A stretch of DNA of 64,000 bases from Bacteroidota bacterium (GTDB lineage: Bacteria; Bacteroidota; Bacteroidia; B-17B0; Aurantibacillaceae), in contig CANFTW010000011.1 of assembly GCA_947450025.1 (NCBI GenBank), positions 1-64,000 on the forward strand, written 5' to 3'. This document shows positions 1 through 64,000 of the stretch, piece after piece. The notes beneath the pieces were generated by a model, which did no database searches, was not told where the DNA came from, and saw only the letters and a list, made by a program, of their open reading frames with translations. The position numbers and the translations under genes are program-made. Numbering within the stretch: position 1 is the first letter of the stretch; each line of letters opens with the position of its first letter.

Positions 1-123
1 AACAAAAACACAAACCGAAATTCTACTCTAGGTTATTAACAAATAAACACATATTAACAAAAGAAAAAAGAAGCAAAAAAGAAAAAGCTATACAAAATAG
101 TATTAATTTTAAATCATAAAAAC

Positions 124-222
124 ATGTCAACCATTTTCAGGAAGAGACAGACCGATATGAAAAATATTGAATTTAATCAGACAGGAAATAACGACCAAAA
201 ATTATTTATACCTTCAATATGA
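124..222 (+). CDS. possible 32-residue leader ORF
   Basis: A short open frame starts at ATG 124 and ends at TGA 220-222. Its stop overlaps the ATG of the lipoprotein gene at 219 (ATGA overlap). The predicted peptide is polar and matches no family I know. The overlap is what translational coupling would look like, but an open frame of this length arises easily by chance in AT-rich DNA. No promoter or ribosome-binding site could be identified. Confidence 0.18.
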   Translation: MSTIFRKRQTDMKNIEFNQTGNNDQKLFIPSI

Positions 223-947
223 AAAACCGATATTTTATAATTTCTATTTCTTTTCTTCTTGTATTATTTTTTTCTAATTGTAATAATTCCAATTTAAAAA
301 ATAAATCTGATAGTAATTTATTGTCGGACTCCCTATCAGAAAATTCAAAGACATTAAATAATACAATATTCCCTATAACATTTATTAAGACCAAAGACTT
401 CGATTCTTCTTGTTACCTATGCAAAGAGGCAAGGTTATACGTTTCTCCAAATAAAGACAAATACGACATTGCATGTTTTGTTACGCCCAATTACACAATA
501 ATGAAAAGAGACATTAAGAGCTTGGAGGAAAATTGTTATTATATTTTTAAAACTAAACAGAAAAATGATTCTATTTTACTTTTATCTGAAAAAGACACTC
601 TTTTTACAATTAAAGAAGATGAGTATAATTTTATCGAGGGAATTTATGATAAATATCTTTTTATAGACTTTGGGACTACAGCACAAAATCGCTCATTTCA
701 GGTTTATAATTTGGAGACACACAGAAAAATTGTTGATGAAAAATATTTTGATGGAAACATAGAATTTAATGGCAATAATTTATTTTTTTATGTTTCTACG
801 AAAATTAAGAGGGACTCCATCTGTCCTAAGCCACAGGAATGGGAAAAAGATGGAAATCCTGCAATCGTAGTAGAAAAAATTAAAATAAATATTGAGAATT
901 TAAGACGAGAAAGTACAAAACAATATGAATTTAGAATGGAAGAATAA
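219..947 (+). CDS. putative lipoprotein, unknown function
   Basis: The 242-residue product begins with a basic, hydrophobic export signal (about residues 1-20) ending in FFSNC. That is a plausible lipobox with C21 as the lipidated cysteine, followed by an Asn/Ser-rich linker. It is therefore probably an envelope lipoprotein. The mature part is rich in beta-strand-like stretches and Lys/Asp/Asn. It contains a CYLC pair near residue 60, but I recognise no domain. It stands alone, and the DNA on both sides is non-coding and AT-rich. The palindromic element 50 bp downstream and the lack of conserved neighbours suggest an accessory, possibly transferred, gene. Confidence 0.6.
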   Translation: MKNRYFIISISFLLVLFFSNCNNSNLKNKSDSNLLSDSLSENSKTLNNTIFPITFIKTKDFDSSCYLCKEARLYVSPNKDKYDIACFVTPNYTIMKRDIKSLEENCYYIFKTKQKNDSILLLSEKDTLFTIKEDEYNFIEGIYDKYLFIDFGTTAQNRSFQVYNLETHRKIVDEKYFDGNIEFNGNNLFFYVSTKIKRDSICPKPQEWEKDGNPAIVVEKIKINIENLRRESTKQYEFRMEE

Positions 948-990
948 AGGATAAGTAATTCTTTACTCGGACTTCGTGACATAAACGCCA

Positions 991-1070
991 TCTGGTAACA
1001 AGGTTTTGCATTAGTGGGCAGACAGTTTTCAGTTTCAAAAGCCCACAAACAAAATCCAGAGACCGTTATA
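991..1070 (+). repeat. attC-like imperfect palindrome
   Basis: Nested inverted repeats share one centre near 1030. TAAC at 996-999 pairs with GTTA at 1065-1068. GGTTTTG at 1002-1008 pairs with CAAAATCC at 1050-1057, with one bulged base. GTGGGC at 1014-1019 pairs with GCCCAC at 1041-1046. The outer TAACAA...CGTTA layout with bulged inner arms resembles integron attC recombination sites, and it lies just behind a lone lipoprotein gene. The strict attC core consensus (RYYYAAC/GTTRRRY) is not met and no integrase is in the window. It could also be a stable mRNA 3' structure. Confidence 0.4.
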
Positions 1071-1091
1071 AGTAATGTGCCCGAAAAATAT

Positions 1092-1119
1092 CCGTAGACA
1101 ATTTACCGTAGACAATTAA
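1092..1119. repeat. two tandem 14-bp units
   Basis: CCGTAGACAATTTA (1092-1105) is followed directly by CCGTAGACAATTAA (1106-1119), with one difference. It lies between the attC-like palindrome and the next gene. It may be an operator or simply slippage; only two copies are present. Confidence 0.6.
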
Positions 1120-1141
1120 ACTTATTTTTCCGACACCTTTT

Positions 1142-1190
1142 GACCCAGAAGTGTTTGAATGAGTGAAATTTTAATTTCATTGAGTGGGTC
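1142..1190. repeat. bulged inverted repeat, GACCCA...TGGGTC
   Basis: The outer arms GACCCA (1142-1147) and TGGGTC (1185-1190) enclose an inner TGAAATT/AATTTCA stem around 1164-1179. The left arm carries an extra bulge of about ten bases. No T-tract follows, so a simple terminator is unlikely. Confidence 0.45.
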
Positions 1191-1257
1191 GTTTCATAAA
1201 TAAAAAATCATTAAATATATTAGACAAAAATTAGTTACTAAAATTCCATAGCCCATT

Positions 1258-2058
1258 ATGAAAAAAATTCTACTTATTTCTTCTTTGCTAACAATTTCTT
1301 CCTTAGCAATACTTTCAACAATGACAGCGACTGACGCTAGCTCATCTTTGCCTAATGATGGGAATGCGGGTGCTCCAATGGATAATGCAGGACAAAATTG
1401 CGGCAATAGTACTTGTCATAATGTTGCTTCAACAGCAACAACAAATGTCATTTCTTCTGATATACCAGGCAGTGGATATATTGGTGGTACGACTTATAAT
1501 TTTACGGTAACAATGTCTGGCGCTGCTGCTTATGGGTTCGAGTTGACGCCACAAACAGCGACTTCAAGTACTGGACTTGGAACTTGGATTGCAGGGACAG
1601 GTTCATCTGTATCAACTAAATATATTAAACAATCTGCAAAAAAAACGGGGACAAGTGCTGTTTGGACATTTCAATGGATAGCGCCGACAAATGCCCCTTC
1701 TGTTACTTTTTATGGTGCGTTTAATTATGCTAATAATAATGCCACAAAAACAGGCGACATTATTAAGACATCTTCTGTTACTTATTTAGCAAATACTACT
1801 GGTGTAAACGCAACTAATAAATTTTCTTTATTATCTGTATTTCCTAATCCAACAACCGACATATTACATATTACATCAGATGAATTATTTAAACAAGGTA
1901 ATATCTATTCATTAGATGGTAGATTGGTTAAAACAATTTCAGAGCAAGAGTTATTATCAAAATCTATTCTTGTTTCAAATCTTAACAATGGTATATATTT
2001 TATACATATTGTAAACGATAATAAAACATTTGTGTCAAAATTTACTAAAAACGATTAA
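1258..2058 (+). CDS. choice-of-anchor V domain protein with T9SS type A tail
   Basis: The 266-residue product has a signal peptide (1-27), then a segment with C48-x4-C53-H (CGNSTCH). This is followed by a beta-rich domain (about 65-180) like the Reeler-type choice-of-anchor V domain of Bacteroidota surface proteins. From about 190 it ends in a type A T9SS sorting domain with FPNPTTD, LDG and NNGIYFIHI signatures. It should be secreted across the outer membrane and anchored or released. Relatives often have CxxCH in the cysteine segment; here the spacing is CX4CH, so haem attachment is doubtful. The gene is monocistronic and closed by a strong terminator. Confidence 0.75.
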   Translation: MKKILLISSLLTISSLAILSTMTATDASSSLPNDGNAGAPMDNAGQNCGNSTCHNVASTATTNVISSDIPGSGYIGGTTYNFTVTMSGAAAYGFELTPQTATSSTGLGTWIAGTGSSVSTKYIKQSAKKTGTSAVWTFQWIAPTNAPSVTFYGAFNYANNNATKTGDIIKTSSVTYLANTTGVNATNKFSLLSVFPNPTTDILHITSDELFKQGNIYSLDGRLVKTISEQELLSKSILVSNLNNGIYFIHIVNDNKTFVSKFTKND

Positions 2059-2073
2059 TCATTTTTAGTGAAT

Positions 2074-2108
2074 AGAGACAGTGCTTGTAACACTATCTCT
2101 CTTTTTTT
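2074..2108 (+). terminator. rho-independent terminator
   Basis: AGAGACAGTG (2074-2083) pairs with CACTATCTCT (2091-2100) with one C/A mismatch and a seven-base loop. Eight T follow at 2101-2108. It ends the choice-of-anchor V gene. Confidence 0.8.
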
Positions 2109-2351
2109 CCTAGACACTTAGTAGTGTTTAAAATTTGTAGGTAACAAAACTTATAACACACGAAAAGTCAACAATTTGTCAGACATCAAAGCTTTTGCAA
2201 AAGCGGTAGAATTTTTTTTAATTTTTCCTTTGCAAATGCATAGAAACATCCTATCTTTATTTAAACATTTAGGTAGACAAGTGTTCCACATCTTTACTGC
2301 GCAATCTTATCAAACTTTAGCGGTCAGCCCAAAATCAATAAAAAAGCAAAA

Positions 2352-2984
2352 ATGAATATAACAATCATAGGAGCCTCGGCTGGAATAGGATTAGAAACGG
2401 TAAAAAGAGGATTAAATAGAAATCATTCGATAACGACCCTTTCTCGATCTGAAATTGGAATAGAAGAGAAGAAATCGTTAAATATGATACTTGGTGATGC
2501 AACTAATAAAGCGGACCTATTAAATTCAATCCAAAACGCAGATGCTCTAATTATAACTTTAGGAACTGGTAAGAATATGAACGCTACTACCCTCTTTTCA
2601 GATTTCGCAAAATTAATTGTAGAAATACATAAGGAGAATAAAATAAATATCCCATTTATTTTTGTTACAGGATTTGGAGCTGGAGACAGTAAAAATTATG
2701 TTTCTTGGCTTGTGAAAATGTTTTTAAAATATTTTTTAAAAGACGTTTATGCTGACAAAACTAAAATGGAAGAGATTATTACTAATTCCGATATGAATTT
2801 TACAGTTGTGAGGCCAGGAAGACTATTAGACAAGGCACTGACAGAGAAATACCGTATTGAAAACAAATTATTCAAAGGAATTAATATAGGCGGAATTAAT
2901 AGAGCTGACGTAGCAGACTTTTTAATAAAACAAGCAGAAAAACAAACTGAATTAAAAAAGTACATTGCGATATCTGAAAAATAA
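2352..2984 (+). CDS. NAD(P)H-binding atypical SDR family protein
   Basis: The 210-residue product starts with a Rossmann nucleotide-binding motif (IIGASAGIG, residues 4-12). Further on it has GDATN (about 48), the strand DALIITLGTG (64-73), FVTGFGAG (about 105), ADKTKMEEII and VRPG near 150. This is the layout of atypical short-chain dehydrogenases (NmrA/SDR_a5 type), which act as NAD(P)-dependent reductases, epimerases or redox sensors. The substrate cannot be inferred. The classical YxxxK catalytic pair is not clear. The gene stands alone; the 293 bp upstream contain a T-rich stretch with CCTTTGC at about 2227-2233 that may be its -7 box. Confidence 0.7.
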   Translation: MNITIIGASAGIGLETVKRGLNRNHSITTLSRSEIGIEEKKSLNMILGDATNKADLLNSIQNADALIITLGTGKNMNATTLFSDFAKLIVEIHKENKINIPFIFVTGFGAGDSKNYVSWLVKMFLKYFLKDVYADKTKMEEIITNSDMNFTVVRPGRLLDKALTEKYRIENKLFKGINIGGINRADVADFLIKQAEKQTELKKYIAISEK

Positions 2985-3226
2985 AATAAAAGCCAAACAG
3001 CTAACAGCAGTTACTAAAAAGGTTGGTTTAGAGTTCCAAAAAAGTTTTATGAGTAATCAAACATTTGTTTTTAAAAACAAGTTTTGTATTGAAATTCATG
3101 CCATTCGTGAAGCTGCAAAACGTTTTCCACAAGTATTTCGGAAGTCATAAAAAAAGGAAAAGAGATGATTTGACAAAATATTTTGACAACAAGAATAATA
3201 TTAAAGTTCAAAACAAAATACTAGTT

Positions 3227-3254
3227 AAAAGAGAGTCGTTTGACTCTCTTTTTT
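3227..3254. terminator. bidirectional terminator
   Basis: AAAAGAGAGTC (3227-3237) and its perfect complement (3242-3252) enclose a four-base loop GTTT. A-runs on the left and T-runs on the right let it act in both directions. It separates the plus-strand NAD(P)-binding gene from the minus-strand T9SS protein gene ending at 3258. Confidence 0.85.
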
Positions 3255-3257
3255 ATT

Positions 3258-4970
3258 TTATTCTAATATTAATTTTTTAGAATACATCTGTTTTGGTGTT
3301 TTTACTTGAAGGTTGTAAATTCCCTTTTGAAAGTTTGACAAATCTATAATTTGTCCTGAATGAACTTCTTGGTCATATATCAATAATCCCATGATTGTAT
3401 AGATTTTCAAGGTGCTGTTTTCTGATAAATCTAAGCTGAATTTACCATTATTAGTTGGATTTGGAAAAACATTAAATTTAAATTCATTTTTAATATCATT
3501 AACACCTACAACTGAATAACTGTTAGTGTTTATGGTGGTGTTTGTTACTATCGGTGGATTGAAATCAAAATAAATATATGCTGTATTTTTAATTTCAGAA
3601 TTTAAAATCAAATTGGGTAATTCGTCAATAGTATAGATGAAATATCCCTGACTAGAATCCAAACTAATGCTTGACGGTGTTAAATTAATACCACTAAACC
3701 TTAAAGTAACTTCTCTTGTTAAGGGATTAATATTATAAGCTACAGGATGACTGGAACCAATAAATCTAAAAGTAGATAAATCTAAATTTGATGAAATGGT
3801 ATCTTTAACAACAACGTTCAAAGCAGGATAATTTCCATCATTTTGAAAATGAACAGTATATTGTAATTTCTCTTTTAAAATTGGATTTATATATCTTGGT
3901 AAATTGCAACTTTTTTCATTTGGATCATATGAATTCAAAACAATTGCCGAGAATGATAAATTATTAAAGTTAAAATCTTGTTCTCCGGTTGCTGAAACAC
4001 TAACTGAAAAATTGAGTATTGTTCCAGCGGGTGTACTTCCACTAAAGGAACAAGGAAACGAAACTGATGTAGTTCCACTCAAGTATGGAATTAAAATCGT
4101 CACTGTATCATTTAAAAATGAAGAATTTGATATATTGGTTAATATAGGTGTAATGCCTGATGGTATAGCAATTTTTATTGTACTATTTGCGGTATTACCG
4201 CATGAAACATTACTAATTCCAACTGAAATAATACCAGATTGGGTTGGTGCTAAAAATTGAAAAGCTGATGCTGAAGTGACTTCCAAGTTTGGAACGATTC
4301 CACTTCCATTACATTGTAAGGTCAAATTCATCGGTACATTTTCAGCTCTACCGGTTAAGTCAAATGAGTTTATGTTAAAGTTAGGTGATATTTGAGTATA
4401 TCCATTATTTTGTAGCCAATTACTATTTATACCAACAGTATAAGTTTTAGCAATATCTAATTCTGTATAATATTGATTGCTAAATGAATTTTTTGGATAA
4501 ATAGTTGTTGTTACACCAAAATTATCCGTCAAATCATATGGAACATTTGACAAGAAAGTAGATGATGGATTCAATAATGATATAATATTGAAAAATCCAC
4601 AATTGGAAGTACTAGTAATAACCCATTCTATAGTCTGAGAACCTACTAGCTGACCTCCTAATGTTCCACTAGTTACGTTTGTAATCGCATTATAAACTCC
4701 AACTTGAGAATAATCATGCTCAAACACATAACAGTTTTGTGAATTTGGTGCCGAATAAACGACTAAAGTATCTGAATAACCATCAGTCCAGTCAACAATA
4801 ATTTGAGCACCTGATTCAGCAAGAGCACCAGTTGTTAAACAAACTGACATATTAGAGTGACAACCTATTCCTGGCACAGAGTTGTAAAGTAAATTCAAAG
4901 CATTTACTTGAGATTTTAAAGCATTTACAGATAATAATATGGCTAAACTTAATACTAATTTTAATTTCAT
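3258..4970 (-). CDS. T9SS type A-sorted surface protein with DUF11-like domain
   Basis: The 570-residue secreted protein has a signal peptide (1-20). A cysteine-containing N-terminal beta-rich region and Ig-like segments run to about 360. Then comes the conserved domain YDPNEKSC...YTVHFQNDGNYPALNVVVKDT (about 350-480), which is DUF11/DUF7619-like and common in Bacteroidota surface proteins. It ends in a type A T9SS sorting domain (FPNPTNNGKFSLDL, then KGIYNLQVKT, residues 500-570). The likely role is cell-surface or extracellular; the ligand is unknown. It is monocistronic, with terminators or long gaps on both sides. Confidence 0.75.
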   Translation of the reverse strand: MKLKLVLSLAILLSVNALKSQVNALNLLYNSVPGIGCHSNMSVCLTTGALAESGAQIIVDWTDGYSDTLVVYSAPNSQNCYVFEHDYSQVGVYNAITNVTSGTLGGQLVGSQTIEWVITSTSNCGFFNIISLLNPSSTFLSNVPYDLTDNFGVTTTIYPKNSFSNQYYTELDIAKTYTVGINSNWLQNNGYTQISPNFNINSFDLTGRAENVPMNLTLQCNGSGIVPNLEVTSASAFQFLAPTQSGIISVGISNVSCGNTANSTIKIAIPSGITPILTNISNSSFLNDTVTILIPYLSGTTSVSFPCSFSGSTPAGTILNFSVSVSATGEQDFNFNNLSFSAIVLNSYDPNEKSCNLPRYINPILKEKLQYTVHFQNDGNYPALNVVVKDTISSNLDLSTFRFIGSSHPVAYNINPLTREVTLRFSGINLTPSSISLDSSQGYFIYTIDELPNLILNSEIKNTAYIYFDFNPPIVTNTTINTNSYSVVGVNDIKNEFKFNVFPNPTNNGKFSLDLSENSTLKIYTIMGLLIYDQEVHSGQIIDLSNFQKGIYNLQVKTPKQMYSKKLILE

Positions 4971-5305
4971 ATACTTTAATTATTGTTTTTTACTTGCTCA
5001 ATGGTTTAGTTAGTTTATTGCAATTTTCGGGCGTGTATTTGGATAAACCTGGCTATTTGATATATGGTAATGATTAATTGCAAAAAAAACATACAATTTC
5101 ATGAAAATGAACTCATTCCTTTTTAATGCGAAAATCAAAAAAATTGCTTTTGCAATAATAACGTATTATTAGTTCATTACCCATCATTACACTAAATATA
5201 TAAGACGGCTAACTAATTCATTAAATGGTTTCACCTTTGTTCTTAATAAAAAAAGCCCCTACACAACGCAGAGGCTTTCACAAAAATCAACCTTGGCTCA
5301 AAAAT
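4971..5305. other. gene-free AT-rich region
   Basis: No open frame here looks coding. The left part must carry the promoter of the minus-strand T9SS gene starting at 4970. The right end carries the terminator of the sigma factor gene (5248-5278). I see no other structure. Confidence 0.5.
5248..5278 (-). terminator. terminator of the sigma factor gene
   Basis: AAAGCCCCT (5252-5260) pairs with AGAGGCTTT (5270-5278) with one mismatch. Read on the minus strand, the hairpin is followed by a U-tract (plus-strand A at 5248-5254). It lies 28 bp past the sigma factor stop codon. Confidence 0.75.
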
Positions 5306-5905
5306 TTACAGATATATTTCTACTTTTTTCTCTTCAATCATCTTTTTTAAATTAATTAAAGCGTAACGCATTCTGCCTAAGGAGGTATTGATAGATACAT
5401 TGGTCACTTCTGCAATTTCTTTAAAACTCATATCATAATAAGTTCGCATAATCACTACCTCTTTTTGATCTTGAGGTAAGTCATTCACTATCGAACGAAT
5501 GGTATCCTTAAATTGCTTTTGCTCTTCGGTATCTTTAACCAATTGATTAGGCTCAGGAATTATATCAAAAATACTGGTTTCTTCTCCCTCATCATTCACC
5601 ACAGTAGAAATAGATGGCATTTTTTTAACCTTCCTAAAATGATCAATAATTAAATTTTTAGCAATACGTAGTACCCAAGGTAAAAATTTACCCTCCTCGT
5701 TATATTGTTGCTTTTTAAGGGTTTGAATCACTTTAAAAAAAGTTTCCTGAAACACATCTTCCGTTAACACCTTATTACGGGTAATTAAATACACATACGA
5801 AAAGATTCGTCTCTTATGGCGCTTCACTAAAACAGAAAGAGATTCTTCATTACCACTCATATAGAGCTTAACAAGCTCGTTATCAGACAAAAACTGCATA
5901 GACAT
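5306..5905 (-). CDS. RNA polymerase sigma factor, ECF/sigma-70 family
   Basis: This 199-residue sigma factor has region 2 at about 20-95 (YVYLITRNKVLTEDVFQETF, then FLPWVLRIAKNLIIDHFRK). Region 4 is at about 135-190 (LPQDQKEVVIMRTYYDMSF, then the helix-turn-helix EIAEVTNVSINTSLGRMRYA). It should direct RNA polymerase to a specific promoter set. No anti-sigma gene or FecR-like partner lies beside it, unlike the SusC/D-linked ECF factors. This suggests a free-standing regulator of the broadly conserved Bacteroidota RpoE-like type. A second in-frame ATG two codons in (MQFL) is an alternative start. Confidence 0.92.
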   Translation of the reverse strand: MSMQFLSDNELVKLYMSGNEESLSVLVKRHKRRIFSYVYLITRNKVLTEDVFQETFFKVIQTLKKQQYNEEGKFLPWVLRIAKNLIIDHFRKVKKMPSISTVVNDEGEETSIFDIIPEPNQLVKDTEEQKQFKDTIRSIVNDLPQDQKEVVIMRTYYDMSFKEIAEVTNVSINTSLGRMRYALINLKKMIEEKKVEIYL

Positions 5906-6053
5906 AACACTACAATTAAAAGATTAAATCAATAAAAAATTAAGTAGATGTTTATGCTATAGGATAATAAGGATTAAGAATTAATATTGGACTAATTTAG
6001 TATTTTTTCACAAATCAGCCTTGTTAATTTGGGTAAAACTATTGTTTTAATTA

Positions 6054-7013
6054 TTAAAAGAATGAGCCTAGCACGTGAAGTAATTTATCCACTTGACTAT
6101 GCCATAATAATCTTGCAGATACTTCATCGGCTTTATCCGATGCAAAATCCGTAATCATTAATGAAATATCATTGGTTAACTCATCTTTTTGAATTCTAAA
6201 TTCAAAATAACTACCGTCATTTTTATCTAACCATTGGTATCTAATTAACTGAGGAGGAATTTCTTTAACCAATTTAGCTTGTTGAACTTGGCCATCCCAA
6301 TCAAACGTAAATACGCCATCTCTAATATTCACATCATCGCAAAACCATTCAGATAAGCCACTTTCAGTACTTACAAATTCAAATACCATATCTTCAGATG
6401 CTCTGATCACAAATTCCATTTCAAACTTACCTGCAGGCTCTTTCATAATTTTTGCAGGGGCACTATTTATTCCTGAATTTCTAAAGGTTGTAGGAGCTAC
6501 AATTTGTTTTTTTACAGGTGCTGGTTTTTCTTTTTTAGCCTTAGCTATTTTTTCTGGCTTAACCACTGGAACTTTTACCACCACTGTTTTTTCAACCTTT
6601 ACGGCTTTTACCACAGGCTTTGCTGTTTTAACAGCTTTTGCAACTGGCTTCACTATTTTTTTAGGAGCTACTTTTTTAGCAACCGCTTTTTTAACTGGCT
6701 TAACCGCCTTTTTAGGAGCCACTTTTTTAACCGTCTTTTTTGCAACAATTTTTTTAGCGACGACTTTCTTTATTGGCTTAGCAACCTTTTTAGGTGCTGC
6801 TTTTTTTACCACAACCTTTTTGGCTGCTTTTTTTACCACTGGCTTTTTAGCCAAAGGCTTAGATTTAACCGTCGACTTTTTGACTAGCTTCGCTTTTGGG
6901 GATGATTTCACCACTTTTTTCTTAGCAACAGGTTTTTTAGCAACCACTTTTTTTGGTGCTTTTTTAGATGGTGCTTTTGTTTTTTTTGACGTAGCCTTAG
7001 TTTTTGTCGACAT
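6054..7013 (-). CDS. histone H1-like Lys/Ala-rich tail fused to START-like domain
   Basis: The 319-residue protein has two parts. Residues 1 to about 190 are almost entirely Lys, Ala, Val, Pro and Thr in PKK/AKK/VKK blocks, like the tail of eukaryotic histone H1 or bacterial Hc1/AlgP-type proteins. Such a region should be disordered and bind nucleic acid. Residues about 195-319 form a START-like (AHSA1/SRPBCC-type) domain (FEMEFVIRASEDMVFEFV, SEWFCDDVNIRDG, LLWHSQVDKLLHVLGSFF). In Bacteroidota this domain is normally a free protein of about 130 residues. Reading frames on the other strand across the repeat are composition artefacts. It is monocistronic and divergent from mutL. Confidence 0.8.
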   Translation of the reverse strand: MSTKTKATSKKTKAPSKKAPKKVVAKKPVAKKKVVKSSPKAKLVKKSTVKSKPLAKKPVVKKAAKKVVVKKAAPKKVAKPIKKVVAKKIVAKKTVKKVAPKKAVKPVKKAVAKKVAPKKIVKPVAKAVKTAKPVVKAVKVEKTVVVKVPVVKPEKIAKAKKEKPAPVKKQIVAPTTFRNSGINSAPAKIMKEPAGKFEMEFVIRASEDMVFEFVSTESGLSEWFCDDVNIRDGVFTFDWDGQVQQAKLVKEIPPQLIRYQWLDKNDGSYFEFRIQKDELTNDISLMITDFASDKADEVSARLLWHSQVDKLLHVLGSFF

Positions 7014-7133
7014 AATCTAATTTATTTTTTGGGAAATATATAAAAAATAATAGTCGATTAAAAATTTATTCCCCTCTTTTTTTAAATAATTTCGAAATAC
7101 ATGCACTTTTTTAGGGTAAATCAAGTAAAAAAT

Positions 7134-7141
7134 TACCTTTG
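7134..7141 (+). promoter_or_regulatory. -7 box of mutL (TACCTTTG)
   Basis: TACCTTTG followed by C matches the Bacteroidota -7 consensus TAnnTTTG. Only five bases separate it from the mutL ATG at 7147, so transcription should begin at or next to the start codon and the mRNA would be essentially leaderless. Confidence 0.65.
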
Positions 7142-7146
7142 CAGGC

Positions 7147-9006
7147 ATGCAAAATGTCATAACTCTTTTACCTGAAAGTGTCGCTAACCAAATAGCTGCT
7201 GGAGAGGTGGTTCAACGCCCCGCTTCCATTGTAAAAGAACTTTTAGAAAACGCCATTGATGCAAAGGCATCTTTCATCAAATTAATTGTAAAAGATGCAG
7301 GAAAAACTCTTGTTCAAGTAATTGATAATGGCATGGGAATGAACCCTGTGGATGCGCGAATGGCCTTTGAACGACATGCCACTTCTAAAATTAAAAAGGC
7401 TGAAGATTTATTCCAATTACACACCAAAGGTTTTAGAGGCGAAGCGCTTGCTAGTATTGCTGCAGTTGCTCAAGTGGAGCTGAAAACCAAACGCGAAGAA
7501 GATATTGTTGGGCAGTTAATTGAAATTGAAGGCAATAAATTTATTCGACAAGAAGAGTGTCAGGCTCCTACGGGCTCATCCTTTAGTGTCAAGAACTTAT
7601 TTTTCAATATTCCAGCGCGTCGTAATTTTTTAAAAGACGATAGTGTTGAATTAAAACATATTATTGATGAGTTTGAACGCGTTTGTTTACCTCATGCCAA
7701 TATTCATTTTCAATTGTATAGTAATGGCAATGAAATTTACAATCTTCCGCCAGCAACCTTAATTGAACGCATCTCTGGCTTGTTTAGTAAAAACTTACAA
7801 GGAAAATTAGTGCAGATTAATGAAGATACAGATGTTGTTAAAATAACTGGCTACGTTGGTAAACCAGAAAGTGCTAAAAAACGCCGAGGCGATCAATACT
7901 TTTTTGTGAATCACCGATTCATTAAAAGCCCGTACCTGCATCATTCCATAGCAGAGGCATACCGAGAACTGATTGCAAATGATGCGCATCCTGCTTACTA
8001 TTTGTTTTTAGAAGTTAATCCCGAATTTATTGATATCAATATTCATCCAACAAAAACCGAAATTAAATTTCAGGATGAAAAAATTATTTATGCGTTGCTA
8101 CATAGTGCTGTAAAACGTGCCCTAGGAAAAGCGAACCTTGCTCCTAGCCTTGATTTTAATAGCGAAATGAGTTTTGAAATTGATTACACCAAATCTGTTT
8201 CAGCTCCAACTGTAACCGTTAATCCCGATTACAATCCGTTTTCAAGCAGTTCTTCAAAATCCTCATCAGGAGTTGGTAGTTCATACAAACAACCACTAGA
8301 TAGCGATTTACAAAAACACAATAAACAAAATTGGGAAAGTTTATATCAAAACTATGCCAATACAGATTATAGAGGTGAAAATGAACACTTACAACTAGAA
8401 AAACAAGCAGAGCAAACCAAGTTAGACCATGAGGTGTTTTCGGGCAAAGGATTTCAATTATATAACAAATACATCATCTCTGCTCACGAAAACGGCTTGT
8501 TAGTGATTGACCAACAACGAGCACATGAGCGAATTTTGTATGAACATTATATTGCTACCAAAGATAAAAATAGTGTGTCATCATCTCAGCAAGTATTGTT
8601 TCCGGTAACAATTGAATTAACACCAAATGATTATGTGTTACTAGAAAGTTTAATGCCTCACTTTAAACTATTAGGCTTTGAAATTGAACCCTTTGGTAAA
8701 AACACGGTTGTGGTTCAAGGCACTCCTGCAGAATTAGGAGAATTTAACACTCAAGAAATGGTAGAAGGTATACTAGAAACCTACAAATTAAATACCTTTG
8801 ACGTGAAGATTGACCCTTTTGAAAATATGTGTAAAAGCATGGCAAAAAGTGCTGGAATAAAATACGGAAAATCATTAGATGATCAAGAAATTGCGTTAAT
8901 GCTTGAACATTTGTTTAACTGTGAAAACCCTATGTATAGCCCAAATGGAAAACCAATTATGATGGAAATGGGTAAAACAGAGTTAGATGCCTTTTTTAAA
9001 AAATAA
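7147..9006 (+). CDS. mutL: DNA mismatch repair protein MutL
   Basis: At 619 residues this is a typical-length MutL, the ATPase that couples MutS mismatch recognition to strand incision. The GHKL ATPase motifs are at the N terminus: ENAIDAKA (about 35), DNGMGM (about 60) and TKGFRGEALASI (about 95). A Ser/Lys-rich linker spans about 360-430, followed by the C-terminal dimerisation domain. The endonuclease motif DQHAxxExxxxE is present in altered form: D455-QQRAH-E461-RILY-E466, so the acidic residues remain but His is replaced by Gln. The later CPHGRP-type motif reads SPNGKP. It is the first gene of a five-gene plus-strand run. Confidence 0.96.
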   Translation: MQNVITLLPESVANQIAAGEVVQRPASIVKELLENAIDAKASFIKLIVKDAGKTLVQVIDNGMGMNPVDARMAFERHATSKIKKAEDLFQLHTKGFRGEALASIAAVAQVELKTKREEDIVGQLIEIEGNKFIRQEECQAPTGSSFSVKNLFFNIPARRNFLKDDSVELKHIIDEFERVCLPHANIHFQLYSNGNEIYNLPPATLIERISGLFSKNLQGKLVQINEDTDVVKITGYVGKPESAKKRRGDQYFFVNHRFIKSPYLHHSIAEAYRELIANDAHPAYYLFLEVNPEFIDINIHPTKTEIKFQDEKIIYALLHSAVKRALGKANLAPSLDFNSEMSFEIDYTKSVSAPTVTVNPDYNPFSSSSSKSSSGVGSSYKQPLDSDLQKHNKQNWESLYQNYANTDYRGENEHLQLEKQAEQTKLDHEVFSGKGFQLYNKYIISAHENGLLVIDQQRAHERILYEHYIATKDKNSVSSSQQVLFPVTIELTPNDYVLLESLMPHFKLLGFEIEPFGKNTVVVQGTPAELGEFNTQEMVEGILETYKLNTFDVKIDPFENMCKSMAKSAGIKYGKSLDDQEIALMLEHLFNCENPMYSPNGKPIMMEMGKTELDAFFKK

Positions 9007-9016
9007 TACATAAATC

Positions 9017-9637
9017 ATGAGTTTTCAAGAATTTAAACCAAGACAATTTCAACAGATTCCCATGGTGGTTAAAAATATTTTAATCATTAATGTGTTATTG
9101 TTTGCCGGAAAGTTTTTACTAGCCGATAAAATAGATTTAGATCGCTACTTGGATTTATTCCCAATCGGGACCGAGTATTTTAAGCCTCATCAATTTATCA
9201 CCTATATGTTTATGCATGCCGACCTCTCTCATATTTTTTTAAATATGTTGGGTGTTTACATGTTTGGATCTATTTTAGAAAACATATGGGGCTCTAAACG
9301 ATTTTTAAATTTTTATATTTTGTGTGGCCTAGGAGCCGCAGCAGCTCAATTAGCAATTAGTTCTATCAATAATGAATATACAATCTTATTAGGCGCCTCT
9401 GGCTCTGTATTTGGTTTGCTAGTAGCCTTTGCCATGATGTTTCCTAATACTGAATTGCAATTGTATTTTGTGATTCCAGTAAAAGCCAAATATTTAGTTA
9501 CAGCTTATGCTGCCTTTGAATTATACAATGGCTTTTTTTCGCATGATAATGTTGCTCACTTTGCGCATCTTGGAGGTTTAGTGGTTGGTGTAATCATTAT
9601 GTTTATTTGGAAACGAAACAAAACCTTTTTCTACTAG
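9017..9637 (+). CDS. rhomboid family intramembrane serine protease
   Basis: The 206-residue membrane protein has about six hydrophobic helices. Rhomboid signatures are present: the HADLSHIFLNMLGVYMFG loop/helix, the catalytic serine in GASGSVFG (about residue 137), and the catalytic histidine in FAHLGGLVVG near 183. It should cleave transmembrane substrates within the inner membrane. It starts 11 bp after mutL and is followed 8 bp later by a second rhomboid gene. The mutL-rhomboid-rhomboid order is one I associate with Bacteroidota. Substrates are unknown. Confidence 0.92.
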   Translation: MSFQEFKPRQFQQIPMVVKNILIINVLLFAGKFLLADKIDLDRYLDLFPIGTEYFKPHQFITYMFMHADLSHIFLNMLGVYMFGSILENIWGSKRFLNFYILCGLGAAAAQLAISSINNEYTILLGASGSVFGLLVAFAMMFPNTELQLYFVIPVKAKYLVTAYAAFELYNGFFSHDNVAHFAHLGGLVVGVIIMFIWKRNKTFFY

Positions 9638-9645
9638 GCCAGCTG

Positions 9646-10473
9646 ATGTCATTCCTTCAAAATATTAAATACGAGTTACAAAAACATAGTACTTTAACTA
9701 TTCTGTTAATTACCAATATTGCTATTTTTTTAATCATTAATATCAGTATTAGTATTTTTAAAACCGATGCCATCGCTAGCTTTTTAGCACTTCCCTTAAA
9801 TCTAAATGAATTCATCACTCAGGTATGGAGTTTATTTACATATATGTTTTCGCATAAAGATTTAGGACATGTTTTTTATAATATATTGTTACTCTATTTT
9901 TCGGCACAAACCTTCTTGAATTTTTTATCTGAAAAAAAACTACTCTATGTATATATCATGAGTGGTTTGATGGGCGGCTTAATTTTACTTATTCTTTCTG
10001 CCATATTCCCAATAGTTTTCGCGAACTCTATTTTATTTGGGGCATCGGCTGCCGTTATTGGCATTGTGACTTGTTTGGCTGTTTATATTCCAAACTTACC
10101 AATTAGTTTATTTGGTATTCTTGAAATGAAATATAAATATTATGCGCTCTTAATTTTTATCGTTTCTACCATTATTGACTTTAACATTAACACAGGCGGA
10201 AAAATTTCGCATTTTGGCGGAGCTTTCTTTGGATTATTATTTGGGTATCTATTAAAACAGGGCAAAGATATTTCAGAATGGTCTTTTTTAACATCTTCCA
10301 AAAAATCACCATTAAAAGTTGTTCATAAAAACGCTTCCTTTAAAGCTCAAAGTAACTCGCAAAATAATCAACAAGCCATTGATGCCTTGCTAGATAAAAT
10401 ATCTAAAAATGGCTATGAAAGTTTAAGCAAATCTGAAAAAGAAATGCTGTTCAAACTTTCTCAAAAAAAATAA
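9646..10473 (+). CDS. second rhomboid protease with C-terminal tail
   Basis: I place the start at ATG 9646, 8 bp after the preceding stop, giving 275 residues. The upstream in-frame ATG at 9607 would overlap the previous gene by 31 bp. Hydrophobic helices carry a rhomboid layout with MFSHKDLGHVFYNILLLYFS, the serine motif GASAAVIG and the histidine in ISHFGGAFFG, so the Ser-His dyad is kept. After the last helix there is a cytoplasmic tail of about 65 residues. It ends in a short motif (ALLDKISKNGYESLSKSEKE) seen at the end of many Bacteroidota rhomboids (DUF6576). It is a tandem paralogue of the gene before it. Confidence 0.88.
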   Translation: MSFLQNIKYELQKHSTLTILLITNIAIFLIINISISIFKTDAIASFLALPLNLNEFITQVWSLFTYMFSHKDLGHVFYNILLLYFSAQTFLNFLSEKKLLYVYIMSGLMGGLILLILSAIFPIVFANSILFGASAAVIGIVTCLAVYIPNLPISLFGILEMKYKYYALLIFIVSTIIDFNINTGGKISHFGGAFFGLLFGYLLKQGKDISEWSFLTSSKKSPLKVVHKNASFKAQSNSQNNQQAIDALLDKISKNGYESLSKSEKEMLFKLSQKK

Positions 10474-10510
10474 ACATCATTTCTTTTTTTTTTGTAAATT
10501 GTGGTCAGTT

Positions 10511-12058
10511 ATGCAAAAACCATTTCTTACGCTATATTGTATTTTTACAATAACAGTTGCGCTTGCGCAACCGGGAAAGCGCTATGAAATAGAAGATGCG
10601 GATGAGCACTTCAATCATCACAATTACATGATGGCTCTGCCTATTTACAAAGAACTCCTAAAACACGATAAAGAAAACGCTACCATTCATTATAAAATAG
10701 CAGAATGCTATTTAAACACAAATATCAATAAAGTTGAAGCTATCAAATATTTGGAATTTTACGCAAAAGACCCAAAAGCAGATCCCAATGTATGGCTGAA
10801 ATTAGGTAAAGCCTATCGCTTAGCCAATAAAATTGACTTATCGATTTCGGCTTTTAATAAATTTAAAGAATTAGAACCTAAAAAGAAAAAAATAGCAGAG
10901 CGAGAAATAGAAATTTGCCAATATGCAAAGTCTCTGATGTCAAACCCTGTCAATGTTTCTTTCACCAATTTAGGAAAAGACATAAACTCTGAATATGCAG
11001 ATTACTACCCTTGGATTAATCAGAATGAAAGCTTTCTTGCATTTACAACCCGTAGAAAAGGATTAACTGCCTCAAAATTAGAAGTGGATGGTTATTATGC
11101 TTCTGATATTTATACCTCAAAAGTGGAAGATGGAAAATGGGTTAAAGCTGAAAATGTCGGCACCAAAATAAACTCTTCGTTAGATGAGCAAGTAGTAGGC
11201 TTAAAAGCTGATGGTTCGGAGATGTTAATTTACATTGACCACATTGATAAATATGGAGACATTTACTCTTCGGTAAAAAAAAGTGGCGCCTTTTCAAAGT
11301 ATGTGATTTTACCAGAGCACATTAATGAAAAGCTAGAACACTCTGCCTCTATAAGCCCTGATGGCAATACCTTGTTTTTTGTAAGAGGAGAAGATCGAAA
11401 ATCACAAACAGATATTTTCATCTGCAGAAAATTACCAAATGGTAATTGGAGCGAACCATTTAGAATGGGTAATGAAATCAATACACCTTATAATGAGGAT
11501 TTTCCTTATCTGTCAACTGATGGAAAGACCTTGTATTTTTCATCTGAAGGACATAACTCCATGGGAGGATTTGATTTATTTAAAAGTGTTTGGAATCAAG
11601 AAGATAACACTTGGTCTAAAGCCGAAAACTTAGGTTACCCTGTTAATACTACAGATGATGATAGAAGCATTAGTTTTACGGCTGATAATCGCGTAGGTTA
11701 TATTAGCGCCTTAAGACCAGGGGGACAAGGCGATTTGGATATTTATCGTATTAAATTTAATGATGTTGATCAAAAATTAACCTTGTATTTAGGGAATATC
11801 ACTTTAGGAGATTCCTTAAATAAACCAAAAGAATATATTTCAACCATTTTAGCAGTCAATATTACAAATAATGAAGAATATATTTTTGCTCCTAACCCAA
11901 GTAATGGTAAATTTGTGATGGCTTTGCCATCTGGCACTTATGAAATTTTAGTAATGTCGGATGGTTATGCAAATGTAAAAGATAAACTAACCGTAACCGA
12001 TTTAGGTTTATCAATAGCAAAGGAAAATAAAAACTATAAACTATTAAAACAGCAATGA
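10511..12058 (+). CDS. TPR and PD40 beta-propeller protein (PorE N-half-like)
   Basis: The start chosen is ATG 10511; a TTG twelve bases upstream is in frame but spoils the signal peptide. The 515-residue protein has a signal peptide (1-20, ending ALAQ) and TPR repeats (about 25-130). Next comes a PD40/WD40-like propeller (about 155-410, with repeated DFPYLSTDGKTLYFSSEG-type blades) and a short C-terminal beta domain. This equals the first half of PorE/OmpA-family proteins such as the one encoded at 34669-37347, without the OmpA peptidoglycan-binding part. It probably works in the periplasm or at the outer membrane. It overlaps the next gene by four bases. Confidence 0.8.
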   Translation: MQKPFLTLYCIFTITVALAQPGKRYEIEDADEHFNHHNYMMALPIYKELLKHDKENATIHYKIAECYLNTNINKVEAIKYLEFYAKDPKADPNVWLKLGKAYRLANKIDLSISAFNKFKELEPKKKKIAEREIEICQYAKSLMSNPVNVSFTNLGKDINSEYADYYPWINQNESFLAFTTRRKGLTASKLEVDGYYASDIYTSKVEDGKWVKAENVGTKINSSLDEQVVGLKADGSEMLIYIDHIDKYGDIYSSVKKSGAFSKYVILPEHINEKLEHSASISPDGNTLFFVRGEDRKSQTDIFICRKLPNGNWSEPFRMGNEINTPYNEDFPYLSTDGKTLYFSSEGHNSMGGFDLFKSVWNQEDNTWSKAENLGYPVNTTDDDRSISFTADNRVGYISALRPGGQGDLDIYRIKFNDVDQKLTLYLGNITLGDSLNKPKEYISTILAVNITNNEEYIFAPNPSNGKFVMALPSGTYEILVMSDGYANVKDKLTVTDLGLSIAKENKNYKLLKQQ

Positions 12059-12723
12059 CTAAAATTACATCATTAATTTTCATCTATTTATTCATTAATA
12101 CAGCTGTTGTTTTTTCTCAAACTTATCAAATTGGACTCCTTAAATATAGTGGCGGTGGAGATTGGTACGCTAATCTAGAAACATCTTTACCCAACTTAAT
12201 TAAATACTGCAATGCCAATATTAAAACTAACATTAATCCTGAACAAGCCATCGTAGAGGTTGGAAGTGCAGATATTTTTAATTATCCCTTTATCCACATG
12301 ACAGGACATGGCAATGTTGTGTTTTCAAATCAAGAAGCAGAAAATCTTAGAACCTATTTATTAGGAGGAGGTTTTTTGCATATTTCCGATAACTACGGAA
12401 TGGATAAATTTATTAGAAGCGAATTTAAAAAAGTATTTCCTGAATTAGAATTAGTAGAACTTCCCTTCTCTCATCCTATTTATCATCAGGCTTTCAATTT
12501 TGAAAAAGGATTACCGAAAATTCATGAGCATGATAATAAAGCCCCTCAAGGATTTGGCTTAATTTACAAAGGGCGTTTGGTGTGTTTTTACGATGCCGAA
12601 TGTGATTTAGGCGATGGCTGGGAAAGCACTGAAATACATCATGATAGTCCAGAAGCTCATGAAAAAGCACTTAAAATGGGCGCTAATATTATTAGCTATG
12701 TTTTTTTAAATTCACAGAAATAG
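12055..12723 (+). CDS. DUF4159 domain protein, exported
   Basis: The 222-residue product has a signal peptide (1-21) and then a DUF4159 domain over nearly its full length. Visible features are LKYSGGGDWYANLETSLPNL, the strand FIHMTGHG, LLGGGFLHISDNYG and a C-terminal DLGDGWE. The domain has a glutamine-amidotransferase-like fold in its relatives, but its biochemical role is not established. Coupled translation with the preceding TPR/PD40 gene (ATGA overlap at 12055-12058) suggests they act together in the envelope. The run ends at a terminator 20 bp downstream. Confidence 0.82.
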   Translation: MTKITSLIFIYLFINTAVVFSQTYQIGLLKYSGGGDWYANLETSLPNLIKYCNANIKTNINPEQAIVEVGSADIFNYPFIHMTGHGNVVFSNQEAENLRTYLLGGGFLHISDNYGMDKFIRSEFKKVFPELELVELPFSHPIYHQAFNFEKGLPKIHEHDNKAPQGFGLIYKGRLVCFYDAECDLGDGWESTEIHHDSPEAHEKALKMGANIISYVFLNSQK

Positions 12724-12741
12724 ACATTAAATTATTGTAAT

Positions 12742-12774
12742 AAAAAAGCCACTCAATTTTGAATGGCTTTTTTT
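12742..12774. terminator. bidirectional terminator
   Basis: AAAAAAGCCA (12742-12751) pairs with TGGCTTTTTT (12764-12773). An inner TCA/TGA extension and flanking A/T runs allow use in both directions. It separates the converging DUF4159 and ferredoxin genes. Confidence 0.85.
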
Positions 12775-12787
12775 GTTTTAAGTTACA

Positions 12788-13138
12788 TTATAAATGCATA
12801 CTATCTTTTTTTTCTAAAAGGACATCTTCCGTTTCTAAATGATCATCATCCTTCACACAGCAGTCAACCGGACATACAGCGGCGCACTGAGGCTCATCAT
12901 GAAACCCTGCGCACTCCGTACACTTATCAGTTGCAATGTAATACACATCCATACTATAAGGTGTTTGAGGAGCGTTGGCATCCGCTGTAATTCCAGTATT
13001 TTTTCCTGTAAATTCTCCTTTTACTTTTGTTCCATCAGCAAAGCGCCATTCTGCTCCACCTTCATATATTGCATTATTTGGACACTCTGGTTCACAAGCT
13101 CCACAATTAATACATTCATCTGTAATTTTAATAGCCAT
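12788..13138 (-). CDS. 2[4Fe-4S] ferredoxin
   Basis: The 116-residue electron carrier has two cluster motifs. The first is C9-x2-C12-x2-C15-x3-C19-P. The second, C73-x2-C76-x8-C85-x3-C89-P, has the eight-residue insertion typical of Alvin-type ferredoxins. An additional C93-C94 pair follows. Between the two motifs lies an insertion of about 50 residues ([15 protein letters not shown] and on), which is usual in Bacteroidota homologues. It should be soluble and cytoplasmic. It is monocistronic and divergent from the acyl-CoA reductase gene. Confidence 0.92.
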
Positions 13139-13172
13139 TTTTTCGTTAGTTTTGTGTTCTTAATTTAAGACT

Positions 13173-13181
13173 GCAAATATA
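13173..13181 (-). promoter_or_regulatory. -7 box of the ferredoxin gene (TATATTTGC)
   Basis: The minus strand reads TATATTTGC, a full match to TAnnTTTGC, giving a predicted leader of roughly 25-30 bases before the ferredoxin ATG at 13138. On the plus strand, TAGTTTTG at 13147-13154 is a matching candidate for the divergent acyl-CoA reductase gene, so the two promoters would interleave within 55 bp. Confidence 0.6.
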
Positions 13182-13193
13182 AGATTATTTTTT

Positions 13194-14240
13194 ATGACCT
13201 TAAAACAACGAGAACAAGCTTTTGTTCAACTAGGCCTGTTTATAAATCGACACTTTTCAAATCAATGGCTACCTAAAGAAGAACGTTTTCATAACGATCT
13301 TATTAAATTAACAGACATTGCCTATTCCTATAATGGCTGGTTTAGGACTGAAAGCGTTGCGCAATCTTTAAAAGGTCTTGCATTTATGTTGGAAGAACAA
13401 AGTGTAAACGAATTTTCTAAAAATATTACTGAACCCCAAACTCCAAAAACGGTAGCCGTTATTATGGCTGGCAATATTCCTGCTGTTGGATTTCATGACA
13501 TGCTGTGCGTCCTATTAAGCGGACATCCTATCTTAATCAAAGTTTCAAGTGATGACCCTGCCTTGATTCCATTTTTAGCAGGCATGTTAATTTATTACCA
13601 ACCCGATTTTGCGACCAAAATCAATTTTTCGGAAGGAAAACTCATCAACTTTGATGCAGTGATTGCCACCGGGAGCGACAATACCGCTAAACATTTAGAG
13701 TACTATTTTGGTAAATACCCAAACATTATCCGCAAAAACAGAAGTTCTATTGCTATCTTAAATGGCTCTGAAACAAAAGAAGAACTAACTCGTTTAGGAA
13801 AAGATATTTTTGAATATTACGGTTTAGGATGCAGAAATGTGAGCAAAATCTATGTTCCAGAAGGCTATCAGTTTGATTCTTTGTTTGAAGCTGTTTATGA
13901 CTTTAAATACGTTTTGGATAACAAAAAGTATAATAATAATTACGAATACAACAGAGCAATTTATTTATTAGACCTGATTCCTTTTTTAGATAATAATTTT
14001 TTAATGATTAAAGAAAGTTCTGATTTACATGCCCCTACTTCGGTATTATTTTACGAAACATACACTAATCAAGAACAGTTTGTTGAAAAGATAACGCCAC
14101 TATCTCAAAATTTACAATGCATTGTCAGTAATTTTGAAGTAAAGGGGCTAAAAACCATACCATTGGGTTGTACACAAAATCCTAGCATTTATGATTTTGC
14201 AGACAACGTTAATACGCTTGATTTTTTGAAAGCCCTTTAA
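13194..14240 (+). CDS. acyl-CoA reductase, LuxC-like
   Basis: The 348-residue protein belongs to the LuxC/acyl-CoA reductase branch of the aldehyde dehydrogenase superfamily. This branch reduces acyl-CoA or acyl-protein thioesters to aldehydes with NAD(P)H. Supporting segments are VAVIMAGNIPAVGFHDMLCV (about 82-101, nucleotide-binding side), HPILIKVSSDDP, IATGSDNTAKH, and the likely catalytic cysteine C213 in YYGLGCRNVSK. No luxAB or luxDE genes are present, so bioluminescence is not implied. It begins 56 bp from the divergent ferredoxin gene, which could supply electrons to related chemistry, but that link is only inferred. Confidence 0.85.
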   Translation: MTLKQREQAFVQLGLFINRHFSNQWLPKEERFHNDLIKLTDIAYSYNGWFRTESVAQSLKGLAFMLEEQSVNEFSKNITEPQTPKTVAVIMAGNIPAVGFHDMLCVLLSGHPILIKVSSDDPALIPFLAGMLIYYQPDFATKINFSEGKLINFDAVIATGSDNTAKHLEYYFGKYPNIIRKNRSSIAILNGSETKEELTRLGKDIFEYYGLGCRNVSKIYVPEGYQFDSLFEAVYDFKYVLDNKKYNNNYEYNRAIYLLDLIPFLDNNFLMIKESSDLHAPTSVLFYETYTNQEQFVEKITPLSQNLQCIVSNFEVKGLKTIPLGCTQNPSIYDFADNVNTLDFLKAL

Positions 14241-14256
14241 TCGTAAAAAACCACTT

Positions 14257-14652
14257 GTGAATCGTTTAAAATATATCATATTAATAACATTATGTATGTC
14301 ATGTTTTTATAATGGTAAATCACAAACTTCGGTTATTTATGATACGAATGATTCTATTTCAAATATCATATTACCCAATGTATTTACGCCAAACTTTGAC
14401 AGTATAAATGATGTTTTTAAGCCCTATTTGGATGAAATTGTTGATTTAAATTTCAGCATATTTAATCGTTATGGCAACTTAATTTTCGAAACCAATCGAT
14501 TACATGGTTTTTGGGATGGGAGAACAACGAGCGGAGAGCCTTGCAGCGACGGTGTTTATTTTTGTGTTATAAACGCTACTGGCATTGAAGGTAAAAAATA
14601 TAAAGAAAAAACTTTTGTACAATTATTCACGAATGGATTCTATAAACAATAA
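14257..14652 (+). CDS. free-standing T9SS type B sorting domain protein
   Basis: The product has 131 residues with a GTG start. After a signal peptide (1-22) and a linker of about 15 residues, it consists of one type B (gliding-motility-associated, CHU_C-type) sorting domain. Signatures are LPNVFTPNFDSINDVFKPYL, FSIFNRYGNLIFET, FWDGRTTSGEPCSDGVYF, and a closing beta strand. Normally this domain sits at the end of very large adhesins; here it has no cargo. The start of the ABC ATPase gene overlaps its end by 20 bp. I do not know its role; it could be a small surface protein or a remnant of a larger gene. Confidence 0.8.
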   Translation: MNRLKYIILITLCMSCFYNGKSQTSVIYDTNDSISNIILPNVFTPNFDSINDVFKPYLDEIVDLNFSIFNRYGNLIFETNRLHGFWDGRTTSGEPCSDGVYFCVINATGIEGKKYKEKTFVQLFTNGFYKQ

Positions 14653-15637
14653 AAATATTTTATCCGTTAATAAAATAGCGTTTAATTACAAAAACTCCAC
14701 TCAATTTAAAGGGATTCATTCTGTTTCACTATCCTTAGAGCCTGGTAAAATTTTAGCCATTATTGGTAAAAGTGGCAGTGGCAAAACTACTTTGCTAAAA
14801 TGCATTTACGGGTTAGAAGATTTATTAGAAGGCCAAATTACCATTGGCAATAAAGTGGTATTAGGTCCTGCTTATAATTTAATACCTGGGCATTCTGATA
14901 TGCGTTTTGTGAGTCAGGATTTTTATGTACTCGATAATCATACGGTAGAAGAGAATATTAAAGATAAGTTGATGGGTTATACTGATGAGTATAAACAAAA
15001 ACGAGCTAATCAATTACTTCGTTTATTAGATCTAACTTCATTTAAAAACATAAAAGCCATTACATTATCCTCTGGGCAAAAACAACGTGTTGCCATTGCT
15101 CGGTCTTTAGCCGAATTTCCTAAGGTGTTATTATTAGATGAGCCTTTTAGTAATTTAGATTTACCATTAAGAGATAAAATTTTTACCTATATCCGCCAAC
15201 AAATAAAAAAAGAGAATGCAGCTGTTATTTTAGTAACTCACCAGCCAGAAGAAGCATTACGATATGCCGATGAAACGGCGGTGATGGAAAATGGAAAACT
15301 CATTCAACATGATTCGACTTTTACAGTTTACTACCAGCCAAAAACAAAAAATGTAGCTGCCTTAATGGGACGTTACTTTATTTTAGATCAGGAAGATTTA
15401 ATTTCTTCAAAAATCAAATTATCAAAACATCAAACTTATATCCGTCCAAATCAATTACAAATTGTTGAGGCAAAAGCTCAAGCCCACCTTCAAGTAACCG
15501 TTACTAATATTTTCTTTAACGGCTATGGATATGAATATTTTGCAGAAACAAAACAAGGCCATTCTGTTTATTTTTACGCAAAAGACAACACCATTCAAAT
15601 TGAAGAAACGGTCTATTTAAAAGTCAAATGGTATTAA
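14633..15637 (+). CDS. ABC transporter ATP-binding protein, PotA/FbpC-like
   Basis: With the start at ATG 14633 (16 codons inside the longest frame) the protein has 334 residues. It shows Walker A GKSGSGKTT (about 42), the signature LSSGQKQRVAIARSLAE, Walker B VLLLDEPFSNLD and the H-loop VTHQPEEAL. The C-terminal third (about 240-334) looks like the TOBE-type regulatory domain of iron, polyamine or sugar importers (TYIRPNQLQIVEA). No permease or binding protein gene is adjacent, so its membrane partner is encoded elsewhere. The next gene starts 18 bp downstream. Confidence 0.85.
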   Translation: MDSINNKNILSVNKIAFNYKNSTQFKGIHSVSLSLEPGKILAIIGKSGSGKTTLLKCIYGLEDLLEGQITIGNKVVLGPAYNLIPGHSDMRFVSQDFYVLDNHTVEENIKDKLMGYTDEYKQKRANQLLRLLDLTSFKNIKAITLSSGQKQRVAIARSLAEFPKVLLLDEPFSNLDLPLRDKIFTYIRQQIKKENAAVILVTHQPEEALRYADETAVMENGKLIQHDSTFTVYYQPKTKNVAALMGRYFILDQEDLISSKIKLSKHQTYIRPNQLQIVEAKAQAHLQVTVTNIFFNGYGYEYFAETKQGHSVYFYAKDNTIQIEETVYLKVKWY

Positions 15638-15655
15638 TCATTTTTTAAATCCAAT

Positions 15656-16081
15656 ATGGTAAGTTATTCTGAAATCATTGAAAAACCCATTGATATAGTA
15701 TGGGAACATTTTATCTATAAAGTTGACTATCCTCAGTATTTTGTTCCTGGAGTGAGTAATGTCTTGATTAAAGAAAAGAATGAATCATTTACTGTGAGAG
15801 AAATGGATATTACTTCACCAGAAGGTGTCACTCACCGTGTGATTGAAAAAATCACTTATGCTCCTTATCACGTCATTTTTAATATTATTGATCACCCACT
15901 TTATAGAGGACATGTCGATAATTTTGCCGAAAAAATATCAGACACTCAAACAAAAATTACATTTTGTTTGAATTGGATCGATAAAAAAACTGGAGATTCC
16001 TTCAATAATGAATCCATTGCAAAACATGCTGTCTTAAAAACAATTGATTATATCTTAAAAGCGAAATTAACTAACCTTTAA
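15656..16081 (+). CDS. SRPBCC family protein, AtaL-like
   Basis: The 141-residue single-domain protein has the helix-grip START/Bet v1 pattern. It begins MVSYSEIIEKPIDIVWEHF, then shows YPQYFVPGVSNVLI, a central beta sheet with VTHRVIEKI, and a C-terminal helix (SIAKHAVLKTIDYILKAKL). The arrangement is closest to AtaL-like (DUF1857-type) members, whose ligands are unknown. It lies 18 bp behind the ABC ATPase gene and overlaps the converging acetyltransferase gene by 11 bp at the 3' ends. Confidence 0.72.
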   Translation: MVSYSEIIEKPIDIVWEHFIYKVDYPQYFVPGVSNVLIKEKNESFTVREMDITSPEGVTHRVIEKITYAPYHVIFNIIDHPLYRGHVDNFAEKISDTQTKITFCLNWIDKKTGDSFNNESIAKHAVLKTIDYILKAKLTNL

Positions 16082-16631
16082 TCACTCTTTCTTTAATTTT
16101 TACAGCTGGATTACCTTGATAAACATACCATGGTTCTAAACGCGCTGTGGCAACACTATTAACAGTTAAAACGGCATGGCTACCAATTTTTACACCTGGG
16201 CAAACAATGGCATGCGCACCAATCCAAGCCCCTTCCTCTATTGTGATATTTCCAACAATTAAATCAAAGGCAACTTTTTTATAATGATGATTCCCACACA
16301 ATAACATTGCTCCTTGAGAAATACAGGAATGGTCGTGCATAATTACTAAGCCTAAATTATCAATCCATACTCGTTCGCCAATCCATACATGATTTCCAAT
16401 TCTTAAACGCCATGGATATTTAATATTAACATAAGGCTTAATCACTACTCCCTTGCCTACTTTTGCTCCAAACAATCGTAATAAAAAACGTTTAAAGGGC
16501 ATGTTAGGAAAAGCAGAATTAAAAAAAATGTCATTCAAGATATACCATGATACTCGCTTAATAGAACTTCCGCCCTTTTTATACCAGTTGTTATTAAATT
16601 TAGATAAATCTGTTTTTAATTGATTTTCCAT
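16071..16631 (-). CDS. WcaF-like colanic-acid-type acetyltransferase
   Basis: The 186-residue left-handed beta-helix acyltransferase has hexapeptide repeats through residues 55-170 (KVGKGVVIKPYVNIKYPWRL, GNHVWIGERVWIDNLG, EEGAWIGAHAIVCPGVKIGS). The motif GNHHYKK contains the likely catalytic histidine. It is like WcaF-family enzymes that O-acetylate exopolysaccharide units using acetyl-CoA. No polysaccharide cluster surrounds it; the nearest glycosyltransferases are about 40 kb away. It directly follows the DUF4258-like gene, with abutting stop and start. Confidence 0.85.
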   Translation of the reverse strand: MENQLKTDLSKFNNNWYKKGGSSIKRVSWYILNDIFFNSAFPNMPFKRFLLRLFGAKVGKGVVIKPYVNIKYPWRLRIGNHVWIGERVWIDNLGLVIMHDHSCISQGAMLLCGNHHYKKVAFDLIVGNITIEEGAWIGAHAIVCPGVKIGSHAVLTVNSVATARLEPWYVYQGNPAVKIKERVIKG

Positions 16632-17035
16632 TAGTTGATGGTGTCACAAAGACATTGATTAGCTTCGTTACCTAATAATTTGATATCATTTACAAATGTG
16701 ATGGTATCTCTATCTTCCGCTACAAACTCATATCTAGTTTCTTTTGAGTCTTTTGATTGAAGATAAAATGTACCATATGGTTTTTTATGCACATCGCTTA
16801 AATCATAGTTTACTTGAAAATAGCGAATGTTAACTTTAAATCCTTTATCAATCATTTTTAAACAACTTAATTTGCAAGCTGCCTTTGGACCTAATTGTAA
16901 GAATTGGTGTTGTAACTCCAACATTTTTAATTCATTTGGACTAGTACAACCTGTTTTGCGAACAATAAAAAATAAAATAATACAACCAGGAATAAACCCA
17001 ATTAAAAAAAGACGAAGGCGTTGTTTAAAATTCAT
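16631..17035 (-). CDS. membrane-anchored DUF4258-like protein
   Basis: The 134-residue protein has one N-terminal hydrophobic helix (about 8-25), then a soluble part of about 105 residues. Cysteines at about 30, 54 and 58 and a C-terminal CLC pair stand out. The pattern (short transmembrane anchor, ...YGTFYLQ..., ...ITFVNDIKLL) resembles DUF4258 proteins that I associate with alanine dehydrogenase genes in Bacteroidota, and ald is indeed immediately upstream here. The function is unknown. Confidence 0.55.
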   Translation of the reverse strand: MNFKQRLRLFLIGFIPGCIILFFIVRKTGCTSPNELKMLELQHQFLQLGPKAACKLSCLKMIDKGFKVNIRYFQVNYDLSDVHKKPYGTFYLQSKDSKETRYEFVAEDRDTITFVNDIKLLGNEANQCLCDTIN

Positions 17036-17101
17036 ATATCAAATCTTTTACCGTATCGGTAACTCTATTTTTTAATTTATAGTATTTAATAGCGCATGCT
17101 A

Positions 17102-18319
17102 TTACATGGCTGCCATAAGTAAATTAATGTCTTTATGCGGTAAATTAAATGTTTCGCCTAAAAACTGGTTAGTTAAAATTCCATTGTATATATATACCCC
17201 ATGTCTCACGCCAGCATCTTTTCTAACTAATCCATCAAATCCACCTTCATCTCCCATGTTCATTAAAATTTGTTGAAAGATATTACTGAAAGCATATGAA
17301 GCAGTGCGTGCTACACGTGATGGAATGTTTGGAACACAATAATGAATGACACCATGTTTTCTGAAAACCGGCTTTGTATGATTCGTTACCTCTGAAGTTT
17401 CAAATACACCACCTTGATCAATACTCACATCAATAATGACTGAACCCGTTTTCATTTCAGCCACCATTTCTTCTGATACAATACAAGGAGTTCTTCCTTT
17501 CGAGGCGCGCAAGGCACCGATGGCAACATCAGCCGTTTTTAAATGTTTTTCTAACACTTTTGGAACAATCACTGATGTAAATATTCGTGTCCCTAATTGA
17601 CTTTGTAAACGACGTAATCGAGAAGTTGAATTATCGAAAACTTTTACCGTTGCTCCTAATCCTAATGCAGCTCTTGCTGCAAATTCACCAACGGTACCCG
17701 CACCAATAATAAGCACTTCTGTTGGAGAAATTCCGCTAATACCACCTAATATAGAACCTACTCCATTATTAGCATTACTTAATAATTCAGCTGCTACCAA
17801 TATGGATGTTCCTCCTGCAATTTCTCCCATTGCACGTATTACAGGGAAAATTCCAGCATCATCCGTAATCAAATCAAAAGCAACACAATTTAATTTTTTA
17901 GCCACCAATTTTTTCAAAAAATCTTCAGGCTGAACCGTTAATTGTAAAGCAGAAAACAAAGTTTGTTTTGTTTTCATACTTTCAATTTCTTCTAAAGTAG
18001 GCGGTGCAATTTTTAAAATGATATCTGCTTTATAAACTTCCTCAGCCGAATAAACGATTTCCGCTCCTGCTTCACTATAATCAGTATCCTCAAAATGAGC
18101 ATTAGAACCAGCGCCAGCTTCCACTACAATTTTATGACCATTATTCACTAATAGAGCAACCGCATCTGGCACTAAAGGTACCCTGTTTTCTTGAAATGCC
18201 ATTTCTTTAGGAATTCCAATATATAATTTGCCTTTCTTACGGGCTACTTCAAGCATTTCTTCTTGAGGTGCATAACCACCTTTTGTTAAAGAAAATAAAA
18301 CGTCTTTAGTCATTACCAT
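17102..18319 (-). CDS. ald: alanine dehydrogenase
   Basis: The 405-residue enzyme catalyses NAD-dependent interconversion of alanine and pyruvate plus ammonia. The N-terminal domain shows IGIPKEMAFQENRVPLVPDA (about 34-53, substrate-binding R and K). The central Rossmann domain shows VLIIGAGTVGEFAARAALGLG (about 205), then DVSIDQGGVFETS and HYCVPNIPSRVARTASYAFS. It is longer than the B. subtilis type by an N-terminal extension (residues 1-30), as is common in this phylum. It heads a short minus-strand group with the DUF4258-like gene and the acetyltransferase. Confidence 0.92.
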   Translation of the reverse strand: MVMTKDVLFSLTKGGYAPQEEMLEVARKKGKLYIGIPKEMAFQENRVPLVPDAVALLVNNGHKIVVEAGAGSNAHFEDTDYSEAGAEIVYSAEEVYKADIILKIAPPTLEEIESMKTKQTLFSALQLTVQPEDFLKKLVAKKLNCVAFDLITDDAGIFPVIRAMGEIAGGTSILVAAELLSNANNGVGSILGGISGISPTEVLIIGAGTVGEFAARAALGLGATVKVFDNSTSRLRRLQSQLGTRIFTSVIVPKVLEKHLKTADVAIGALRASKGRTPCIVSEEMVAEMKTGSVIIDVSIDQGGVFETSEVTNHTKPVFRKHGVIHYCVPNIPSRVARTASYAFSNIFQQILMNMGDEGGFDGLVRKDAGVRHGVYIYNGILTNQFLGETFNLPHKDINLLMAAM

Positions 18320-18337
18320 ATTGAATATATTTAATTT

Positions 18338-19051
18338 TTAATAATCACTTCCATGATACCTTGGCGCATTACAATCATCTATGGATTTTTTAGGTCTATA
18401 AATAATTCCGATTCTAGCTTCCCACATCCTTTGCCAAAATACAACAGAACCTGTTTTAATTTTAATCGCATCAGGGTTATAATGCACTTCTGTAAATAAA
18501 TGCCACTTACTAAAAGACGTAAATTCATACCCTACACCTACATCAGGCGTAATGGTTATTTTAGGAACTAATCCTGCTATTGGAGCATAGGCTGTTATTT
18601 GACGAGACAAATTATATTCTAACCGTCCTCCTAACATCAAGTAAGGCGTACCTCTATATCCCTCGTTACCAATAATTTTTACAAAATTATTCCATTGTAT
18701 GTTTGTATATGTATTTGGAGTTGCACCTCCTCTAACAGCAGGCCAAGGAAATAGCAAAGGTCTTTCTACGGCACCTTTCTTACAGTATTCTAATTCTGTT
18801 TGCCAACGAATATGATCATATTTTAAAAACTCACCGAGCAAACCTACACTAAAATACATGAACTCACCAGAGCGATGTGACGGTGCAGGAACTGTATGTG
18901 TAAAAAAATTAGGGTCAACCGGTTCAGTGTTAATGTAACGATGACTAGTGGTTGTTCCACCAACGAACAAACCAAAACCTCTAAAAAATTGAGCCTCCAC
19001 TTGAAAAGTCAACTGAATAAAAGCTATACAAAAAATGATTTTTTTAATCAT
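18338..19051 (-). CDS. putative outer-membrane beta-barrel protein
   Basis: The 237-residue product has a signal peptide (1-20, ending VEAQ) and alternating polar/hydrophobic strands rich in Tyr, Phe and Gly (FFRGFGLFVGG, GEFMYFSVGLLGEFLKY, PYLMLGGRLEYNLS, WEARIGIIYRPKK). This suggests a small outer-membrane barrel. I recognise no specific family. It lies 18 bp upstream of ald and 4 bp downstream of fabD, so it is probably cotranscribed with them. Confidence 0.6.
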   Translation of the reverse strand: MIKKIIFCIAFIQLTFQVEAQFFRGFGLFVGGTTTSHRYINTEPVDPNFFTHTVPAPSHRSGEFMYFSVGLLGEFLKYDHIRWQTELEYCKKGAVERPLLFPWPAVRGGATPNTYTNIQWNNFVKIIGNEGYRGTPYLMLGGRLEYNLSRQITAYAPIAGLVPKITITPDVGVGYEFTSFSKWHLFTEVHYNPDAIKIKTGSVVFWQRMWEARIGIIYRPKKSIDDCNAPRYHGSDY

Positions 19052-19055
19052 GGTA

Positions 19056-19943
19056 TTATGCGCTAACCGTTTCCATTGCTGGATTTACTTTTTTTACTAA
19101 ACCTTGTAATACTTTACCTGGTCCTACTTCTGTAAAATGAGTTGCTCCGTCAGCAATCATTTGCGTAACAGTTTGTGTCCATTTTACAGGAGCTGTTAAT
19201 TGAAGAATTAAATTTTTCTTAATCTCGTCAGGATTTGATACCGCCGATGCCGTTACATTTTGATAGACAGGACATATTGGTTGATTAAATGTTGTTGCAT
19301 TGATAGCAGCTTCTAATTCAACACGAGCAGGTTCCATTAAAGGTGAATGAAAAGCACCACCAACTGGTAATACCAAGGCGCGCTTAGCGCCAGCTGCTTT
19401 CATTTTTTCACAAGCAATATTAATACCTTCTGTAGAACCAGAAATCACTAATTGACCTGGACAGTTATAATTTGCAGCCACTACAATATGGCCACTTGCT
19501 GTAATTTCTTGACAAATTGTTTCAATCACATCATCGGCTAAATTTAAAACAGCCGCCATCGTCGATGGATTTATTTCACATGCTTTTTGCATCGCTAAAG
19601 CACGTTTAGATACTAGGGTTAAAGCACTTTCAAAGCTCAGCGTTTTATTAGCTACAAGAGCAGAAAACTCTCCTAAAGAATGGCCCGCTACCATATCAGG
19701 AACAAATGTATCACCTAAAGTTGCTGCTAAAATAACTGAATGTAAAAAAATAGCGGGCTGAGTTACTTTGGTTTGTTTTAATTCTTCGTCTGTTCCACCA
19801 AACATGGTATCAGTAATATTAAAACCTAATATTTCATTGGCTTGGTGAAACATTTTTTTTGCTAAATCTGAGCTATCATATAACTCTTTTCCCATTCCAG
19901 AAAATTGTGATCCTTGACCAGGGAATACAAATGCTTTCTTCAT
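19056..19943 (-). CDS. fabD: malonyl-CoA:ACP transacylase
   Basis: I start the protein at MKKAFVFPGQGSQ (ATG 19943), because the 16 extra upstream codons precede the conserved N terminus and lie in the promoter region; this gives 295 residues. The catalytic serine sits in GHSLGEFSAL (about 90-99). QPAIFLHSV and the C-terminal LPVGGAFHSPLMEPA, which contains the catalytic histidine, complete the active site. It loads malonyl groups onto acyl carrier protein for fatty-acid synthesis. A -7-like box (TATATTTA, minus strand, 19981-19988) lies about 40 bp upstream. Confidence 0.95.
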   Translation of the reverse strand: MKKAFVFPGQGSQFSGMGKELYDSSDLAKKMFHQANEILGFNITDTMFGGTDEELKQTKVTQPAIFLHSVILAATLGDTFVPDMVAGHSLGEFSALVANKTLSFESALTLVSKRALAMQKACEINPSTMAAVLNLADDVIETICQEITASGHIVVAANYNCPGQLVISGSTEGINIACEKMKAAGAKRALVLPVGGAFHSPLMEPARVELEAAINATTFNQPICPVYQNVTASAVSNPDEIKKNLILQLTAPVKWTQTVTQMIADGATHFTEVGPGKVLQGLVKKVNPAMETVSA

Positions 19944-19980
19944 ACTTAAAAGTGCGGTTGTGTTAGTTTTGATTAAAGTA

Positions 19981-19988
19981 TAAATATA
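19981..19988 (-). promoter_or_regulatory. candidate -7 box of fabD (TATATTTA)
   Basis: Minus-strand TATATTTA differs from TAnnTTTG only in the last base. It starts within two bases of the U-tract end of the upstream terminator, so terminator and promoter are packed back to back. Confidence 0.45.
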
Positions 19989-19989
19989 C

Positions 19990-20014
19990 AAAAAAAACAG
20001 CCTTAAAAAAGACT
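19990..20014 (-). terminator. terminator of the AddB-like gene
   Basis: On the minus strand AGTCTT and AAGGCT (plus 20009-20014 and 19999-20004) form a short stem with one G-U pair around a four-base loop. Eight U follow (plus A at 19991-19998). The stem is short but the U-tract is strong. Confidence 0.6.
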
Positions 20015-20058
20015 AGTTTTGTATTTAGTAACTAACGATAGAATGTTAATTGCGCTAG

Positions 20059-22917
20059 TTATGAAACATTACAAATACTAGCATAGGCACAATATTCGCA
20101 TTTTTTTTCATCTTCAGTTTGAGCAAATGGTAAATCGTTACCAATCATATCCTGAATGTTACGTTTTAAATGGTTTTCAAATTCCTGAAGTAATTCGTCT
20201 GTGAAATTTAAAATACCCCCTCCTTTTACATTTTCTAAAATAAACTTCGGTTGATCCTCAAATTTTTTAAAAGGGATAATACAAGGTTGTAATTCTTCGG
20301 CCTTGGCTATATTATTTTTAACCACTAACCAAGCGTACATAAACAGTTGCAACATTTTGTTATACTGACTATCCGTAAACAAATCTTCAAAAGAAGTAAA
20401 CTTAAATTTATCAGTATCTTTTACTGAAGATTTGTAATCAATTATTCTGATTTTATTTCCAAGTCTATCAATTCTATCTGCAGAACCTTTTAAATATATA
20501 ATGGCATCAAGCCCTTGAATAGGAACAGTCACAGAAGCCGTTAATGCTCTTTCTAAATCTATTAAACTTAATAATTGATTTGTTTTTTTAGAATGCTGAA
20601 TTAATCTTAAATCACTCTTTAGCAATTTATTCACGTATTCATATAGTACTTTACGCTGTAAAAAGTTTTTTCCAAACTGACTTTCATACTGGCTAAAATA
20701 ATTTTGAAAAATTAAATTTACACTGGATTCTGTTTTTGCAAAACACTCAGAAACATCCTTTTCATTTAAAACCCTTCCTATAAAAGGCTTATATAACATT
20801 TCTAAAGACTCATGTAAAATAGAGCCTTGCGTATTAGCTTCGGCACTTTCTTCTACATCTTCTGTTTCTTTAATCCCAGCCCCATATCTATAAAAAAATC
20901 TTAACGCACAATCTTTATAGGTGATTAATGCAGAAGGGCTTAAGCCTGTATATTGGCTATCGGTGGTTAGCTTATAAATAATTGGCGCTAAATTGTAGTC
21001 TGTTTTTGAAATTGAAATTTGATTTCTTGAACTTGCTGGAAGTGAATCCCCACTCAACATTTTCTCGGAAATAACATGAGCCTTGTTATATTTCGTCAAT
21101 TCAAATTGCAATTGAGTTATAAATCTACTTTTCTCGCCTGAACCAAGCACACTATGCTCTGTATTATAGGTAATTAAAATATTGGAGGCTCGTTGCAAAA
21201 TCCGATAAAAGTGATAAGCGTAAATAGCGTCCTTATCGCCATATAACGGCATGCCATGATAGCGTTTTAAATCATTAGGAATAAATGAGTTAGTAGATTT
21301 TCCTGAAGGTAAAACCCCTTCATTTACGCCCATTAAAATTAAATTCTCAAAATCTAATGTTCTCGTTTCTAAAACGCCCATAATTTGAAGTCCTTGCAAT
21401 GGTTCACCAATAAAAGGTACTGATGCTGAACCTATGATTTGCTTATACAAACTCTTTAAGGTTATTAAAGAATCTAAGTACGCATGATTTTGAATTAGGG
21501 ATTGTAATCGATTAAAATATTTAGTAAACACATGTAAATATTCCTTCTCAGTTGAAGAAAGTTTTAAATCTTCACTTTCTGACACATTAAATACATGGAT
21601 GATGTGAAACATAGCGGCTACTCCTTCAGTTGAATGAGACCAAACACTAAATAAATCTTTTATAAATTGATAATTATCTTCAAATAATTCGGATAAAACT
21701 TTGTGATTTAACCATACATAGTTTTTATCAATGACCTTTTGAATAATAGATTGTAATGAAATACTAGGATTAAACGACTTGTAGTATTTTTTAAATAAAG
21801 AGTTTTGTAAAATCTTAAAGACATCGGCAAAATAATAGCTACTTGAAGCGCTTGCTTTTTGAACAGATTGATGAAGACTTATTAAATTATCCATCAAATC
21901 ATAAATAGGAGATAACCGTAAAGGATATTCCATCGTAATATTGACGTGTTCTACTTCATCTGGTAATTGATTTAAAACGGGAAATAATAAACTTTCATCA
22001 GCTAAAACAACGGCCGTTTTATGTAAAGATTTACCTTGCTTAATCCATTCTTGTAGCTGATGAGATACCACTTGTGCCTGCCCCATTTGTTTTGGAACGG
22101 CAACAATATCAATATGTTTAGGAATCTCATTAAAATAGTCTCCAATTTTATTCTTAGAATCCAACCATGTTTGACTAAAATTTTTACGAAGAAATAAACC
22201 AGCCTCATAACTTTCATTTTTGACATAATAATGATCGCCATCGTAAATCATGACAGCTTTTTTTTCTTTTACTAAATCAGAAAATATTATAGTCTCTGCT
22301 TTATTTAAGGCATTAAACCCGCATATTAACACTTTATTAAAAGGCTGCAAATAACTTGATTGTTTAAAATTCTCAACAGCCTTTCGATACATCAAGCCTT
22401 GATAAGCTTGCTTTTTTTGAAGTAATACTTTAGCAAACTCATGGTAAATACTTCCCATTTGATGCATAAAATCAATATAATCTATTTGAGTTGGAGTTAA
22501 ACTTTCTGCGCTTAAACTCCAATTTTCAATTTCTTTAATTTCTTTAAGATTTTGATATAAATCATTTGTATCAACTAAATACCGATCGGCTTCATTAAAA
22601 TCTTGAAGCATTAAAGAGCCCCATTTGGCAAATGACTCAAATGGCTCGGCTTTATCCTTCAAAACAGCAACATAAACAGCATATAAATCACATATTAAAT
22701 CAATACTATCAGCTTGTTGTAACTCAGATAACTCCGATACTAATTCTTCGGCGCTTATGATAGTTGGCAACCAAATGGTTTTTTGAAAAATTTTAGCTAA
22801 ATATTGTTTCAAATAAAGCGCTCCGCGTTTATTAGGCAATACAATACAGAGATGTTCCGTTTCTGAAGCATGATGATCGAAAATATATTGTGCAATGTAT
22901 TGTAAAAATGGTGTCAT
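20059..22917 (-). CDS. AddB/RexB-like PD-(D/E)XK nuclease
   Basis: The 952-residue protein has an inactivated helicase-like N-terminal part (CIVLPNKRGALYLKQYL, with no Walker A lysine motif) and a C-terminal RecB-type nuclease domain. Catalytic elements are GSADRIDRLGNKIRIIDYKS (about 835-855). Four cysteines fit the AddB iron-sulfur pattern: one before the domain in KDCALRFFYRYG, and C-x2-C-x5-C at the end (CEYCAYASIC). It should act in double-strand-break end processing together with an AddA/UvrD-like helicase. No such helicase gene is adjacent. The gene is closed by its own terminator. Confidence 0.88.
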   Translation of the reverse strand: MTPFLQYIAQYIFDHHASETEHLCIVLPNKRGALYLKQYLAKIFQKTIWLPTIISAEELVSELSELQQADSIDLICDLYAVYVAVLKDKAEPFESFAKWGSLMLQDFNEADRYLVDTNDLYQNLKEIKEIENWSLSAESLTPTQIDYIDFMHQMGSIYHEFAKVLLQKKQAYQGLMYRKAVENFKQSSYLQPFNKVLICGFNALNKAETIIFSDLVKEKKAVMIYDGDHYYVKNESYEAGLFLRKNFSQTWLDSKNKIGDYFNEIPKHIDIVAVPKQMGQAQVVSHQLQEWIKQGKSLHKTAVVLADESLLFPVLNQLPDEVEHVNITMEYPLRLSPIYDLMDNLISLHQSVQKASASSSYYFADVFKILQNSLFKKYYKSFNPSISLQSIIQKVIDKNYVWLNHKVLSELFEDNYQFIKDLFSVWSHSTEGVAAMFHIIHVFNVSESEDLKLSSTEKEYLHVFTKYFNRLQSLIQNHAYLDSLITLKSLYKQIIGSASVPFIGEPLQGLQIMGVLETRTLDFENLILMGVNEGVLPSGKSTNSFIPNDLKRYHGMPLYGDKDAIYAYHFYRILQRASNILITYNTEHSVLGSGEKSRFITQLQFELTKYNKAHVISEKMLSGDSLPASSRNQISISKTDYNLAPIIYKLTTDSQYTGLSPSALITYKDCALRFFYRYGAGIKETEDVEESAEANTQGSILHESLEMLYKPFIGRVLNEKDVSECFAKTESSVNLIFQNYFSQYESQFGKNFLQRKVLYEYVNKLLKSDLRLIQHSKKTNQLLSLIDLERALTASVTVPIQGLDAIIYLKGSADRIDRLGNKIRIIDYKSSVKDTDKFKFTSFEDLFTDSQYNKMLQLFMYAWLVVKNNIAKAEELQPCIIPFKKFEDQPKFILENVKGGGILNFTDELLQEFENHLKRNIQDMIGNDLPFAQTEDEKKCEYCAYASICNVS

Positions 22918-23097
22918 GTATTGGTCAGAACAGAATATTTAAAAAAAGAAAAGTAATAAAAAAGATGACTTAAATATCCATAGTTAATAAATTTATAGCG
23001 CCATTTTTTACCAATACCACTAATTTTTTTCCGTTTATGTAGTTGGGTTAATCGGGTGCTTTTTTTAGTTAAATTTACTTTCGATTTAAAAACAACC

Positions 23098-24516
23098 ATG
23101 AAGATTATTTTATATACACTCTTATTTATAAGTATTTCCAAATTTTCAATAGCTCAAACTAATCAATGGGACTTACAGCAATGTGTTGATTATGCTCAAA
23201 AAAACAATATTAGTTTAAAACAATCTGAAATAGCAGCCAAAATCAACAAAAACAATGCGCAGCAAAGTGAAGCTGCTATTTTACCAACAGTAAACGCAGG
23301 CGCTCAACACACCTATAACTTTGGTAGAACGATTGACCGATACACAAATACCTTTGCCAATACGCAAGTATTATCTCAAAACTTTTATGTTTCATCTAAT
23401 GTTGTTCTTTGGTCAGGATTATCTCAATACAATACTATCAAGGCAAATCAATTAAGATATTTATCAAGTGCCGAAAGCTATTTACAGCAAAAAAATGATT
23501 TAGCACTTAATGTGGCAACCGCATACATTAATGTTATTTTTAGTGATGAGATTTTACAAATTGCTCAAGCTCAATTTAAAATAACACAAGAACAATTAGA
23601 GCGCACTCAGAAATTAGCCGACGCTGGAACCTTAGCTAAAAGTGCCGTTTTTGATTTACAAGCACAATTAGCAAATGAAGAGGTAAATGTGACTAGTTCA
23701 GATAACAACTATCAAATTGCCTTATTGAGTTTAAAGCAATTATTAAATCTAGATACACTTAACAATTTTAATATTTCTAAACCTAATATAGATGTCTTAA
23801 ATAACGAATTAAGTGCTCTAACAGTTCAATCAATTTATGACATAGCCTTAAAAAATCAGCATTCGATTAAAAGTGCAAATTATAATTTATTAGCGGCTGA
23901 AAAAAATGTAGATGTTGCAAAAGGAAGAGTTAGTCCTACACTATCGGCGACAGGGAGTTTAGGCACTGGTACATCCGCTTTAGATAAGCGTATTGATGCG
24001 GTTAATATAGTAGGCATTGAACAAGCGCCTTACTATACTCAATCAGGAGAAGCCATTTATACTCCTAAAACAGAAATCATTACTTCCAAAAAACCATTTG
24101 CTGATCAGTTTCAAGATAATGTGAATAAGAGCATTGGCTTTACATTATCTGTTCCTATCTTTAATGGTTTGCAAACAGTTACCGGAATAAAAAACGCCAA
24201 ACTGAGTGCCTTAAACGCAAAATATTCACAAGATTTAGCTGAACAAAATTTATACAAAACAATTGCACAAGCCTATGCGAATGCTAAAGCAGCACTTAAT
24301 AAATACAATGCTAACAAAGCATCTGTTGAAGCCTCTGAACAATCTTTTTTTTATGCTCAACAAAAATACAATGTAGGGGCAATTAGCACTTTTGATTATA
24401 ACAATGCCAAAACTCGTTTACAAAATGCTCAAAGCAATTTGGTTCAAGCAAAATTTGATTACATTTTTAAATTAAAAGTATTAGATTATTATCAAGGAAA
24501 AGAATTAAAATTTTAA
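23098..24516 (+). CDS. TolC family outer-membrane efflux protein
   Basis: With the start at ATG 23098 the product has 472 residues and a signal peptide (1-19, ending SIAQ). The two internally repeated outer-membrane efflux regions are present (LQQCVDYAQKNNISLKQSE at the start, and NLYKTIAQAYANAKAALNKY later), with long alpha-helical coiled segments. This is the trimeric outer-membrane exit duct of a tripartite pump or type I exporter. Its gene is followed after 41 bp by the periplasmic adaptor gene. No inner-membrane pump follows. Confidence 0.93.
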   Translation: MKIILYTLLFISISKFSIAQTNQWDLQQCVDYAQKNNISLKQSEIAAKINKNNAQQSEAAILPTVNAGAQHTYNFGRTIDRYTNTFANTQVLSQNFYVSSNVVLWSGLSQYNTIKANQLRYLSSAESYLQQKNDLALNVATAYINVIFSDEILQIAQAQFKITQEQLERTQKLADAGTLAKSAVFDLQAQLANEEVNVTSSDNNYQIALLSLKQLLNLDTLNNFNISKPNIDVLNNELSALTVQSIYDIALKNQHSIKSANYNLLAAEKNVDVAKGRVSPTLSATGSLGTGTSALDKRIDAVNIVGIEQAPYYTQSGEAIYTPKTEIITSKKPFADQFQDNVNKSIGFTLSVPIFNGLQTVTGIKNAKLSALNAKYSQDLAEQNLYKTIAQAYANAKAALNKYNANKASVEASEQSFFYAQQKYNVGAISTFDYNNAKTRLQNAQSNLVQAKFDYIFKLKVLDYYQGKELKF

Positions 24517-24557
24517 AAAAATCCCATCAACACAAACGGATAAACACATAACGTACT

Positions 24558-25904
24558 ATGAGAAAATTATATTGGATAATAGGAATTTGCATTGCTGTAT
24601 TAATGACTTTGATTGCATTTAAATTTTTTAAAGGAGAAGAGCCTACCGAAGTTACCGCTGATAAAGCAGCCAAACGACATATTATTGAAACAGTTTCTGC
24701 GAATGGGAAAATTCAACCTGAGGCTGAATTAAAAATCACTTCTGATGTTTCAGGAGAAGTAGTTGAAATGTTAGTCAAGGAAGGTGATCAAGTAAAAAAA
24801 GGTCAATTACTTTGCCGAATAAAACCAGATATCTACGAAAGTGCTTTAGAACGTGTTAATGCCACCGTAAATAGTTCTAAAGCAAATGTCAAAACAGCTG
24901 CTGCTCAATTAGCACAAGCTAAGGCTAATTTAGCCAATGCAGAAGCATCCTATACTCGTAATAAAAAATTATTCGATCAGAATGTAATTTCTCAACAAGA
25001 ATTTGATGCTTCAAAAGCATCTTACGAAGCTGCTAAAGCTAATGTTGATGGACTCAGTGAATCAATTAAAGCATCAGATTATAATGTAAAGAGTGTTGAA
25101 GCTTCCTTAAAAGAAGCGAATTCTAATTTAGATAAAACATACATTTACGCTCCTGTAGATGGCACTGTTTCTAAATTAAATGTAGAAAAAGGAGAACGTG
25201 TAGTTGGTGTTCAGGGATTACAGGGTACTGAAATTTTACGTTTGGCGAATTTAAATGAAATGGAAGCTAGCGTAGAAGTTAATGAAAATGACATTATTCG
25301 TATTCATAAAAATGATACGGCAATCATTGAAGTTGATGCCTATATTGGAAAAAAATTCAGAGGTATCGTGACAGAAGTTGCTAATTCAGCAAATACAACG
25401 GGGATTTCAATTGATCAAGTGACTAATTTTGTCGTAAAAATAAGAATTCTTAGAGAATCTTATCTTGATTTAGTGACAGATATTAACCCTGCTCCCTTTA
25501 GACCAGGCATGAGTGCTAATGTAGAAATTCAAACGATGCGCGCTTCAAATATTATTACCATCCCTATTCCTTGCGTCACAACTAGAAGCGGAGATACTAC
25601 AAATATAAAACAATCCTTTGGAGATGATGATGAAGCAGTAGTTGTCAAAGATGAAAAACAAGAGAAATTAAACAATAAAAAAGAAGAAATTAAAGAATGT
25701 GTTTTTATAAATAACAATGGTGTGGCCAAAATGGTGTATGTCACAACAGGTATTCAAGACAATGATTATATTGAAATTAAAAGTGGGATTAAGGTTGGTG
25801 ATGAAGTTATTTCAGGACCTTATGGCGCAGTATCAAAATTATTAAAAGACGGTAAGAAAATAAACGTGGTAGATAAAGACCAACTATTTTCAGAAAAAAA
25901 ATAA
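24558..25904 (+). CDS. efflux periplasmic adaptor (MacA/HlyD-type)
   Basis: The 448-residue membrane-fusion protein has an N-terminal membrane helix (4-22) and a lipoyl half-motif GEVVEMLVKEGDQVKKGQLL. A helical hairpin (about 90-195, Ala-rich) follows, then the second lipoyl half TYIYAPVDGTVSKLNVEKGE. The beta-barrel domain comes next, and finally a membrane-proximal domain with an acidic/basic insertion (about 350-375). It is closest to MacA-type adaptors of ABC efflux systems. In related genomes a MacB-type ABC permease/ATPase usually follows, but here the next gene is tsaB. Confidence 0.9.
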   Translation: MRKLYWIIGICIAVLMTLIAFKFFKGEEPTEVTADKAAKRHIIETVSANGKIQPEAELKITSDVSGEVVEMLVKEGDQVKKGQLLCRIKPDIYESALERVNATVNSSKANVKTAAAQLAQAKANLANAEASYTRNKKLFDQNVISQQEFDASKASYEAAKANVDGLSESIKASDYNVKSVEASLKEANSNLDKTYIYAPVDGTVSKLNVEKGERVVGVQGLQGTEILRLANLNEMEASVEVNENDIIRIHKNDTAIIEVDAYIGKKFRGIVTEVANSANTTGISIDQVTNFVVKIRILRESYLDLVTDINPAPFRPGMSANVEIQTMRASNIITIPIPCVTTRSGDTTNIKQSFGDDDEAVVVKDEKQEKLNNKKEEIKECVFINNNGVAKMVYVTTGIQDNDYIEIKSGIKVGDEVISGPYGAVSKLLKDGKKINVVDKDQLFSEKK

Positions 25905-25911
25905 GAAACTC

Positions 25912-26592
25912 GTGGCATACATTTTACATATAGAAAGCAGTTCAACAGTTTGCTCTGTGGCTATCTCTAAGGAAAATGAATTAGTAGCCATTAAAGAATT
26001 AAATAATGGATATACTCATGCAGAAAACTTGCATGTTTTTATTAATCAATTATTAAATGAATCTGGACTGTATCCTAAGGATTTAAAAGCAATTTCCGTA
26101 AGCTCGGGGCCAGGTTCTTATACTGGTTTACGTATTGGGTTTTCGGCCGCAAAAGGCATAGCCTATGCGTTACAAATTCCATTAATTAGTATCGATACCT
26201 TAAAATCATTAAGTGTATTGGCTATTAAGCAAACTCCAGAGTATGGAATTTTTGTACCTATGATGGATGCACGCAGAATGGAAGTATACTGTGCTGCCTA
26301 TGATCAAAACTTAAATCAAGTATTGCCAACACAAGCTTTAGTTTTAAATGAAACAAGTATTAATATCTTTAATTTACAACAACCCATTTACTTTTTCGGA
26401 GATGGATTATCTAAAGCTAAAGAGTTATTAATACAACTCCCCTTACATCATTTTATTGACCATATTGAAGCAAGCGCATCGGCAATGATTAATTTAGCTT
26501 ATTCAAAATATCTTGCAAATGATTTTGTTGATATCGCCTATGCAGAACCTAATTATTTAAAAGAATTTTTCTTTACCACTGCTAAAAAATAA
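25912..26592 (+). CDS. tsaB: tRNA t6A37 threonylcarbamoyl transferase subunit TsaB
   Basis: The 226-residue protein has a GTG start (25912). It shows the ASKHA fold N-terminus YILHIESSSTVCSVAIS and ENLHVFINQLL. The diagnostic segment SVSSGPGSYTGLRIGFSAAK (about 62-81) is followed by FVPMMDARRMEVYCA. TsaB binds TsaD and TsaE in making the t6A modification at position 37 of ANN-decoding tRNAs. It starts 8 bp after the adaptor gene and is followed 5 bp later by the lipid kinase gene. It is probably cotranscribed, although the functions are unrelated. Confidence 0.94.
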   Translation: MAYILHIESSSTVCSVAISKENELVAIKELNNGYTHAENLHVFINQLLNESGLYPKDLKAISVSSGPGSYTGLRIGFSAAKGIAYALQIPLISIDTLKSLSVLAIKQTPEYGIFVPMMDARRMEVYCAAYDQNLNQVLPTQALVLNETSINIFNLQQPIYFFGDGLSKAKELLIQLPLHHFIDHIEASASAMINLAYSKYLANDFVDIAYAEPNYLKEFFFTTAKK

Positions 26593-26596
26593 GTTC

Positions 26597-27466
26597 ATGT
26601 CACACAAAATAGCATTTGTTATCAATCCTAATGCCGGTGTAAAAAAGAAAATTGACATCATTGATTTCATCAAAACCAATTTTCCAAAACACATTGCTTA
26701 CGATTTTATTGTCTGGAAAAACAAGGATGATTTTGAATCTGTAAAACAACAAATATTAGTTGGAAATTATAGCATCGCCGTTGCCTGTGGAGGAGACGGA
26801 ACGGTCAATCAAGTCGCCTCTGTTGTTGCTCATACAAATATGTCTTTAGGCATATTTCCTTTAGGTTCTGGTAATGGCTTAGCTAGAAGTAATCGGATTC
26901 CAATGGATTTAAAACTAGCCTTAAAGATTATTGAAAAAGCAGAGATCAAAACTATTGATGGAGCAACTGTTAATGAACATCCATTTTTTTGTACGGCAGG
27001 TATAGGTTTTGATGCACATATAGCAAATGAATTTGCTATTAGTACCAAAAGAGGTTTTGTTACTTATTTTAAAACAACCATTAAAGAATTTTTTGGCTAT
27101 ACTCCTCAACATTATAAAATAACCATTGATGGTAAAAAAATAGAAACCGATGCGTTTTTAATAACGGTTGCTAACGCTGGACAATGGGGTAATGATGTGT
27201 ACATTGCCCCAGAAGCAGAACTAACCGATGGCATTTTAAACATTAGTATTTTAAAACCGTTTACAATCATAGCCATTCCAATGATTGGTGTTAAATTATT
27301 TTCAAAAAAAATACACACCTCTATAAAATTACAATCTGAAAAAGGTAAATCTATAGAGATCGAGTATACTGGTGAACTACCTGTTCATTTTGATGGAGAA
27401 CCCATTTCTGTTAAAGAAAAACTATCCATAAAGATTAAGCCTTTATCTCTGAAAATTGTCTGCTAA
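26597..27466 (+). CDS. diacylglycerol/lipid kinase, YegS-BmrU type
   Basis: The 289-residue member of the DAG kinase catalytic family has IAFVINPNAGVKKK at the start, the nucleotide motif ACGGDGTVNQVA (about 62-73) and LGIFPLGSGNGLARS (about 84-98). A C-terminal beta-sandwich ends in VHFDGEP. Such enzymes phosphorylate membrane lipids such as diacylglycerol. The 3' end faces the next minus-strand gene with a 6-bp gap and no obvious terminator between them. Confidence 0.92.
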   Translation: MSHKIAFVINPNAGVKKKIDIIDFIKTNFPKHIAYDFIVWKNKDDFESVKQQILVGNYSIAVACGGDGTVNQVASVVAHTNMSLGIFPLGSGNGLARSNRIPMDLKLALKIIEKAEIKTIDGATVNEHPFFCTAGIGFDAHIANEFAISTKRGFVTYFKTTIKEFFGYTPQHYKITIDGKKIETDAFLITVANAGQWGNDVYIAPEAELTDGILNISILKPFTIIAIPMIGVKLFSKKIHTSIKLQSEKGKSIEIEYTGELPVHFDGEPISVKEKLSIKIKPLSLKIVC

Positions 27467-27472
27467 AATAAT

Positions 27473-27997
27473 TTATTTCAATTTTGTATCCTGAAAAATA
27501 TCGTAATTATATTGAAGATACATTGAATGATAAGGATGCATAAACCAAGCCCAATCGGCACGATTAAATTTAAATAATCGATAACCTAACCAGGGACTAT
27601 ATTTAGATGGATACGCTATGCCAACATCCAAAGCCAAACCATGAACGATACATTTATTTCTATTAGTAAATCCCCAAGGATTTTTTGCTCGTCCTCGTCC
27701 AAGTTTTACATTTATATAATCATTTTGGTACATCACACTAAATGCTCGTAATCGATGAACATGCTTGTGAGTATGCACAAAATATTGGTAAAACGAAAAG
27801 CCATATTTTTGTTTAAAGTTGCTTTGATTTTCCACTAAACCTATATCCAATGAAAACCCGTAATTTAACTTTGCATCAAAAGTATAACCAAAAGAAATAC
27901 CAGGAGATATAAAAATAGGTTTATTAAATAATGTTTGCGATAACAATTTTGAAAATTGTATTAGAATACAAATAATTAAAATTTTATATCGAAACAT
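27473..27997 (-). CDS. exported protein, probable small beta-barrel
   Basis: The 174-residue product has a signal peptide (1-20). The mature part is rich in aromatic residues with short alternating strands (FISPGISFGYTFDAKLNYGF, WLGYRLFKFNRADWAWFMH). Several His residues cluster in HTHKHVHRL (about 77-85). It resembles other small outer-membrane proteins of the phylum, but I do not recognise the family. It stands alone. The His cluster could bind metal, although nothing else supports that. Confidence 0.55.
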   Translation of the reverse strand: MFRYKILIICILIQFSKLLSQTLFNKPIFISPGISFGYTFDAKLNYGFSLDIGLVENQSNFKQKYGFSFYQYFVHTHKHVHRLRAFSVMYQNDYINVKLGRGRAKNPWGFTNRNKCIVHGLALDVGIAYPSKYSPWLGYRLFKFNRADWAWFMHPYHSMYLQYNYDIFQDTKLK

Positions 27998-28087
27998 AAC
28001 TTATTAAGGACATAAACTACCATTTAGATAGCTAATAAACATTTATAATACCAATAAAATTGGCAAAACTTCTCATCTGGTCCTAGC

Positions 28088-29044
28088 CTAATTTAGCGCA
28101 TTTAATTGAGTAATAAATGCACTTGTTGTTGTTGGACTTAATGTGAAATTAACAGATTGATTGGCAGTTATTGTGATCGGATTAAAAGATGAATATACTA
28201 CCCCATTTTTCACGCCGATAGCAACAAGCGTGCATTGAAGTCCTTGTGGGGCATAATAATATGGGAATTTTGAGCTAAACTGCTCATAATATACATGAAC
28301 CATAGAACTTATATTTTTGAATACTAAAAACACTTCCGTACCATAAGAATTCACATTGTCATTTGGCATCAGTGTTAAAGTTGTTTGAGGATATGCCGAA
28401 AAATAAGTAGAATTATCGCTATTACACCATGATCCTGTATCAACTGGAGCATTAAATTGATATAAACTAAATATATAATTACTAGCACTATAAAACACGC
28501 TATCTGCGGGCGCAGGAGACCATCCTCCAAATTGACCTAATGTGTCTTGTTGAATAAATGCTTGCATAACGTTAATGGAATCTAATCCACCTGTTAAAGC
28601 CCCTGGTTGACTCACTGTAATCCGCTTTCCTGCATCTAATATCAGTGCAGAATTATTTGACAATGCTTTTATGAAAAATTCGCCGCAAGATTTTAATGGA
28701 CTCGAAAAATTCGTCATGGTAGACATATCGGCTAACACCATGTCGCTTTTTTTGTATATATCCTTAAACTGGATCGTTACTACTCCTGTTACTGGAATAC
28801 CTGCTTGAGTTAAAAAGGCATTTGCTGGGATATTTATGATTGTTCCTTGAGGTGAAGTAATACTCCCTCCACTTACTCCACTTATGGTATAGGTTTGCAT
28901 GACAGGAGTATTCTTAGATAAAAAATCAGTTACAGAGGTATACCCATTTACGGTCACTTGAGGAGTAGTCTCTTCCGTTTCTTTTTTACACGATACTATT
29001 ACAAAGGCTGTAATAATATATAAAATTCCTTTTGCTGTTTTCAT
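28088..29044 (-). CDS. lipoprotein with ZU5-like beta-sandwich
   Basis: The 318-residue product has a clear lipobox (IVSC, C19) followed by Lys/Glu. Residues about 55-165 contain GGSITSPQGTIINIPANAFL and GVVTIQFKDIYKKSDMVLA, a pattern like the ZU5-type beta domain found in Bacteroidota surface proteins. The C-terminal half is beta-rich and unassigned. It is presumably outer-membrane anchored. Both neighbours are on the same strand with gaps of about 75-90 bp, so cotranscription is possible. Confidence 0.65.
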   Translation of the reverse strand: MKTAKGILYIITAFVIVSCKKETEETTPQVTVNGYTSVTDFLSKNTPVMQTYTISGVSGGSITSPQGTIINIPANAFLTQAGIPVTGVVTIQFKDIYKKSDMVLADMSTMTNFSSPLKSCGEFFIKALSNNSALILDAGKRITVSQPGALTGGLDSINVMQAFIQQDTLGQFGGWSPAPADSVFYSASNYIFSLYQFNAPVDTGSWCNSDNSTYFSAYPQTTLTLMPNDNVNSYGTEVFLVFKNISSMVHVYYEQFSSKFPYYYAPQGLQCTLVAIGVKNGVVYSSFNPITITANQSVNFTLSPTTTSAFITQLNALN

Positions 29045-29119
29045 AATGGTGTTTTATTTGATAAACGTATAATTATCACAAATAGTGTGATCATATCTAT
29101 TTCATTTTCTAATTAAATT

Positions 29120-30010
29120 TTAAAATAATAGTCCAAAATGAAACAAGAACTTAGCCATAAAATTTTGTTTCAAAAGCGGCTTATATTTTTTCTCCAAAGT
29201 TTTATCCCAATTTAGAATATATGCTGTATAATTACTGATATAATACGTTGTGCAATCTGCATTTTTACCAATCGCAAAATCCATAACCTCTTGTCTTAGT
29301 TCTTTTTTCACAATTCTCCTCCTTCTCCCAAACCAATACCGATGGATATATAAATCTGGTGCGCCTAAATAATGTATAGTCTCATGCGCAATCGTAACTG
29401 ATTTATTACTTCCAATAAAGGCTCTTCCACCTTGATAAAAACCTAGAATACTACTTTTTTTAACCTTTAATAAATGAAACATAAATAAGGTATTATCAGA
29501 TTGATTGAATCTTGAAGGTAAATGAATTTTTCGGGCAACGGAAGTATCTTTAATTTGCTTTGCTAGTGAATCAAATAGTCTTTTTTTCCAATTAACATTT
29601 TCAATTTTTTCTTCTTGAGTCTTTGTTTTTTTTCTTGTGACTACTTTAAAAAATTGTTTTTGTGTTAAATCCTGTAAACTTTTTCTTGGTAATTTATGTA
29701 CAAAATTTTGTTTTAAAGTAGTATCCTTATTTAGGATCCAATGTTCCTTAAATATTAAATATTGACCTCTTTTATGAACCTCCTTAGTTAACCAATTAAA
29801 CGCTTTTTTAGATTCACGAGAAAACGAATTTGATGTTGCTGTATCAGCTAATTTTTTCGAACTACTTGTAAGAATAAAATGATAAACATTTACAGTGTCT
29901 TTAACTGGACTAGCTTGAATTTTTACAGGAACTTTTACAAAAAAACAAGCATGAAAAAGTATCGTTAAAAATATAAGTGAAAGTAACTTTATTAATTTTA
30001 TAAAATTCAA
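29120..30010 (-). CDS. lipoprotein with metzincin-type zinc protease motif
   Basis: The 296-residue product has a membrane-export signal ending FHAC (lipid anchor at C22). A basic central part (about 100-150) lacks recognisable domains. Near the C terminus it has H209-E-T-I-H213-Y-L-G216-A-P-D219-L-Y. This is the HExxHxxGxxD zinc motif of metzincins, resembling immune inhibitor A-type peptidases in its G-x-x-D-x-Y ending. A methionine at about 243 (QEVMDFA) could be the Met-turn. I infer a surface or periplasmic metallopeptidase; the family is not certain. It lies 26 bp downstream of the GlmU-family gene. Confidence 0.6.
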   Translation of the reverse strand: MNFIKLIKLLSLIFLTILFHACFFVKVPVKIQASPVKDTVNVYHFILTSSSKKLADTATSNSFSRESKKAFNWLTKEVHKRGQYLIFKEHWILNKDTTLKQNFVHKLPRKSLQDLTQKQFFKVVTRKKTKTQEEKIENVNWKKRLFDSLAKQIKDTSVARKIHLPSRFNQSDNTLFMFHLLKVKKSSILGFYQGGRAFIGSNKSVTIAHETIHYLGAPDLYIHRYWFGRRRRIVKKELRQEVMDFAIGKNADCTTYYISNYTAYILNWDKTLEKKYKPLLKQNFMAKFLFHFGLLF

Positions 30011-30036
30011 AAAATAAATATTGAGATGAATAATAA

Positions 30037-31215
30037 TTACCCTCTTTCTTTTTCTGTATTATTAAATATTGTTTGTAAAATTTGATATTCCTCAGCATTC
30101 ATCGTTAAGTTGCGACGAGCATATACACGTTTTGCAGTTTCTATCATTTTATCAAACTTATATACCTCCATGCCTTCGGCACCACCCCAACTATAACTTG
30201 GAATATGTGTTGATGGAAATCCTCCACCAAAAATATTAGCACCTACCCCAACAACAGTTCCGGTATTAAACATAGTATTAATACCACACTTGCTATGATC
30301 CCCCATCATTAGACCACAAAATTGCAATCCTGTGTCTACCATCTTTTCCTGAGCATAATTATATAATTTTACATGACTATAATTATTTTTTAAATTAGAG
30401 TTATTCGTATCTGCTCCTAAATTGCACCACTCCCCTATAACACTATTTCCTAAAAAACCATCATGCGCTTTATTACTAAATCCAAAAACAACTGAGTTGT
30501 TTATTTCGCCACCTACTTTACTGTGAGGACCAATCGTGGTAGGACCGTAAACCTTCGTACTTAATTTTAACGCAGAGTGTTCACACAAAGCAAAAGGCCC
30601 TCTCACAACAGACCCTTCCATAATTTCAGCTTCTTTCCCAATATAGATAGGTCCAGAAGTTGTGTTTAAAATAGCGGCTTCTACTGAAGCTCCTTCTTCT
30701 AAAAAAATATCTTTAACATTTCCGATAATGGTATTTGAAGAGGATAAAGATTGTGAAGATCGCCCTTTTGTAATTAAATCAAAATCTTGTTTAATAGCTT
30801 CACCATTTTTGGAGAAAATATCCCAAGTATTATCTACCGATAAATAATTTAAGGTTGTTTCTTCTGAACTTAGCAATGCTTCCTGAATATTTAATGCAGA
30901 AGCCATATGACTTCTATAGGCAACTAGAGTATTTCCTTTTTTTAATCCAGTATTAAACTCCAAATTATTTATTTGTGATAACAATTCGGGGGTAGGACAA
31001 ATTTTCCCATTTATAAATACAGCATTATTGGTATACACCGCCTTATACTTGTGACTTAAATACGGTTGTGTTTGAAAGGTTAACTTTCCACTTAAATATG
31101 TTTCCCATTTTTGAGTAATCGTTAATATACCAATTCGTATTTCAGAAACAGGTTTTGTATATGTAAATGGCAATAATTGAAGCCAAGTTGTATCATCAAA
31201 CAATATATAGTTCAT
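30037..31215 (-). CDS. GlmU-family putative sugar nucleotidyltransferase
   Basis: The 392-residue protein belongs to a Bacteroidota family named for its similarity to GlmU. The N-terminal part (MNYILFDDTTWLQLLPFTYT and on) corresponds to a diverged nucleotidyltransferase-like domain. From about 165 it has left-handed beta-helix hexapeptide repeats (SGPIYIGKEAEIMEGSVVRG, GPTTIGPHSKVGGEINNSVV, HDGFLGNSVIGEWCNLGADT). The exact reaction is not established. One base separates its start from the stop of the large barrel/Ig-repeat gene, indicating an operon. Confidence 0.8.
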   Translation of the reverse strand: MNYILFDDTTWLQLLPFTYTKPVSEIRIGILTITQKWETYLSGKLTFQTQPYLSHKYKAVYTNNAVFINGKICPTPELLSQINNLEFNTGLKKGNTLVAYRSHMASALNIQEALLSSEETTLNYLSVDNTWDIFSKNGEAIKQDFDLITKGRSSQSLSSSNTIIGNVKDIFLEEGASVEAAILNTTSGPIYIGKEAEIMEGSVVRGPFALCEHSALKLSTKVYGPTTIGPHSKVGGEINNSVVFGFSNKAHDGFLGNSVIGEWCNLGADTNNSNLKNNYSHVKLYNYAQEKMVDTGLQFCGLMMGDHSKCGINTMFNTGTVVGVGANIFGGGFPSTHIPSYSWGGAEGMEVYKFDKMIETAKRVYARRNLTMNAEEYQILQTIFNNTEKERG

Positions 31216-31216
31216 A

Positions 31217-34200
31217 TTAGCGAGGTCTTCGAGGTGTAGGTGTTGAATTGATATTTGGTTTACTTATAGAATCTGATTTTACTCCTGCGGGTTTTGTTTC
31301 ATTAGTTGGTTGGCCTTGAATAACCCTAGGATTAACTTTAATTGGATTATTTACTTTTTGAACAGGACAGGCACCTTGTGTATCTCCATGAGCTTGATGT
31401 GCAGGCCATGCTGAAGGAGAAATAGAAATCGTTTGAGGATTTTGAGAATTTCCTGGTGGTATATGACAAATAGTAATTTGTTGAGACGTATCTGCAGGGG
31501 CAACTGTTGGTGTAGAAACCGTAGTTGGAGTTTGATTTGCTACTATTTCATAAACCACTATTTCTGTTTTTGTAATACTTCCTGTCGTATTAGATCCTGT
31601 TACTGAAACACTATTTTGACCTGGATTTAAAGTACCAATAAAATCACCCTGTGGAGCTGCAAAATTATAATTAGTAACGGGTACACCATTTAAACTTACT
31701 TGAATATCATTTAGAATAACATTTTGGATATTAAATTGGAAATTATAAGAACTAACATTAACGGTAGGTGTTCCTGTTGGCTGAGTGATGGTAACAATTG
31801 GCGCAGGTTTACCAACTCTATATCCTACAACTGCTTTTGCTGTATCAGAGCCATCATTATTGTTAGCAATAATTCTTAAAGTATTATTTCCTGAAACTAA
31901 ATTAGCAGGAAACTCAAAATTATACCCATCAAAATTATAATTGGTAATTATTGAACCATTAAACTTTACGCTTAGTCCATTAGTAGCATTTAACATATTT
32001 GTTATTGTAGCTGAATATGTAAATGTTGGTAAGGTAGTTGTCGTATTTGGCAAACTTGGGTTTGTGAAAATAATCTCTGGAGGCAATTTAATATCAGCAT
32101 GCGGCGCATAGTTCACATTAATTATCTTGGAATCAGAACCAAATTGATTCGTTCCAGTTACAGAAAGAGTATTATCTCCAACAGCTAAGTTTGTTTGAAA
32201 AAATATTTTTTTAGTAACCGCATCATAAGTAAAATTTGATTGAGGTACTCCGTTAAATACAACCGCTATATTAGCCTGACTATTAACATGTAACACATAT
32301 AACTCAAAATTATATAAAAGATTGTCGGTGGCATTTATCGTAGATGGTGGATTTATTAAAGTAACTACAGGAAGAATGGGAACTGTTTTTTTAGTATACA
32401 TAACCGTATCTTTTTTCGAATCCGTTCCATCTATATTGGTAGCAGTAACTTCAAAAGTATTAAGTCCAGTATTCAATGAAGCTGGAAAGGTAATATTAGG
32501 CGCTGTAAATGAATAATTAGTCACTGCCACTCCATTAAACATTACCTGTAACTGACTCGTTGCCGATACATTTGTAACGTTTGCAGAAAATGTAAAAGCA
32601 GCTACTAATGAATTAGCTTTAGTATTTACTGGATTTAATATAGTAACAACAGGAGGATTCTTGACGTCAATTTTTGGTTTATAGTTAACTGTGATTGTCT
32701 TTGAATCAACTCCATCAGTATTCGTTCCTGTTACCACTAACGTATTGATACCTACTGCTAATGTTGAATAAAAATTCAAATATTTAGAATTTACATCATA
32801 TGTAAATGAAGAATTAGGATTACCATTAAAGATAAGGGATATATTATTTTTAGAAACAACATTTAATACCGATAATTTAAAATTATAAAATGCTTGAGCC
32901 GTAGCATATACAGGTGTAGCAGGTAAAACTAAATTAACGATTGGAGGAATTCGAGCTAATCTAGGTTCTTGATAAATAATATTTGTTACTTCTGTATCTT
33001 CGCCAACTAAATTATTTGCAGTAATGCTAATTGAATTTGAACCAGGAATTAAATTAGCTACAAATACAATTTGCTTTGTTGAAGGGTTATAAGTAAATGG
33101 AATAGAAAGTCCATTAAAATAAATAGAAATATCATTTTGAGCAATTACATTCAATACTTGTGCTTTTACGGTATAAGTTGGATTAGTCATAATTTGTCCA
33201 GGCTGAACCGGATTAATATAGTTGACAATAGGAGGATCTCCAGCTGCTTTAGGTAATTCATAAATGACTGTTGTTGACTCATTATCAGAACCCGCCGTAT
33301 TTGTTGCCACAATATTTACAGGATTGACTCCGACATTTAATGCTGAATTATACTCTAAAATATGACTTTGAGCATTGAACGTAAAATTAGAACGAACAAT
33401 TCCATTTAACTTAAACTGAATTTGATTTGCGGATGTAATATTTAAAATTTGTGCAGAAATTTTATATGATGCATTATTAACAACAAAGGCATTCACAGGA
33501 GGGGTAATATAAGTTACAATAGGCTTTATCTCTGCTGGTGGCGGAGGAGGAATAATTACCGTGTTTGTAGTTGCTACAGTTGGAGAAGTTACTGATGCTG
33601 TATTTGTAGTTGCTACAGTTGGTGTAGGCGTTACGATAATAGGATTTGATGTCACTGTATTTGAAGTTGCAACCGTATTAGTTGACACCACAGTATTGGT
33701 ATAAGCCGTTTGATCAGGGTTGGCTGTTGAACTTGTCTTTTTGTGTTTTCCTCTCAGTGTAAATACTAAATTTAAACCTGTGTAATGATAATAATCATTG
33801 CTACCAGCAATCTTATCATGATTTACACCCAATTTTCCATCTAATAAATCGGCATTAGTTCCTTGAGGAAAGGTGACTTTATATTCCCATAGCATAGAAA
33901 AGCCAGGAGAAAATTGATATCCAAAACCAATACCAGCAGATGGTGAAAAGGTTATTAAATTACCGCCCTTACTTCCAAATGCATTTGATTCGTATTTTTT
34001 ATCAATAAGAGTATTATATGAATTTAATGTTTTGGTTCTATTTCCTGTCGAATCAATTAAACTGAAATTATATAATTTTCCATTCCCATCAAGTAGATCG
34101 GATTTTGTTCGATAACTTGTAATTCCTATACCTCCCCATAAATTTAATAATACATGCGTTCTTTCTCTTAACCTATTAAAGTTTAACTGTAACTCTAAGG

Positions 34201-34591
34201 AACCTTCTCCTAATTTCATTTTATAATTATCATAAACATATTGTCTGCCCATTGGCACACTATCTACAAAATTTACAGCAGGATCATATTTACCATTATA
34301 TGCATCATTAGACTTTACATCATAATTTCTATTAAAATCCATGCCGTAAGTATTTGCTGCTAAATAGCGTCCTCTAATAGCAAATGAAAAAATATTGGTT
34401 TTATTTTCATGCAAGCCTCTTTCAAGTGTAAAGCCTCCTGCCATACCCCAACAACTTCTATAATCAGCTGTTTGCCATGCACCACCAGCATTTAATCCTA
34501 ATCGCCATGAGTTATAATAACGTGAAAGATCTTTTTGAGAAAAAGATTGAAGAGACAATAGGCTAATAAATACTAAATAGATTTTTTTCAT
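31217..34591 (-). CDS. beta-barrel protein with seven Ig-like repeats and Cys/His C-terminal motif
   Basis: The 1124-residue exported protein has several zones. After the signal peptide (1-18), residues about 20-290 look like an outer-membrane barrel (SWRLGLNAGGAWQTADYRSC, SAGIGFGYQFSPGFSMLWEY). A Thr/Asn/Val-rich linker follows (about 300-350). Then come seven Ig-like units of about 90 residues (about 355-1012), each with a PPIVNYINP-like start, a VxFNG turn, and TGTN or ATNxxGxDS. After another linker lies a CHIPPGN...PAHQAHGDT...C motif (about 1040-1075) and a basic Pro-rich tail. There is no T9SS sorting domain. It is probably a surface-exposed binding protein anchored by its own barrel. 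Confidence 0.75.
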   Translation of the reverse strand: MKKIYLVFISLLSLQSFSQKDLSRYYNSWRLGLNAGGAWQTADYRSCWGMAGGFTLERGLHENKTNIFSFAIRGRYLAANTYGMDFNRNYDVKSNDAYNGKYDPAVNFVDSVPMGRQYVYDNYKMKLGEGSLELQLNFNRLRERTHVLLNLWGGIGITSYRTKSDLLDGNGKLYNFSLIDSTGNRTKTLNSYNTLIDKKYESNAFGSKGGNLITFSPSAGIGFGYQFSPGFSMLWEYKVTFPQGTNADLLDGKLGVNHDKIAGSNDYYHYTGLNLVFTLRGKHKKTSSTANPDQTAYTNTVVSTNTVATSNTVTSNPIIVTPTPTVATTNTASVTSPTVATTNTVIIPPPPPAEIKPIVTYITPPVNAFVVNNASYKISAQILNITSANQIQFKLNGIVRSNFTFNAQSHILEYNSALNVGVNPVNIVATNTAGSDNESTTVIYELPKAAGDPPIVNYINPVQPGQIMTNPTYTVKAQVLNVIAQNDISIYFNGLSIPFTYNPSTKQIVFVANLIPGSNSISITANNLVGEDTEVTNIIYQEPRLARIPPIVNLVLPATPVYATAQAFYNFKLSVLNVVSKNNISLIFNGNPNSSFTYDVNSKYLNFYSTLAVGINTLVVTGTNTDGVDSKTITVNYKPKIDVKNPPVVTILNPVNTKANSLVAAFTFSANVTNVSATSQLQVMFNGVAVTNYSFTAPNITFPASLNTGLNTFEVTATNIDGTDSKKDTVMYTKKTVPILPVVTLINPPSTINATDNLLYNFELYVLHVNSQANIAVVFNGVPQSNFTYDAVTKKIFFQTNLAVGDNTLSVTGTNQFGSDSKIINVNYAPHADIKLPPEIIFTNPSLPNTTTTLPTFTYSATITNMLNATNGLSVKFNGSIITNYNFDGYNFEFPANLVSGNNTLRIIANNNDGSDTAKAVVGYRVGKPAPIVTITQPTGTPTVNVSSYNFQFNIQNVILNDIQVSLNGVPVTNYNFAAPQGDFIGTLNPGQNSVSVTGSNTTGSITKTEIVVYEIVANQTPTTVSTPTVAPADTSQQITICHIPPGNSQNPQTISISPSAWPAHQAHGDTQGACPVQKVNNPIKVNPRVIQGQPTNETKPAGVKSDSISKPNINSTPTPRRPR

Positions 34592-34611
34592 AGTTTACAT
34601 TTTAAAACAAT

Positions 34612-34638
34612 AAAACATAGACAAATTGTCTATGTTTT
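34612..34638 (-). terminator. perfect 13-bp inverted repeat, probable terminator
   Basis: Two complementary 13-base arms flank a single central A (so the real loop is 5 or more bases). U-rich sequence follows on the minus strand. A second perfect palindrome (ACAATAATTATTGT) is at 34646-34659. Together they lie in the 77 bp between the PorE-like gene and the barrel/Ig-repeat gene and may end or attenuate the upstream transcript. Confidence 0.6.
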
Positions 34639-34668
34639 AAAATTAACAATAATTATTGTGCCAAAAAA

Positions 34669-37347
34669 TTAAGGTTTTCCAATTTCTACAACCCTAAATT
34701 CGGTTCTTCTGTTCTTGGCGTGCTCTTCCTCACTGCAAGGCGCATCATTTTTACAGTTATTTAACAATTTACTTTCGCCATATCCTACAGCCGTCAATCG
34801 TGATTTAGTAATTCCTTTAGAAATAATATAATCAACCGCAGCCTTTGCTCGCTTTTGAGATAAAACTAAGTTAAACTCATCCGAACTTCTCGAATCGGTA
34901 TGTGAACTTAACTCAATATTTAAATTATTATTGGAGTTTAATACAGTAATGACTTTGTCTAAGATATTCTTTCCGGAAGCATCAATTTTATAATCACCAT
35001 AGGCATAATATAAATTTTCAATAATGGTAATTTCTTGCCGTTTCTCTTTATTTTTCATAGTTAAAACTTCTAGCCAAGGATCATCAACAGAATAATCTCC
35101 TAATGCTGTTTTATCAATTTCTAACAACTCGAATTGAAATTTACCAGATTTACTTTTCTTAATTTCTTTATAAATTCTTCCTTTTGAATCTGCCACATAC
35201 AATTTAATCAAATTAGAAAATCTAGGATCTGTTTCATCAATGGCAAATAAATAATTTTTATCAGCCCCTAAATTTCTAAACACAAACTTCCCCTGTTGGT
35301 CAGTCATAATATTCGCAATCACCTCTTTTTGATTAAAAATAGTCACCTTTGCGTTACTAATAGCCTTTTTATCCTGGTCAAACAAGTATCCATTTAACCC
35401 CATTATTAAATCTTCATCATTCACACTTAAATCTGTAATCGCAGAATTATCAACGCCTAATAAAGAAAATTTAAACTTACCTTTTGAATCGGATTGAGCT
35501 AACTTTACCTCTTTACCACTTTTATTAGTTAAAATAATTTTAGCGTTAATTGGCACATCATCATCCTCAATGGTTAATGAATAATTTTGATCTAATGGTA
35601 AATTTCTAAATGCAAAAGCTCCAAATTCATTAGTTGTTGTTTGCTCAATAATGTCACCAAACTCATTTTTAATCATCACTTTTTTATTTGCAATAGGCTT
35701 ACTTGGATTTTCACCATACAATAAATTACCTGCTAAACTTAAATCATCATCATTATACAAATCAGGCATACCATTAGGATCTACTGGTAAATTCCTAAAA
35801 ACAAATTTTTGTCCAGTACCATTATTATGTGTAATTCGTGTGATCTTAGAGTCTTTATCCGCTAAATAATACCTTGATTTATTTTTCAAATTAGCTTCTG
35901 TTCCTTCAATTTCGGCCATATAAGTTTTATCTGCATCTAAATTTCTAAATACAAAATAACCTTTTTCATTTGTTCTAGTTGAGTCAATTGCCTTACCATT
36001 TCCATCTAATAAAAATACTTTAACATCCTTTGCTGGATCATTGGCGTTTTCTGTTAACAAAACGGTGCCATCAATAGAAATATTTTTATTAGTGAATTTA
36101 AAATAATAAATATCATCCTCTCCTTTTCCACCCTCTCTGTTAGAAGAAAAATAGCCAATAGAATCATTTAAAAATGTAATTCCAAAGTCATCGGCTTTGC
36201 TATTTAGATAAAGACCTTCATTTCTATTTAACAGCCAATTACCATTTAATTGTTTCGCCGAAAAAATATCTAAATCTCCAAAACCTGGTAATCCATTCGA
36301 TGAAAAATATAGGATACCATTTTTTTTAATTGTTGGAAAAACTTCATCACCGCTTGTATTAATATCAAAACCTAAATTAATAGGCTTACCCCATCCATCG
36401 CCATTTTTTTGACACATCCAAATATCTTGTCCTCCAATAGAACCTGGCATATCAGAAGAAAAGAAAAGTACACTTCCGTCCTCATTTAAAGATGGATGTG
36501 CACAAGAATAGTCATCGCTATTAAAAGGAAATGAATTTGATTTGGAAAAATTTGATTCATCAACTTCACTGAAATAAATTTTAGCCCTATTAATAAAATT
36601 TTCATTTCGTTTACTAACCAAATAATTTACGCGAGTATAGGCGGCTAATTTACCGTCCCCGGAAAATGAAATTGGGCCATCATGAAAACTAGAATTAACA
36701 TGCTTATTGACAAGCTTTTCTTTTTTAATCTCATTATTTTTTATTTCTGAAGAAAAAATATTTAAATACGGTTGGTTGGTTGTTGAAGATGTTTCAAAAT
36801 CAACTAGATCATTAATTTTTTCGGCTACAAAAAATAGTTTGTTATTTAATACTACAGGACAAAATTCTGAACGTTTAGTATTAATAGATTCTATGTTTTT
36901 TATTTCATATTCTTTGGGTTTTGATTCCCAATATTTAATTTCCTGACAAGATTTAATAGCATTTTGAGCAACTTTACTATTCTCATTCCCTTTTATAAAA
37001 ATAGTATATTGATTTAGGGCTTCACTATATTTATTGTTTGATTTTAAAACATTACCATAATTAAAATTAACCTCTTTTGCAACTGGACCAAGGCTAATTG
37101 CTTTCGCATAATAATTTTCTGCTTTTGTATAATTATTTAAAATACGGTAACAATCTGCCAACTTAATCATCGCTGCTTGTTTATCCATTGACTTGCTATT
37201 AGCTACTTTTTCATAAAAATGAACCGCTTCAGCGTAGTTAAATTTCAAATAATGCTTATCTGCTTTTTTCATTTGAGCTATGCCCACAAATGAAAAAAGC
37301 AATAAATTAACTGTACTATATAAAATATATTTTTTTATTGAACTCAT
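34669..37347 (-). CDS. PorE-like OmpA family protein (TPR, PD40, CRD, OmpA)
   Basis: The 892-residue protein starts with a signal peptide (1-24), then TPR repeats (about 25-135) and a PD40 beta-propeller (about 165-415, blades such as GSVLFFSSDMPGSIGGQDIW). Carboxypeptidase-regulatory-like repeats follow (about 430-770), with four copies of an F-x-FRNLxxD motif. It ends in an OmpA peptidoglycan-binding domain (about 785-892, LSSHTDSRSS then NRRTEFRVV). This is the architecture of PorE from the type IX secretion system and of many proteins paired with PorP/SprF. It probably links an outer-membrane complex to the cell wall. It starts 9 bp after the PorP/SprF gene. Confidence 0.9.
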   Translation of the reverse strand: MSSIKKYILYSTVNLLLFSFVGIAQMKKADKHYLKFNYAEAVHFYEKVANSKSMDKQAAMIKLADCYRILNNYTKAENYYAKAISLGPVAKEVNFNYGNVLKSNNKYSEALNQYTIFIKGNENSKVAQNAIKSCQEIKYWESKPKEYEIKNIESINTKRSEFCPVVLNNKLFFVAEKINDLVDFETSSTTNQPYLNIFSSEIKNNEIKKEKLVNKHVNSSFHDGPISFSGDGKLAAYTRVNYLVSKRNENFINRAKIYFSEVDESNFSKSNSFPFNSDDYSCAHPSLNEDGSVLFFSSDMPGSIGGQDIWMCQKNGDGWGKPINLGFDINTSGDEVFPTIKKNGILYFSSNGLPGFGDLDIFSAKQLNGNWLLNRNEGLYLNSKADDFGITFLNDSIGYFSSNREGGKGEDDIYYFKFTNKNISIDGTVLLTENANDPAKDVKVFLLDGNGKAIDSTRTNEKGYFVFRNLDADKTYMAEIEGTEANLKNKSRYYLADKDSKITRITHNNGTGQKFVFRNLPVDPNGMPDLYNDDDLSLAGNLLYGENPSKPIANKKVMIKNEFGDIIEQTTTNEFGAFAFRNLPLDQNYSLTIEDDDVPINAKIILTNKSGKEVKLAQSDSKGKFKFSLLGVDNSAITDLSVNDEDLIMGLNGYLFDQDKKAISNAKVTIFNQKEVIANIMTDQQGKFVFRNLGADKNYLFAIDETDPRFSNLIKLYVADSKGRIYKEIKKSKSGKFQFELLEIDKTALGDYSVDDPWLEVLTMKNKEKRQEITIIENLYYAYGDYKIDASGKNILDKVITVLNSNNNLNIELSSHTDSRSSDEFNLVLSQKRAKAAVDYIISKGITKSRLTAVGYGESKLLNNCKNDAPCSEEEHAKNRRTEFRVVEIGKP

Positions 37348-37356
37348 AGCTATATT

Positions 37357-38304
37357 TTACAAATAACGAGGCGATAACATTTTTGATTTATATGTATTAA
37401 AATCAAATCCAATTAATATTTCATGGCCATTTCCTAATTTATTTTGAGTTTTTCCAATTCCTTTATCAAAAGCATAGCCAATTTTTAAGCTATGAGTTAT
37501 ATATAATTGAGCTAAGGCCCCTACCGTTGCATCGGATCTATAAAATACACCTAACCATAAACGTTGGTTAATTAAAAAATTTAAATTTCCATCAAGGCTA
37601 TTAATCGTTTTCGTTCCTTTATAAATGATTGTTGGATTAATTACTAAATTATCATTTATAGAAAATCCCTTACTAATAATTCCGAAAAGATGAGTTGATA
37701 ATTTATAGGTTAAATCATATTCCATCAAACTTCCTGAAATATTTGTATAAGATATTTTATCATTATAAATATAAGCTGAATTTAAATGTGTTGCACTAAT
37801 ACCTGCATAAAAAGAATTTGATTTTAAATAAATTCCTGCATCAAAATCAGGCTTTAGTTTATTAGAAGAGATATTAGCGTAGGCATTTACTTCTCCGGGA
37901 TCTTTATAATTCATTTTATTAAAATCAAACACATAATTTACAACACCAGCCCTTAACCCAAACGACAACTTTAATTTATTACTTATTGGCAAAATATATG
38001 CTATGTTTCCATAAGCTGCGGTTACTCTTTTTGGTCCAATAATATCGTTATAAGCACTAAAGCCTAATCCAATTCGTTTTTTCTTTAAAGGCCCATGAAA
38101 ACTAAATGATTGAGTTGATGGAGCTCCATCAAAACCTGACCATTGTTGTCTAATATCAAGCACTGCACTTAAAGCATCCTTTGAACCTGCATAGGCAGGA
38201 TTAATTACCATTTGATTAAATTGATATTGACTGTATTGAGGGTCTTGCTGACCAAATAATGACCAGGTATAAATAAAACTAAAGATTAATAATTTTGTTC
38301 TCAT
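37357..38304 (-). CDS. PorP/SprF family outer-membrane protein
   Basis: The 315-residue product has a signal peptide (1-18, ending FGQQ) and the family hallmark QDPQYSQYQFNQMVINPAYA. Further on it shows IRQQWSGFDGAPSTQSFSFH and KKKRIGLGFSAYNDIIGP, followed by barrel strands. PorP/SprF proteins are outer-membrane barrels that help T9SS substrates with type B sorting domains reach or stay on the surface. The gene immediately upstream (6-bp gap) encodes exactly such a type B protein, so the pair probably works together. Confidence 0.95.
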   Translation of the reverse strand: MRTKLLIFSFIYTWSLFGQQDPQYSQYQFNQMVINPAYAGSKDALSAVLDIRQQWSGFDGAPSTQSFSFHGPLKKKRIGLGFSAYNDIIGPKRVTAAYGNIAYILPISNKLKLSFGLRAGVVNYVFDFNKMNYKDPGEVNAYANISSNKLKPDFDAGIYLKSNSFYAGISATHLNSAYIYNDKISYTNISGSLMEYDLTYKLSTHLFGIISKGFSINDNLVINPTIIYKGTKTINSLDGNLNFLINQRLWLGVFYRSDATVGALAQLYITHSLKIGYAFDKGIGKTQNKLGNGHEILIGFDFNTYKSKMLSPRYL

Positions 38305-38310
38305 TCTATT

Positions 38311-39087
38311 TTAATTAGTTAATTCTACCCAACCTTTTTTTACCCCATTTCCTCCTTCAATTTCAATGATGTAGAAATAAGTTCCACTAACCAATTGCGT
38401 TCCGTTTTGTTGTTTCCCATTCCAAACAACTGATGAATTATTATAATTAGATGCGCTCCACACTTTATTTCCCCAGCGATTAAAAATACTCACTGAATTG
38501 TTCGGGAAATTTTCAATATTTTCTATGACCCAATTATCATTTAATCCATCACCATCTGGTGTAAATCCATTATAAACCGAAATTTGACAAGGAGATGTAC
38601 TTGCTAAAACATTATAACTAAATGACACAGAATCTATAACAATACTATTTGAATTAACTGCTAAAACAGTGACACTATAATTACCTGGCGATAAACTATC
38701 GATACTTGAACAATTCTGAGATGGACAAATTGATGATGGATTCCATACATATACTAATTGAATAGCGCTACTAGGTGAAGAATTTAAAACTAAGGAAATA
38801 AATCCATCATGTTTATTTAAACAACTTTCATTTTGAAATAACGGAGTGATACTTAAATCAATAGTTCCAACAATTTCAGGTTGTAAAAAACCTTGAGTGA
38901 TTATATTATTGCTGTTTATAATGGTTGTCACAATAGGCTCTCCAATATTATAATACAATTCAGTACCAGTAGTTCCTACAGTTCCTCCTCCACCAGAAGT
39001 GAGAATAACTGAAGGTGTGACGCTTTGAGAATAAACTCTTGACCAACTTAATAATATGAAAAATAAAAATAATTTTCTCACGCTCAA
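38311..39087 (-). CDS. SprB-repeat protein with T9SS type B sorting domain
   Basis: The 258-residue product has a signal peptide (1-20) and an N-terminal segment with GTTGTELYYNIGEPIVTTI and ITQGFLQP, common in short T9SS proteins. One SprB-like repeat follows (about 87-140, DGFISLVLNSSP to LSPGNYSVTV). A type B sorting domain completes it (about 170-258: NGFTPDGDGLNDNWVIENIE, VSIFNRWGNKVW, GTYFYIIEIEG). It lies directly behind the giant adhesin gene with no gap and in front of its presumed PorP/SprF partner. It may be a small adhesin or a carrier that brings the adhesin to the T9SS. Confidence 0.88.
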   Translation of the reverse strand: MSVRKLFLFFILLSWSRVYSQSVTPSVILTSGGGGTVGTTGTELYYNIGEPIVTTIINSNNIITQGFLQPEIVGTIDLSITPLFQNESCLNKHDGFISLVLNSSPSSAIQLVYVWNPSSICPSQNCSSIDSLSPGNYSVTVLAVNSNSIVIDSVSFSYNVLASTSPCQISVYNGFTPDGDGLNDNWVIENIENFPNNSVSIFNRWGNKVWSASNYNNSSVVWNGKQQNGTQLVSGTYFYIIEIEGGNGVKKGWVELTN

Positions 39088-42000
39088 TTATTTAAATTCT
39101 TTAATAATCACACTACTTCCGCTAAAACAACCTGGATCAATATATACAGTAGAAGCACTTCCGCCACCCATACAATATGCCCAAAGTTCAACATTATAAG
39201 TTCCAGCAACTAAACCATCAAATTCAGCAACAATGGTTACTCCTTTATTATTAGTAACATTAAATACAGTTGCATTATCTAAAAAGTAGATTGCCTTTCC
39301 TGAATTACCATTTGCTGAAATACCATTAATTTTAACTTCATATGTAACATTATTAGAACCTACTAAATCAAAAACGTTTAAATCTGTTTGCAAAATAACT
39401 TCAACATGCGTATCAGAATAAGTTTTAGTTAAGGTTCCTAAATTGTTATTAAATTTCACAGGTGTTGTGGACACAGACGCTATACTTTGACAAGATGTCG
39501 AACCATAGGTAATTTTCATAATTGGCATCCATGAGGCATTTCCAGAAGCATCTGACACTAAAACTTTTCCAACACCTTGAGAGCCATCAGTAATCGCCAT
39601 AGAACCATTTACATGAAATTTATTGATTGGTGATGTTGTACCTACTCCTACAAAACCATTACTTGGATTAAAAGACATTGCACTAAAAGGTGTTCCATTG
39701 CCTTCATTTTTTAAAAACATATTTGCAGATCCGTCCACATCAAAATACCAATTGTAATTTGGCTGATTACTGTTCCCAAATTTTATTTGAGAACCAGCTG
39801 AATTAACAACATGTAATGGAGATGAAGGTGATATAATTCCTATACCCACATTTCCATCATTTCTTACTACAAATAAATCAACACTTCCTGAATTAGCAGC
39901 CTTAAGCGCATAACTAGAATTTGTTGAAGTTTTACCTTTAATAAAAATTCCGCCATCAAATGCTCCCGCATAAGAAGTAACTGAAGCATTTGTATTTTTC
40001 ACAGCAAGAGCCTCAAATGTGCCAGATGCAGATACTCTAACTGCATTAGTATTATTTACATTGACTACATCCAAAACTGCCCCAGGAGAAGTTGTACCAA
40101 TACCAACATTCACAGCATCGACGCCTGTTCCACCTAAAACCATACTATTACTTGTACCAACCTTTGCATTATAACCAATTGCGGTAGCATTTGTAAGATT
40201 ATTTGATAATACATCAGCATTAGTACCTAAAGCTGTATTAAAATTTCCTGTTGTATTACTTACTAAAGCAGATGATCCCAACGCAACATTCTGAACACCT
40301 GTGCTATTTGTATTCATTGCACTACCTCCAATAGCAATGTTATAATTTCCTGATGTATTAGAAAATAATGCTTGTGTGCCTATACCAACGTTATATTGAC
40401 CTATTGTGTTATTCCGAAGAGAAAATCTTCCTCCTGAAAAGTTATCTGACCCTGTTGTAGTATTATACAAAGCTTCGCGACCAATTGCAGTATTATTTAC
40501 TCCAGTTGTATTAAAATAAAGTGCGTTTATACCGACAGCAGTATTAAAAGCCCCAGATGATGATGAAAACATAGCATCTCTACCAATTGCTGTATTACCT
40601 AATCCAGTATTACTCGCCGGTGTTGTAGAACCAAGAAGCGAATTATATCCCACACTTGTATTTGTATTATCCCAAGAAGTGGCAGTACTATTTGCATTAT
40701 ATTGAGAGTAATATCCTAGAGCCACACCATTATTTCCAGCTACATTAGAAAATAATGAAAATGCGCCATTCGCAGTATTAGAATTTCCTGTAGAATTAGA
40801 ATAAAGTGAATTAAATCCAATAGCAGAATTTGATGAACCTATTGTGTTTGAGTATAAAGATGTATTACCAATTGCAGTATTTCGCCAACCATTACTTACA
40901 CTTGTTGGTTGGTTCAGGTATAGAGTTCTATAACCAACTGCAACGTTATCAGTGCTCCATGATGTATTACCATTTGAATAACTTTGTGTAAAAAGCGCTT
41001 CTCTTCCAATTGCAATATTTTGCGAAGCATAGGTATTATTAGTTAATGCCGATGTACCAACCGCGGTATTATCATAAGCATTATTTACTCGCAATGCTCC
41101 AACGCCAAAAGCCGAATTAGAACTACCTACTATATTATCTCGTAAAGAATTTAGACCATAGGCAGTATTATTAATGCCCGTATTTGCATTTCCACTTAGT
41201 AATCCAAAAAATGTATTTCCATTAACATTATCTATTCTTCCTGCTTTTTGATTGTTTACTTTAATTGAAAATGGCACATTATCTGTTGTCCCAATAAAAT
41301 TAGTTCCATCTACTGTTCCAGAATTTCCGATCAACGACCAATCGTTGCTCGCAGGTAAAGTAATTGTGTTACCTCCTGAAATTGAAATTGAATTACTACT
41401 GATTGTTAATGATTGATTTGGAGATGACAAAGTATAATTAGGTGCCGTTCCTGAAATTGAAATACCAGTACTTGGAGTTAACACTGTTGTACTAGATGAA
41501 GGTATAGTTAACGTTTGAGTTGGGTAGGCTCCAGATAAAGTTCCTCCTGTAACAGCTAATGAAGGAGTTACAGATGCTACTGTATAACTAGGAGATGAGC
41601 CTGTAATTGTAACATTTGCTCCTTGAGTTAATGTAGTAGTCGGATTAGAAGGTAAAGTAATAGTATTACCGCCAGTTATTGAAAGTGAATTACTATTTAT
41701 AGTTAATGATTGATTTGGTGAAGACAAAGTATAATTTGGCGCGGTTCCAGAAATTGTAATTCCCGTACTTTGAGTTAACACTGTTGTACTTGAAGTTGGA
41801 ATAGTTAATGTTTGATTTGGATATAATCCTGATAAAGTACCACCTGTAACAGTTAATGTAGGAGTTACTGAGCCTACAGTATAACTGGGAGATGACCCTA
41901 AAACTATAACATTAGCACCAGAAGTTAAAGTTGTTGAGGGAGATGAAGGTAATAATACAGTATTTCCTCCTGGTCCATTAATGGTTAGTGAATTTGAGTT

Positions 42001-43029
42001 TACTGTTAAACTTGGGCTCGGTATTGCTACTGAGTTCCCATTAGTAATCGTTAATGAACCGCTTGATATACTTAAAGTTGGACTAGGAACACTTACCGTA
42101 AAAGTATTTCCTGATGTCGGAGTTACAGTTGCTAAACCAGATCCTACAATATTAACAGATGAAGGGCTTGTTATATTTAAAGTTGTTGATGAAACTGCGG
42201 TACCTTGAGTTAAACTCAAAACACTAGTTGCTGGCGAATATGATAAAATTGGAGACGGAACGTCTACGATATAAACATTTGAAGTTGGATTAGTAACAGA
42301 AGCTACACCATTACCTGATATTGAAGGAGTTATTATTGCGGCGGTATTAGAAATCACCCCACCTGAAATATTAATTCCGTTACCTCCAGTGTAGATTTGT
42401 GTTGTTGGTGTACTTATTGTGAAATTTGGATAAGTTCCTGTTACTGAAGCTGAACCTGAGGATGTAATTGTAACTGTTTGATCAGGTGATGTATTAGAAA
42501 TAATATTTCCTGAAATACCAATTCCATTTCCTGCAGTATAAGAAGTTGAGGAAGGAACATTAATCGTATAACTTCCTCCAATCGATGTTACTGTATTTGG
42601 TGCATTTATAGTGATTGTAGGAGTTGGTGATGCATTACCTGAAGTTTCTGCATATAAGGCATAAGGCACACTCATAAATTGCTGAGTACCTACGGAAACA
42701 TATGCTGTTCCTCCTGCTGGGTCAAGCGATACTTCCATAAAGTAAGGTCCGTTTGCCCAGTTAATAGAAATAAAACTTGCTGTATTGACTGAACCAATTC
42801 CTAAGGTAAATAAACCAAGGGAATTAGTTATTTTAGAATGAGTTTCAGAAAAAACGACTGTACCAGACGCACTACCCTGATGTAAATCTAATTTAATTCC
42901 AATATTTTGATTGGATAATACAGATCCTGCTGCATTTCTAGCAACTCCTTGATAGGATATTTCTTTAGGAGCTTGACTGAAGGAAATAAGTGAAATACTT
43001 AGTAAAAGAGAAAATAATAGTTTTTTCAT
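39088..43029 (-). CDS. giant beta-repeat adhesin with YadA-like head repeats
   Basis: The 1313-residue protein has a signal peptide (1-19). Next is a conserved Bacteroidota domain (about 20-125: SYQGVARNAAGSVLSNQNIG, GPYFMEVSLDP, FMSVPYALYAETSG). A Ser/Thr/Pro-rich beta region (about 130-565) includes two tandem 99-residue copies (about 365-463 and 464-562). About 15-20 degenerate NTAIGxxALxxN units (about 605-965) resemble YadA/Hia head repeats. A C-terminal part has repeated VGIGTTSP-type segments and a final beta domain. No T9SS or autotransporter anchor is visible. It is the first gene of a tight operon with the SprB-like, PorP/SprF and PorE-like genes. Confidence 0.85.
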   Translation of the reverse strand: MKKLLFSLLLSISLISFSQAPKEISYQGVARNAAGSVLSNQNIGIKLDLHQGSASGTVVFSETHSKITNSLGLFTLGIGSVNTASFISINWANGPYFMEVSLDPAGGTAYVSVGTQQFMSVPYALYAETSGNASPTPTITINAPNTVTSIGGSYTINVPSSTSYTAGNGIGISGNIISNTSPDQTVTITSSGSASVTGTYPNFTISTPTTQIYTGGNGINISGGVISNTAAIITPSISGNGVASVTNPTSNVYIVDVPSPILSYSPATSVLSLTQGTAVSSTTLNITSPSSVNIVGSGLATVTPTSGNTFTVSVPSPTLSISSGSLTITNGNSVAIPSPSLTVNSNSLTINGPGGNTVLLPSSPSTTLTSGANVIVLGSSPSYTVGSVTPTLTVTGGTLSGLYPNQTLTIPTSSTTVLTQSTGITISGTAPNYTLSSPNQSLTINSNSLSITGGNTITLPSNPTTTLTQGANVTITGSSPSYTVASVTPSLAVTGGTLSGAYPTQTLTIPSSSTTVLTPSTGISISGTAPNYTLSSPNQSLTISSNSISISGGNTITLPASNDWSLIGNSGTVDGTNFIGTTDNVPFSIKVNNQKAGRIDNVNGNTFFGLLSGNANTGINNTAYGLNSLRDNIVGSSNSAFGVGALRVNNAYDNTAVGTSALTNNTYASQNIAIGREALFTQSYSNGNTSWSTDNVAVGYRTLYLNQPTSVSNGWRNTAIGNTSLYSNTIGSSNSAIGFNSLYSNSTGNSNTANGAFSLFSNVAGNNGVALGYYSQYNANSTATSWDNTNTSVGYNSLLGSTTPASNTGLGNTAIGRDAMFSSSSGAFNTAVGINALYFNTTGVNNTAIGREALYNTTTGSDNFSGGRFSLRNNTIGQYNVGIGTQALFSNTSGNYNIAIGGSAMNTNSTGVQNVALGSSALVSNTTGNFNTALGTNADVLSNNLTNATAIGYNAKVGTSNSMVLGGTGVDAVNVGIGTTSPGAVLDVVNVNNTNAVRVSASGTFEALAVKNTNASVTSYAGAFDGGIFIKGKTSTNSSYALKAANSGSVDLFVVRNDGNVGIGIISPSSPLHVVNSAGSQIKFGNSNQPNYNWYFDVDGSANMFLKNEGNGTPFSAMSFNPSNGFVGVGTTSPINKFHVNGSMAITDGSQGVGKVLVSDASGNASWMPIMKITYGSTSCQSIASVSTTPVKFNNNLGTLTKTYSDTHVEVILQTDLNVFDLVGSNNVTYEVKINGISANGNSGKAIYFLDNATVFNVTNNKGVTIVAEFDGLVAGTYNVELWAYCMGGGSASTVYIDPGCFSGSSVIIKEFK
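41345..41938 (-). repeat. tandem 297-bp repeat inside the adhesin gene
   Basis: The interval about 41345-41641 repeats at about 41642-41938. The offset is 297 bp (99 codons), measured from GTTAATGATTGATTTGG at 41405 and 41702. The copies differ at many third positions but encode nearly the same residues (SSPSYTV, TLTIP, TVLT, GTAPNYTLSSPNQSLTI). The divergence implies an old duplication kept by selection. It is a possible site for length variation by recombination. Confidence 0.75.
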
Positions 43030-43257
43030 ATGCTTTTAATATTTGTTAATGCCACATTACGACCCAATATAAATCATGCAATTTTTTTATATATGGTTTT
43101 CTTGAATTATATGAATAATTTATAAATCAAGTAATGCATGTTAAAATTATATAAAAAAAGAAGACAACGAACTATATTTTATCGACAATATATACACGTT
43201 AATTAACCAAATGACAATTTTGGTCGGAAAAATAATCCTTATTTAAGAATGATAACT

Positions 43258-44274
43258 TTAACTTAATAAGTGTTTTAACGACTTAATTTGATCAGGGGTA
43301 CCAAGCACAAATAATTTTGATTCAGCTATAATTCTAGTATCAGCACTAGGGTTTACAATATACTCACCTGTAGCTGTTTTATAACCGATTATATTAGCGC
43401 CCGAACGATTACGGATTTCTAAATCTTTTAAGGTTTTATTTTTTAATTCATCAGGAATTTTGTCAAACGAAATTTCCTCTAAATTAATATTATCACCTCT
43501 TTCGGCAGTAATTCGATCAATAAACTCCATTACATCCGGTTTCATAACCAGAGATGCCATGTGAGCTCCTCCTACCTTATCAGGCATAATCACATTATTA
43601 GCTCCTGCAATTTTTAATTTTGTATCAGAATTATCTTCACTCGCTCTAGAAATAATTGTAATATCCTTATTCAGATTTCTGGCAGTTAAAACAATAAATA
43701 AATTATCAGCATCAACAGGTAGTGTGGTAATAATTGCTTTTGCTCTTAATATTCCTGCCTTAATCAACACCTCATCTTGCGTACTATCTCCATTTATAAC
43801 TAGTTCACTGAATTTATGATTTAAAGTTGCTGTTAAAGTTGGGCTATTTTCAATAACTACAAAACGTTTATGATGCTTTTTCAACACCTGTGCCGCTTGA
43901 CGACCATTACGGCCATATCCGCATATAATCACGTGATCAGAAAGTTTATCTATTGTAGCGTTCAATTTTCTATTTTTAAAAAACTCGTTAAACTCACCAT
44001 CAATTACAAATTTTGTAATGGATGAAACAGCATAGGCAAAGGTACCAAAACTTGTGACAATAAGAAATGTTGTAAATAATTTCCCCTCAATCGACAATGG
44101 TTGAACTTCCTGATATCCAACTGTTGCCACCGTAATAATGGTCATATAAAACGCATCAAACCAACTATAATTATCAATTAATACATAACCAATTGTTCCT
44201 ATAACCCATAAAGAAAGTAAAATCAATAGCGGTGCATAAAAACGATAATATGACTTGACAACATTTAACATCAC
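43258..44274 (-). CDS. potassium channel with TrkA-N/TrkA-C (RCK) domains
   Basis: The 338-residue protein has two membrane helices (about 14-32 and 65-88) around a pore loop with the filter T51-V-G-Y-Q55. An RCK/TrkA-N nucleotide-binding domain follows (HVIICGYGRNGRQAAQVL, about 115-132). A TrkA-C domain is at the end (about 250-338). It should be a ligand-gated K+ channel of the MthK type. The filter has Gln where TVGYG channels have the second Gly. It is the last gene of the minus-strand run from miaB, though a -7-like TTAATTTG (44280-44287) five bases before its ATG suggests its own promoter. Confidence 0.9.
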   Translation of the reverse strand: MMLNVVKSYYRFYAPLLILLSLWVIGTIGYVLIDNYSWFDAFYMTIITVATVGYQEVQPLSIEGKLFTTFLIVTSFGTFAYAVSSITKFVIDGEFNEFFKNRKLNATIDKLSDHVIICGYGRNGRQAAQVLKKHHKRFVVIENSPTLTATLNHKFSELVINGDSTQDEVLIKAGILRAKAIITTLPVDADNLFIVLTARNLNKDITIISRASEDNSDTKLKIAGANNVIMPDKVGGAHMASLVMKPDVMEFIDRITAERGDNINLEEISFDKIPDELKNKTLKDLEIRNRSGANIIGYKTATGEYIVNPSADTRIIAESKLFVLGTPDQIKSLKHLLS

Positions 44275-44307
44275 ATTGCCAAATTAAGAAAAAAACTGGA
44301 AATAATT

Positions 44308-44541
44308 TTATAAATCCCAAACACTTCTTCTACGACGATAAGTACTGGGCTTAAAACTCTCTTTATGCTCTAATATAAAGGCCATAATAAAGTAGATAAT
44401 TATAGGTGAGCCAAATGTAAAAAAAGATAAATAAATAAAATACATGCGAATACGAGTTGAACCAATCCCAAGTTTTTTACCCCACCAATCGCATACACCA
44501 AATGCTTTTTGCTCAAACCAATATCTTATTTTATCTATCAT
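44308..44541 (-). CDS. PspC domain membrane protein
   Basis: The 77-residue protein has the PspC pattern: an amphipathic N-terminal part with GVCDWWGKKLGIGSTRIRM, followed by one transmembrane helix (about 33-55, YLSFFTFGSPIIIYFIMAFI) and a basic tail (YRRRRS). PspC proteins belong to membrane-stress responses, but no pspA/B-like gene is near. TACCTTTG (minus strand, 44549-44556) lies seven bases before the ATG and is a good promoter candidate. Confidence 0.85.
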   Translation of the reverse strand: MIDKIRYWFEQKAFGVCDWWGKKLGIGSTRIRMYFIYLSFFTFGSPIIIYFIMAFILEHKESFKPSTYRRRRSVWDL

Positions 44542-44548
44542 GGTGAAA

Positions 44549-44556
44549 CAAAGGTA
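44549..44556 (-). promoter_or_regulatory. -7 box of the PspC gene (TACCTTTG)
   Basis: This is a full match to TAnnTTTG on the minus strand, seven bases upstream of the ATG at 44541, predicting a leaderless or nearly leaderless transcript. Confidence 0.55.
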
Positions 44557-44577
44557 TAAAATTGTTTTATGTATTTT

Positions 44578-45858
44578 TCATTTCATAGAACTTTTGAGCA
44601 AAAACTCTGCTACGTTGCAGTGAAGGCATGCTTTCTTTGAGCAAAAATTATCCAATAAATATATTTGAGCTTGGCTTTCTAAAGCATTATCTGTTTTAAC
44701 CCCCAACTTCATGAACTCTTTTGTCTTTGTATTTATTTCTGCGGGTAACTGAGACAATAAATCTAAGGCATATTCTAAAAAATCATTATTTGTATTATGC
44801 TTTGACATGAAGAACAAATAAGGCACTATCGTATTAATCACCACATTCTGAAATGCCTTTTCTCCAAAATACTTTAAATTTTCTTCAGATTCTACATCAA
44901 ATTTATAATGAGAATTCCAGTATTGATTTGGTTCTATTTCAAAAAACAGTTGTATTGTTTTTAAATTAGGCTTTTGCTCAATGAGATGGTATAAGGATTG
45001 TTGTTTACCAATTAAACTTGCTAATTGTGCAATACGTATAGTTGGAAAATTAGCTGGTCGAGTTTTAGAAAACTTCCAAAGTTCCTTTTTAATGGGTACT
45101 AATAGATGCTTATGTTTTAAAAACTCAAATTCATTTTGTAATTGCTTAGGATATTTATCCTCAAATAACTCATCTAATAAGCCTGCTATTCCAAATAATA
45201 AAGCCTCTATTTGAACAGTATGGTCTGCATATTTTTTAAGTGTAGAATATGCTATTGATTTTCCTAATAATTCAAAGGCATCGTTATTTATTTTAAAACC
45301 AAAGCTCCTAAACAATAAAAGATAAAGAGTATCTTCATGACTGTATTGACAGAACTCAAATAAATGTTCAACATATAATGTTTTCTGCTCAATACGAGAA
45401 ACGGCTAATCGATCTAACCATGTATTCCAAATGATATAAGGGACTGTGGTAATTGATTTCCCGCAGTGAACTGTTTGTTTCGATAATTGAAGTTGACTGT
45501 ATTGTTCTAATAAGGCCGGTTTTATGTAGTTCTTTAATTCTAAAACAGAAACATTAAATTTTTCATTTTGAGATAAATCTGTATCATGCTCAAACACCAC
45601 ATGTAACACAATATTATCATATGCTTTATCGTGTTGATGATGGTGTTTTAACCAATCGGATGTTTTTACATGGATTTCGACATTACCAACTAAAATAATA
45701 TCATTAATCTTAATTTTTGAATTAAAAAAATCAGGACCAGAGTCCTGATTTTGTTCACCTATTGAAATAAGTTCAATATTTTCTTTTTTAGAGCCGATAA
45801 ATTGAGTTTGCCCTAATAACTTATATTTCCATATAGTATGAAGAAGCGCTTCGTTCAT
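44578..45858 (-). CDS. DUF2851 family protein
   Basis: The 426-residue protein belongs to the Bacteroidota-specific DUF2851 family. Its N terminus has LLHTIWKYKLL, then SIGEQNQDSGPDFFNSKIKI, VGNVEIHVKTSDWLKHHHQH and NIVLHVVFEHD. This is a conserved pattern with acidic and His residues that recalls PD-(D/E)XK-type folds, though I cannot confirm catalysis. The C terminus has four cysteines (NFCSKKACLHCNVAEFLL) that could bind metal. It has no signal peptide. It abuts the DinB gene with no gap. Confidence 0.85.
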   Translation of the reverse strand: MNEALLHTIWKYKLLGQTQFIGSKKENIELISIGEQNQDSGPDFFNSKIKINDIILVGNVEIHVKTSDWLKHHHQHDKAYDNIVLHVVFEHDTDLSQNEKFNVSVLELKNYIKPALLEQYSQLQLSKQTVHCGKSITTVPYIIWNTWLDRLAVSRIEQKTLYVEHLFEFCQYSHEDTLYLLLFRSFGFKINNDAFELLGKSIAYSTLKKYADHTVQIEALLFGIAGLLDELFEDKYPKQLQNEFEFLKHKHLLVPIKKELWKFSKTRPANFPTIRIAQLASLIGKQQSLYHLIEQKPNLKTIQLFFEIEPNQYWNSHYKFDVESEENLKYFGEKAFQNVVINTIVPYLFFMSKHNTNNDFLEYALDLLSQLPAEINTKTKEFMKLGVKTDNALESQAQIYLLDNFCSKKACLHCNVAEFLLKSSMK

Positions 45859-46368
45859 TTACCCTTGAGCATCCGCAGACGGACCATATACACCTGGTAA
45901 CGGAACATCTAATAACCTTAAATAAACATCTAATTGAGCGCGATGATGATATAAATGATTCATACACCACGTACGAACTACTTCTGATTTACATTTGGTA
46001 AAGAAAATTGTTTCACCAGCTCTCATGGTCCAAGGCTTTGAAAATTCTTCTTCAGCTATTGAATTTAAAATTTTTTCAGCTTGTAAGATATGTTTATCAT
46101 GTAATGCTAGTAAATCAGCGGTTGATGTAATAACTTTAGGTGTGTGATCTCCTTTAGCAAAATCTAACTCGTTATCTAATAAACACTCTTTCCACCAACC
46201 AGAAATTTCAGCAACATGAGTCGCTAATCGTAATAATGTCATAGATTTCTCATGAGGCTTATAATCGGCCTTATCAAAAGGAACTAACTCTAATAATTTA
46301 CGCGTAGCAATTGACTCTTGCTTTATTTCCGCTAATAAAATTTCACTTTGTCTCATTTTATTTTGCAT
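45859..46368 (-). CDS. DinB family protein
   Basis: The 169-residue helical-bundle protein has the DinB metal-site histidines in LATHVAEISGWW (about 50) and NHLYHHRAQLDVYLR (about 138-152). DinB-superfamily members bind a divalent metal and include thiol transferases such as those using bacillithiol; the substrate here is unknown. Start choice: the first ATG (46368) overlaps the cytochrome gene by 11 bp. The internal MRQSE start four codons later would leave a 1-bp gap and is equally plausible. Confidence 0.85.
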   Translation of the reverse strand: MQNKMRQSEILLAEIKQESIATRKLLELVPFDKADYKPHEKSMTLLRLATHVAEISGWWKECLLDNELDFAKGDHTPKVITSTADLLALHDKHILQAEKILNSIAEEEFSKPWTMRAGETIFFTKCKSEVVRTWCMNHLYHHRAQLDVYLRLLDVPLPGVYGPSADAQG

Positions 46369-46726
46369 CTGTAGCTTGCGCTGCTTTCATTGACAAGATA
46401 TATTTTGTTAACGCATCTTTTTGAACTGATGTTAAATTAGCCTTAGGTGACATATCATCAATTTCATGCATCCAACTTGCTTCTGAACGTTTAAAAATAT
46501 TTTTTTGTCCATGACAATTTGTGCAGGCACCAGTGTAAATAGCATATCCTTCTTTTAATTGTTCTGCCGTCGCATCTGGAAATTTTGCTTTTATTGCTGT
46601 TAATTGTGCGTCTCCTGGAACAAGACTTGGAGCAGCTGCTGTAGGTGTTGAACTTTTTTTAGACGAGCCACAAGCTGTAATGATGATTGCCGATAAGGCA
46701 ATTATGGTTAATTTTGAAATGGTCAT
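46358..46726 (-). CDS. c-type cytochrome lipoprotein
   Basis: I start the protein at MTISKLTIIALSAIIITACG (ATG 46726). The longer frame would put 32 charged residues ahead of the lipoprotein signal. The 122-residue product is lipidated at the cysteine of ITAC (C20). It then has a Ser/Lys linker and one haem-binding CTNCH site (about 71-75), with downstream methionines (such as SWMHEIDDMSP) as possible sixth ligands. It is probably a periplasmic electron carrier on a membrane anchor. The partner oxidase or reductase is not in the window. Confidence 0.85.
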   Translation of the reverse strand: MTISKLTIIALSAIIITACGSSKKSSTPTAAAPSLVPGDAQLTAIKAKFPDATAEQLKEGYAIYTGACTNCHGQKNIFKRSEASWMHEIDDMSPKANLTSVQKDALTKYILSMKAAQATDAK

Positions 46727-46775
46727 AAGTTTATGTTTATTTTTTAAAATTAATAAATAATTTGAATTGTCATAC

Positions 46776-48125
46776 TTAATTATCTTTTTCAATATCACTT
46801 GCTGAAAATTTTTGAAGTCCACTTAATTTTGATAATTGGTCAGAAACCTTTAATTCATCTCCAGCAATGACTAATTTGTAAATATTTGGGGTAAAATATT
46901 TTTTAATGACTTTCTGAACATCTTCTATGGTTAAAGCATTTAGATCATTTATAATATTTTTTCGTTTTTCAAAATTATACACTAATGGATTATAAAAAGC
47001 AGCTAAATCATCTGGACTTTCCATCCTTTTTATTCCAATGATTCTTTTATAAATAGCTTCCTTAAAGGTGTTTTCATCTATTGAGTTTGTATAAAAATCA
47101 TTTAATGTTTTATCAAATAACTGAATTGTATTGAATAGCTCACTGCTTCTGACTGAACAAGACACTGAATACAGATTAGAGTACTTACTAGCTTTTTGAT
47201 TACTTGTTATGCCATATGTTTTTCCTCCTTTTTCACGAATTTCTTTAAATAGCACTTCGTTAAAAATACTATTAGCTACCGAAAACGCTAACTGATCTTT
47301 ATCGTTTACTGCTGGAGATATTTTATTCCATTGTAAGGCACATTGGGTTGAACCTGTCCTATTGATAAATCCAATTTCTTTTTTCTTAATTGAACTAGAC
47401 TCTATACTCACGCTATTTGATGCGCCAAATTCAGATTTCCATGTACCATAATATTTTTCTATAATAGGTTTAATGGTTGCTAAATCAAAATTGCCGCAAA
47501 TAATGAGGTTCGCATTTTTAGGAGTAAAATTAAATTCATAATACTCTTTAATTATTGCTGGTGTTATTTTTTGCATTTGTGATTTATAAAAATATCTCCC
47601 AAGTGGATTTGATAAACCAAATATGAAGTAATCACTAAATACGGAAGATAACTCTGCAATATCCATTTTAGAGGGGCTATTAAAATCAATACTTTGAGAT
47701 ATCATTAAATCCATTTTTTCTTTTGGAAATGTAGGAGATAAAACTGCCGCAGACATTAATTCCATTCCTCCATCTAAATCTTTACTCAAAATATTCATTG
47801 AAATGGATGTAAAATCATTTGATGAAGAGGCTGATAAAACAGTTCCTAATGCAAAGGCTTTGTTTGTTTGAGTTTCGATATCATATTTAGCATTTCCCAT
47901 TAACAATGCGTTAGAAACAATGCTACTATAATTTTGCTGCCCAGGCGCTTCATTAACTTTACCTGTATTTAAAACTAATTTTACATTGATAGCTTGAATA
48001 TTTCCATACTGCAACAAATAAATCTTTAAACCATTTTTTAAATTAAACGTTTCGTAAGTTGGTATAACTTGAGCTTTAGAAATCAAATTAAAAACTAGTA
48101 AAAAAACAATTCCTAAATTTTTCAT
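46776..48125 (-). CDS. M16 peptidase-like protein lacking the zinc site
   Basis: The start at ATG 48125 gives 449 residues with a signal peptide (MKNLGIVFLLVFNLISKAQ). Two M16 (insulinase/processing peptidase) halves are visible: NLKNGLKIYLLQYGNIQAIN at the start and IREKGGKTYGITSNQK later. The zinc motif HxxEH expected after the first strand is replaced by a segment reading QQNYSSIVSNALL, so this looks like a non-catalytic (M16B-beta type) subunit. Such subunits usually pair with a catalytic M16 protein, which is not in the window. It abuts the sigma-54 regulator gene. Confidence 0.85.
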   Translation of the reverse strand: MKNLGIVFLLVFNLISKAQVIPTYETFNLKNGLKIYLLQYGNIQAINVKLVLNTGKVNEAPGQQNYSSIVSNALLMGNAKYDIETQTNKAFALGTVLSASSSNDFTSISMNILSKDLDGGMELMSAAVLSPTFPKEKMDLMISQSIDFNSPSKMDIAELSSVFSDYFIFGLSNPLGRYFYKSQMQKITPAIIKEYYEFNFTPKNANLIICGNFDLATIKPIIEKYYGTWKSEFGASNSVSIESSSIKKKEIGFINRTGSTQCALQWNKISPAVNDKDQLAFSVANSIFNEVLFKEIREKGGKTYGITSNQKASKYSNLYSVSCSVRSSELFNTIQLFDKTLNDFYTNSIDENTFKEAIYKRIIGIKRMESPDDLAAFYNPLVYNFEKRKNIINDLNALTIEDVQKVIKKYFTPNIYKLVIAGDELKVSDQLSKLSGLQKFSASDIEKDN

Positions 48126-48126
48126 C

Positions 48127-49383
48127 TTACTCTTCAATTTTATATTCATTGATTTTTCTATAGAGTGTGCGTTCGCTAATTCCTAATTCTTGTGATGCAT
48201 ACTTACGTTTTCCTTTATGTTTCTTAAGCGCTTTTTTAATCATATCTATTTCCTTGTCTTGAAGTGATAATGACTCCTCAACAACTATCGGCTGACTAAA
48301 TCCATTAGAAGATTCTTTAACAATAATTGGATTATGTATTTTCAGATCACTAGAGGAGCTAACCACAGGAAAATTCGATTCATTATGATATAATCGATCT
48401 ATAGTTTGTAAATCATCATTTGGCAAGTTTCCTAAAGTATTACCTCCAACTTGAACAATATCATGCACCACTTTTTTTAAGTCGTTCAAGTCCTTTTTCA
48501 TGTCAAATAAAACTTTATATAACAAATCTCGCTCATTCATATCAGATGTTGAGGACGAACTTCCAAACCCCGAATGAGTAATAGCAGGCAAAGTGTTAGT
48601 GTTGTAATTTGGTAAATATTGTAAAATACTTTCTAACGAAATTTCTCTTTCTTTTTCGATAATAGAAATTTGTTCTGTTATATTTTTGAGTTGACGAATA
48701 TTTCCAGGCCAATAATAATTGACTAATGCGTGCTCTGCATCTTGTGTTAATTTCACTGCGGGCATTCTGTACTTGGTGGCAAAATCACTGGCAAACTTTC
48801 TAAATAGTAAATAGATATCATCTTTACGCTCGCGTAATGGAGGCAAATTAATTGGCACAGTGTTTAAACGATAATATAAATCTTCTCTGAATTTACCTTT
48901 CTCTATTGCCACATTGAAATTAATATTAGTGGCTGCAACTACTCGAACGTTTGTTTTTTGAACTTTACTACTTCCAACCCTAATATACTCTCCTGTTTCT
49001 AATACACGTAATAATCGAGCCTGCGTTGTTAATGGTAGCTCACCTACTTCATCTAAAAAAATAGTTCCACCGTCTGCCACTTCAAAATAGCCTTTACGGG
49101 CCTCATGAGCTCCAGTAAATGAGCCTTTTTCGTGACCAAATAATTCGCTATCAATGGTTCCTTCAGGAATTGCACCACAGTTTACTGCAATGTATTGTCC
49201 ATGTTTACGAGAACTATTTTGGTGTATGATTTGCGGAAACACTTCTTTACCTGTCCCGCTCTCACCGTTAATTAAAACATTCAAATCAGTTGGAGCTACC
49301 TGACGAGCTACATCAATTGCTCTTTCAAGAAGTGGGTTGTTACCCATAATTCCAAACCTCTGTTTAATATCTTGCAACGTCAT
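48127..49383 (-). CDS. sigma-54-dependent transcriptional activator
   Basis: The 418-residue protein has an AAA+ domain almost from the first residue: Walker A NGESGTGKE (39-47), the sigma-54 loop reading GSFTGA (87-92) instead of GAFTGA, and Walker B GGTIFLDEVGELP (about 109-121). A linker with a predicted helix (about 285-320) leads to a Fis-type helix-turn-helix (about 378-418, YASQELGISERTLYRKINEY). No receiver or sensor domain is present, so control must come from another protein or from expression level. It lies 22 bp downstream of miaB. Confidence 0.93.
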   Translation of the reverse strand: MTLQDIKQRFGIMGNNPLLERAIDVARQVAPTDLNVLINGESGTGKEVFPQIIHQNSSRKHGQYIAVNCGAIPEGTIDSELFGHEKGSFTGAHEARKGYFEVADGGTIFLDEVGELPLTTQARLLRVLETGEYIRVGSSKVQKTNVRVVAATNINFNVAIEKGKFREDLYYRLNTVPINLPPLRERKDDIYLLFRKFASDFATKYRMPAVKLTQDAEHALVNYYWPGNIRQLKNITEQISIIEKEREISLESILQYLPNYNTNTLPAITHSGFGSSSSTSDMNERDLLYKVLFDMKKDLNDLKKVVHDIVQVGGNTLGNLPNDDLQTIDRLYHNESNFPVVSSSSDLKIHNPIIVKESSNGFSQPIVVEESLSLQDKEIDMIKKALKKHKGKRKYASQELGISERTLYRKINEYKIEE

Positions 49384-49404
49384 GTCTTTTGTCTTTTATT
49401 AAAA

Positions 49405-50829
49405 TTAAACGCATTCCCCAATCAAGGTTCCACTTGTGCAGCTCGTAATCAACACATTCACATAATCACCTTTCTTTAAATTTCCTTTAGGAAAAACACA
49501 AACGGTATTTTGTGAGTTACGACCACTCATCATGTCTGCTGATTTTTTAGAAATATTTTCGACTAACACTCTGTAAACTTTCCCTAAACCTTCTTTGGTT
49601 CTAATTTCACTATGTCTCCTTTGTGCATCAACAATTTCTGTTAAGCGACGACTCTTCACTTCTGCAGGAACATCATCTTCATACTTACGTTCTGCTAATG
49701 TTTTAGGACGTTCACTGTATGAGAACATATACGCAAATTCATATTTTACTTCTTCCATTAAAGACAACGTATCTTGATGTTGTTCTTCTGTTTCGCCACA
49801 AAAACCAGTAATAATATCTGCGCTAATAGCGGCATCTGGCATAATACGACGAATAGCTGCAATTCTATCTAAATACCATTCGCGAGTATAGCCACGATTC
49901 ATTTTTTCTAAGACATCACTATTACCACTTTGTACTGGCAAGTGAACATATTTACAAATATTTTCATACTTCGCCATCATGTGTAAAACATCATCACCCA
50001 TATCTTTTGGATGTGAAGTTGAATAACGCACGCGTAAATCAGGAGAAATTAAAGCAACCATTTCTAGTAACTCAGCAAAAGTGGTTGAATTTGCTTTTTG
50101 TTCTTCGGTTAAGGTTTCTTTTTTTAATCCTCCTCCACTCCACAAATAAGAGTTTACATTTTGACCCAATAACGTTACTTCTCTGTAGCCTTTATCAAAA
50201 GCTTCTTTGCATTCACGCACAATAGTTTCTGGTTCGCGACTTCTCTCTCTACCACGAGTAAATGGCACAACACAAAAGCTGCACATATTATCGCAACCAC
50301 GCATAATACTCACAAAAGCACTCACACCATTATGATCTAACCGAACAGGCGAAATATCAGCATAGGTTTCTTCTTTGCTTAAAATCACGTTAATAGCTTG
50401 TTGACCACCTTCAGCAACAGCAATTAAATTTGGTAAATCTCGGTAAGCATCAGGACCAACCACCATATCCACCAATTTTTCTTGTTCCAAAAACTGATGT
50501 TTTAAACGTTCTGCCATACAACCTAAAACACCTATAAGCAGGTTTTTATTGGTCTTTTTTACTTTTTTGTAGTCATATAAACGCTGACGAACTCGAGATT
50601 CGGCATTTTCGCGAATAGCGCAAGTATTGACAAATATTAAATCTGCTTCCTTATAATCAGTTGTCGTCGTATATCCTTTGTCAATCAAAATAGAAGCAAC
50701 GATTTCACTATCTGCAAAATTCATTTGGCAACCATAGCTTTCCAAAAACATCTTTTTTCCACCTTTATTCTCGGTTTCTCTAATTAATGCTTCTCCTTGT
50801 TTTGATTCGTCTATTATTTTGTTCTCCAT
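49405..50829 (-). CDS. miaB: tRNA-2-methylthio-N6-dimethylallyladenosine synthase MiaB
   Basis: The start at MENKIIDE (ATG 50829) gives 474 residues. The N-terminal MTTase domain has the three cluster cysteines ([37 protein letters not shown]). The radical-SAM motif is [20 protein letters not shown], and a TRAM domain closes the protein. MiaB adds the methylthio group to i6A37 in tRNAs reading UNN codons. It is the first gene of the minus-strand run down to about 43258, preceded by a good -7 box at 50846-50854. Confidence 0.95.
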
Positions 50830-50845
50830 GTATATCAATAAAAAC

Positions 50846-50854
50846 GCAAAGATA
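50846..50854 (-). promoter_or_regulatory. -7 box of miaB (TATCTTTGC)
   Basis: The minus strand reads TATCTTTGC, a full match to TAnnTTTGC, 16 bases upstream of the miaB ATG at 50829. The predicted leader is only about 10-13 bases. Confidence 0.6.
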
Positions 50855-51139
50855 AGGCTTTGTTCTGACAAATTGACACGTTAACCATTTTTCACAATCT
50901 AAAATCAATATTTTTTTAAACTATTTTAAAACGCTAAAAATCAAATAGTTAATCTCTAAAAAACAATCATTAAACAACAAAAAACAAACTTCTAAAAAAT
51001 AAAAATTAGGTTTATTCGAATTTAATTTTTTTCCTTTGCAAACTTTTAAAGCAAACCAATCTCTATTTTTTGGGCTTAAAAACCTCAAAATTTGTCAAGT
51101 TTTAGCTTTAAATCGCGAACTTTTAATACATATATATAC
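50855..51139. other. divergent intergenic region of miaB and topA
   Basis: This is a very A/T-rich region without a credible ORF. It contains TTCCTTTGC at 51031-51039, a likely -7 box of topA. That would leave a leader of about 95 bases before the topA start, longer than for most genes in this window. I see no riboswitch-like structure in that leader. Confidence 0.45.
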
Positions 51140-53782
51140 ATGGCAAAAAATTTAGTTATTGTCGAGTCCCCTGCAAAAGCAAAAACCATTGAAGGGTTTT
51201 TAGGTAAAGATTTTACGGTTAAATCTAGTTTCGGACATATTAGAGATTTAGTAAAAAAAGGATTCGGTGTAGATATAGAGAATAATTTCACTCCAACATA
51301 CGAAGTACAACCTGATAAAGAGAAAGTAATAGCTGAATTAAAAAAATTAACAAAGGGAGCCGACATGGTTTGGTTGGCATCCGATGAGGATCGTGAGGGA
51401 GAAGCAATTAGCTGGCATTTATACGAAACATTAGGATTAACAAAAAAGAACACAAAACGTATTGTTTTTCATGAAATCACGAAACCTGCTATTTTAAAGG
51501 CTATTGAAAATCCTCGTGAAATTGATATTAACTTAGTAAACGCGCAACAAGCCCGTCGTGTATTAGATAGATTAGTAGGTTTTGAATTATCTCCTATTTT
51601 ATGGCGCAAAGTTCGTCCGAGTTTATCAGCTGGACGTGTGCAATCGGTGGCGGTTCGTTTAATTGTAGAGCGTGAAAGAGAAATCCAAAAATTTGAATCA
51701 ACTTCTGCTTATAAAGTATCTGCTTTATTTAAAGTAGGAACTGGAATTTTAAAAGCTGAATTAGATAAACGTTATAGCACGGAAGAAGAAGCACAAGCTT
51801 TTTTAGAAAAATGCAAAGTGGCTTCTTATACCATTGAAAGTTTAGAAACAAAACCTGCTAAACGCTCACCTGCTGCACCTTTTACAACTTCTACTTTACA
51901 ACAAGAAGCAGCTCGTAAATTAGGTTTTTCGGTAGCGCAAACCATGCAAGTGGCTCAGCGTTTGTACGAAGCAGGTAAGATTACTTACATGAGAACTGAC
52001 TCCGTCAATTTATCGGATACAGCCATGGATCAAGCAAACAAGGCAATTAACGAAAACTACGGAGCTAAATATTACAATCCTCGTAAATACAAAAACAAAA
52101 GCAAAGGTGCACAAGAGGCGCATGAGGCTATTCGTCCGACTTACATTGACAGAACAGTGATTGATGGCGAACGTAACGAAATTCGTTTATACGATTTAAT
52201 TTGGAAACGTACCATTGCCTCACAAATGAGTGATGCAGAATTAGAAAAAACGACTGCTAAAGTAAACGTGAGTGGTGCTTCTGAGTTGTTTGTTGCACAA
52301 GGAGAAGTATTAAAATTTGATGGTTTCTTAAAAGTATATATGGAAGGAACGGATGATGAAGATTCGGACGAAGAAAACTCATCGATGTTACCTCCAATGA
52401 AGGTTGGCGAAAAATTAGATAGTCAAGAAATTACAGCGACACAACGCTTTACGCATCACCCTGCGCGTTATACAGAGGCTAGTTTAGTTAAGAAATTAGA
52501 AGAATTAGGCATTGGTCGTCCTTCTACATATGCTCCAACAATTAGTACCGTTCAAAAACGTAACTATGTGGAGAAGACTGATAAAGAAGGGACTCCAAGA
52601 CAGTATATGAATTTAACATTAGTTAAACAAAACATTTCTAAAGATATTAAAACAGAAAATACAGGAGCTGAAAAATCAAAATTATTCCCAACAGATATTG
52701 GAATGGTAGTAAATGATTTCTTATTGAAATACTTCCCTACAATTTTAGATTTTAATTTCACAGCAAAAGTCGAAGAAGAGTTTGATGAAATTGCAGAAGG
52801 ACATTTAGACTGGCAAAATATGTTGAAAGAGTTTTATACTCCTTTCCATAAAACAGTTGAAACTACTTCAGAAAATAGCGAAAGAGCAAGTGGAGAAAAA
52901 ATATTAGGTGTTGACCCCGTTAGCGGAAAGCCTGTATCAGTTCGCGTTGGACGTTTTGGCCCATTAGCTCAAATTGGAGAAACCATTGAAGGGTCTGACG
53001 AAAAACCGAAATTTGCTAGCTTAAGAAGAACTCAAAGTATCGAAACCATTACTTTAGAAGAAGCTTTAGATTTATTTAAATTGCCTTTAACTTTAGGAGA
53101 CTATAATGGACAAGAGGTGGTTGTAGCTGTTGGACGTTTTGGACCTTACATTAAATTAGGTGAAGCTTTTATTTCAATACCTCGTACGATTGATCCTTTA
53201 ACAGTTGATATGGAAAAGGCTATTGAAATTATTAAAGAAAAGGAAGAAGCTGATGCTCCAGTTGCTCATTACCAAGGTAAAGGTGTGACTAAAGGTAAAG
53301 GACGCTTTGGCCCATTTATTAAATACGACGGTATATTTATTAATGTTCCTAGAGCGTATAATTTCGATCATTTATCGCAAAGTGACATTAATGAATTAAT
53401 TGAAAAGAAATTAGAAAAAGAAGCTAACCGTTATATCCAAAACTGGCCTGAAGAAAAGATTTCTGTTGAGAATGCACGTTGGGGTCCACAAATTAAGTTT
53501 GGTAAATTGATGCTAAAATTAATTAAAAATGGCGGCGGTAAGTTTACGCCAGATGAATTGACAGCCTTAAGTCTAGAGGATGTGAAAGCAATGATTGTTG
53601 CTCAAGTTCCAAAAGCATTTGATAAAAAAGGAGCAAAAAAAGCAGCTCCTAAAAAAGCTAAAGTTGTAAAACTAGCAACCGATAAAGCTCCTGCAAAGAA
53701 AGCCGCAGTAAAAAAAGCGGCAGCTAAAAAAACTGCTCCAAAAAAAGTAGCCGCAAAAAAAGCTCCTGCTAAAAAGAAATAA
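51140..53782 (+). CDS. topA: DNA topoisomerase I
   Basis: The start at MAKNLVIVESPAKAKTIEGF (ATG 51140) gives 880 residues. The Toprim domain is at the N terminus, including ASDEDREGEAISWHL. The catalytic tyrosine lies in ITYMRTDSVNLS (about 290-301), and HEAIRPT follows. The C terminus has repeated GRFGP-type modules (GRFGPLAQIGE, VGRFGPYIKLGE, GRFGPFIKYDG, ARWGPQIKFG) instead of zinc ribbons. It ends in a Lys/Ala/Pro tail of about 50 residues that probably improves DNA binding. It relaxes negative supercoils. A strong terminator follows. Confidence 0.96.
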   Translation: MAKNLVIVESPAKAKTIEGFLGKDFTVKSSFGHIRDLVKKGFGVDIENNFTPTYEVQPDKEKVIAELKKLTKGADMVWLASDEDREGEAISWHLYETLGLTKKNTKRIVFHEITKPAILKAIENPREIDINLVNAQQARRVLDRLVGFELSPILWRKVRPSLSAGRVQSVAVRLIVEREREIQKFESTSAYKVSALFKVGTGILKAELDKRYSTEEEAQAFLEKCKVASYTIESLETKPAKRSPAAPFTTSTLQQEAARKLGFSVAQTMQVAQRLYEAGKITYMRTDSVNLSDTAMDQANKAINENYGAKYYNPRKYKNKSKGAQEAHEAIRPTYIDRTVIDGERNEIRLYDLIWKRTIASQMSDAELEKTTAKVNVSGASELFVAQGEVLKFDGFLKVYMEGTDDEDSDEENSSMLPPMKVGEKLDSQEITATQRFTHHPARYTEASLVKKLEELGIGRPSTYAPTISTVQKRNYVEKTDKEGTPRQYMNLTLVKQNISKDIKTENTGAEKSKLFPTDIGMVVNDFLLKYFPTILDFNFTAKVEEEFDEIAEGHLDWQNMLKEFYTPFHKTVETTSENSERASGEKILGVDPVSGKPVSVRVGRFGPLAQIGETIEGSDEKPKFASLRRTQSIETITLEEALDLFKLPLTLGDYNGQEVVVAVGRFGPYIKLGEAFISIPRTIDPLTVDMEKAIEIIKEKEEADAPVAHYQGKGVTKGKGRFGPFIKYDGIFINVPRAYNFDHLSQSDINELIEKKLEKEANRYIQNWPEEKISVENARWGPQIKFGKLMLKLIKNGGGKFTPDELTALSLEDVKAMIVAQVPKAFDKKGAKKAAPKKAKVVKLATDKAPAKKAAVKKAAAKKTAPKKVAAKKAPAKKK

Positions 53783-53792
53783 TAAATCACCT

Positions 53793-53823
53793 AAAAAAGT
53801 CATCTAATTAGATGACTTTTTTT
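53793..53823. terminator. terminator of topA
   Basis: AAAAAAGTCATC (53793-53804) and its perfect complement (53811-53822) surround the six-base loop TAATTA and run into further T. The T-tract continues directly into TATATTTA (53823-53830), the candidate -7 box of the next gene. Confidence 0.85.
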
Positions 53824-53830
53824 ATATTTA
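53823..53830 (+). promoter_or_regulatory. candidate -7 box of the thioesterase gene (TATATTTA)
   Basis: TATATTTA has one mismatch to TAnnTTTG and lies six bases upstream of the ATG at 53837, immediately after the topA terminator. It predicts a leaderless transcript. Confidence 0.4.
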
Positions 53831-53836
53831 GTCATT

Positions 53837-54232
53837 ATGAGCTACAAAACATTTGAGCTAACAATAACCATTCTTCCAAATGATATTGATGAGAATGGCC
53901 ATGTCAATAATATCACCTATTTAAAATGGGTTCAAGACATTGCTATAGCACATTGGACAAAAGTAGCGACGCCTGACATGAAAGCTCAACTATTATGGGT
54001 GGTAAGCAGACACGAAATTGATTATTTAAAATCAGCTTATTTACACAGTCATTTAATTGCAAAAACATGGGTTGTAGAGCCAAGCGGGGCTAAATCCGAC
54101 CGCTATGTAGAGATTATAGACTTAGAAAATAATACCATTATTACAAAAATAAAAACCACTTGGTATTTGCTAGATGCAACAAGTAAAAGACCAAAACGAA
54201 TTGAAGCAGATATTACTAAAGTATTTCAATAA
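53837..54232 (+). CDS. acyl-CoA thioesterase, 4HBT (hotdog) family
   Basis: The 131-residue single hotdog domain has the family pattern N-D-I-D-E-N-G-H-V-N-N (about 14-24), in which the Asp/His/Asn region carries the catalytic acid. YLKWVQDIAIAHW and SRHEIDYLKSAYLHS follow. Enzymes of this type hydrolyse acyl-CoA thioesters in the cytoplasm; chain-length preference cannot be read from the sequence. The stop codon overlaps the start of the next gene by one base. Confidence 0.88.
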   Translation: MSYKTFELTITILPNDIDENGHVNNITYLKWVQDIAIAHWTKVATPDMKAQLLWVVSRHEIDYLKSAYLHSHLIAKTWVVEPSGAKSDRYVEIIDLENNTIITKIKTTWYLLDATSKRPKRIEADITKVFQ

Positions 54233-54708
54233 TGAAGGCATCTAGTATTAGCGAATTAAAAAAAGAATTAAATGAATTGCCAGCAAAACAATTGATGGAA
54301 TTATGCTTGCATTTAGCGAAATATAAAAAAGACAATAAAGAGTTTTTAGATTATTTATTATTTCAAGCTCATGATAAAGAGAGTTTTGTACGCTTAGTTA
54401 AGCAGGAAATAGATGAACATTTTACGGAATTAAAATTTCAATCCAATTTATATTACGTCAAAAAAAGTTTGAGAAAACTTCTACGCATCATTACAAAATA
54501 TTGCAAATATATTGGTGATAAAGCCCTAGCGGCAGATTTACATATTTATTTTTGTCAAAAAATGAAATCATCAGGTATCCCCTATCACAAAAGTCAATTA
54601 TTAATAAACATGTATGAGCAACAAATTAAAAAAATAAATACACTCATTCAATCATTGCACGAAGATTTACAACAAGATTATTTAAATGATTTAGAAAAAA
54701 TCAATTAA
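54232..54708 (+). CDS. conserved all-helical hypothetical protein
   Basis: The 158-residue, strongly charged, alpha-helical protein has no signal peptide. The N terminus (ISELKKELNELPAKQLMELC) and the central part (LYYVKKSLRKLLRIITKYCK) suggest a helical-repeat fold. I recognise it as the kind of conserved hypothetical found in this phylum but know no function. It is translationally coupled to the thioesterase gene (start and stop share a base). Its 3' end overlaps the converging small exported-protein gene by four bases. Confidence 0.7.
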   Translation: MKASSISELKKELNELPAKQLMELCLHLAKYKKDNKEFLDYLLFQAHDKESFVRLVKQEIDEHFTELKFQSNLYYVKKSLRKLLRIITKYCKYIGDKALAADLHIYFCQKMKSSGIPYHKSQLLINMYEQQIKKINTLIQSLHEDLQQDYLNDLEKIN

Positions 54709-55091
54709 TAATGCATGTATAACTTTGTAGGTAAATTAGAAAGAGAGTATCCTGTATTAGCTGCACTATAAGGGCTATTCTCTATTCCTACATAGAATGA
54801 TTGATTGTTAAGTTTAGTAGTAGATTGAATACTAAAATGTCCATTAGCATCGGTTGTAGCTTTTTCAATAGTATATAAAGATCCCATACACTGTGATGAA
54901 TTACCTGAACTTTTTCCGTTACAGGCAGAAAGTAATATGACAACTCCTTCAACTCCTTTAGGATTTTTACTACTAAGTGAGTCATATACATAACCATCAT
55001 AAGAAATTTTACTCGTTTTTTTACATTTTGTACTAAAACAAAAAAACAAAAGCATAAATATAACGACACTTATTTTTATAAATAATCTCAT
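54705..55091 (-). CDS. small exported protein with carboxypeptidase-regulatory-like domain
   Basis: The 128-residue product has a hydrophobic export signal (1-20) followed by KCKK. The cysteine could be lipidated but the residue before it (Lys) is unusual for a lipobox. The mature part (about 28-128) has a beta-sandwich pattern, DGYVYDSLSSKNPKGVEGVV then TDANGHFSIQSTTKLNNQSF, typical of small carboxypeptidase-regulatory-like/transthyretin-type domains. Two internal cysteines may form a disulfide. The function is unknown. Confidence 0.65.
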   Translation of the reverse strand: MRLFIKISVVIFMLLFFCFSTKCKKTSKISYDGYVYDSLSSKNPKGVEGVVILLSACNGKSSGNSSQCMGSLYTIEKATTDANGHFSIQSTTKLNNQSFYVGIENSPYSAANTGYSLSNLPTKLYMHY

Positions 55092-55138
55092 AAGTCTTTT
55101 TTTAATCAGGTCCTATAAAGGTAATTAAAGTATTGATT

Positions 55139-55537
55139 TTAAGCATTATTTAACTCATATAATTCAATAGGTAAATCATCCGGATCTTTAAAAAATGTAA
55201 ATTTTCTTTCCGTAAATTCATCGATACGAATTGGCTCTGTTACAATATGGTGTTGATTCAAATACAAAATAGTATTTTCAAGATTGTCTACTCCAAAGGC
55301 AATATGCCTTAATCCACTTGCCTCTGGCTTAGAAACTCTTTTAGGTGGATTAGGAAATGAAAACAACTCAATAATATAAATTCCATTCAATGATAAATCT
55401 AGCTTATACGATTGTCGTTCTTTTCGATATACTTCACGAATAATCTCAAAGCCTAAAACATCGACATAAAATTTTTTAGAGGTCGTATAATCAGAACAAA
55501 TGATGGCTATATGATGAACTTGTTTTAAAATTTTCAT
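55139..55537 (-). CDS. VOC family protein (glyoxalase/YaeR-like)
   Basis: The 132-residue protein has a single vicinal-oxygen-chelate domain: VHHIAIICSDYTTSKKFYVD (about 6-25), then GLRHIAFGVDNLENTI (about 83-98), and a closing DPDDLPIELYEL. His and Glu residues at the usual metal positions are visible. The pattern is like YaeR/SMU1112c-type glyoxalase-fold proteins, whose substrate is unknown. It follows the HAD phosphatase gene by 7 bp, so the two are probably cotranscribed from 56174. Confidence 0.87.
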   Translation of the reverse strand: MKILKQVHHIAIICSDYTTSKKFYVDVLGFEIIREVYRKERQSYKLDLSLNGIYIIELFSFPNPPKRVSKPEASGLRHIAFGVDNLENTILYLNQHHIVTEPIRIDEFTERKFTFFKDPDDLPIELYELNNA

Positions 55538-55544
55538 ATAGCTT

Positions 55545-56174
55545 TTATAATAGTTTTAATTCCATTAGTAATGCCTCTATATCTTTTTCTTTTGGGACAA
55601 TATGAGCCTTTATTCCTGTTTTAAGCGCTCCTTGAATGTGTTGAGGAGAATCATCAAAAAAAATAGTTTCGTGTGCCTTTAAATGATTTTGCTGTAAGAC
55701 ATACTCAAATATTTCTGAATCAGGTTTACGCATTCCTATTCGACATGAATAATACACCTTTTCAAAAAATAGTTCTAAATTTTCATGTCCATGTTGTTTA
55801 AACAAATCCTCTTCTAATTGTTTAATATGAATTTCATTGGTATTGCTTAATAAAAACAAACGGTATCTTGATTTTAAATGGATTAACATGTTAAACCGAT
55901 GAATCGGAAAATCTAATAGCATGGCATTCCATGCCGATATCATCTCGGTTTTTGTAACAGTATCATTTAAGGATTTTTTTAATTCATTAAAAAAATCAGT
56001 TTCACTCATCTGTCCCTTATCAAATAAATCAAAAATTGTAGATTGTTGCAATTGCGTATAAATTGACTCGAAGGGTTTAGCGGAGAGCTTATTAAACTCT
56101 GCAATGGTTTTAGGAATATCGAGATTAAGTATAACCCCTCCTAAGTCGAAAATTATATTTTTTATTTCACTCAC
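55545..56174 (-). CDS. HAD family phosphatase, YihX-like
   Basis: The 209-residue HAD hydrolase has all motifs: I IIFDLGGVILNLD (8-20; Asp nucleophile present, while the second Asp is in a GGV context typical of the subgroup), II LFLLSNTNEIH, III KPDSEIFEY and IV IFFDDSPQHIQGA. The subgroup (HAD-IA) includes YihX, an alpha-glucose-1-phosphate phosphatase, but the substrate here is not determined. It is divergent from the tRNA gene, with back-to-back promoters. Confidence 0.9.
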   Translation of the reverse strand: MSEIKNIIFDLGGVILNLDIPKTIAEFNKLSAKPFESIYTQLQQSTIFDLFDKGQMSETDFFNELKKSLNDTVTKTEMISAWNAMLLDFPIHRFNMLIHLKSRYRLFLLSNTNEIHIKQLEEDLFKQHGHENLELFFEKVYYSCRIGMRKPDSEIFEYVLQQNHLKAHETIFFDDSPQHIQGALKTGIKAHIVPKEKDIEALLMELKLL

Positions 56175-56193
56175 AATATTTTGTTTATGTGCT

Positions 56194-56210
56194 ACAAATA
56201 TATATTTTTG
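56194..56210. promoter_or_regulatory. back-to-back -7 boxes for the HAD gene and the tRNA
   Basis: TATATTTGT on the minus strand (56194-56202) and TATTTTTG on the plus strand (56203-56210) both match TAnnTTTG and abut each other. A TTG at 56181-56183 lies 19 bp upstream of the plus box, the expected -33 spacing. Predicted start sites are about 30 bp apart. Confidence 0.6.
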
Positions 56211-56240
56211 CAGCCTAAACTCTTAAAATAGATTTTAGAT

Positions 56241-56314
56241 GCTCCTATAGCTCATTCGGTTAGAGCAACTGACTCATAATCAGTAGGTGCCTGGTTCGAT
56301 TCCAGGTGGGAGCA
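56241..56314 (+). tRNA. tRNA with CAU anticodon (elongator Met or Ile2)
   Basis: A full cloverleaf is visible: acceptor GCTCCTA/TGGGAGC, D arm GCTC/GAGC, anticodon stem ACTGA/TCAGT with loop CTCATAA, and T arm CCTGG/CCAGG with TTCGATT. The discriminator is A; CCA is not encoded. It is not the initiator, because G1-C72 is paired and the anticodon stem lacks the three G-C pairs. C4-G69 and C5-G68 are shared with E. coli tRNA-Ile2 (lysidine at 34), so elongator Met versus Ile2 cannot be settled by eye. Confidence 0.95.
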
Positions 56315-56315
56315 C

Positions 56316-56348
56316 AAAAAAGCCACTTGATAATCAAGTGGCTTTTTT
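56316..56348 (+). terminator. terminator of the tRNA gene
   Basis: A perfect 15-bp inverted repeat (56316-56330 and 56334-56348) around TAA begins one base after the tRNA discriminator's neighbouring C and ends in a T-run. Confidence 0.85.
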
Positions 56349-56371
56349 ATTTAAATACCTTTTTCAAATTA

Positions 56372-56712
56372 AGGAATGGTAAAATTGATTTGCGGATTAA
56401 CGGTTGCTGTTCCAAACGCATTTAATGTGAATGAGGCATTAGCTGTACTAAGCCAATTTCCAGTACTAGACCGTTAAATTTCCATCATTATCATACAATA
56501 CATAAACATAATCCGTTACGTGATGCATGTAATTGAACACAAAAATTTGATCCATATCATCTAATATCACATAGCGCAAACGGTATTTTAAATTAGCTAA
56601 ATTGGGCGTAATTCCAACAAACAAAGGCTGTGTCATCATCATTACTAATACTTTTTTACCCAAAACAGAAACAGGCAATGCATCATAGGAATAATTAACA
56701 GTGGGGTAAAGA
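56372..56712 (-). pseudogene. decayed 3' fragment of an unknown gene, frameshifted
   Basis: On the minus strand an open frame without a credible start runs from the end of the glycosyltransferase gene. It reads ...LYPTVNYSYDALPVSVLGKK... to YDNDGNLT and stops at 56466. Shifting one base at that point opens a second frame (STGNWLSTANASFTL...) to a stop at about 56373. Together they give about 110 residues of a beta-rich, C-terminal-looking fragment. I infer a 5'-truncated gene with one frameshift. No family is recognised. This stretch would otherwise be a gene-free gap of about 360 bp. Confidence 0.45.
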
Positions 56713-57462
56713 TTATTTTTTCTTAATATAAATTCTACTTTTTGCTAAGCCTAATTTATTAAAGAAGTGAGTAAATGACACCCCTAATACTCCCATTCCA
56801 TATTTTGCGCTTCGTCTGAAATTAATAGAACTCGCCTCTGGAAAATATTTAGTAGGACAAGTAATTTCTGCTATTTGAAAACCAGCATAAAAAATTTGAG
56901 AAATCATTTGATTATCAAACACAAAGTCATCTGAATTTTCGTGATAACTAATCGTCTCTAAAATCTCTCTATTAAAAGCTCTGTATCCAGTATGATACTC
57001 GCTTAATTTTTGATTGATTAATATATTTTGTGTTAAGGTTAAGCAGCGATTAAAGATGTATTTATACATTGGCATGCCACCTTTTAAAGCGCCTTTACCT
57101 AAAATACGAGAGCCAAATACGGATGGATATAACTCATTAGCAATGATATAACTCATGCTTTGAATTAATTTTGGCGTATACTGGTAATCTGGGTGTAACA
57201 TAATTACAATATCAGCTCCAATTTCTAAAGCTTTATCATAACATGTTTTTTGATTTCCACCATACCCTTTATTTTTTTCGTGACGAATCACGTGCTTAAT
57301 ACCTAATTGTCTCCCTACTTCGGTTGTATTATCCGTACTGTGATCATCAACTAATACCACGTCATCAACAATATCAAAAGGAATCTCATCATAAGTTCTT
57401 TTTAAAGTCAATGCTGCATTATAAGCAGGCAATACCACCACTATTTTTTTTCCGTTAATCAT
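56713..57462 (-). CDS. glycosyltransferase family 2 (DPM1-like)
   Basis: The 249-residue GT-A enzyme shows KIVVVLPAYNAALTLKRTYD, VVLVDDHSTDNT (nucleotide-binding Asp residues), VIRHEKNKGYGGNQKTCYD, and MLHPDYQY in place of the DxD motif, then EYHTGYRAFNRE. The pattern is close to dolichol- or polyprenol-phosphate sugar transferases, but no membrane anchor is present. The role is probably envelope glycan or lipid-linked sugar synthesis. The promoter TATTTTTG (57469-57476) lies six bases before the ATG. Confidence 0.9.
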   Translation of the reverse strand: MINGKKIVVVLPAYNAALTLKRTYDEIPFDIVDDVVLVDDHSTDNTTEVGRQLGIKHVIRHEKNKGYGGNQKTCYDKALEIGADIVIMLHPDYQYTPKLIQSMSYIIANELYPSVFGSRILGKGALKGGMPMYKYIFNRCLTLTQNILINQKLSEYHTGYRAFNREILETISYHENSDDFVFDNQMISQIFYAGFQIAEITCPTKYFPEASSINFRRSAKYGMGVLGVSFTHFFNKLGLAKSRIYIKKK

Positions 57463-57468
57463 ATCCTA

Positions 57469-57476
57469 CAAAAATA
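57469..57476 (-). promoter_or_regulatory. -7 box of the GT2 gene (TATTTTTG)
   Basis: The minus strand reads TATTTTTG, a full consensus match, six bases upstream of the ATG at 57462. It predicts a leaderless mRNA. Confidence 0.55.
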
Positions 57477-57538
57477 ACAAAGTTTATATAATTTGTATAC
57501 TTCTCATTAAAAAATATCCTTTAAATTAGACCCTGATA

Positions 57539-58957
57539 TTGAAAACAAAAGTATTACATAAATATTTACTGAAAGCGTATTTACCACCTTTTTTTCTTAC
57601 TCTCTTCATAGGGGTCTTTGTTTTCTTTTTAATATACGTATTTACCTACATGGATGACATTGTTGGTAAAGGCATGGGGGCTTGGGTGCTTACAAAGTTC
57701 TTTGCTTATTCCTTTATAACTTTTGTGCCAACAGCTATGCCACTGGCCGTTTTACTTTCTTCTATTATGACTTTTGGTAATTTGGCTGAGAATTATGAAT
57801 TAGCGGCTATGAAATCTTGCGGATTGTCCTTATTCAATATCATCAAACCCATTTTTGTATTTATTTTATTTTTAGCTGGCTTAACCTTTGTATTTAATAA
57901 TTTTATTTTACCAAATGTGATGCTTAAATCTTCGCGAATGTTATGGGATATTAGGCAAGCTAAACCAACTTTGAGCATTAAAGAAGGGGTTTATTACAGT
58001 CAATTAGATGGGTATTCGATTAAAGTGGGACAAAAAAGCAGAGATGGACAAACCCTATATAACTTAAGTATTTATGACCACTCCGATGGACTTGGAAATA
58101 ATATTCAACTCTATGCAGATAGTGGTCAAATGAAAACTTCGGCAGATACCAACTATCTTCAAATTCAACTCAATAGTGGCACTAGATATGAAGATATTGT
58201 TCAAAGCTCTGAGCACAAAAACACAAGGCCCTTAATGCAACTGCTTTACAAAGAACTCAATGTTAATGTTGACATGAGTAGTTTTAAAATGAAGCAAACC
58301 GAAGAAGAGTTATTTAAAGGCCATCATGAAATGATGAATGTTTGGCAAATTGCCAAAGAAATTGACACCATGAAAATGGAAATTGGTAAAAAACACCTTA
58401 TTTTAAAAAATCAGTTTACGAATTACTTTATTGCTCGCACCTTAAAATCATCAGAATTAAAAACGGCATACCAACCCATTACCACATTTTACGGAACATT
58501 GAATAAAGATGAATTTAGACGAAGTGTTGAAAATGCTCAAAATTTGGTAAGAAGTTCAAGCACTTATATCGATTCTATTAATGAAGAAATAACTGGCAAA
58601 GAGTTTACCATAATTGATTATTTGGTGGGTTGGCATAAAAAAATTAATATATCGTTTGCGGTGGTTGTCTTATTTTTTGTAGGAGCTTCTTTAGGGGCAA
58701 TTATCAGAAAAGGAGGTATGGGATTACCAGTTGTTGTGGCCGTCATCTTTTTTTTACTTTACTATGTTGTTTCTATCATTTATGAAGATTTAGTAATGGA
58801 AGGTGTTTACAATGTTGTTTTTGGAACATGGTTTCCTCTCTTTTTATTTTTACCATTAGGCATATTTTTAACCTATAAAGCCGCTAAAGATTCTGCTTTA
58901 TTCGACATGTCGGCATACTTAGAGCCTATTAAAAAATTATTTAAAAAGTCCAGCTAA
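57539..58957 (+). CDS. LptF/LptG family permease
   Basis: The 472-residue protein has a TTG start (57539); the next in-frame ATG would remove the first membrane helix. Transmembrane helices are at about 15-40, 55-85, 100-120 and, after a large periplasmic domain (about 125-370), at about 375-395, 405-425 and 435-455. This is the YjgP/YjgQ layout. LptF and LptG form the inner-membrane core of the lipopolysaccharide export ABC complex with LptB. Only one copy is here. The next gene, a glycosyltransferase, starts 8 bp later. Confidence 0.92.
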   Translation: MKTKVLHKYLLKAYLPPFFLTLFIGVFVFFLIYVFTYMDDIVGKGMGAWVLTKFFAYSFITFVPTAMPLAVLLSSIMTFGNLAENYELAAMKSCGLSLFNIIKPIFVFILFLAGLTFVFNNFILPNVMLKSSRMLWDIRQAKPTLSIKEGVYYSQLDGYSIKVGQKSRDGQTLYNLSIYDHSDGLGNNIQLYADSGQMKTSADTNYLQIQLNSGTRYEDIVQSSEHKNTRPLMQLLYKELNVNVDMSSFKMKQTEEELFKGHHEMMNVWQIAKEIDTMKMEIGKKHLILKNQFTNYFIARTLKSSELKTAYQPITTFYGTLNKDEFRRSVENAQNLVRSSSTYIDSINEEITGKEFTIIDYLVGWHKKINISFAVVVLFFVGASLGAIIRKGGMGLPVVVAVIFFLLYYVVSIIYEDLVMEGVYNVVFGTWFPLFLFLPLGIFLTYKAAKDSALFDMSAYLEPIKKLFKKSS

Positions 58958-58965
58958 TCTAAAAG

Positions 58966-60165
58966 ATGCGAATTCTTCAGTTATGCAATAAAGCTCCTTA
59001 TCCAGCCAACGACGGGAGTTCTATTGCCATATACACTTTAGCAGAAGGCTTAGCCGATAATGGTATTGAATTACACTTACTCCCTATCAACACCAAAAAA
59101 CATTTTAAACCAGATAATCAAGTGCCAGAGGAGTTTAAACTTAAAACGCATTACCAATCTGTATTTAAAAACACAAATACTAGTATTTTAGGGGCTTTCC
59201 TAAACTTGTTTACAAATCAATCTTATTTTGTTAGCCGATTTTATTTCAAAGAATATGAACATGCTTTAATCAAAAAATTAAAGGAGACTGCATTTGACAT
59301 CATTCAAATAGAAGGTGTTTTTATGGCGACTTACATTCCTATTATTAAAAAATATTCAAAGGCAAGCATCGTTTTACGAAGCCATAATGTTGAGCATCAA
59401 ATTTGGGAACGACATTTAGAAACAGAAAAAAATATCATTAAAAAAAATTACTTGCAACTTCAAAACAATCGCTTAAAATCCTTTGAAATCAGAGTCTTTA
59501 ATAAGGTTGATGCAATCATTACCATTACTGATGAAGACCGAAAAACGATATCTTCAATTTGTCCCAATACCTTATCGTATACTTGCTTAACAGGACTTAA
59601 TTTATTAAAGTATCCTAAAATTCATGAAGCCAAACAACCACAAACCTTATTTCATTTTGCATCGATGGATTGGATGCCAAATGTTGAATCGGTTGATTGG
59701 TTATTGAATGAGGTTTGGCCCTCTATAGCAAAACAACTACCTCAAACTAAATTAGTGATTGCTGGCAGAGGCATGCCCGAGCGCTTTAAAAAATTAAGTT
59801 CTTCAAACATCTCCATTATTGAGCAAGTAACCGATTCAAGAGATTTTTACAACACCTATGATGTAATGCTGGTTCCTTTATGGTCTGGTAGTGGCTTACG
59901 AATAAAATTAGTTGAAGGCTTAGCTTATGGAAAGCCAATGATTACTACTAGTATTGGGGCTGAAGGCATCCCTTATACTTCCCATAAAAATTTAATTATT
60001 GCCGATTCATCATCAGAGTTTTCGGAAGCTATCATCAACGTATTATCCGATGCCGCTTTAAAAAGTAACTTACAAGATGGTGCTAGAGCTTTGGCTGAAA
60101 AACATTTTGATTATAAAGCCATTGGCTTACAGCTAAAAGCTTTTTACCAAAGCCTTTGTCAATAA
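58966..60165 (+). CDS. glycosyltransferase family 4-like
   Basis: The 399-residue GT-B enzyme has an N-terminal acceptor domain (MRILQLCNKAPYPANDGSSI, then IVLRSHNVEHQIWERHL). Its C-terminal donor domain has FASMDWMPNVESVDWLLNEV, LVIAGRGMPE, YDVMLVPLWSGSGLRIKLVE and GKPMITTSIGAEGI, where the glutamate is the usual nucleotide-sugar contact. It probably builds a surface polysaccharide or modifies lipopolysaccharide, in keeping with its LptF/G neighbour. Sugar specificity is unknown. Confidence 0.92.
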   Translation: MRILQLCNKAPYPANDGSSIAIYTLAEGLADNGIELHLLPINTKKHFKPDNQVPEEFKLKTHYQSVFKNTNTSILGAFLNLFTNQSYFVSRFYFKEYEHALIKKLKETAFDIIQIEGVFMATYIPIIKKYSKASIVLRSHNVEHQIWERHLETEKNIIKKNYLQLQNNRLKSFEIRVFNKVDAIITITDEDRKTISSICPNTLSYTCLTGLNLLKYPKIHEAKQPQTLFHFASMDWMPNVESVDWLLNEVWPSIAKQLPQTKLVIAGRGMPERFKKLSSSNISIIEQVTDSRDFYNTYDVMLVPLWSGSGLRIKLVEGLAYGKPMITTSIGAEGIPYTSHKNLIIADSSSEFSEAIINVLSDAALKSNLQDGARALAEKHFDYKAIGLQLKAFYQSLCQ

Positions 60166-60194
60166 AAAAATCCCTCACCATTGGTGAAGGATTT
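60164..60194. terminator. bidirectional terminator
   Basis: AAATCC and TCACC (60168-60173, 60175-60179) pair with GGTGA and GGATTT (60183-60187, 60189-60194), with one mismatch and a three-base loop. An A-run on the left gives the U-tract for the minus-strand lipoprotein gene. Confidence 0.75.
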
Positions 60195-60215
60195 CTATAT
60201 ATATTATTTTAAATT

Positions 60216-60572
60216 TTATTTTAAAATCACAATTTTCTCAACCGATTTACCTTCTTCTAACTTAATAATTCCTACTCCGTCTAATGTATCCGAAACAGCT
60301 TTAATATCTAAAATAGCGGGTAATTTAAACGTATAGGTACTTACACCTGCTCCATCAGAAACACCTTGTGCTTTTAAATCAGCTTCAACCGTAGCACCAG
60401 TTGCTGTTTTTACATTAGCATATAATTTTACAGTAGCAGCTGGAATCACATTTCCATAAATATCTTGAGTGGTAATTTTTAATTTACAATCTGTCTTCTT
60501 TTGGCAAGAAGTATTAACTACCACAACAAATAAACCTAACGCTAAGGATGTTATAAATAATTTAAGTTTCAT
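60216..60572 (-). CDS. small lipoprotein with Ig-like/CRD-type domain
   Basis: The 118-residue product has a signal ending NTSC (C23), so it is probably lipidated. The mature part has a transthyretin/carboxypeptidase-regulatory-like pattern: LKITTQDIYGNVIPAATVKL, then a strand pair ending DLKAQGVSDGAG, and IVILK at the C terminus. The function is unknown. A minus-strand TATATTTG at 60613-60620 is a good -7 box with a predicted leader of about 35 bases. Confidence 0.7.
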   Translation of the reverse strand: MKLKLFITSLALGLFVVVVNTSCQKKTDCKLKITTQDIYGNVIPAATVKLYANVKTATGATVEADLKAQGVSDGAGVSTYTFKLPAILDIKAVSDTLDGVGIIKLEEGKSVEKIVILK

Positions 60573-60630
60573 TTTATTTTTATATTAATGATATTGGATT
60601 AATATTTGTACTCAAATATAAAATAAAAAA

Positions 60631-61476
60631 ATGAATAAAACCTACTTGAAAACTATATTATTGAGTCTAACCCTCATTTTAATGATTAAACTTGGCTTTT
60701 CTCAAACATTTTCAAAAGAAACCATCCTGATTTCTACTTCCTATGGAACGATGAAAATTAAGTTATTTAACGAAACACCTCAGCATCGCGATAATTTTTT
60801 AAAATTAGTGAAAGAGCATTTTTACGACAGCTTGCTATTTCATCGAGTGATACAGGATTTTATGATTCAGGGAGGCGACCCAGATAGTAAACATGCAGAA
60901 CCTGCAAAATTTTTGGGAGATGGGGATTTAAAATACACCATTCCTGCTGAGTTTGTACCTAGCCTATGCCACAAAAAAGGCATGTTGTGTGCTGCCAGAA
61001 ATGGAGATGATGTGAACCCCGAAAAAGCCTCATCGGCTTGCCAATTTTACATTGTGCAAGGTAAGATAAGAACCGATGAAGATTTAAAATCTTTTGAAAA
61101 ACGAATTAATAAACCCTTGATTTCAAAACTAAAAGAAGATGTGCTAAATAAGCCCGAAAACATTGCTTTAAAAGATAAGATTGATGGATTTAAGAAAGTC
61201 CAAAACAATGATAGCTTAATGGTGTATTACAAAACCTTAAATAAATTGGTGGATGAGGAATATGCTAAAACACCACACTATGCTTTTCCAGAAGCGCATA
61301 AAACCATTTACAAAACCATTGGAGGCACTCCGCATTTAGATAGCCAATACACTATTTTTGGCGAAGTGATTGAAGGCCTAGACGTGATTGATAAAATAGC
61401 CGCTGTTGGCAAAAACAAAGACGATAGACCTTTGATTGATATTAGAATGACGATTTCACTAATTGAAGATAAATAA
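60631..61476 (+). CDS. exported cyclophilin-type peptidylprolyl isomerase
   Basis: The 281-residue product has a signal peptide (1-24). The cyclophilin core is split: the first part has KIKLFNETPQHRDNFLKLV and LLFHRVIQDFMIQGGDPDSK (about 65-90, with the catalytic Arg in FHRV). The second has ASSACQFYIVQGK, and the last has QYTIFGEVIEGLDVIDKIA (about 240-258). An inserted helical segment of about 85 residues (about 145-230) lies between the last two, which is common in Bacteroidota homologues. It should assist folding in the periplasm. It stands alone. Confidence 0.92.
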   Translation: MNKTYLKTILLSLTLILMIKLGFSQTFSKETILISTSYGTMKIKLFNETPQHRDNFLKLVKEHFYDSLLFHRVIQDFMIQGGDPDSKHAEPAKFLGDGDLKYTIPAEFVPSLCHKKGMLCAARNGDDVNPEKASSACQFYIVQGKIRTDEDLKSFEKRINKPLISKLKEDVLNKPENIALKDKIDGFKKVQNNDSLMVYYKTLNKLVDEEYAKTPHYAFPEAHKTIYKTIGGTPHLDSQYTIFGEVIEGLDVIDKIAAVGKNKDDRPLIDIRMTISLIEDK

Positions 61477-61635
61477 GTAATTTTAAGAAACTAAAAAAGA
61501 CCATTAACATATACCAATCTTGCTACCCTCTGAGCGATTGGTTTCATTTTATGAGTCTTATATGCTAGTTAGCTGCAACCCTAAAAGACAGATTAAACTA
61601 TCGAACGAAGAATTAGTCTAAAAAAATAAAAAGGC

Positions 61636-62769
61636 ATGAAAAAGATATTTCTACAATTTATATTGTTGACTTCACTATCAAATTTGGCTTTTGGTCAAAC
61701 AAATATTTATGACAGTATTTTTGTTGGTGGACGTTGGAGAACTTTTTTAACACATCTACCAACAGGATATAATACTTCTAATAATTATCCTTTGGTTTTA
61801 GCATTTCACGGTGGCGGTTTATTAGGTTATCAATCCATTCAATATCAATCTCGTTTATCTCAAAAATCAGATACTGCAGGTTTTATTGTTGTATATCCCG
61901 AAGGAGTAAAAATTGCAGGAAATAGAACTTGGAACGCAGGAGGTTGTTGCGCCCCATCAACAACACAAAATATTGACGACATAGGATTTGTAAATTCTTT
62001 ACTAAACCATTTATTTTCAAACAGACCTATTGATACAATAAGAGTTTATGCAACTGGTTTTTCAAATGGTGCATTACTATGTTATAGTCTTGCGAACCAA
62101 CTAACAAATCGATTTGCCGCTATTGCAACAGTTGCAGGTAATTTAATGTATTATCCTTGGAATCCTTCAAGATCAATTCCAATCATTAGTTTTCATTCTT
62201 ATCAAGACCAAAATGTAAAATATTTTGGAGGTATTACAGTTGGAACAACTGGAACATACTTTCCGCCTCAAGATAGCATGTTTAATATTATAAGCTCAAA
62301 TTATTCTTGTGGCATTTTGAAAGACACCTTGTTCCATAACACAACCCAATATGATCATTTTAAATATTCAAATTGTTCCTGTAACGCAATAATAGAGCAA
62401 TATGTAAGCTATGACGGGGAACATTCATGGCCTGGGGGTCTTTCATCAGGTACAGTAACTGTAAGTAATAAATTTAGTGCGACGTATTTAATGTGGCAGT
62501 TTTTTCAAAATTATACAACAAGCTGTTTAACAACTGGTATTGAAAATTTTAACGAAACAAATATTAAAATTGAGGCATTCCCAAATCCATTCTCAAACAA
62601 AATCAAACTAACTAACACGACCGGAAATGAAAATTTTACCCTTATCAATTATTTTGGTCAAGTTATTTGGATAGGTAAAAATATTGAACAGCAGGATTTT
62701 TCTTACTTAACAAATGGTCTTTATTTCCTAAGAATTTACAATAGAACAATTAAACTAGTGAAACAATGA
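61636..62769 (+). CDS. secreted PHB-depolymerase/LpqC-like esterase with T9SS type A tail
   Basis: The 377-residue product has a signal peptide (1-20) and an alpha/beta-hydrolase domain (about 25-295). The oxyanion region is LAFHGGG (55-61) and the nucleophile S143 lies in ATGFSNGALL. A probable Asp191 is in SYQDQNV and His263 is in DGEHSWPGG. The pattern is that of poly(3-hydroxybutyrate) depolymerase/feruloyl esterase-like LpqC enzymes; the true substrate is uncertain. A type A T9SS sorting domain (about 305-377, AFPNPFSNKIKL then TNGLYFLRIYN) directs secretion. A palindromic element lies 15 bp downstream. Confidence 0.87.
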   Translation: MKKIFLQFILLTSLSNLAFGQTNIYDSIFVGGRWRTFLTHLPTGYNTSNNYPLVLAFHGGGLLGYQSIQYQSRLSQKSDTAGFIVVYPEGVKIAGNRTWNAGGCCAPSTTQNIDDIGFVNSLLNHLFSNRPIDTIRVYATGFSNGALLCYSLANQLTNRFAAIATVAGNLMYYPWNPSRSIPIISFHSYQDQNVKYFGGITVGTTGTYFPPQDSMFNIISSNYSCGILKDTLFHNTTQYDHFKYSNCSCNAIIEQYVSYDGEHSWPGGLSSGTVTVSNKFSATYLMWQFFQNYTTSCLTTGIENFNETNIKIEAFPNPFSNKIKLTNTTGNENFTLINYFGQVIWIGKNIEQQDFSYLTNGLYFLRIYNRTIKLVKQ

Positions 62770-62784
62770 AAAGAAAGGCAGCAC

Positions 62785-62858
62785 ATAACAGTGTGTAAGC
62801 AATATTGCCTTGCCGCAGGCGCAACACAAGGCAACATCGCCTGCACGCAAACCGTTAT
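62785..62858 (+). repeat. GC-rich attC-like palindrome with pseudoknot potential
   Basis: ATAAC (62785-62789) pairs with GTTAT (62854-62858). Inside, TTGCCTTG (62805-62812) pairs perfectly with CAAGGCAA (62827-62834). In addition, GCAGGCG in the loop (62815-62821) is complementary to CGCCTGC downstream (62838-62844), which would form a pseudoknot. The right end contains the hutI stop codon (62855-62857). The outer AAC/GTT layout matches the element at 991-1070. It is markedly richer in G and C than the surrounding DNA. Confidence 0.5.
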
Positions 62859-64000
62859 TGCTTCACACCATTCAAATACACGCTCTCAATTAAATTACTT
62901 CCAAAAGAATAAGGAATAAAACCATATGAACTAATTGGTTTGGTGATAAAGAAATTGGCTTTTTTACCTGGTGTAATACTTCCAACCTCAGCAGATACAT
63001 TCATAGCATAGGCCGAATTAATGGTACACGCATTAATCACTTCTTCAGGCGTTAATTTATATTGCACACAACCCAAGCTCATCATAAAATTCATGTTACC
63101 ACTTGGGCAAGAACCTGGATTAAAATCACTCGCAAACGCAATAGGCAAACCGGCATCAATCATTTTACGAGCTGGAGGCAAAGGCAAACTTAAAAAGAAA
63201 GCTGCACCTGGCAATACGGTTGCCATCGTATTTGAATTTTTCAAAACTTCAATATCCGTATCATTACAATATTCTAAATGATCAACACTAATGGCTCCGC
63301 AAGCCACACCTGCCTGTATTCCACCAAAATGACTCATTTGTTCGGCATGAACTTTAGGTACTAAGCCCTGTTCTTTCCCTGCTTTTAAAATGTATTCCGT
63401 TTCCTCTGGCGTAAAATAATTTTGCTCACAAAACACATCTATAAAATCGGCTAATTTCTCAGCTGCTATTTTAGGAAGCATTTCATTTACTATTAAATTA
63501 ATGTAGCCTTCTTTATTATTTTTAAATTCTAAAGGCAAGGCATGTGCTCCCAAAAACGTTGCTTTAACAGGAATCAAATTCAAGTCTTTAATACGCTTAA
63601 TCACGCGTAACATTTTCAATTCGCTTTCTACACTTAAACCATAACCGCTTTTAATTTCAATGCTTCCAGTACCTTGAGAGATCACTTCTCTTAAGCGCAC
63701 CATGGCTTGTTCAAACAATTCGTCTTCGCTTGCTTCACTTAACTTTTTAGCAGAATTTAAAATGCCACCGCCACGTGCAAAAATCTCTTCGTAACTCAAG
63801 CCATTAATTCTATCCACAAACTCCCCTTCTCTATTACCAGCATACACAATATGTGTGTGGCTATCGGCATAACAAGGCATCAAAATTTTTCCTTCACAAT
63901 CAATAATTTCTAGTCCTTTCCAATCTTCAATTCCTGGAAAATCATCCATGCTTCCATAATCTGCGATTAAACCATTATCCACGGCTAACCACGCATTTTC
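62855..64000 (-). CDS. hutI: imidazolonepropionase, N terminus cut by window edge
   Basis: The frame runs to the window end (upstream codons read ENAWLAV before the first possible GTG start), so the gene continues beyond 64000; about 30 N-terminal residues are missing. Amidohydrolase metal ligands are visible in ADSHTHIVYAG, HAEQMSHFGG and VDHLEYC, with FASDFNPGSCPS completing the site. HutI hydrolyses 4-imidazolone-5-propionate to N-formimino-glutamate in histidine breakdown. Its stop codon lies inside the palindromic element at 62785-62858. Confidence 0.95.
   Translation of the reverse strand, partial: ENAWLAVDNGLIADYGSMDDFPGIEDWKGLEIIDCEGKILMPCYADSHTHIVYAGNREGEFVDRINGLSYEEIFARGGGILNSAKKLSEASEDELFEQAMVRLREVISQGTGSIEIKSGYGLSVESELKMLRVIKRIKDLNLIPVKATFLGAHALPLEFKNNKEGYINLIVNEMLPKIAAEKLADFIDVFCEQNYFTPEETEYILKAGKEQGLVPKVHAEQMSHFGGIQAGVACGAISVDHLEYCNDTDIEVLKNSNTMATVLPGAAFFLSLPLPPARKMIDAGLPIAFASDFNPGSCPSGNMNFMMSLGCVQYKLTPEEVINACTINSAYAMNVSAEVGSITPGKKANFFITKPISSYGFIPYSFGSNLIESVYLNGVKQ

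Follow-up and report, generated by a model that had tools for sequence, protein, structure and literature searches.

On the minus strand of the window, the whole 64,000-nucleotide stretch of DNA analysed here, four closely packed genes encode a very long fibre, a short protein with a type B T9SS signal, an outer-membrane carrier and a PorE-like protein, with further genes located beyond a hairpin. The features are as follows.

39088 to 43029, minus strand: fibre of 1313 amino acids with a signal peptide, fibN (residues ~19-130), a repeat stalk, NTAIG repeats (~616-975) and a C-terminal tip, without a T9SS CTD
42619 to 42975, minus strand: fibN domain of the fibre (MAT_N-like), predicted by AlphaFold2 as an Ig-like β-sandwich
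38311 to 39087, minus strand: short type B protein of 258 amino acids with a signal peptide, GEP (~22-73), a middle region and a type B CTD (169-256)
38869 to 39024, minus strand: GEP domain (NIGEPIVTT...ITQGFLQP), the candidate docking domain for fibN
37357 to 38304, minus strand: PorP/SprF-family outer-membrane carrier (TIGR03519), cysteine-free and hence without the SprF-type C-terminal CXC
34669 to 37347, minus strand: PorE-like protein of 892 amino acids with TPR, PD40 and CarboxypepD_reg repeats and an OmpA peptidoglycan-binding domain
34611 to 34639, minus strand: 13-bp hairpin (z -2.98) with a T-run, the likely terminator of the four-gene operon
31217 to 34591, minus strand: Ig-like-repeat protein of 1124 amino acids with seven repeats, probably its own transcription unit, found after porE in several relatives
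29120 to 30010: zinc-motif gene, its product having a HETIH motif and a lipobox-like N terminus

The positions of the open reading frames and the gaps of 0, 6 and 9 bp between the fibre, 258-residue, PorP and 892-residue genes are as given in an earlier note on this DNA, with the TTG start of the 258-residue gene abutting the stop codon of the fibre gene. That note described the 258-residue protein as a SprB-repeat protein with a type B tail. The tail is present (PF13585, 99.1 bits against a cut-off of 27, E 1.6e-28 in Pfam; TIGR04131, 57.3 bits against 35) and SprB repeats were not found, the Pfam search giving no PF13573 match in this protein. The PorP/SprF assignment is confirmed, with TIGR03519 (NCBIfam) scoring 235 bits, well above its cut-off of 90.55. 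The PorE-like label holds for the TPR, PD40, CarboxypepD_reg (CRD) and OmpA architecture, and not for the score, which lies below the curated cut-off for PorE (NF052230, 373 bits against 600) and also below that for CHU_0125 in NCBIfam. The earlier description of the 1313-residue protein as lacking a T9SS tail agrees with the absence of any T9SS signal in NCBIfam and of any Pfam match at E<=0.1.

The earlier note extended the module down to position 29120, thereby including the genes for the Ig-repeat, GlmU-family and zinc-motif proteins. This grouping is doubtful because a 13-bp hairpin and T-run separate porE from the Ig-repeat gene, suggesting that the four-gene operon ends there and that the remaining genes probably form a separate unit. 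The descriptions of the individual proteins stand, with seven readable repeats in the 1124-residue protein each carrying an F/L-N-G motif, a match of the GlmU-family protein to TIGR03991 (E 2.7e-135), and the HETIH motif and lipobox-like N terminus of the putative zinc lipoprotein. In several genera the Ig-repeat gene comes after porE, with the GlmU gene after it in some, so that a functional link is possible despite the hairpin. Elsewhere in the window (14257-14652, plus strand) a 131-residue protein consists of little more than a signal peptide and a type B CTD, with neither a fibre nor a PorP gene adjacent.

The N-domain shared by the fibres, fibN, was defined from alignments A1 and A6 and is followed by a repeat stalk and then by a highly variable C terminus. 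The stalk of the window fibre contains YadA-head-like NTAIG repeats, and collagen is found in others. Pfam domains assigned to 104 tips include Peptidase_S74 (14 tips), H_lectin (10), Fib_succ_major (FISUMP; 9), collagen (8), Lcl_C (6) and C1q (5), and the tip of the window fibre matches no known domain family. Neither this fibre nor its tip has a Pfam match, including to the C-terminal YadA_anchor barrel. Several of the tip and stalk folds found in relatives are known trimeric folds, for which reason the fibres are predicted to be trimers; the S74 tip cleaves itself off. The fibN domain is modelled by AlphaFold2 as a confident small β-sandwich with a mean pLDDT of 85 (core ~95). No clear relative of it was identified in the PDB by sequence or by structure, with VIA Z scores of at most 6.5 to generic Ig-like folds.

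Matches of stalk and tips to tail-fibre families in PHROGs could indicate a locus derived from a phage or encoding a phage tail fibre. The matches are confined to stalk and tip, with no fibN match in 50,697 phage records, and the locus is surrounded by chromosomal genes and genes of the T9SS, with synteny conserved, making a phage origin of the fibre extremely improbable.

The distribution of T9SS signals between the two proteins is one-sided. With Pfam and NCBIfam a T9SS CTD is present on all 51 short proteins, and with NCBIfam (complete list) on none of the 104 fibre tips, while home-made CTD models are positive for 103 of 104 GEP proteins and for none of 176 fibN open reading frames. For the window fibre, Pfam and NCBIfam searches including a rescan of the C terminus give no type A, B or C CTD. 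The possibility that the fibre has an unrecognised CTD was likewise rejected, none being detected by Pfam, NCBIfam or the home-made models. The fibres carry a Sec signal only. Short proteins with a type A CTD have a median length of 162 amino acids, comprising ~21 residues of signal peptide, 50 of GEP and 7 of linker followed by the CTD, so that once the CTD is removed little else is left and the mature body is essentially GEP. The simplest interpretation of such a protein, when its gene adjoins that of a very long fibre, is that it is the adaptor of the fibre.

Orthologues of the short protein were sought in 60 relatives and occur at full length (250-290 amino acids) in the same genus, in the same family and in other families of the class. 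Of 26 such orthologous loci compared, which span several genera and families, 24 have a fibre-like gene immediately upstream of the short type B gene (the exceptions being L099 and L116). The gene order is conserved, as the proposal in the earlier note required. A PorP/SprF gene lies downstream in 22 of the 26, in several after an additional long type B protein, giving the order fibre(s), short type B protein, (extra type B protein), PorP, PorE. The extra type B protein (796-1505 amino acids) lies 3' of the short protein and usually before PorP in L106, L107, L110, L111, L112, L117, L118, L122 and L125, which may mean that a single carrier handles both type B substrates; the extra protein is absent from the window locus. 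Two related genomes (L117 and L118) have four tandem fibN fibres with differing tips followed by one short gene. The fibres adjoining the short gene at L096:7094-10720 and L101:10558-12429 have another N-domain (VEIVSTGSSTAYIVNIPG...), which is possibly a second docking type. At L145:3991-8597 a short GEP protein with a type B CTD precedes a fibN fibre, which is followed by a 538-residue open reading frame matching both PorP and PorE.

The short proteins have in common a domain of ~50 residues following the signal peptide, termed GEP (pattern NIGEP...TQGFLQP), defined from alignment A2. A first GEP profile, trained on type B short proteins only, found 30 matches in 18 genomes representing 15 genera, 27 of which lie on the same strand as, and within 6 kb of, a fibN match (0.25 expected under uniform placement), with two of the remaining three at contig ends. 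Many of the matches are type A proteins whose sole resemblance to the training set is in GEP, occurring in other families and again beside fibN, with the type A GEP gene often directly upstream of the fibre rather than downstream. The genome of the window itself contains such a second pair (contig C18, L102:9648-11475), a 156-residue type A GEP protein separated by 7 bp from a 449-residue fibN fibre. Of 56 matches obtained with a broader profile (A7) in 296 genomes of the phylum, 50 lie next to fibN (0.18 expected), both gene orders and both CTD types being represented. Pairs are present in Chryseobacterium sp. JM1 and C. shigense DSM 17126, and divergent pairs occur outside the class, in another class. 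The pairing, which like the domain content and the CTD distribution is observed directly in the genomes, recurs across the phylum and is not a chance association. The split system that the earlier note proposed from a single instance is supported and belongs to a phylum-wide system, in which the CTD is borne by the short protein and in no case by the fibre, GEP occurs almost exclusively beside fibN, and type A CTDs are used as well.

In the named loci 59 of 101 fibN open reading frames have a GEP gene nearby, a count that is partly circular as the profile was refined on the same loci, and the independent tests of adjacency are the 18-genome and 296-genome searches. The ~40% of fibN open reading frames in these loci with no GEP neighbour detected include a few that are accompanied by a CTD protein in which no GEP is recognisable. 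Such fibres would be expected if the short proteins and the fibres were independent surface proteins that do not interact and are linked only by a common operon, and the covariation of fibN and GEP distance matrices is equivocal on this point, with r(fibN,GEP) of 0.62 against r(fibN,CTD) of 0.53 for type A pairs and the reverse for type B pairs. Shared regulation as the whole explanation is nevertheless unlikely given the adjacency found phylum-wide, in either order and with either CTD type, and given a mature domain of ~50 residues that has no evident role as an independent adhesin.

The fibN domain is related to the N-domain of the mosaic adhesive trimer (MAT) fibres found in Bdellovibrio bacteriovorus. 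The MAT N-domain model of NCBIfam (NF053851) matches each of the 93 fibN sequences (best E 5.3e-17), below the 60-bit cut-off wherever scores are shown. The window fibN scores 33-37 bits against this cut-off of 60 over about half of the model, the match being seen with the N-domain alone and in the genome search and not with the full-length fibre. Genome-wide, 35 of 41 relatives have a sub-threshold match and the 14 control genomes have none, and in none of the 41 genomes does a match exceed the cut-off. On these sequence scores fibN is treated as a relative of the MAT N-domain and not as a certified member of the family. The MAT N-domain is described as invariant and as lying close to the cell surface, where it presumably attaches to a still unidentified element (PMC10769870).

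The preferred reading is that the locus encodes a trimeric adhesin made of two parts, the fibre and a dedicated adaptor sorted by the T9SS that probably anchors, and perhaps exports, the fibre in trans. The fibre, which would consist of the fibN base, a trimeric stalk and the variable tip, has a Sec signal and no T9SS signal of its own. GEP of the short protein would dock onto the fibN base, and the T9SS would act on the CTD of the short protein. In the form seen in the window the type B CTD would bind its cognate PorP/SprF barrel, itself tied to peptidoglycan by the PorE-like protein, forming a chain from the fibre through the short protein, PorP and the PorE-like protein to the cell wall that would hold the fibre statically on the surface. 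From the sequences we infer GEP-fibN binding, trimerisation and this static location alike. In the type A form found elsewhere in the phylum the adaptor would instead be released or linked to LPS. Placing the signal on a separate protein would leave the C terminus of the fibre free for a trimerising, swappable and sometimes self-cleaving tip, and would allow one anchor to serve several fibres.

The PorP and PorE-like genes of the window form suggest an anchoring role (PMC9143113), and they are left unexplained if the GEP protein is an assembly factor that caps or nucleates the fibre trimer, with the CTD merely bringing it to the surface. The small size of GEP and the low-confidence strand pairs in the AlphaFold2 model of the 258-residue protein, which is poor overall, could fit a strand-donating cap, and an assembly factor would likewise be encoded together with its partner; this function is considered quite improbable.

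A narrower form of the preferred reading restricts the T9SS-sorted protein to the role of surface receptor, with the fibre crossing the outer membrane independently of the T9SS. We know of no T9SS in Bdellovibrio. Since this organism displays related MAT fibres (PMC10769870), export of the fibre by another route is conceivable, and the fibres here bear only a Sec signal, with a receptor role predicting the identical gene pairing. Set against this, fibN is limited to SprA-positive genomes in the phylum sample (68 of 68, Fisher p 1.4e-9, confounded by phylogeny) and no other exporter gene is consistently adjacent. Co-export also has a precedent in extracellular proteins that lack a CTD and yet depend on the T9SS (PMC9936825). 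Anchoring without co-export is accordingly a serious alternative that falls somewhat short of even chances. The wider form of the preferred reading, in which a small CTD adaptor binds the signal-less fibre base in the periplasm and takes the fibre through the SprA translocon, as a general mechanism throughout Bacteroidota that works with CTDs of type A or of type B, and in which the adaptor also corresponds to the missing surface receptor of MAT-type fibres, is put forward tentatively as a reading that may be correct and is on balance somewhat doubtful.

In the open-access literature searched, no account was found of a split or piggyback T9SS system or of a partner protein that provides a T9SS signal in trans. 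Each half of the arrangement resembles a known system, and a demonstration of co-export in trans would establish a new way in which the T9SS exports proteins. The proposal offers testable answers to the questions of why some extracellular proteins lacking a CTD need the T9SS (PMC9936825) and of which component of the cell surface is bound by the invariant N-domain of MAT-type fibres (PMC10769870). The proposal further predicts that many of the short proteins annotated in Bacteroidota as 'T9SS sorting domain-containing proteins' are anchors for neighbouring fibres.

Among characterised systems, proteins with a type B CTD emerge from the translocon in association with a PorP/SprF barrel of their own, which keeps them on the surface, and in Porphyromonas gingivalis PG1035, PorP and PorE form a complex in which PorE binds peptidoglycan (PMC9143113). 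A type B substrate whose operon contains a PorE homologue is found in static foci (PMC12618676). The window operon shares with PG1035-PorP-PorE and with Fjoh_3952-3951-3950 of F. johnsoniae a type B CTD substrate, a PorP/SprF carrier and a PorE-like gene in one operon, and the same static attachment to the cell wall is predicted (PMC9143113, PMC12618676). In those systems the CTD protein is taken to be the cargo or adhesin, whereas here it is small and lies beside a CTD-less fibre. The SprB-SprF system (sprCDBF operon) similarly combines a type B CTD, a PorP/SprF carrier and a surface adhesin, with the difference that SprB has a CTD of its own and is mobile. SprF is linked to the gliding track by a C-terminal Cys-X-Cys (PMC12635249), a motif absent from the cysteine-free window carrier and from the carriers of all 22 relatives, which are followed by a PorE-like gene; the lack of a SprF-type CXC fits static anchorage.

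The YadA-type trimeric autotransporters resemble the window fibre in the YadA-head-like repeats and the probable trimeric stalk, and differ in that the fibre has no C-terminal membrane anchor and its order is reversed, with an N-terminal base and a C-terminal tip. The MAT fibres are similar in layout, having an N-domain of ~130 amino acids after the signal peptide, a trimer-type stalk and swappable tips including S74, although a T9SS-sorted partner is encoded alongside the fibre here and the match to NF053851 is partial and below the cut-off. The T9SS-dependent 'nonCTD' proteins of Flavobacterium columnare are, like the fibre, extracellular with no recognisable CTD, and they need the T9SS (PMC9936825). 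The cases studied there are peptidases without a known partner, whereas in the system described here the partner carrying the CTD is encoded next door.
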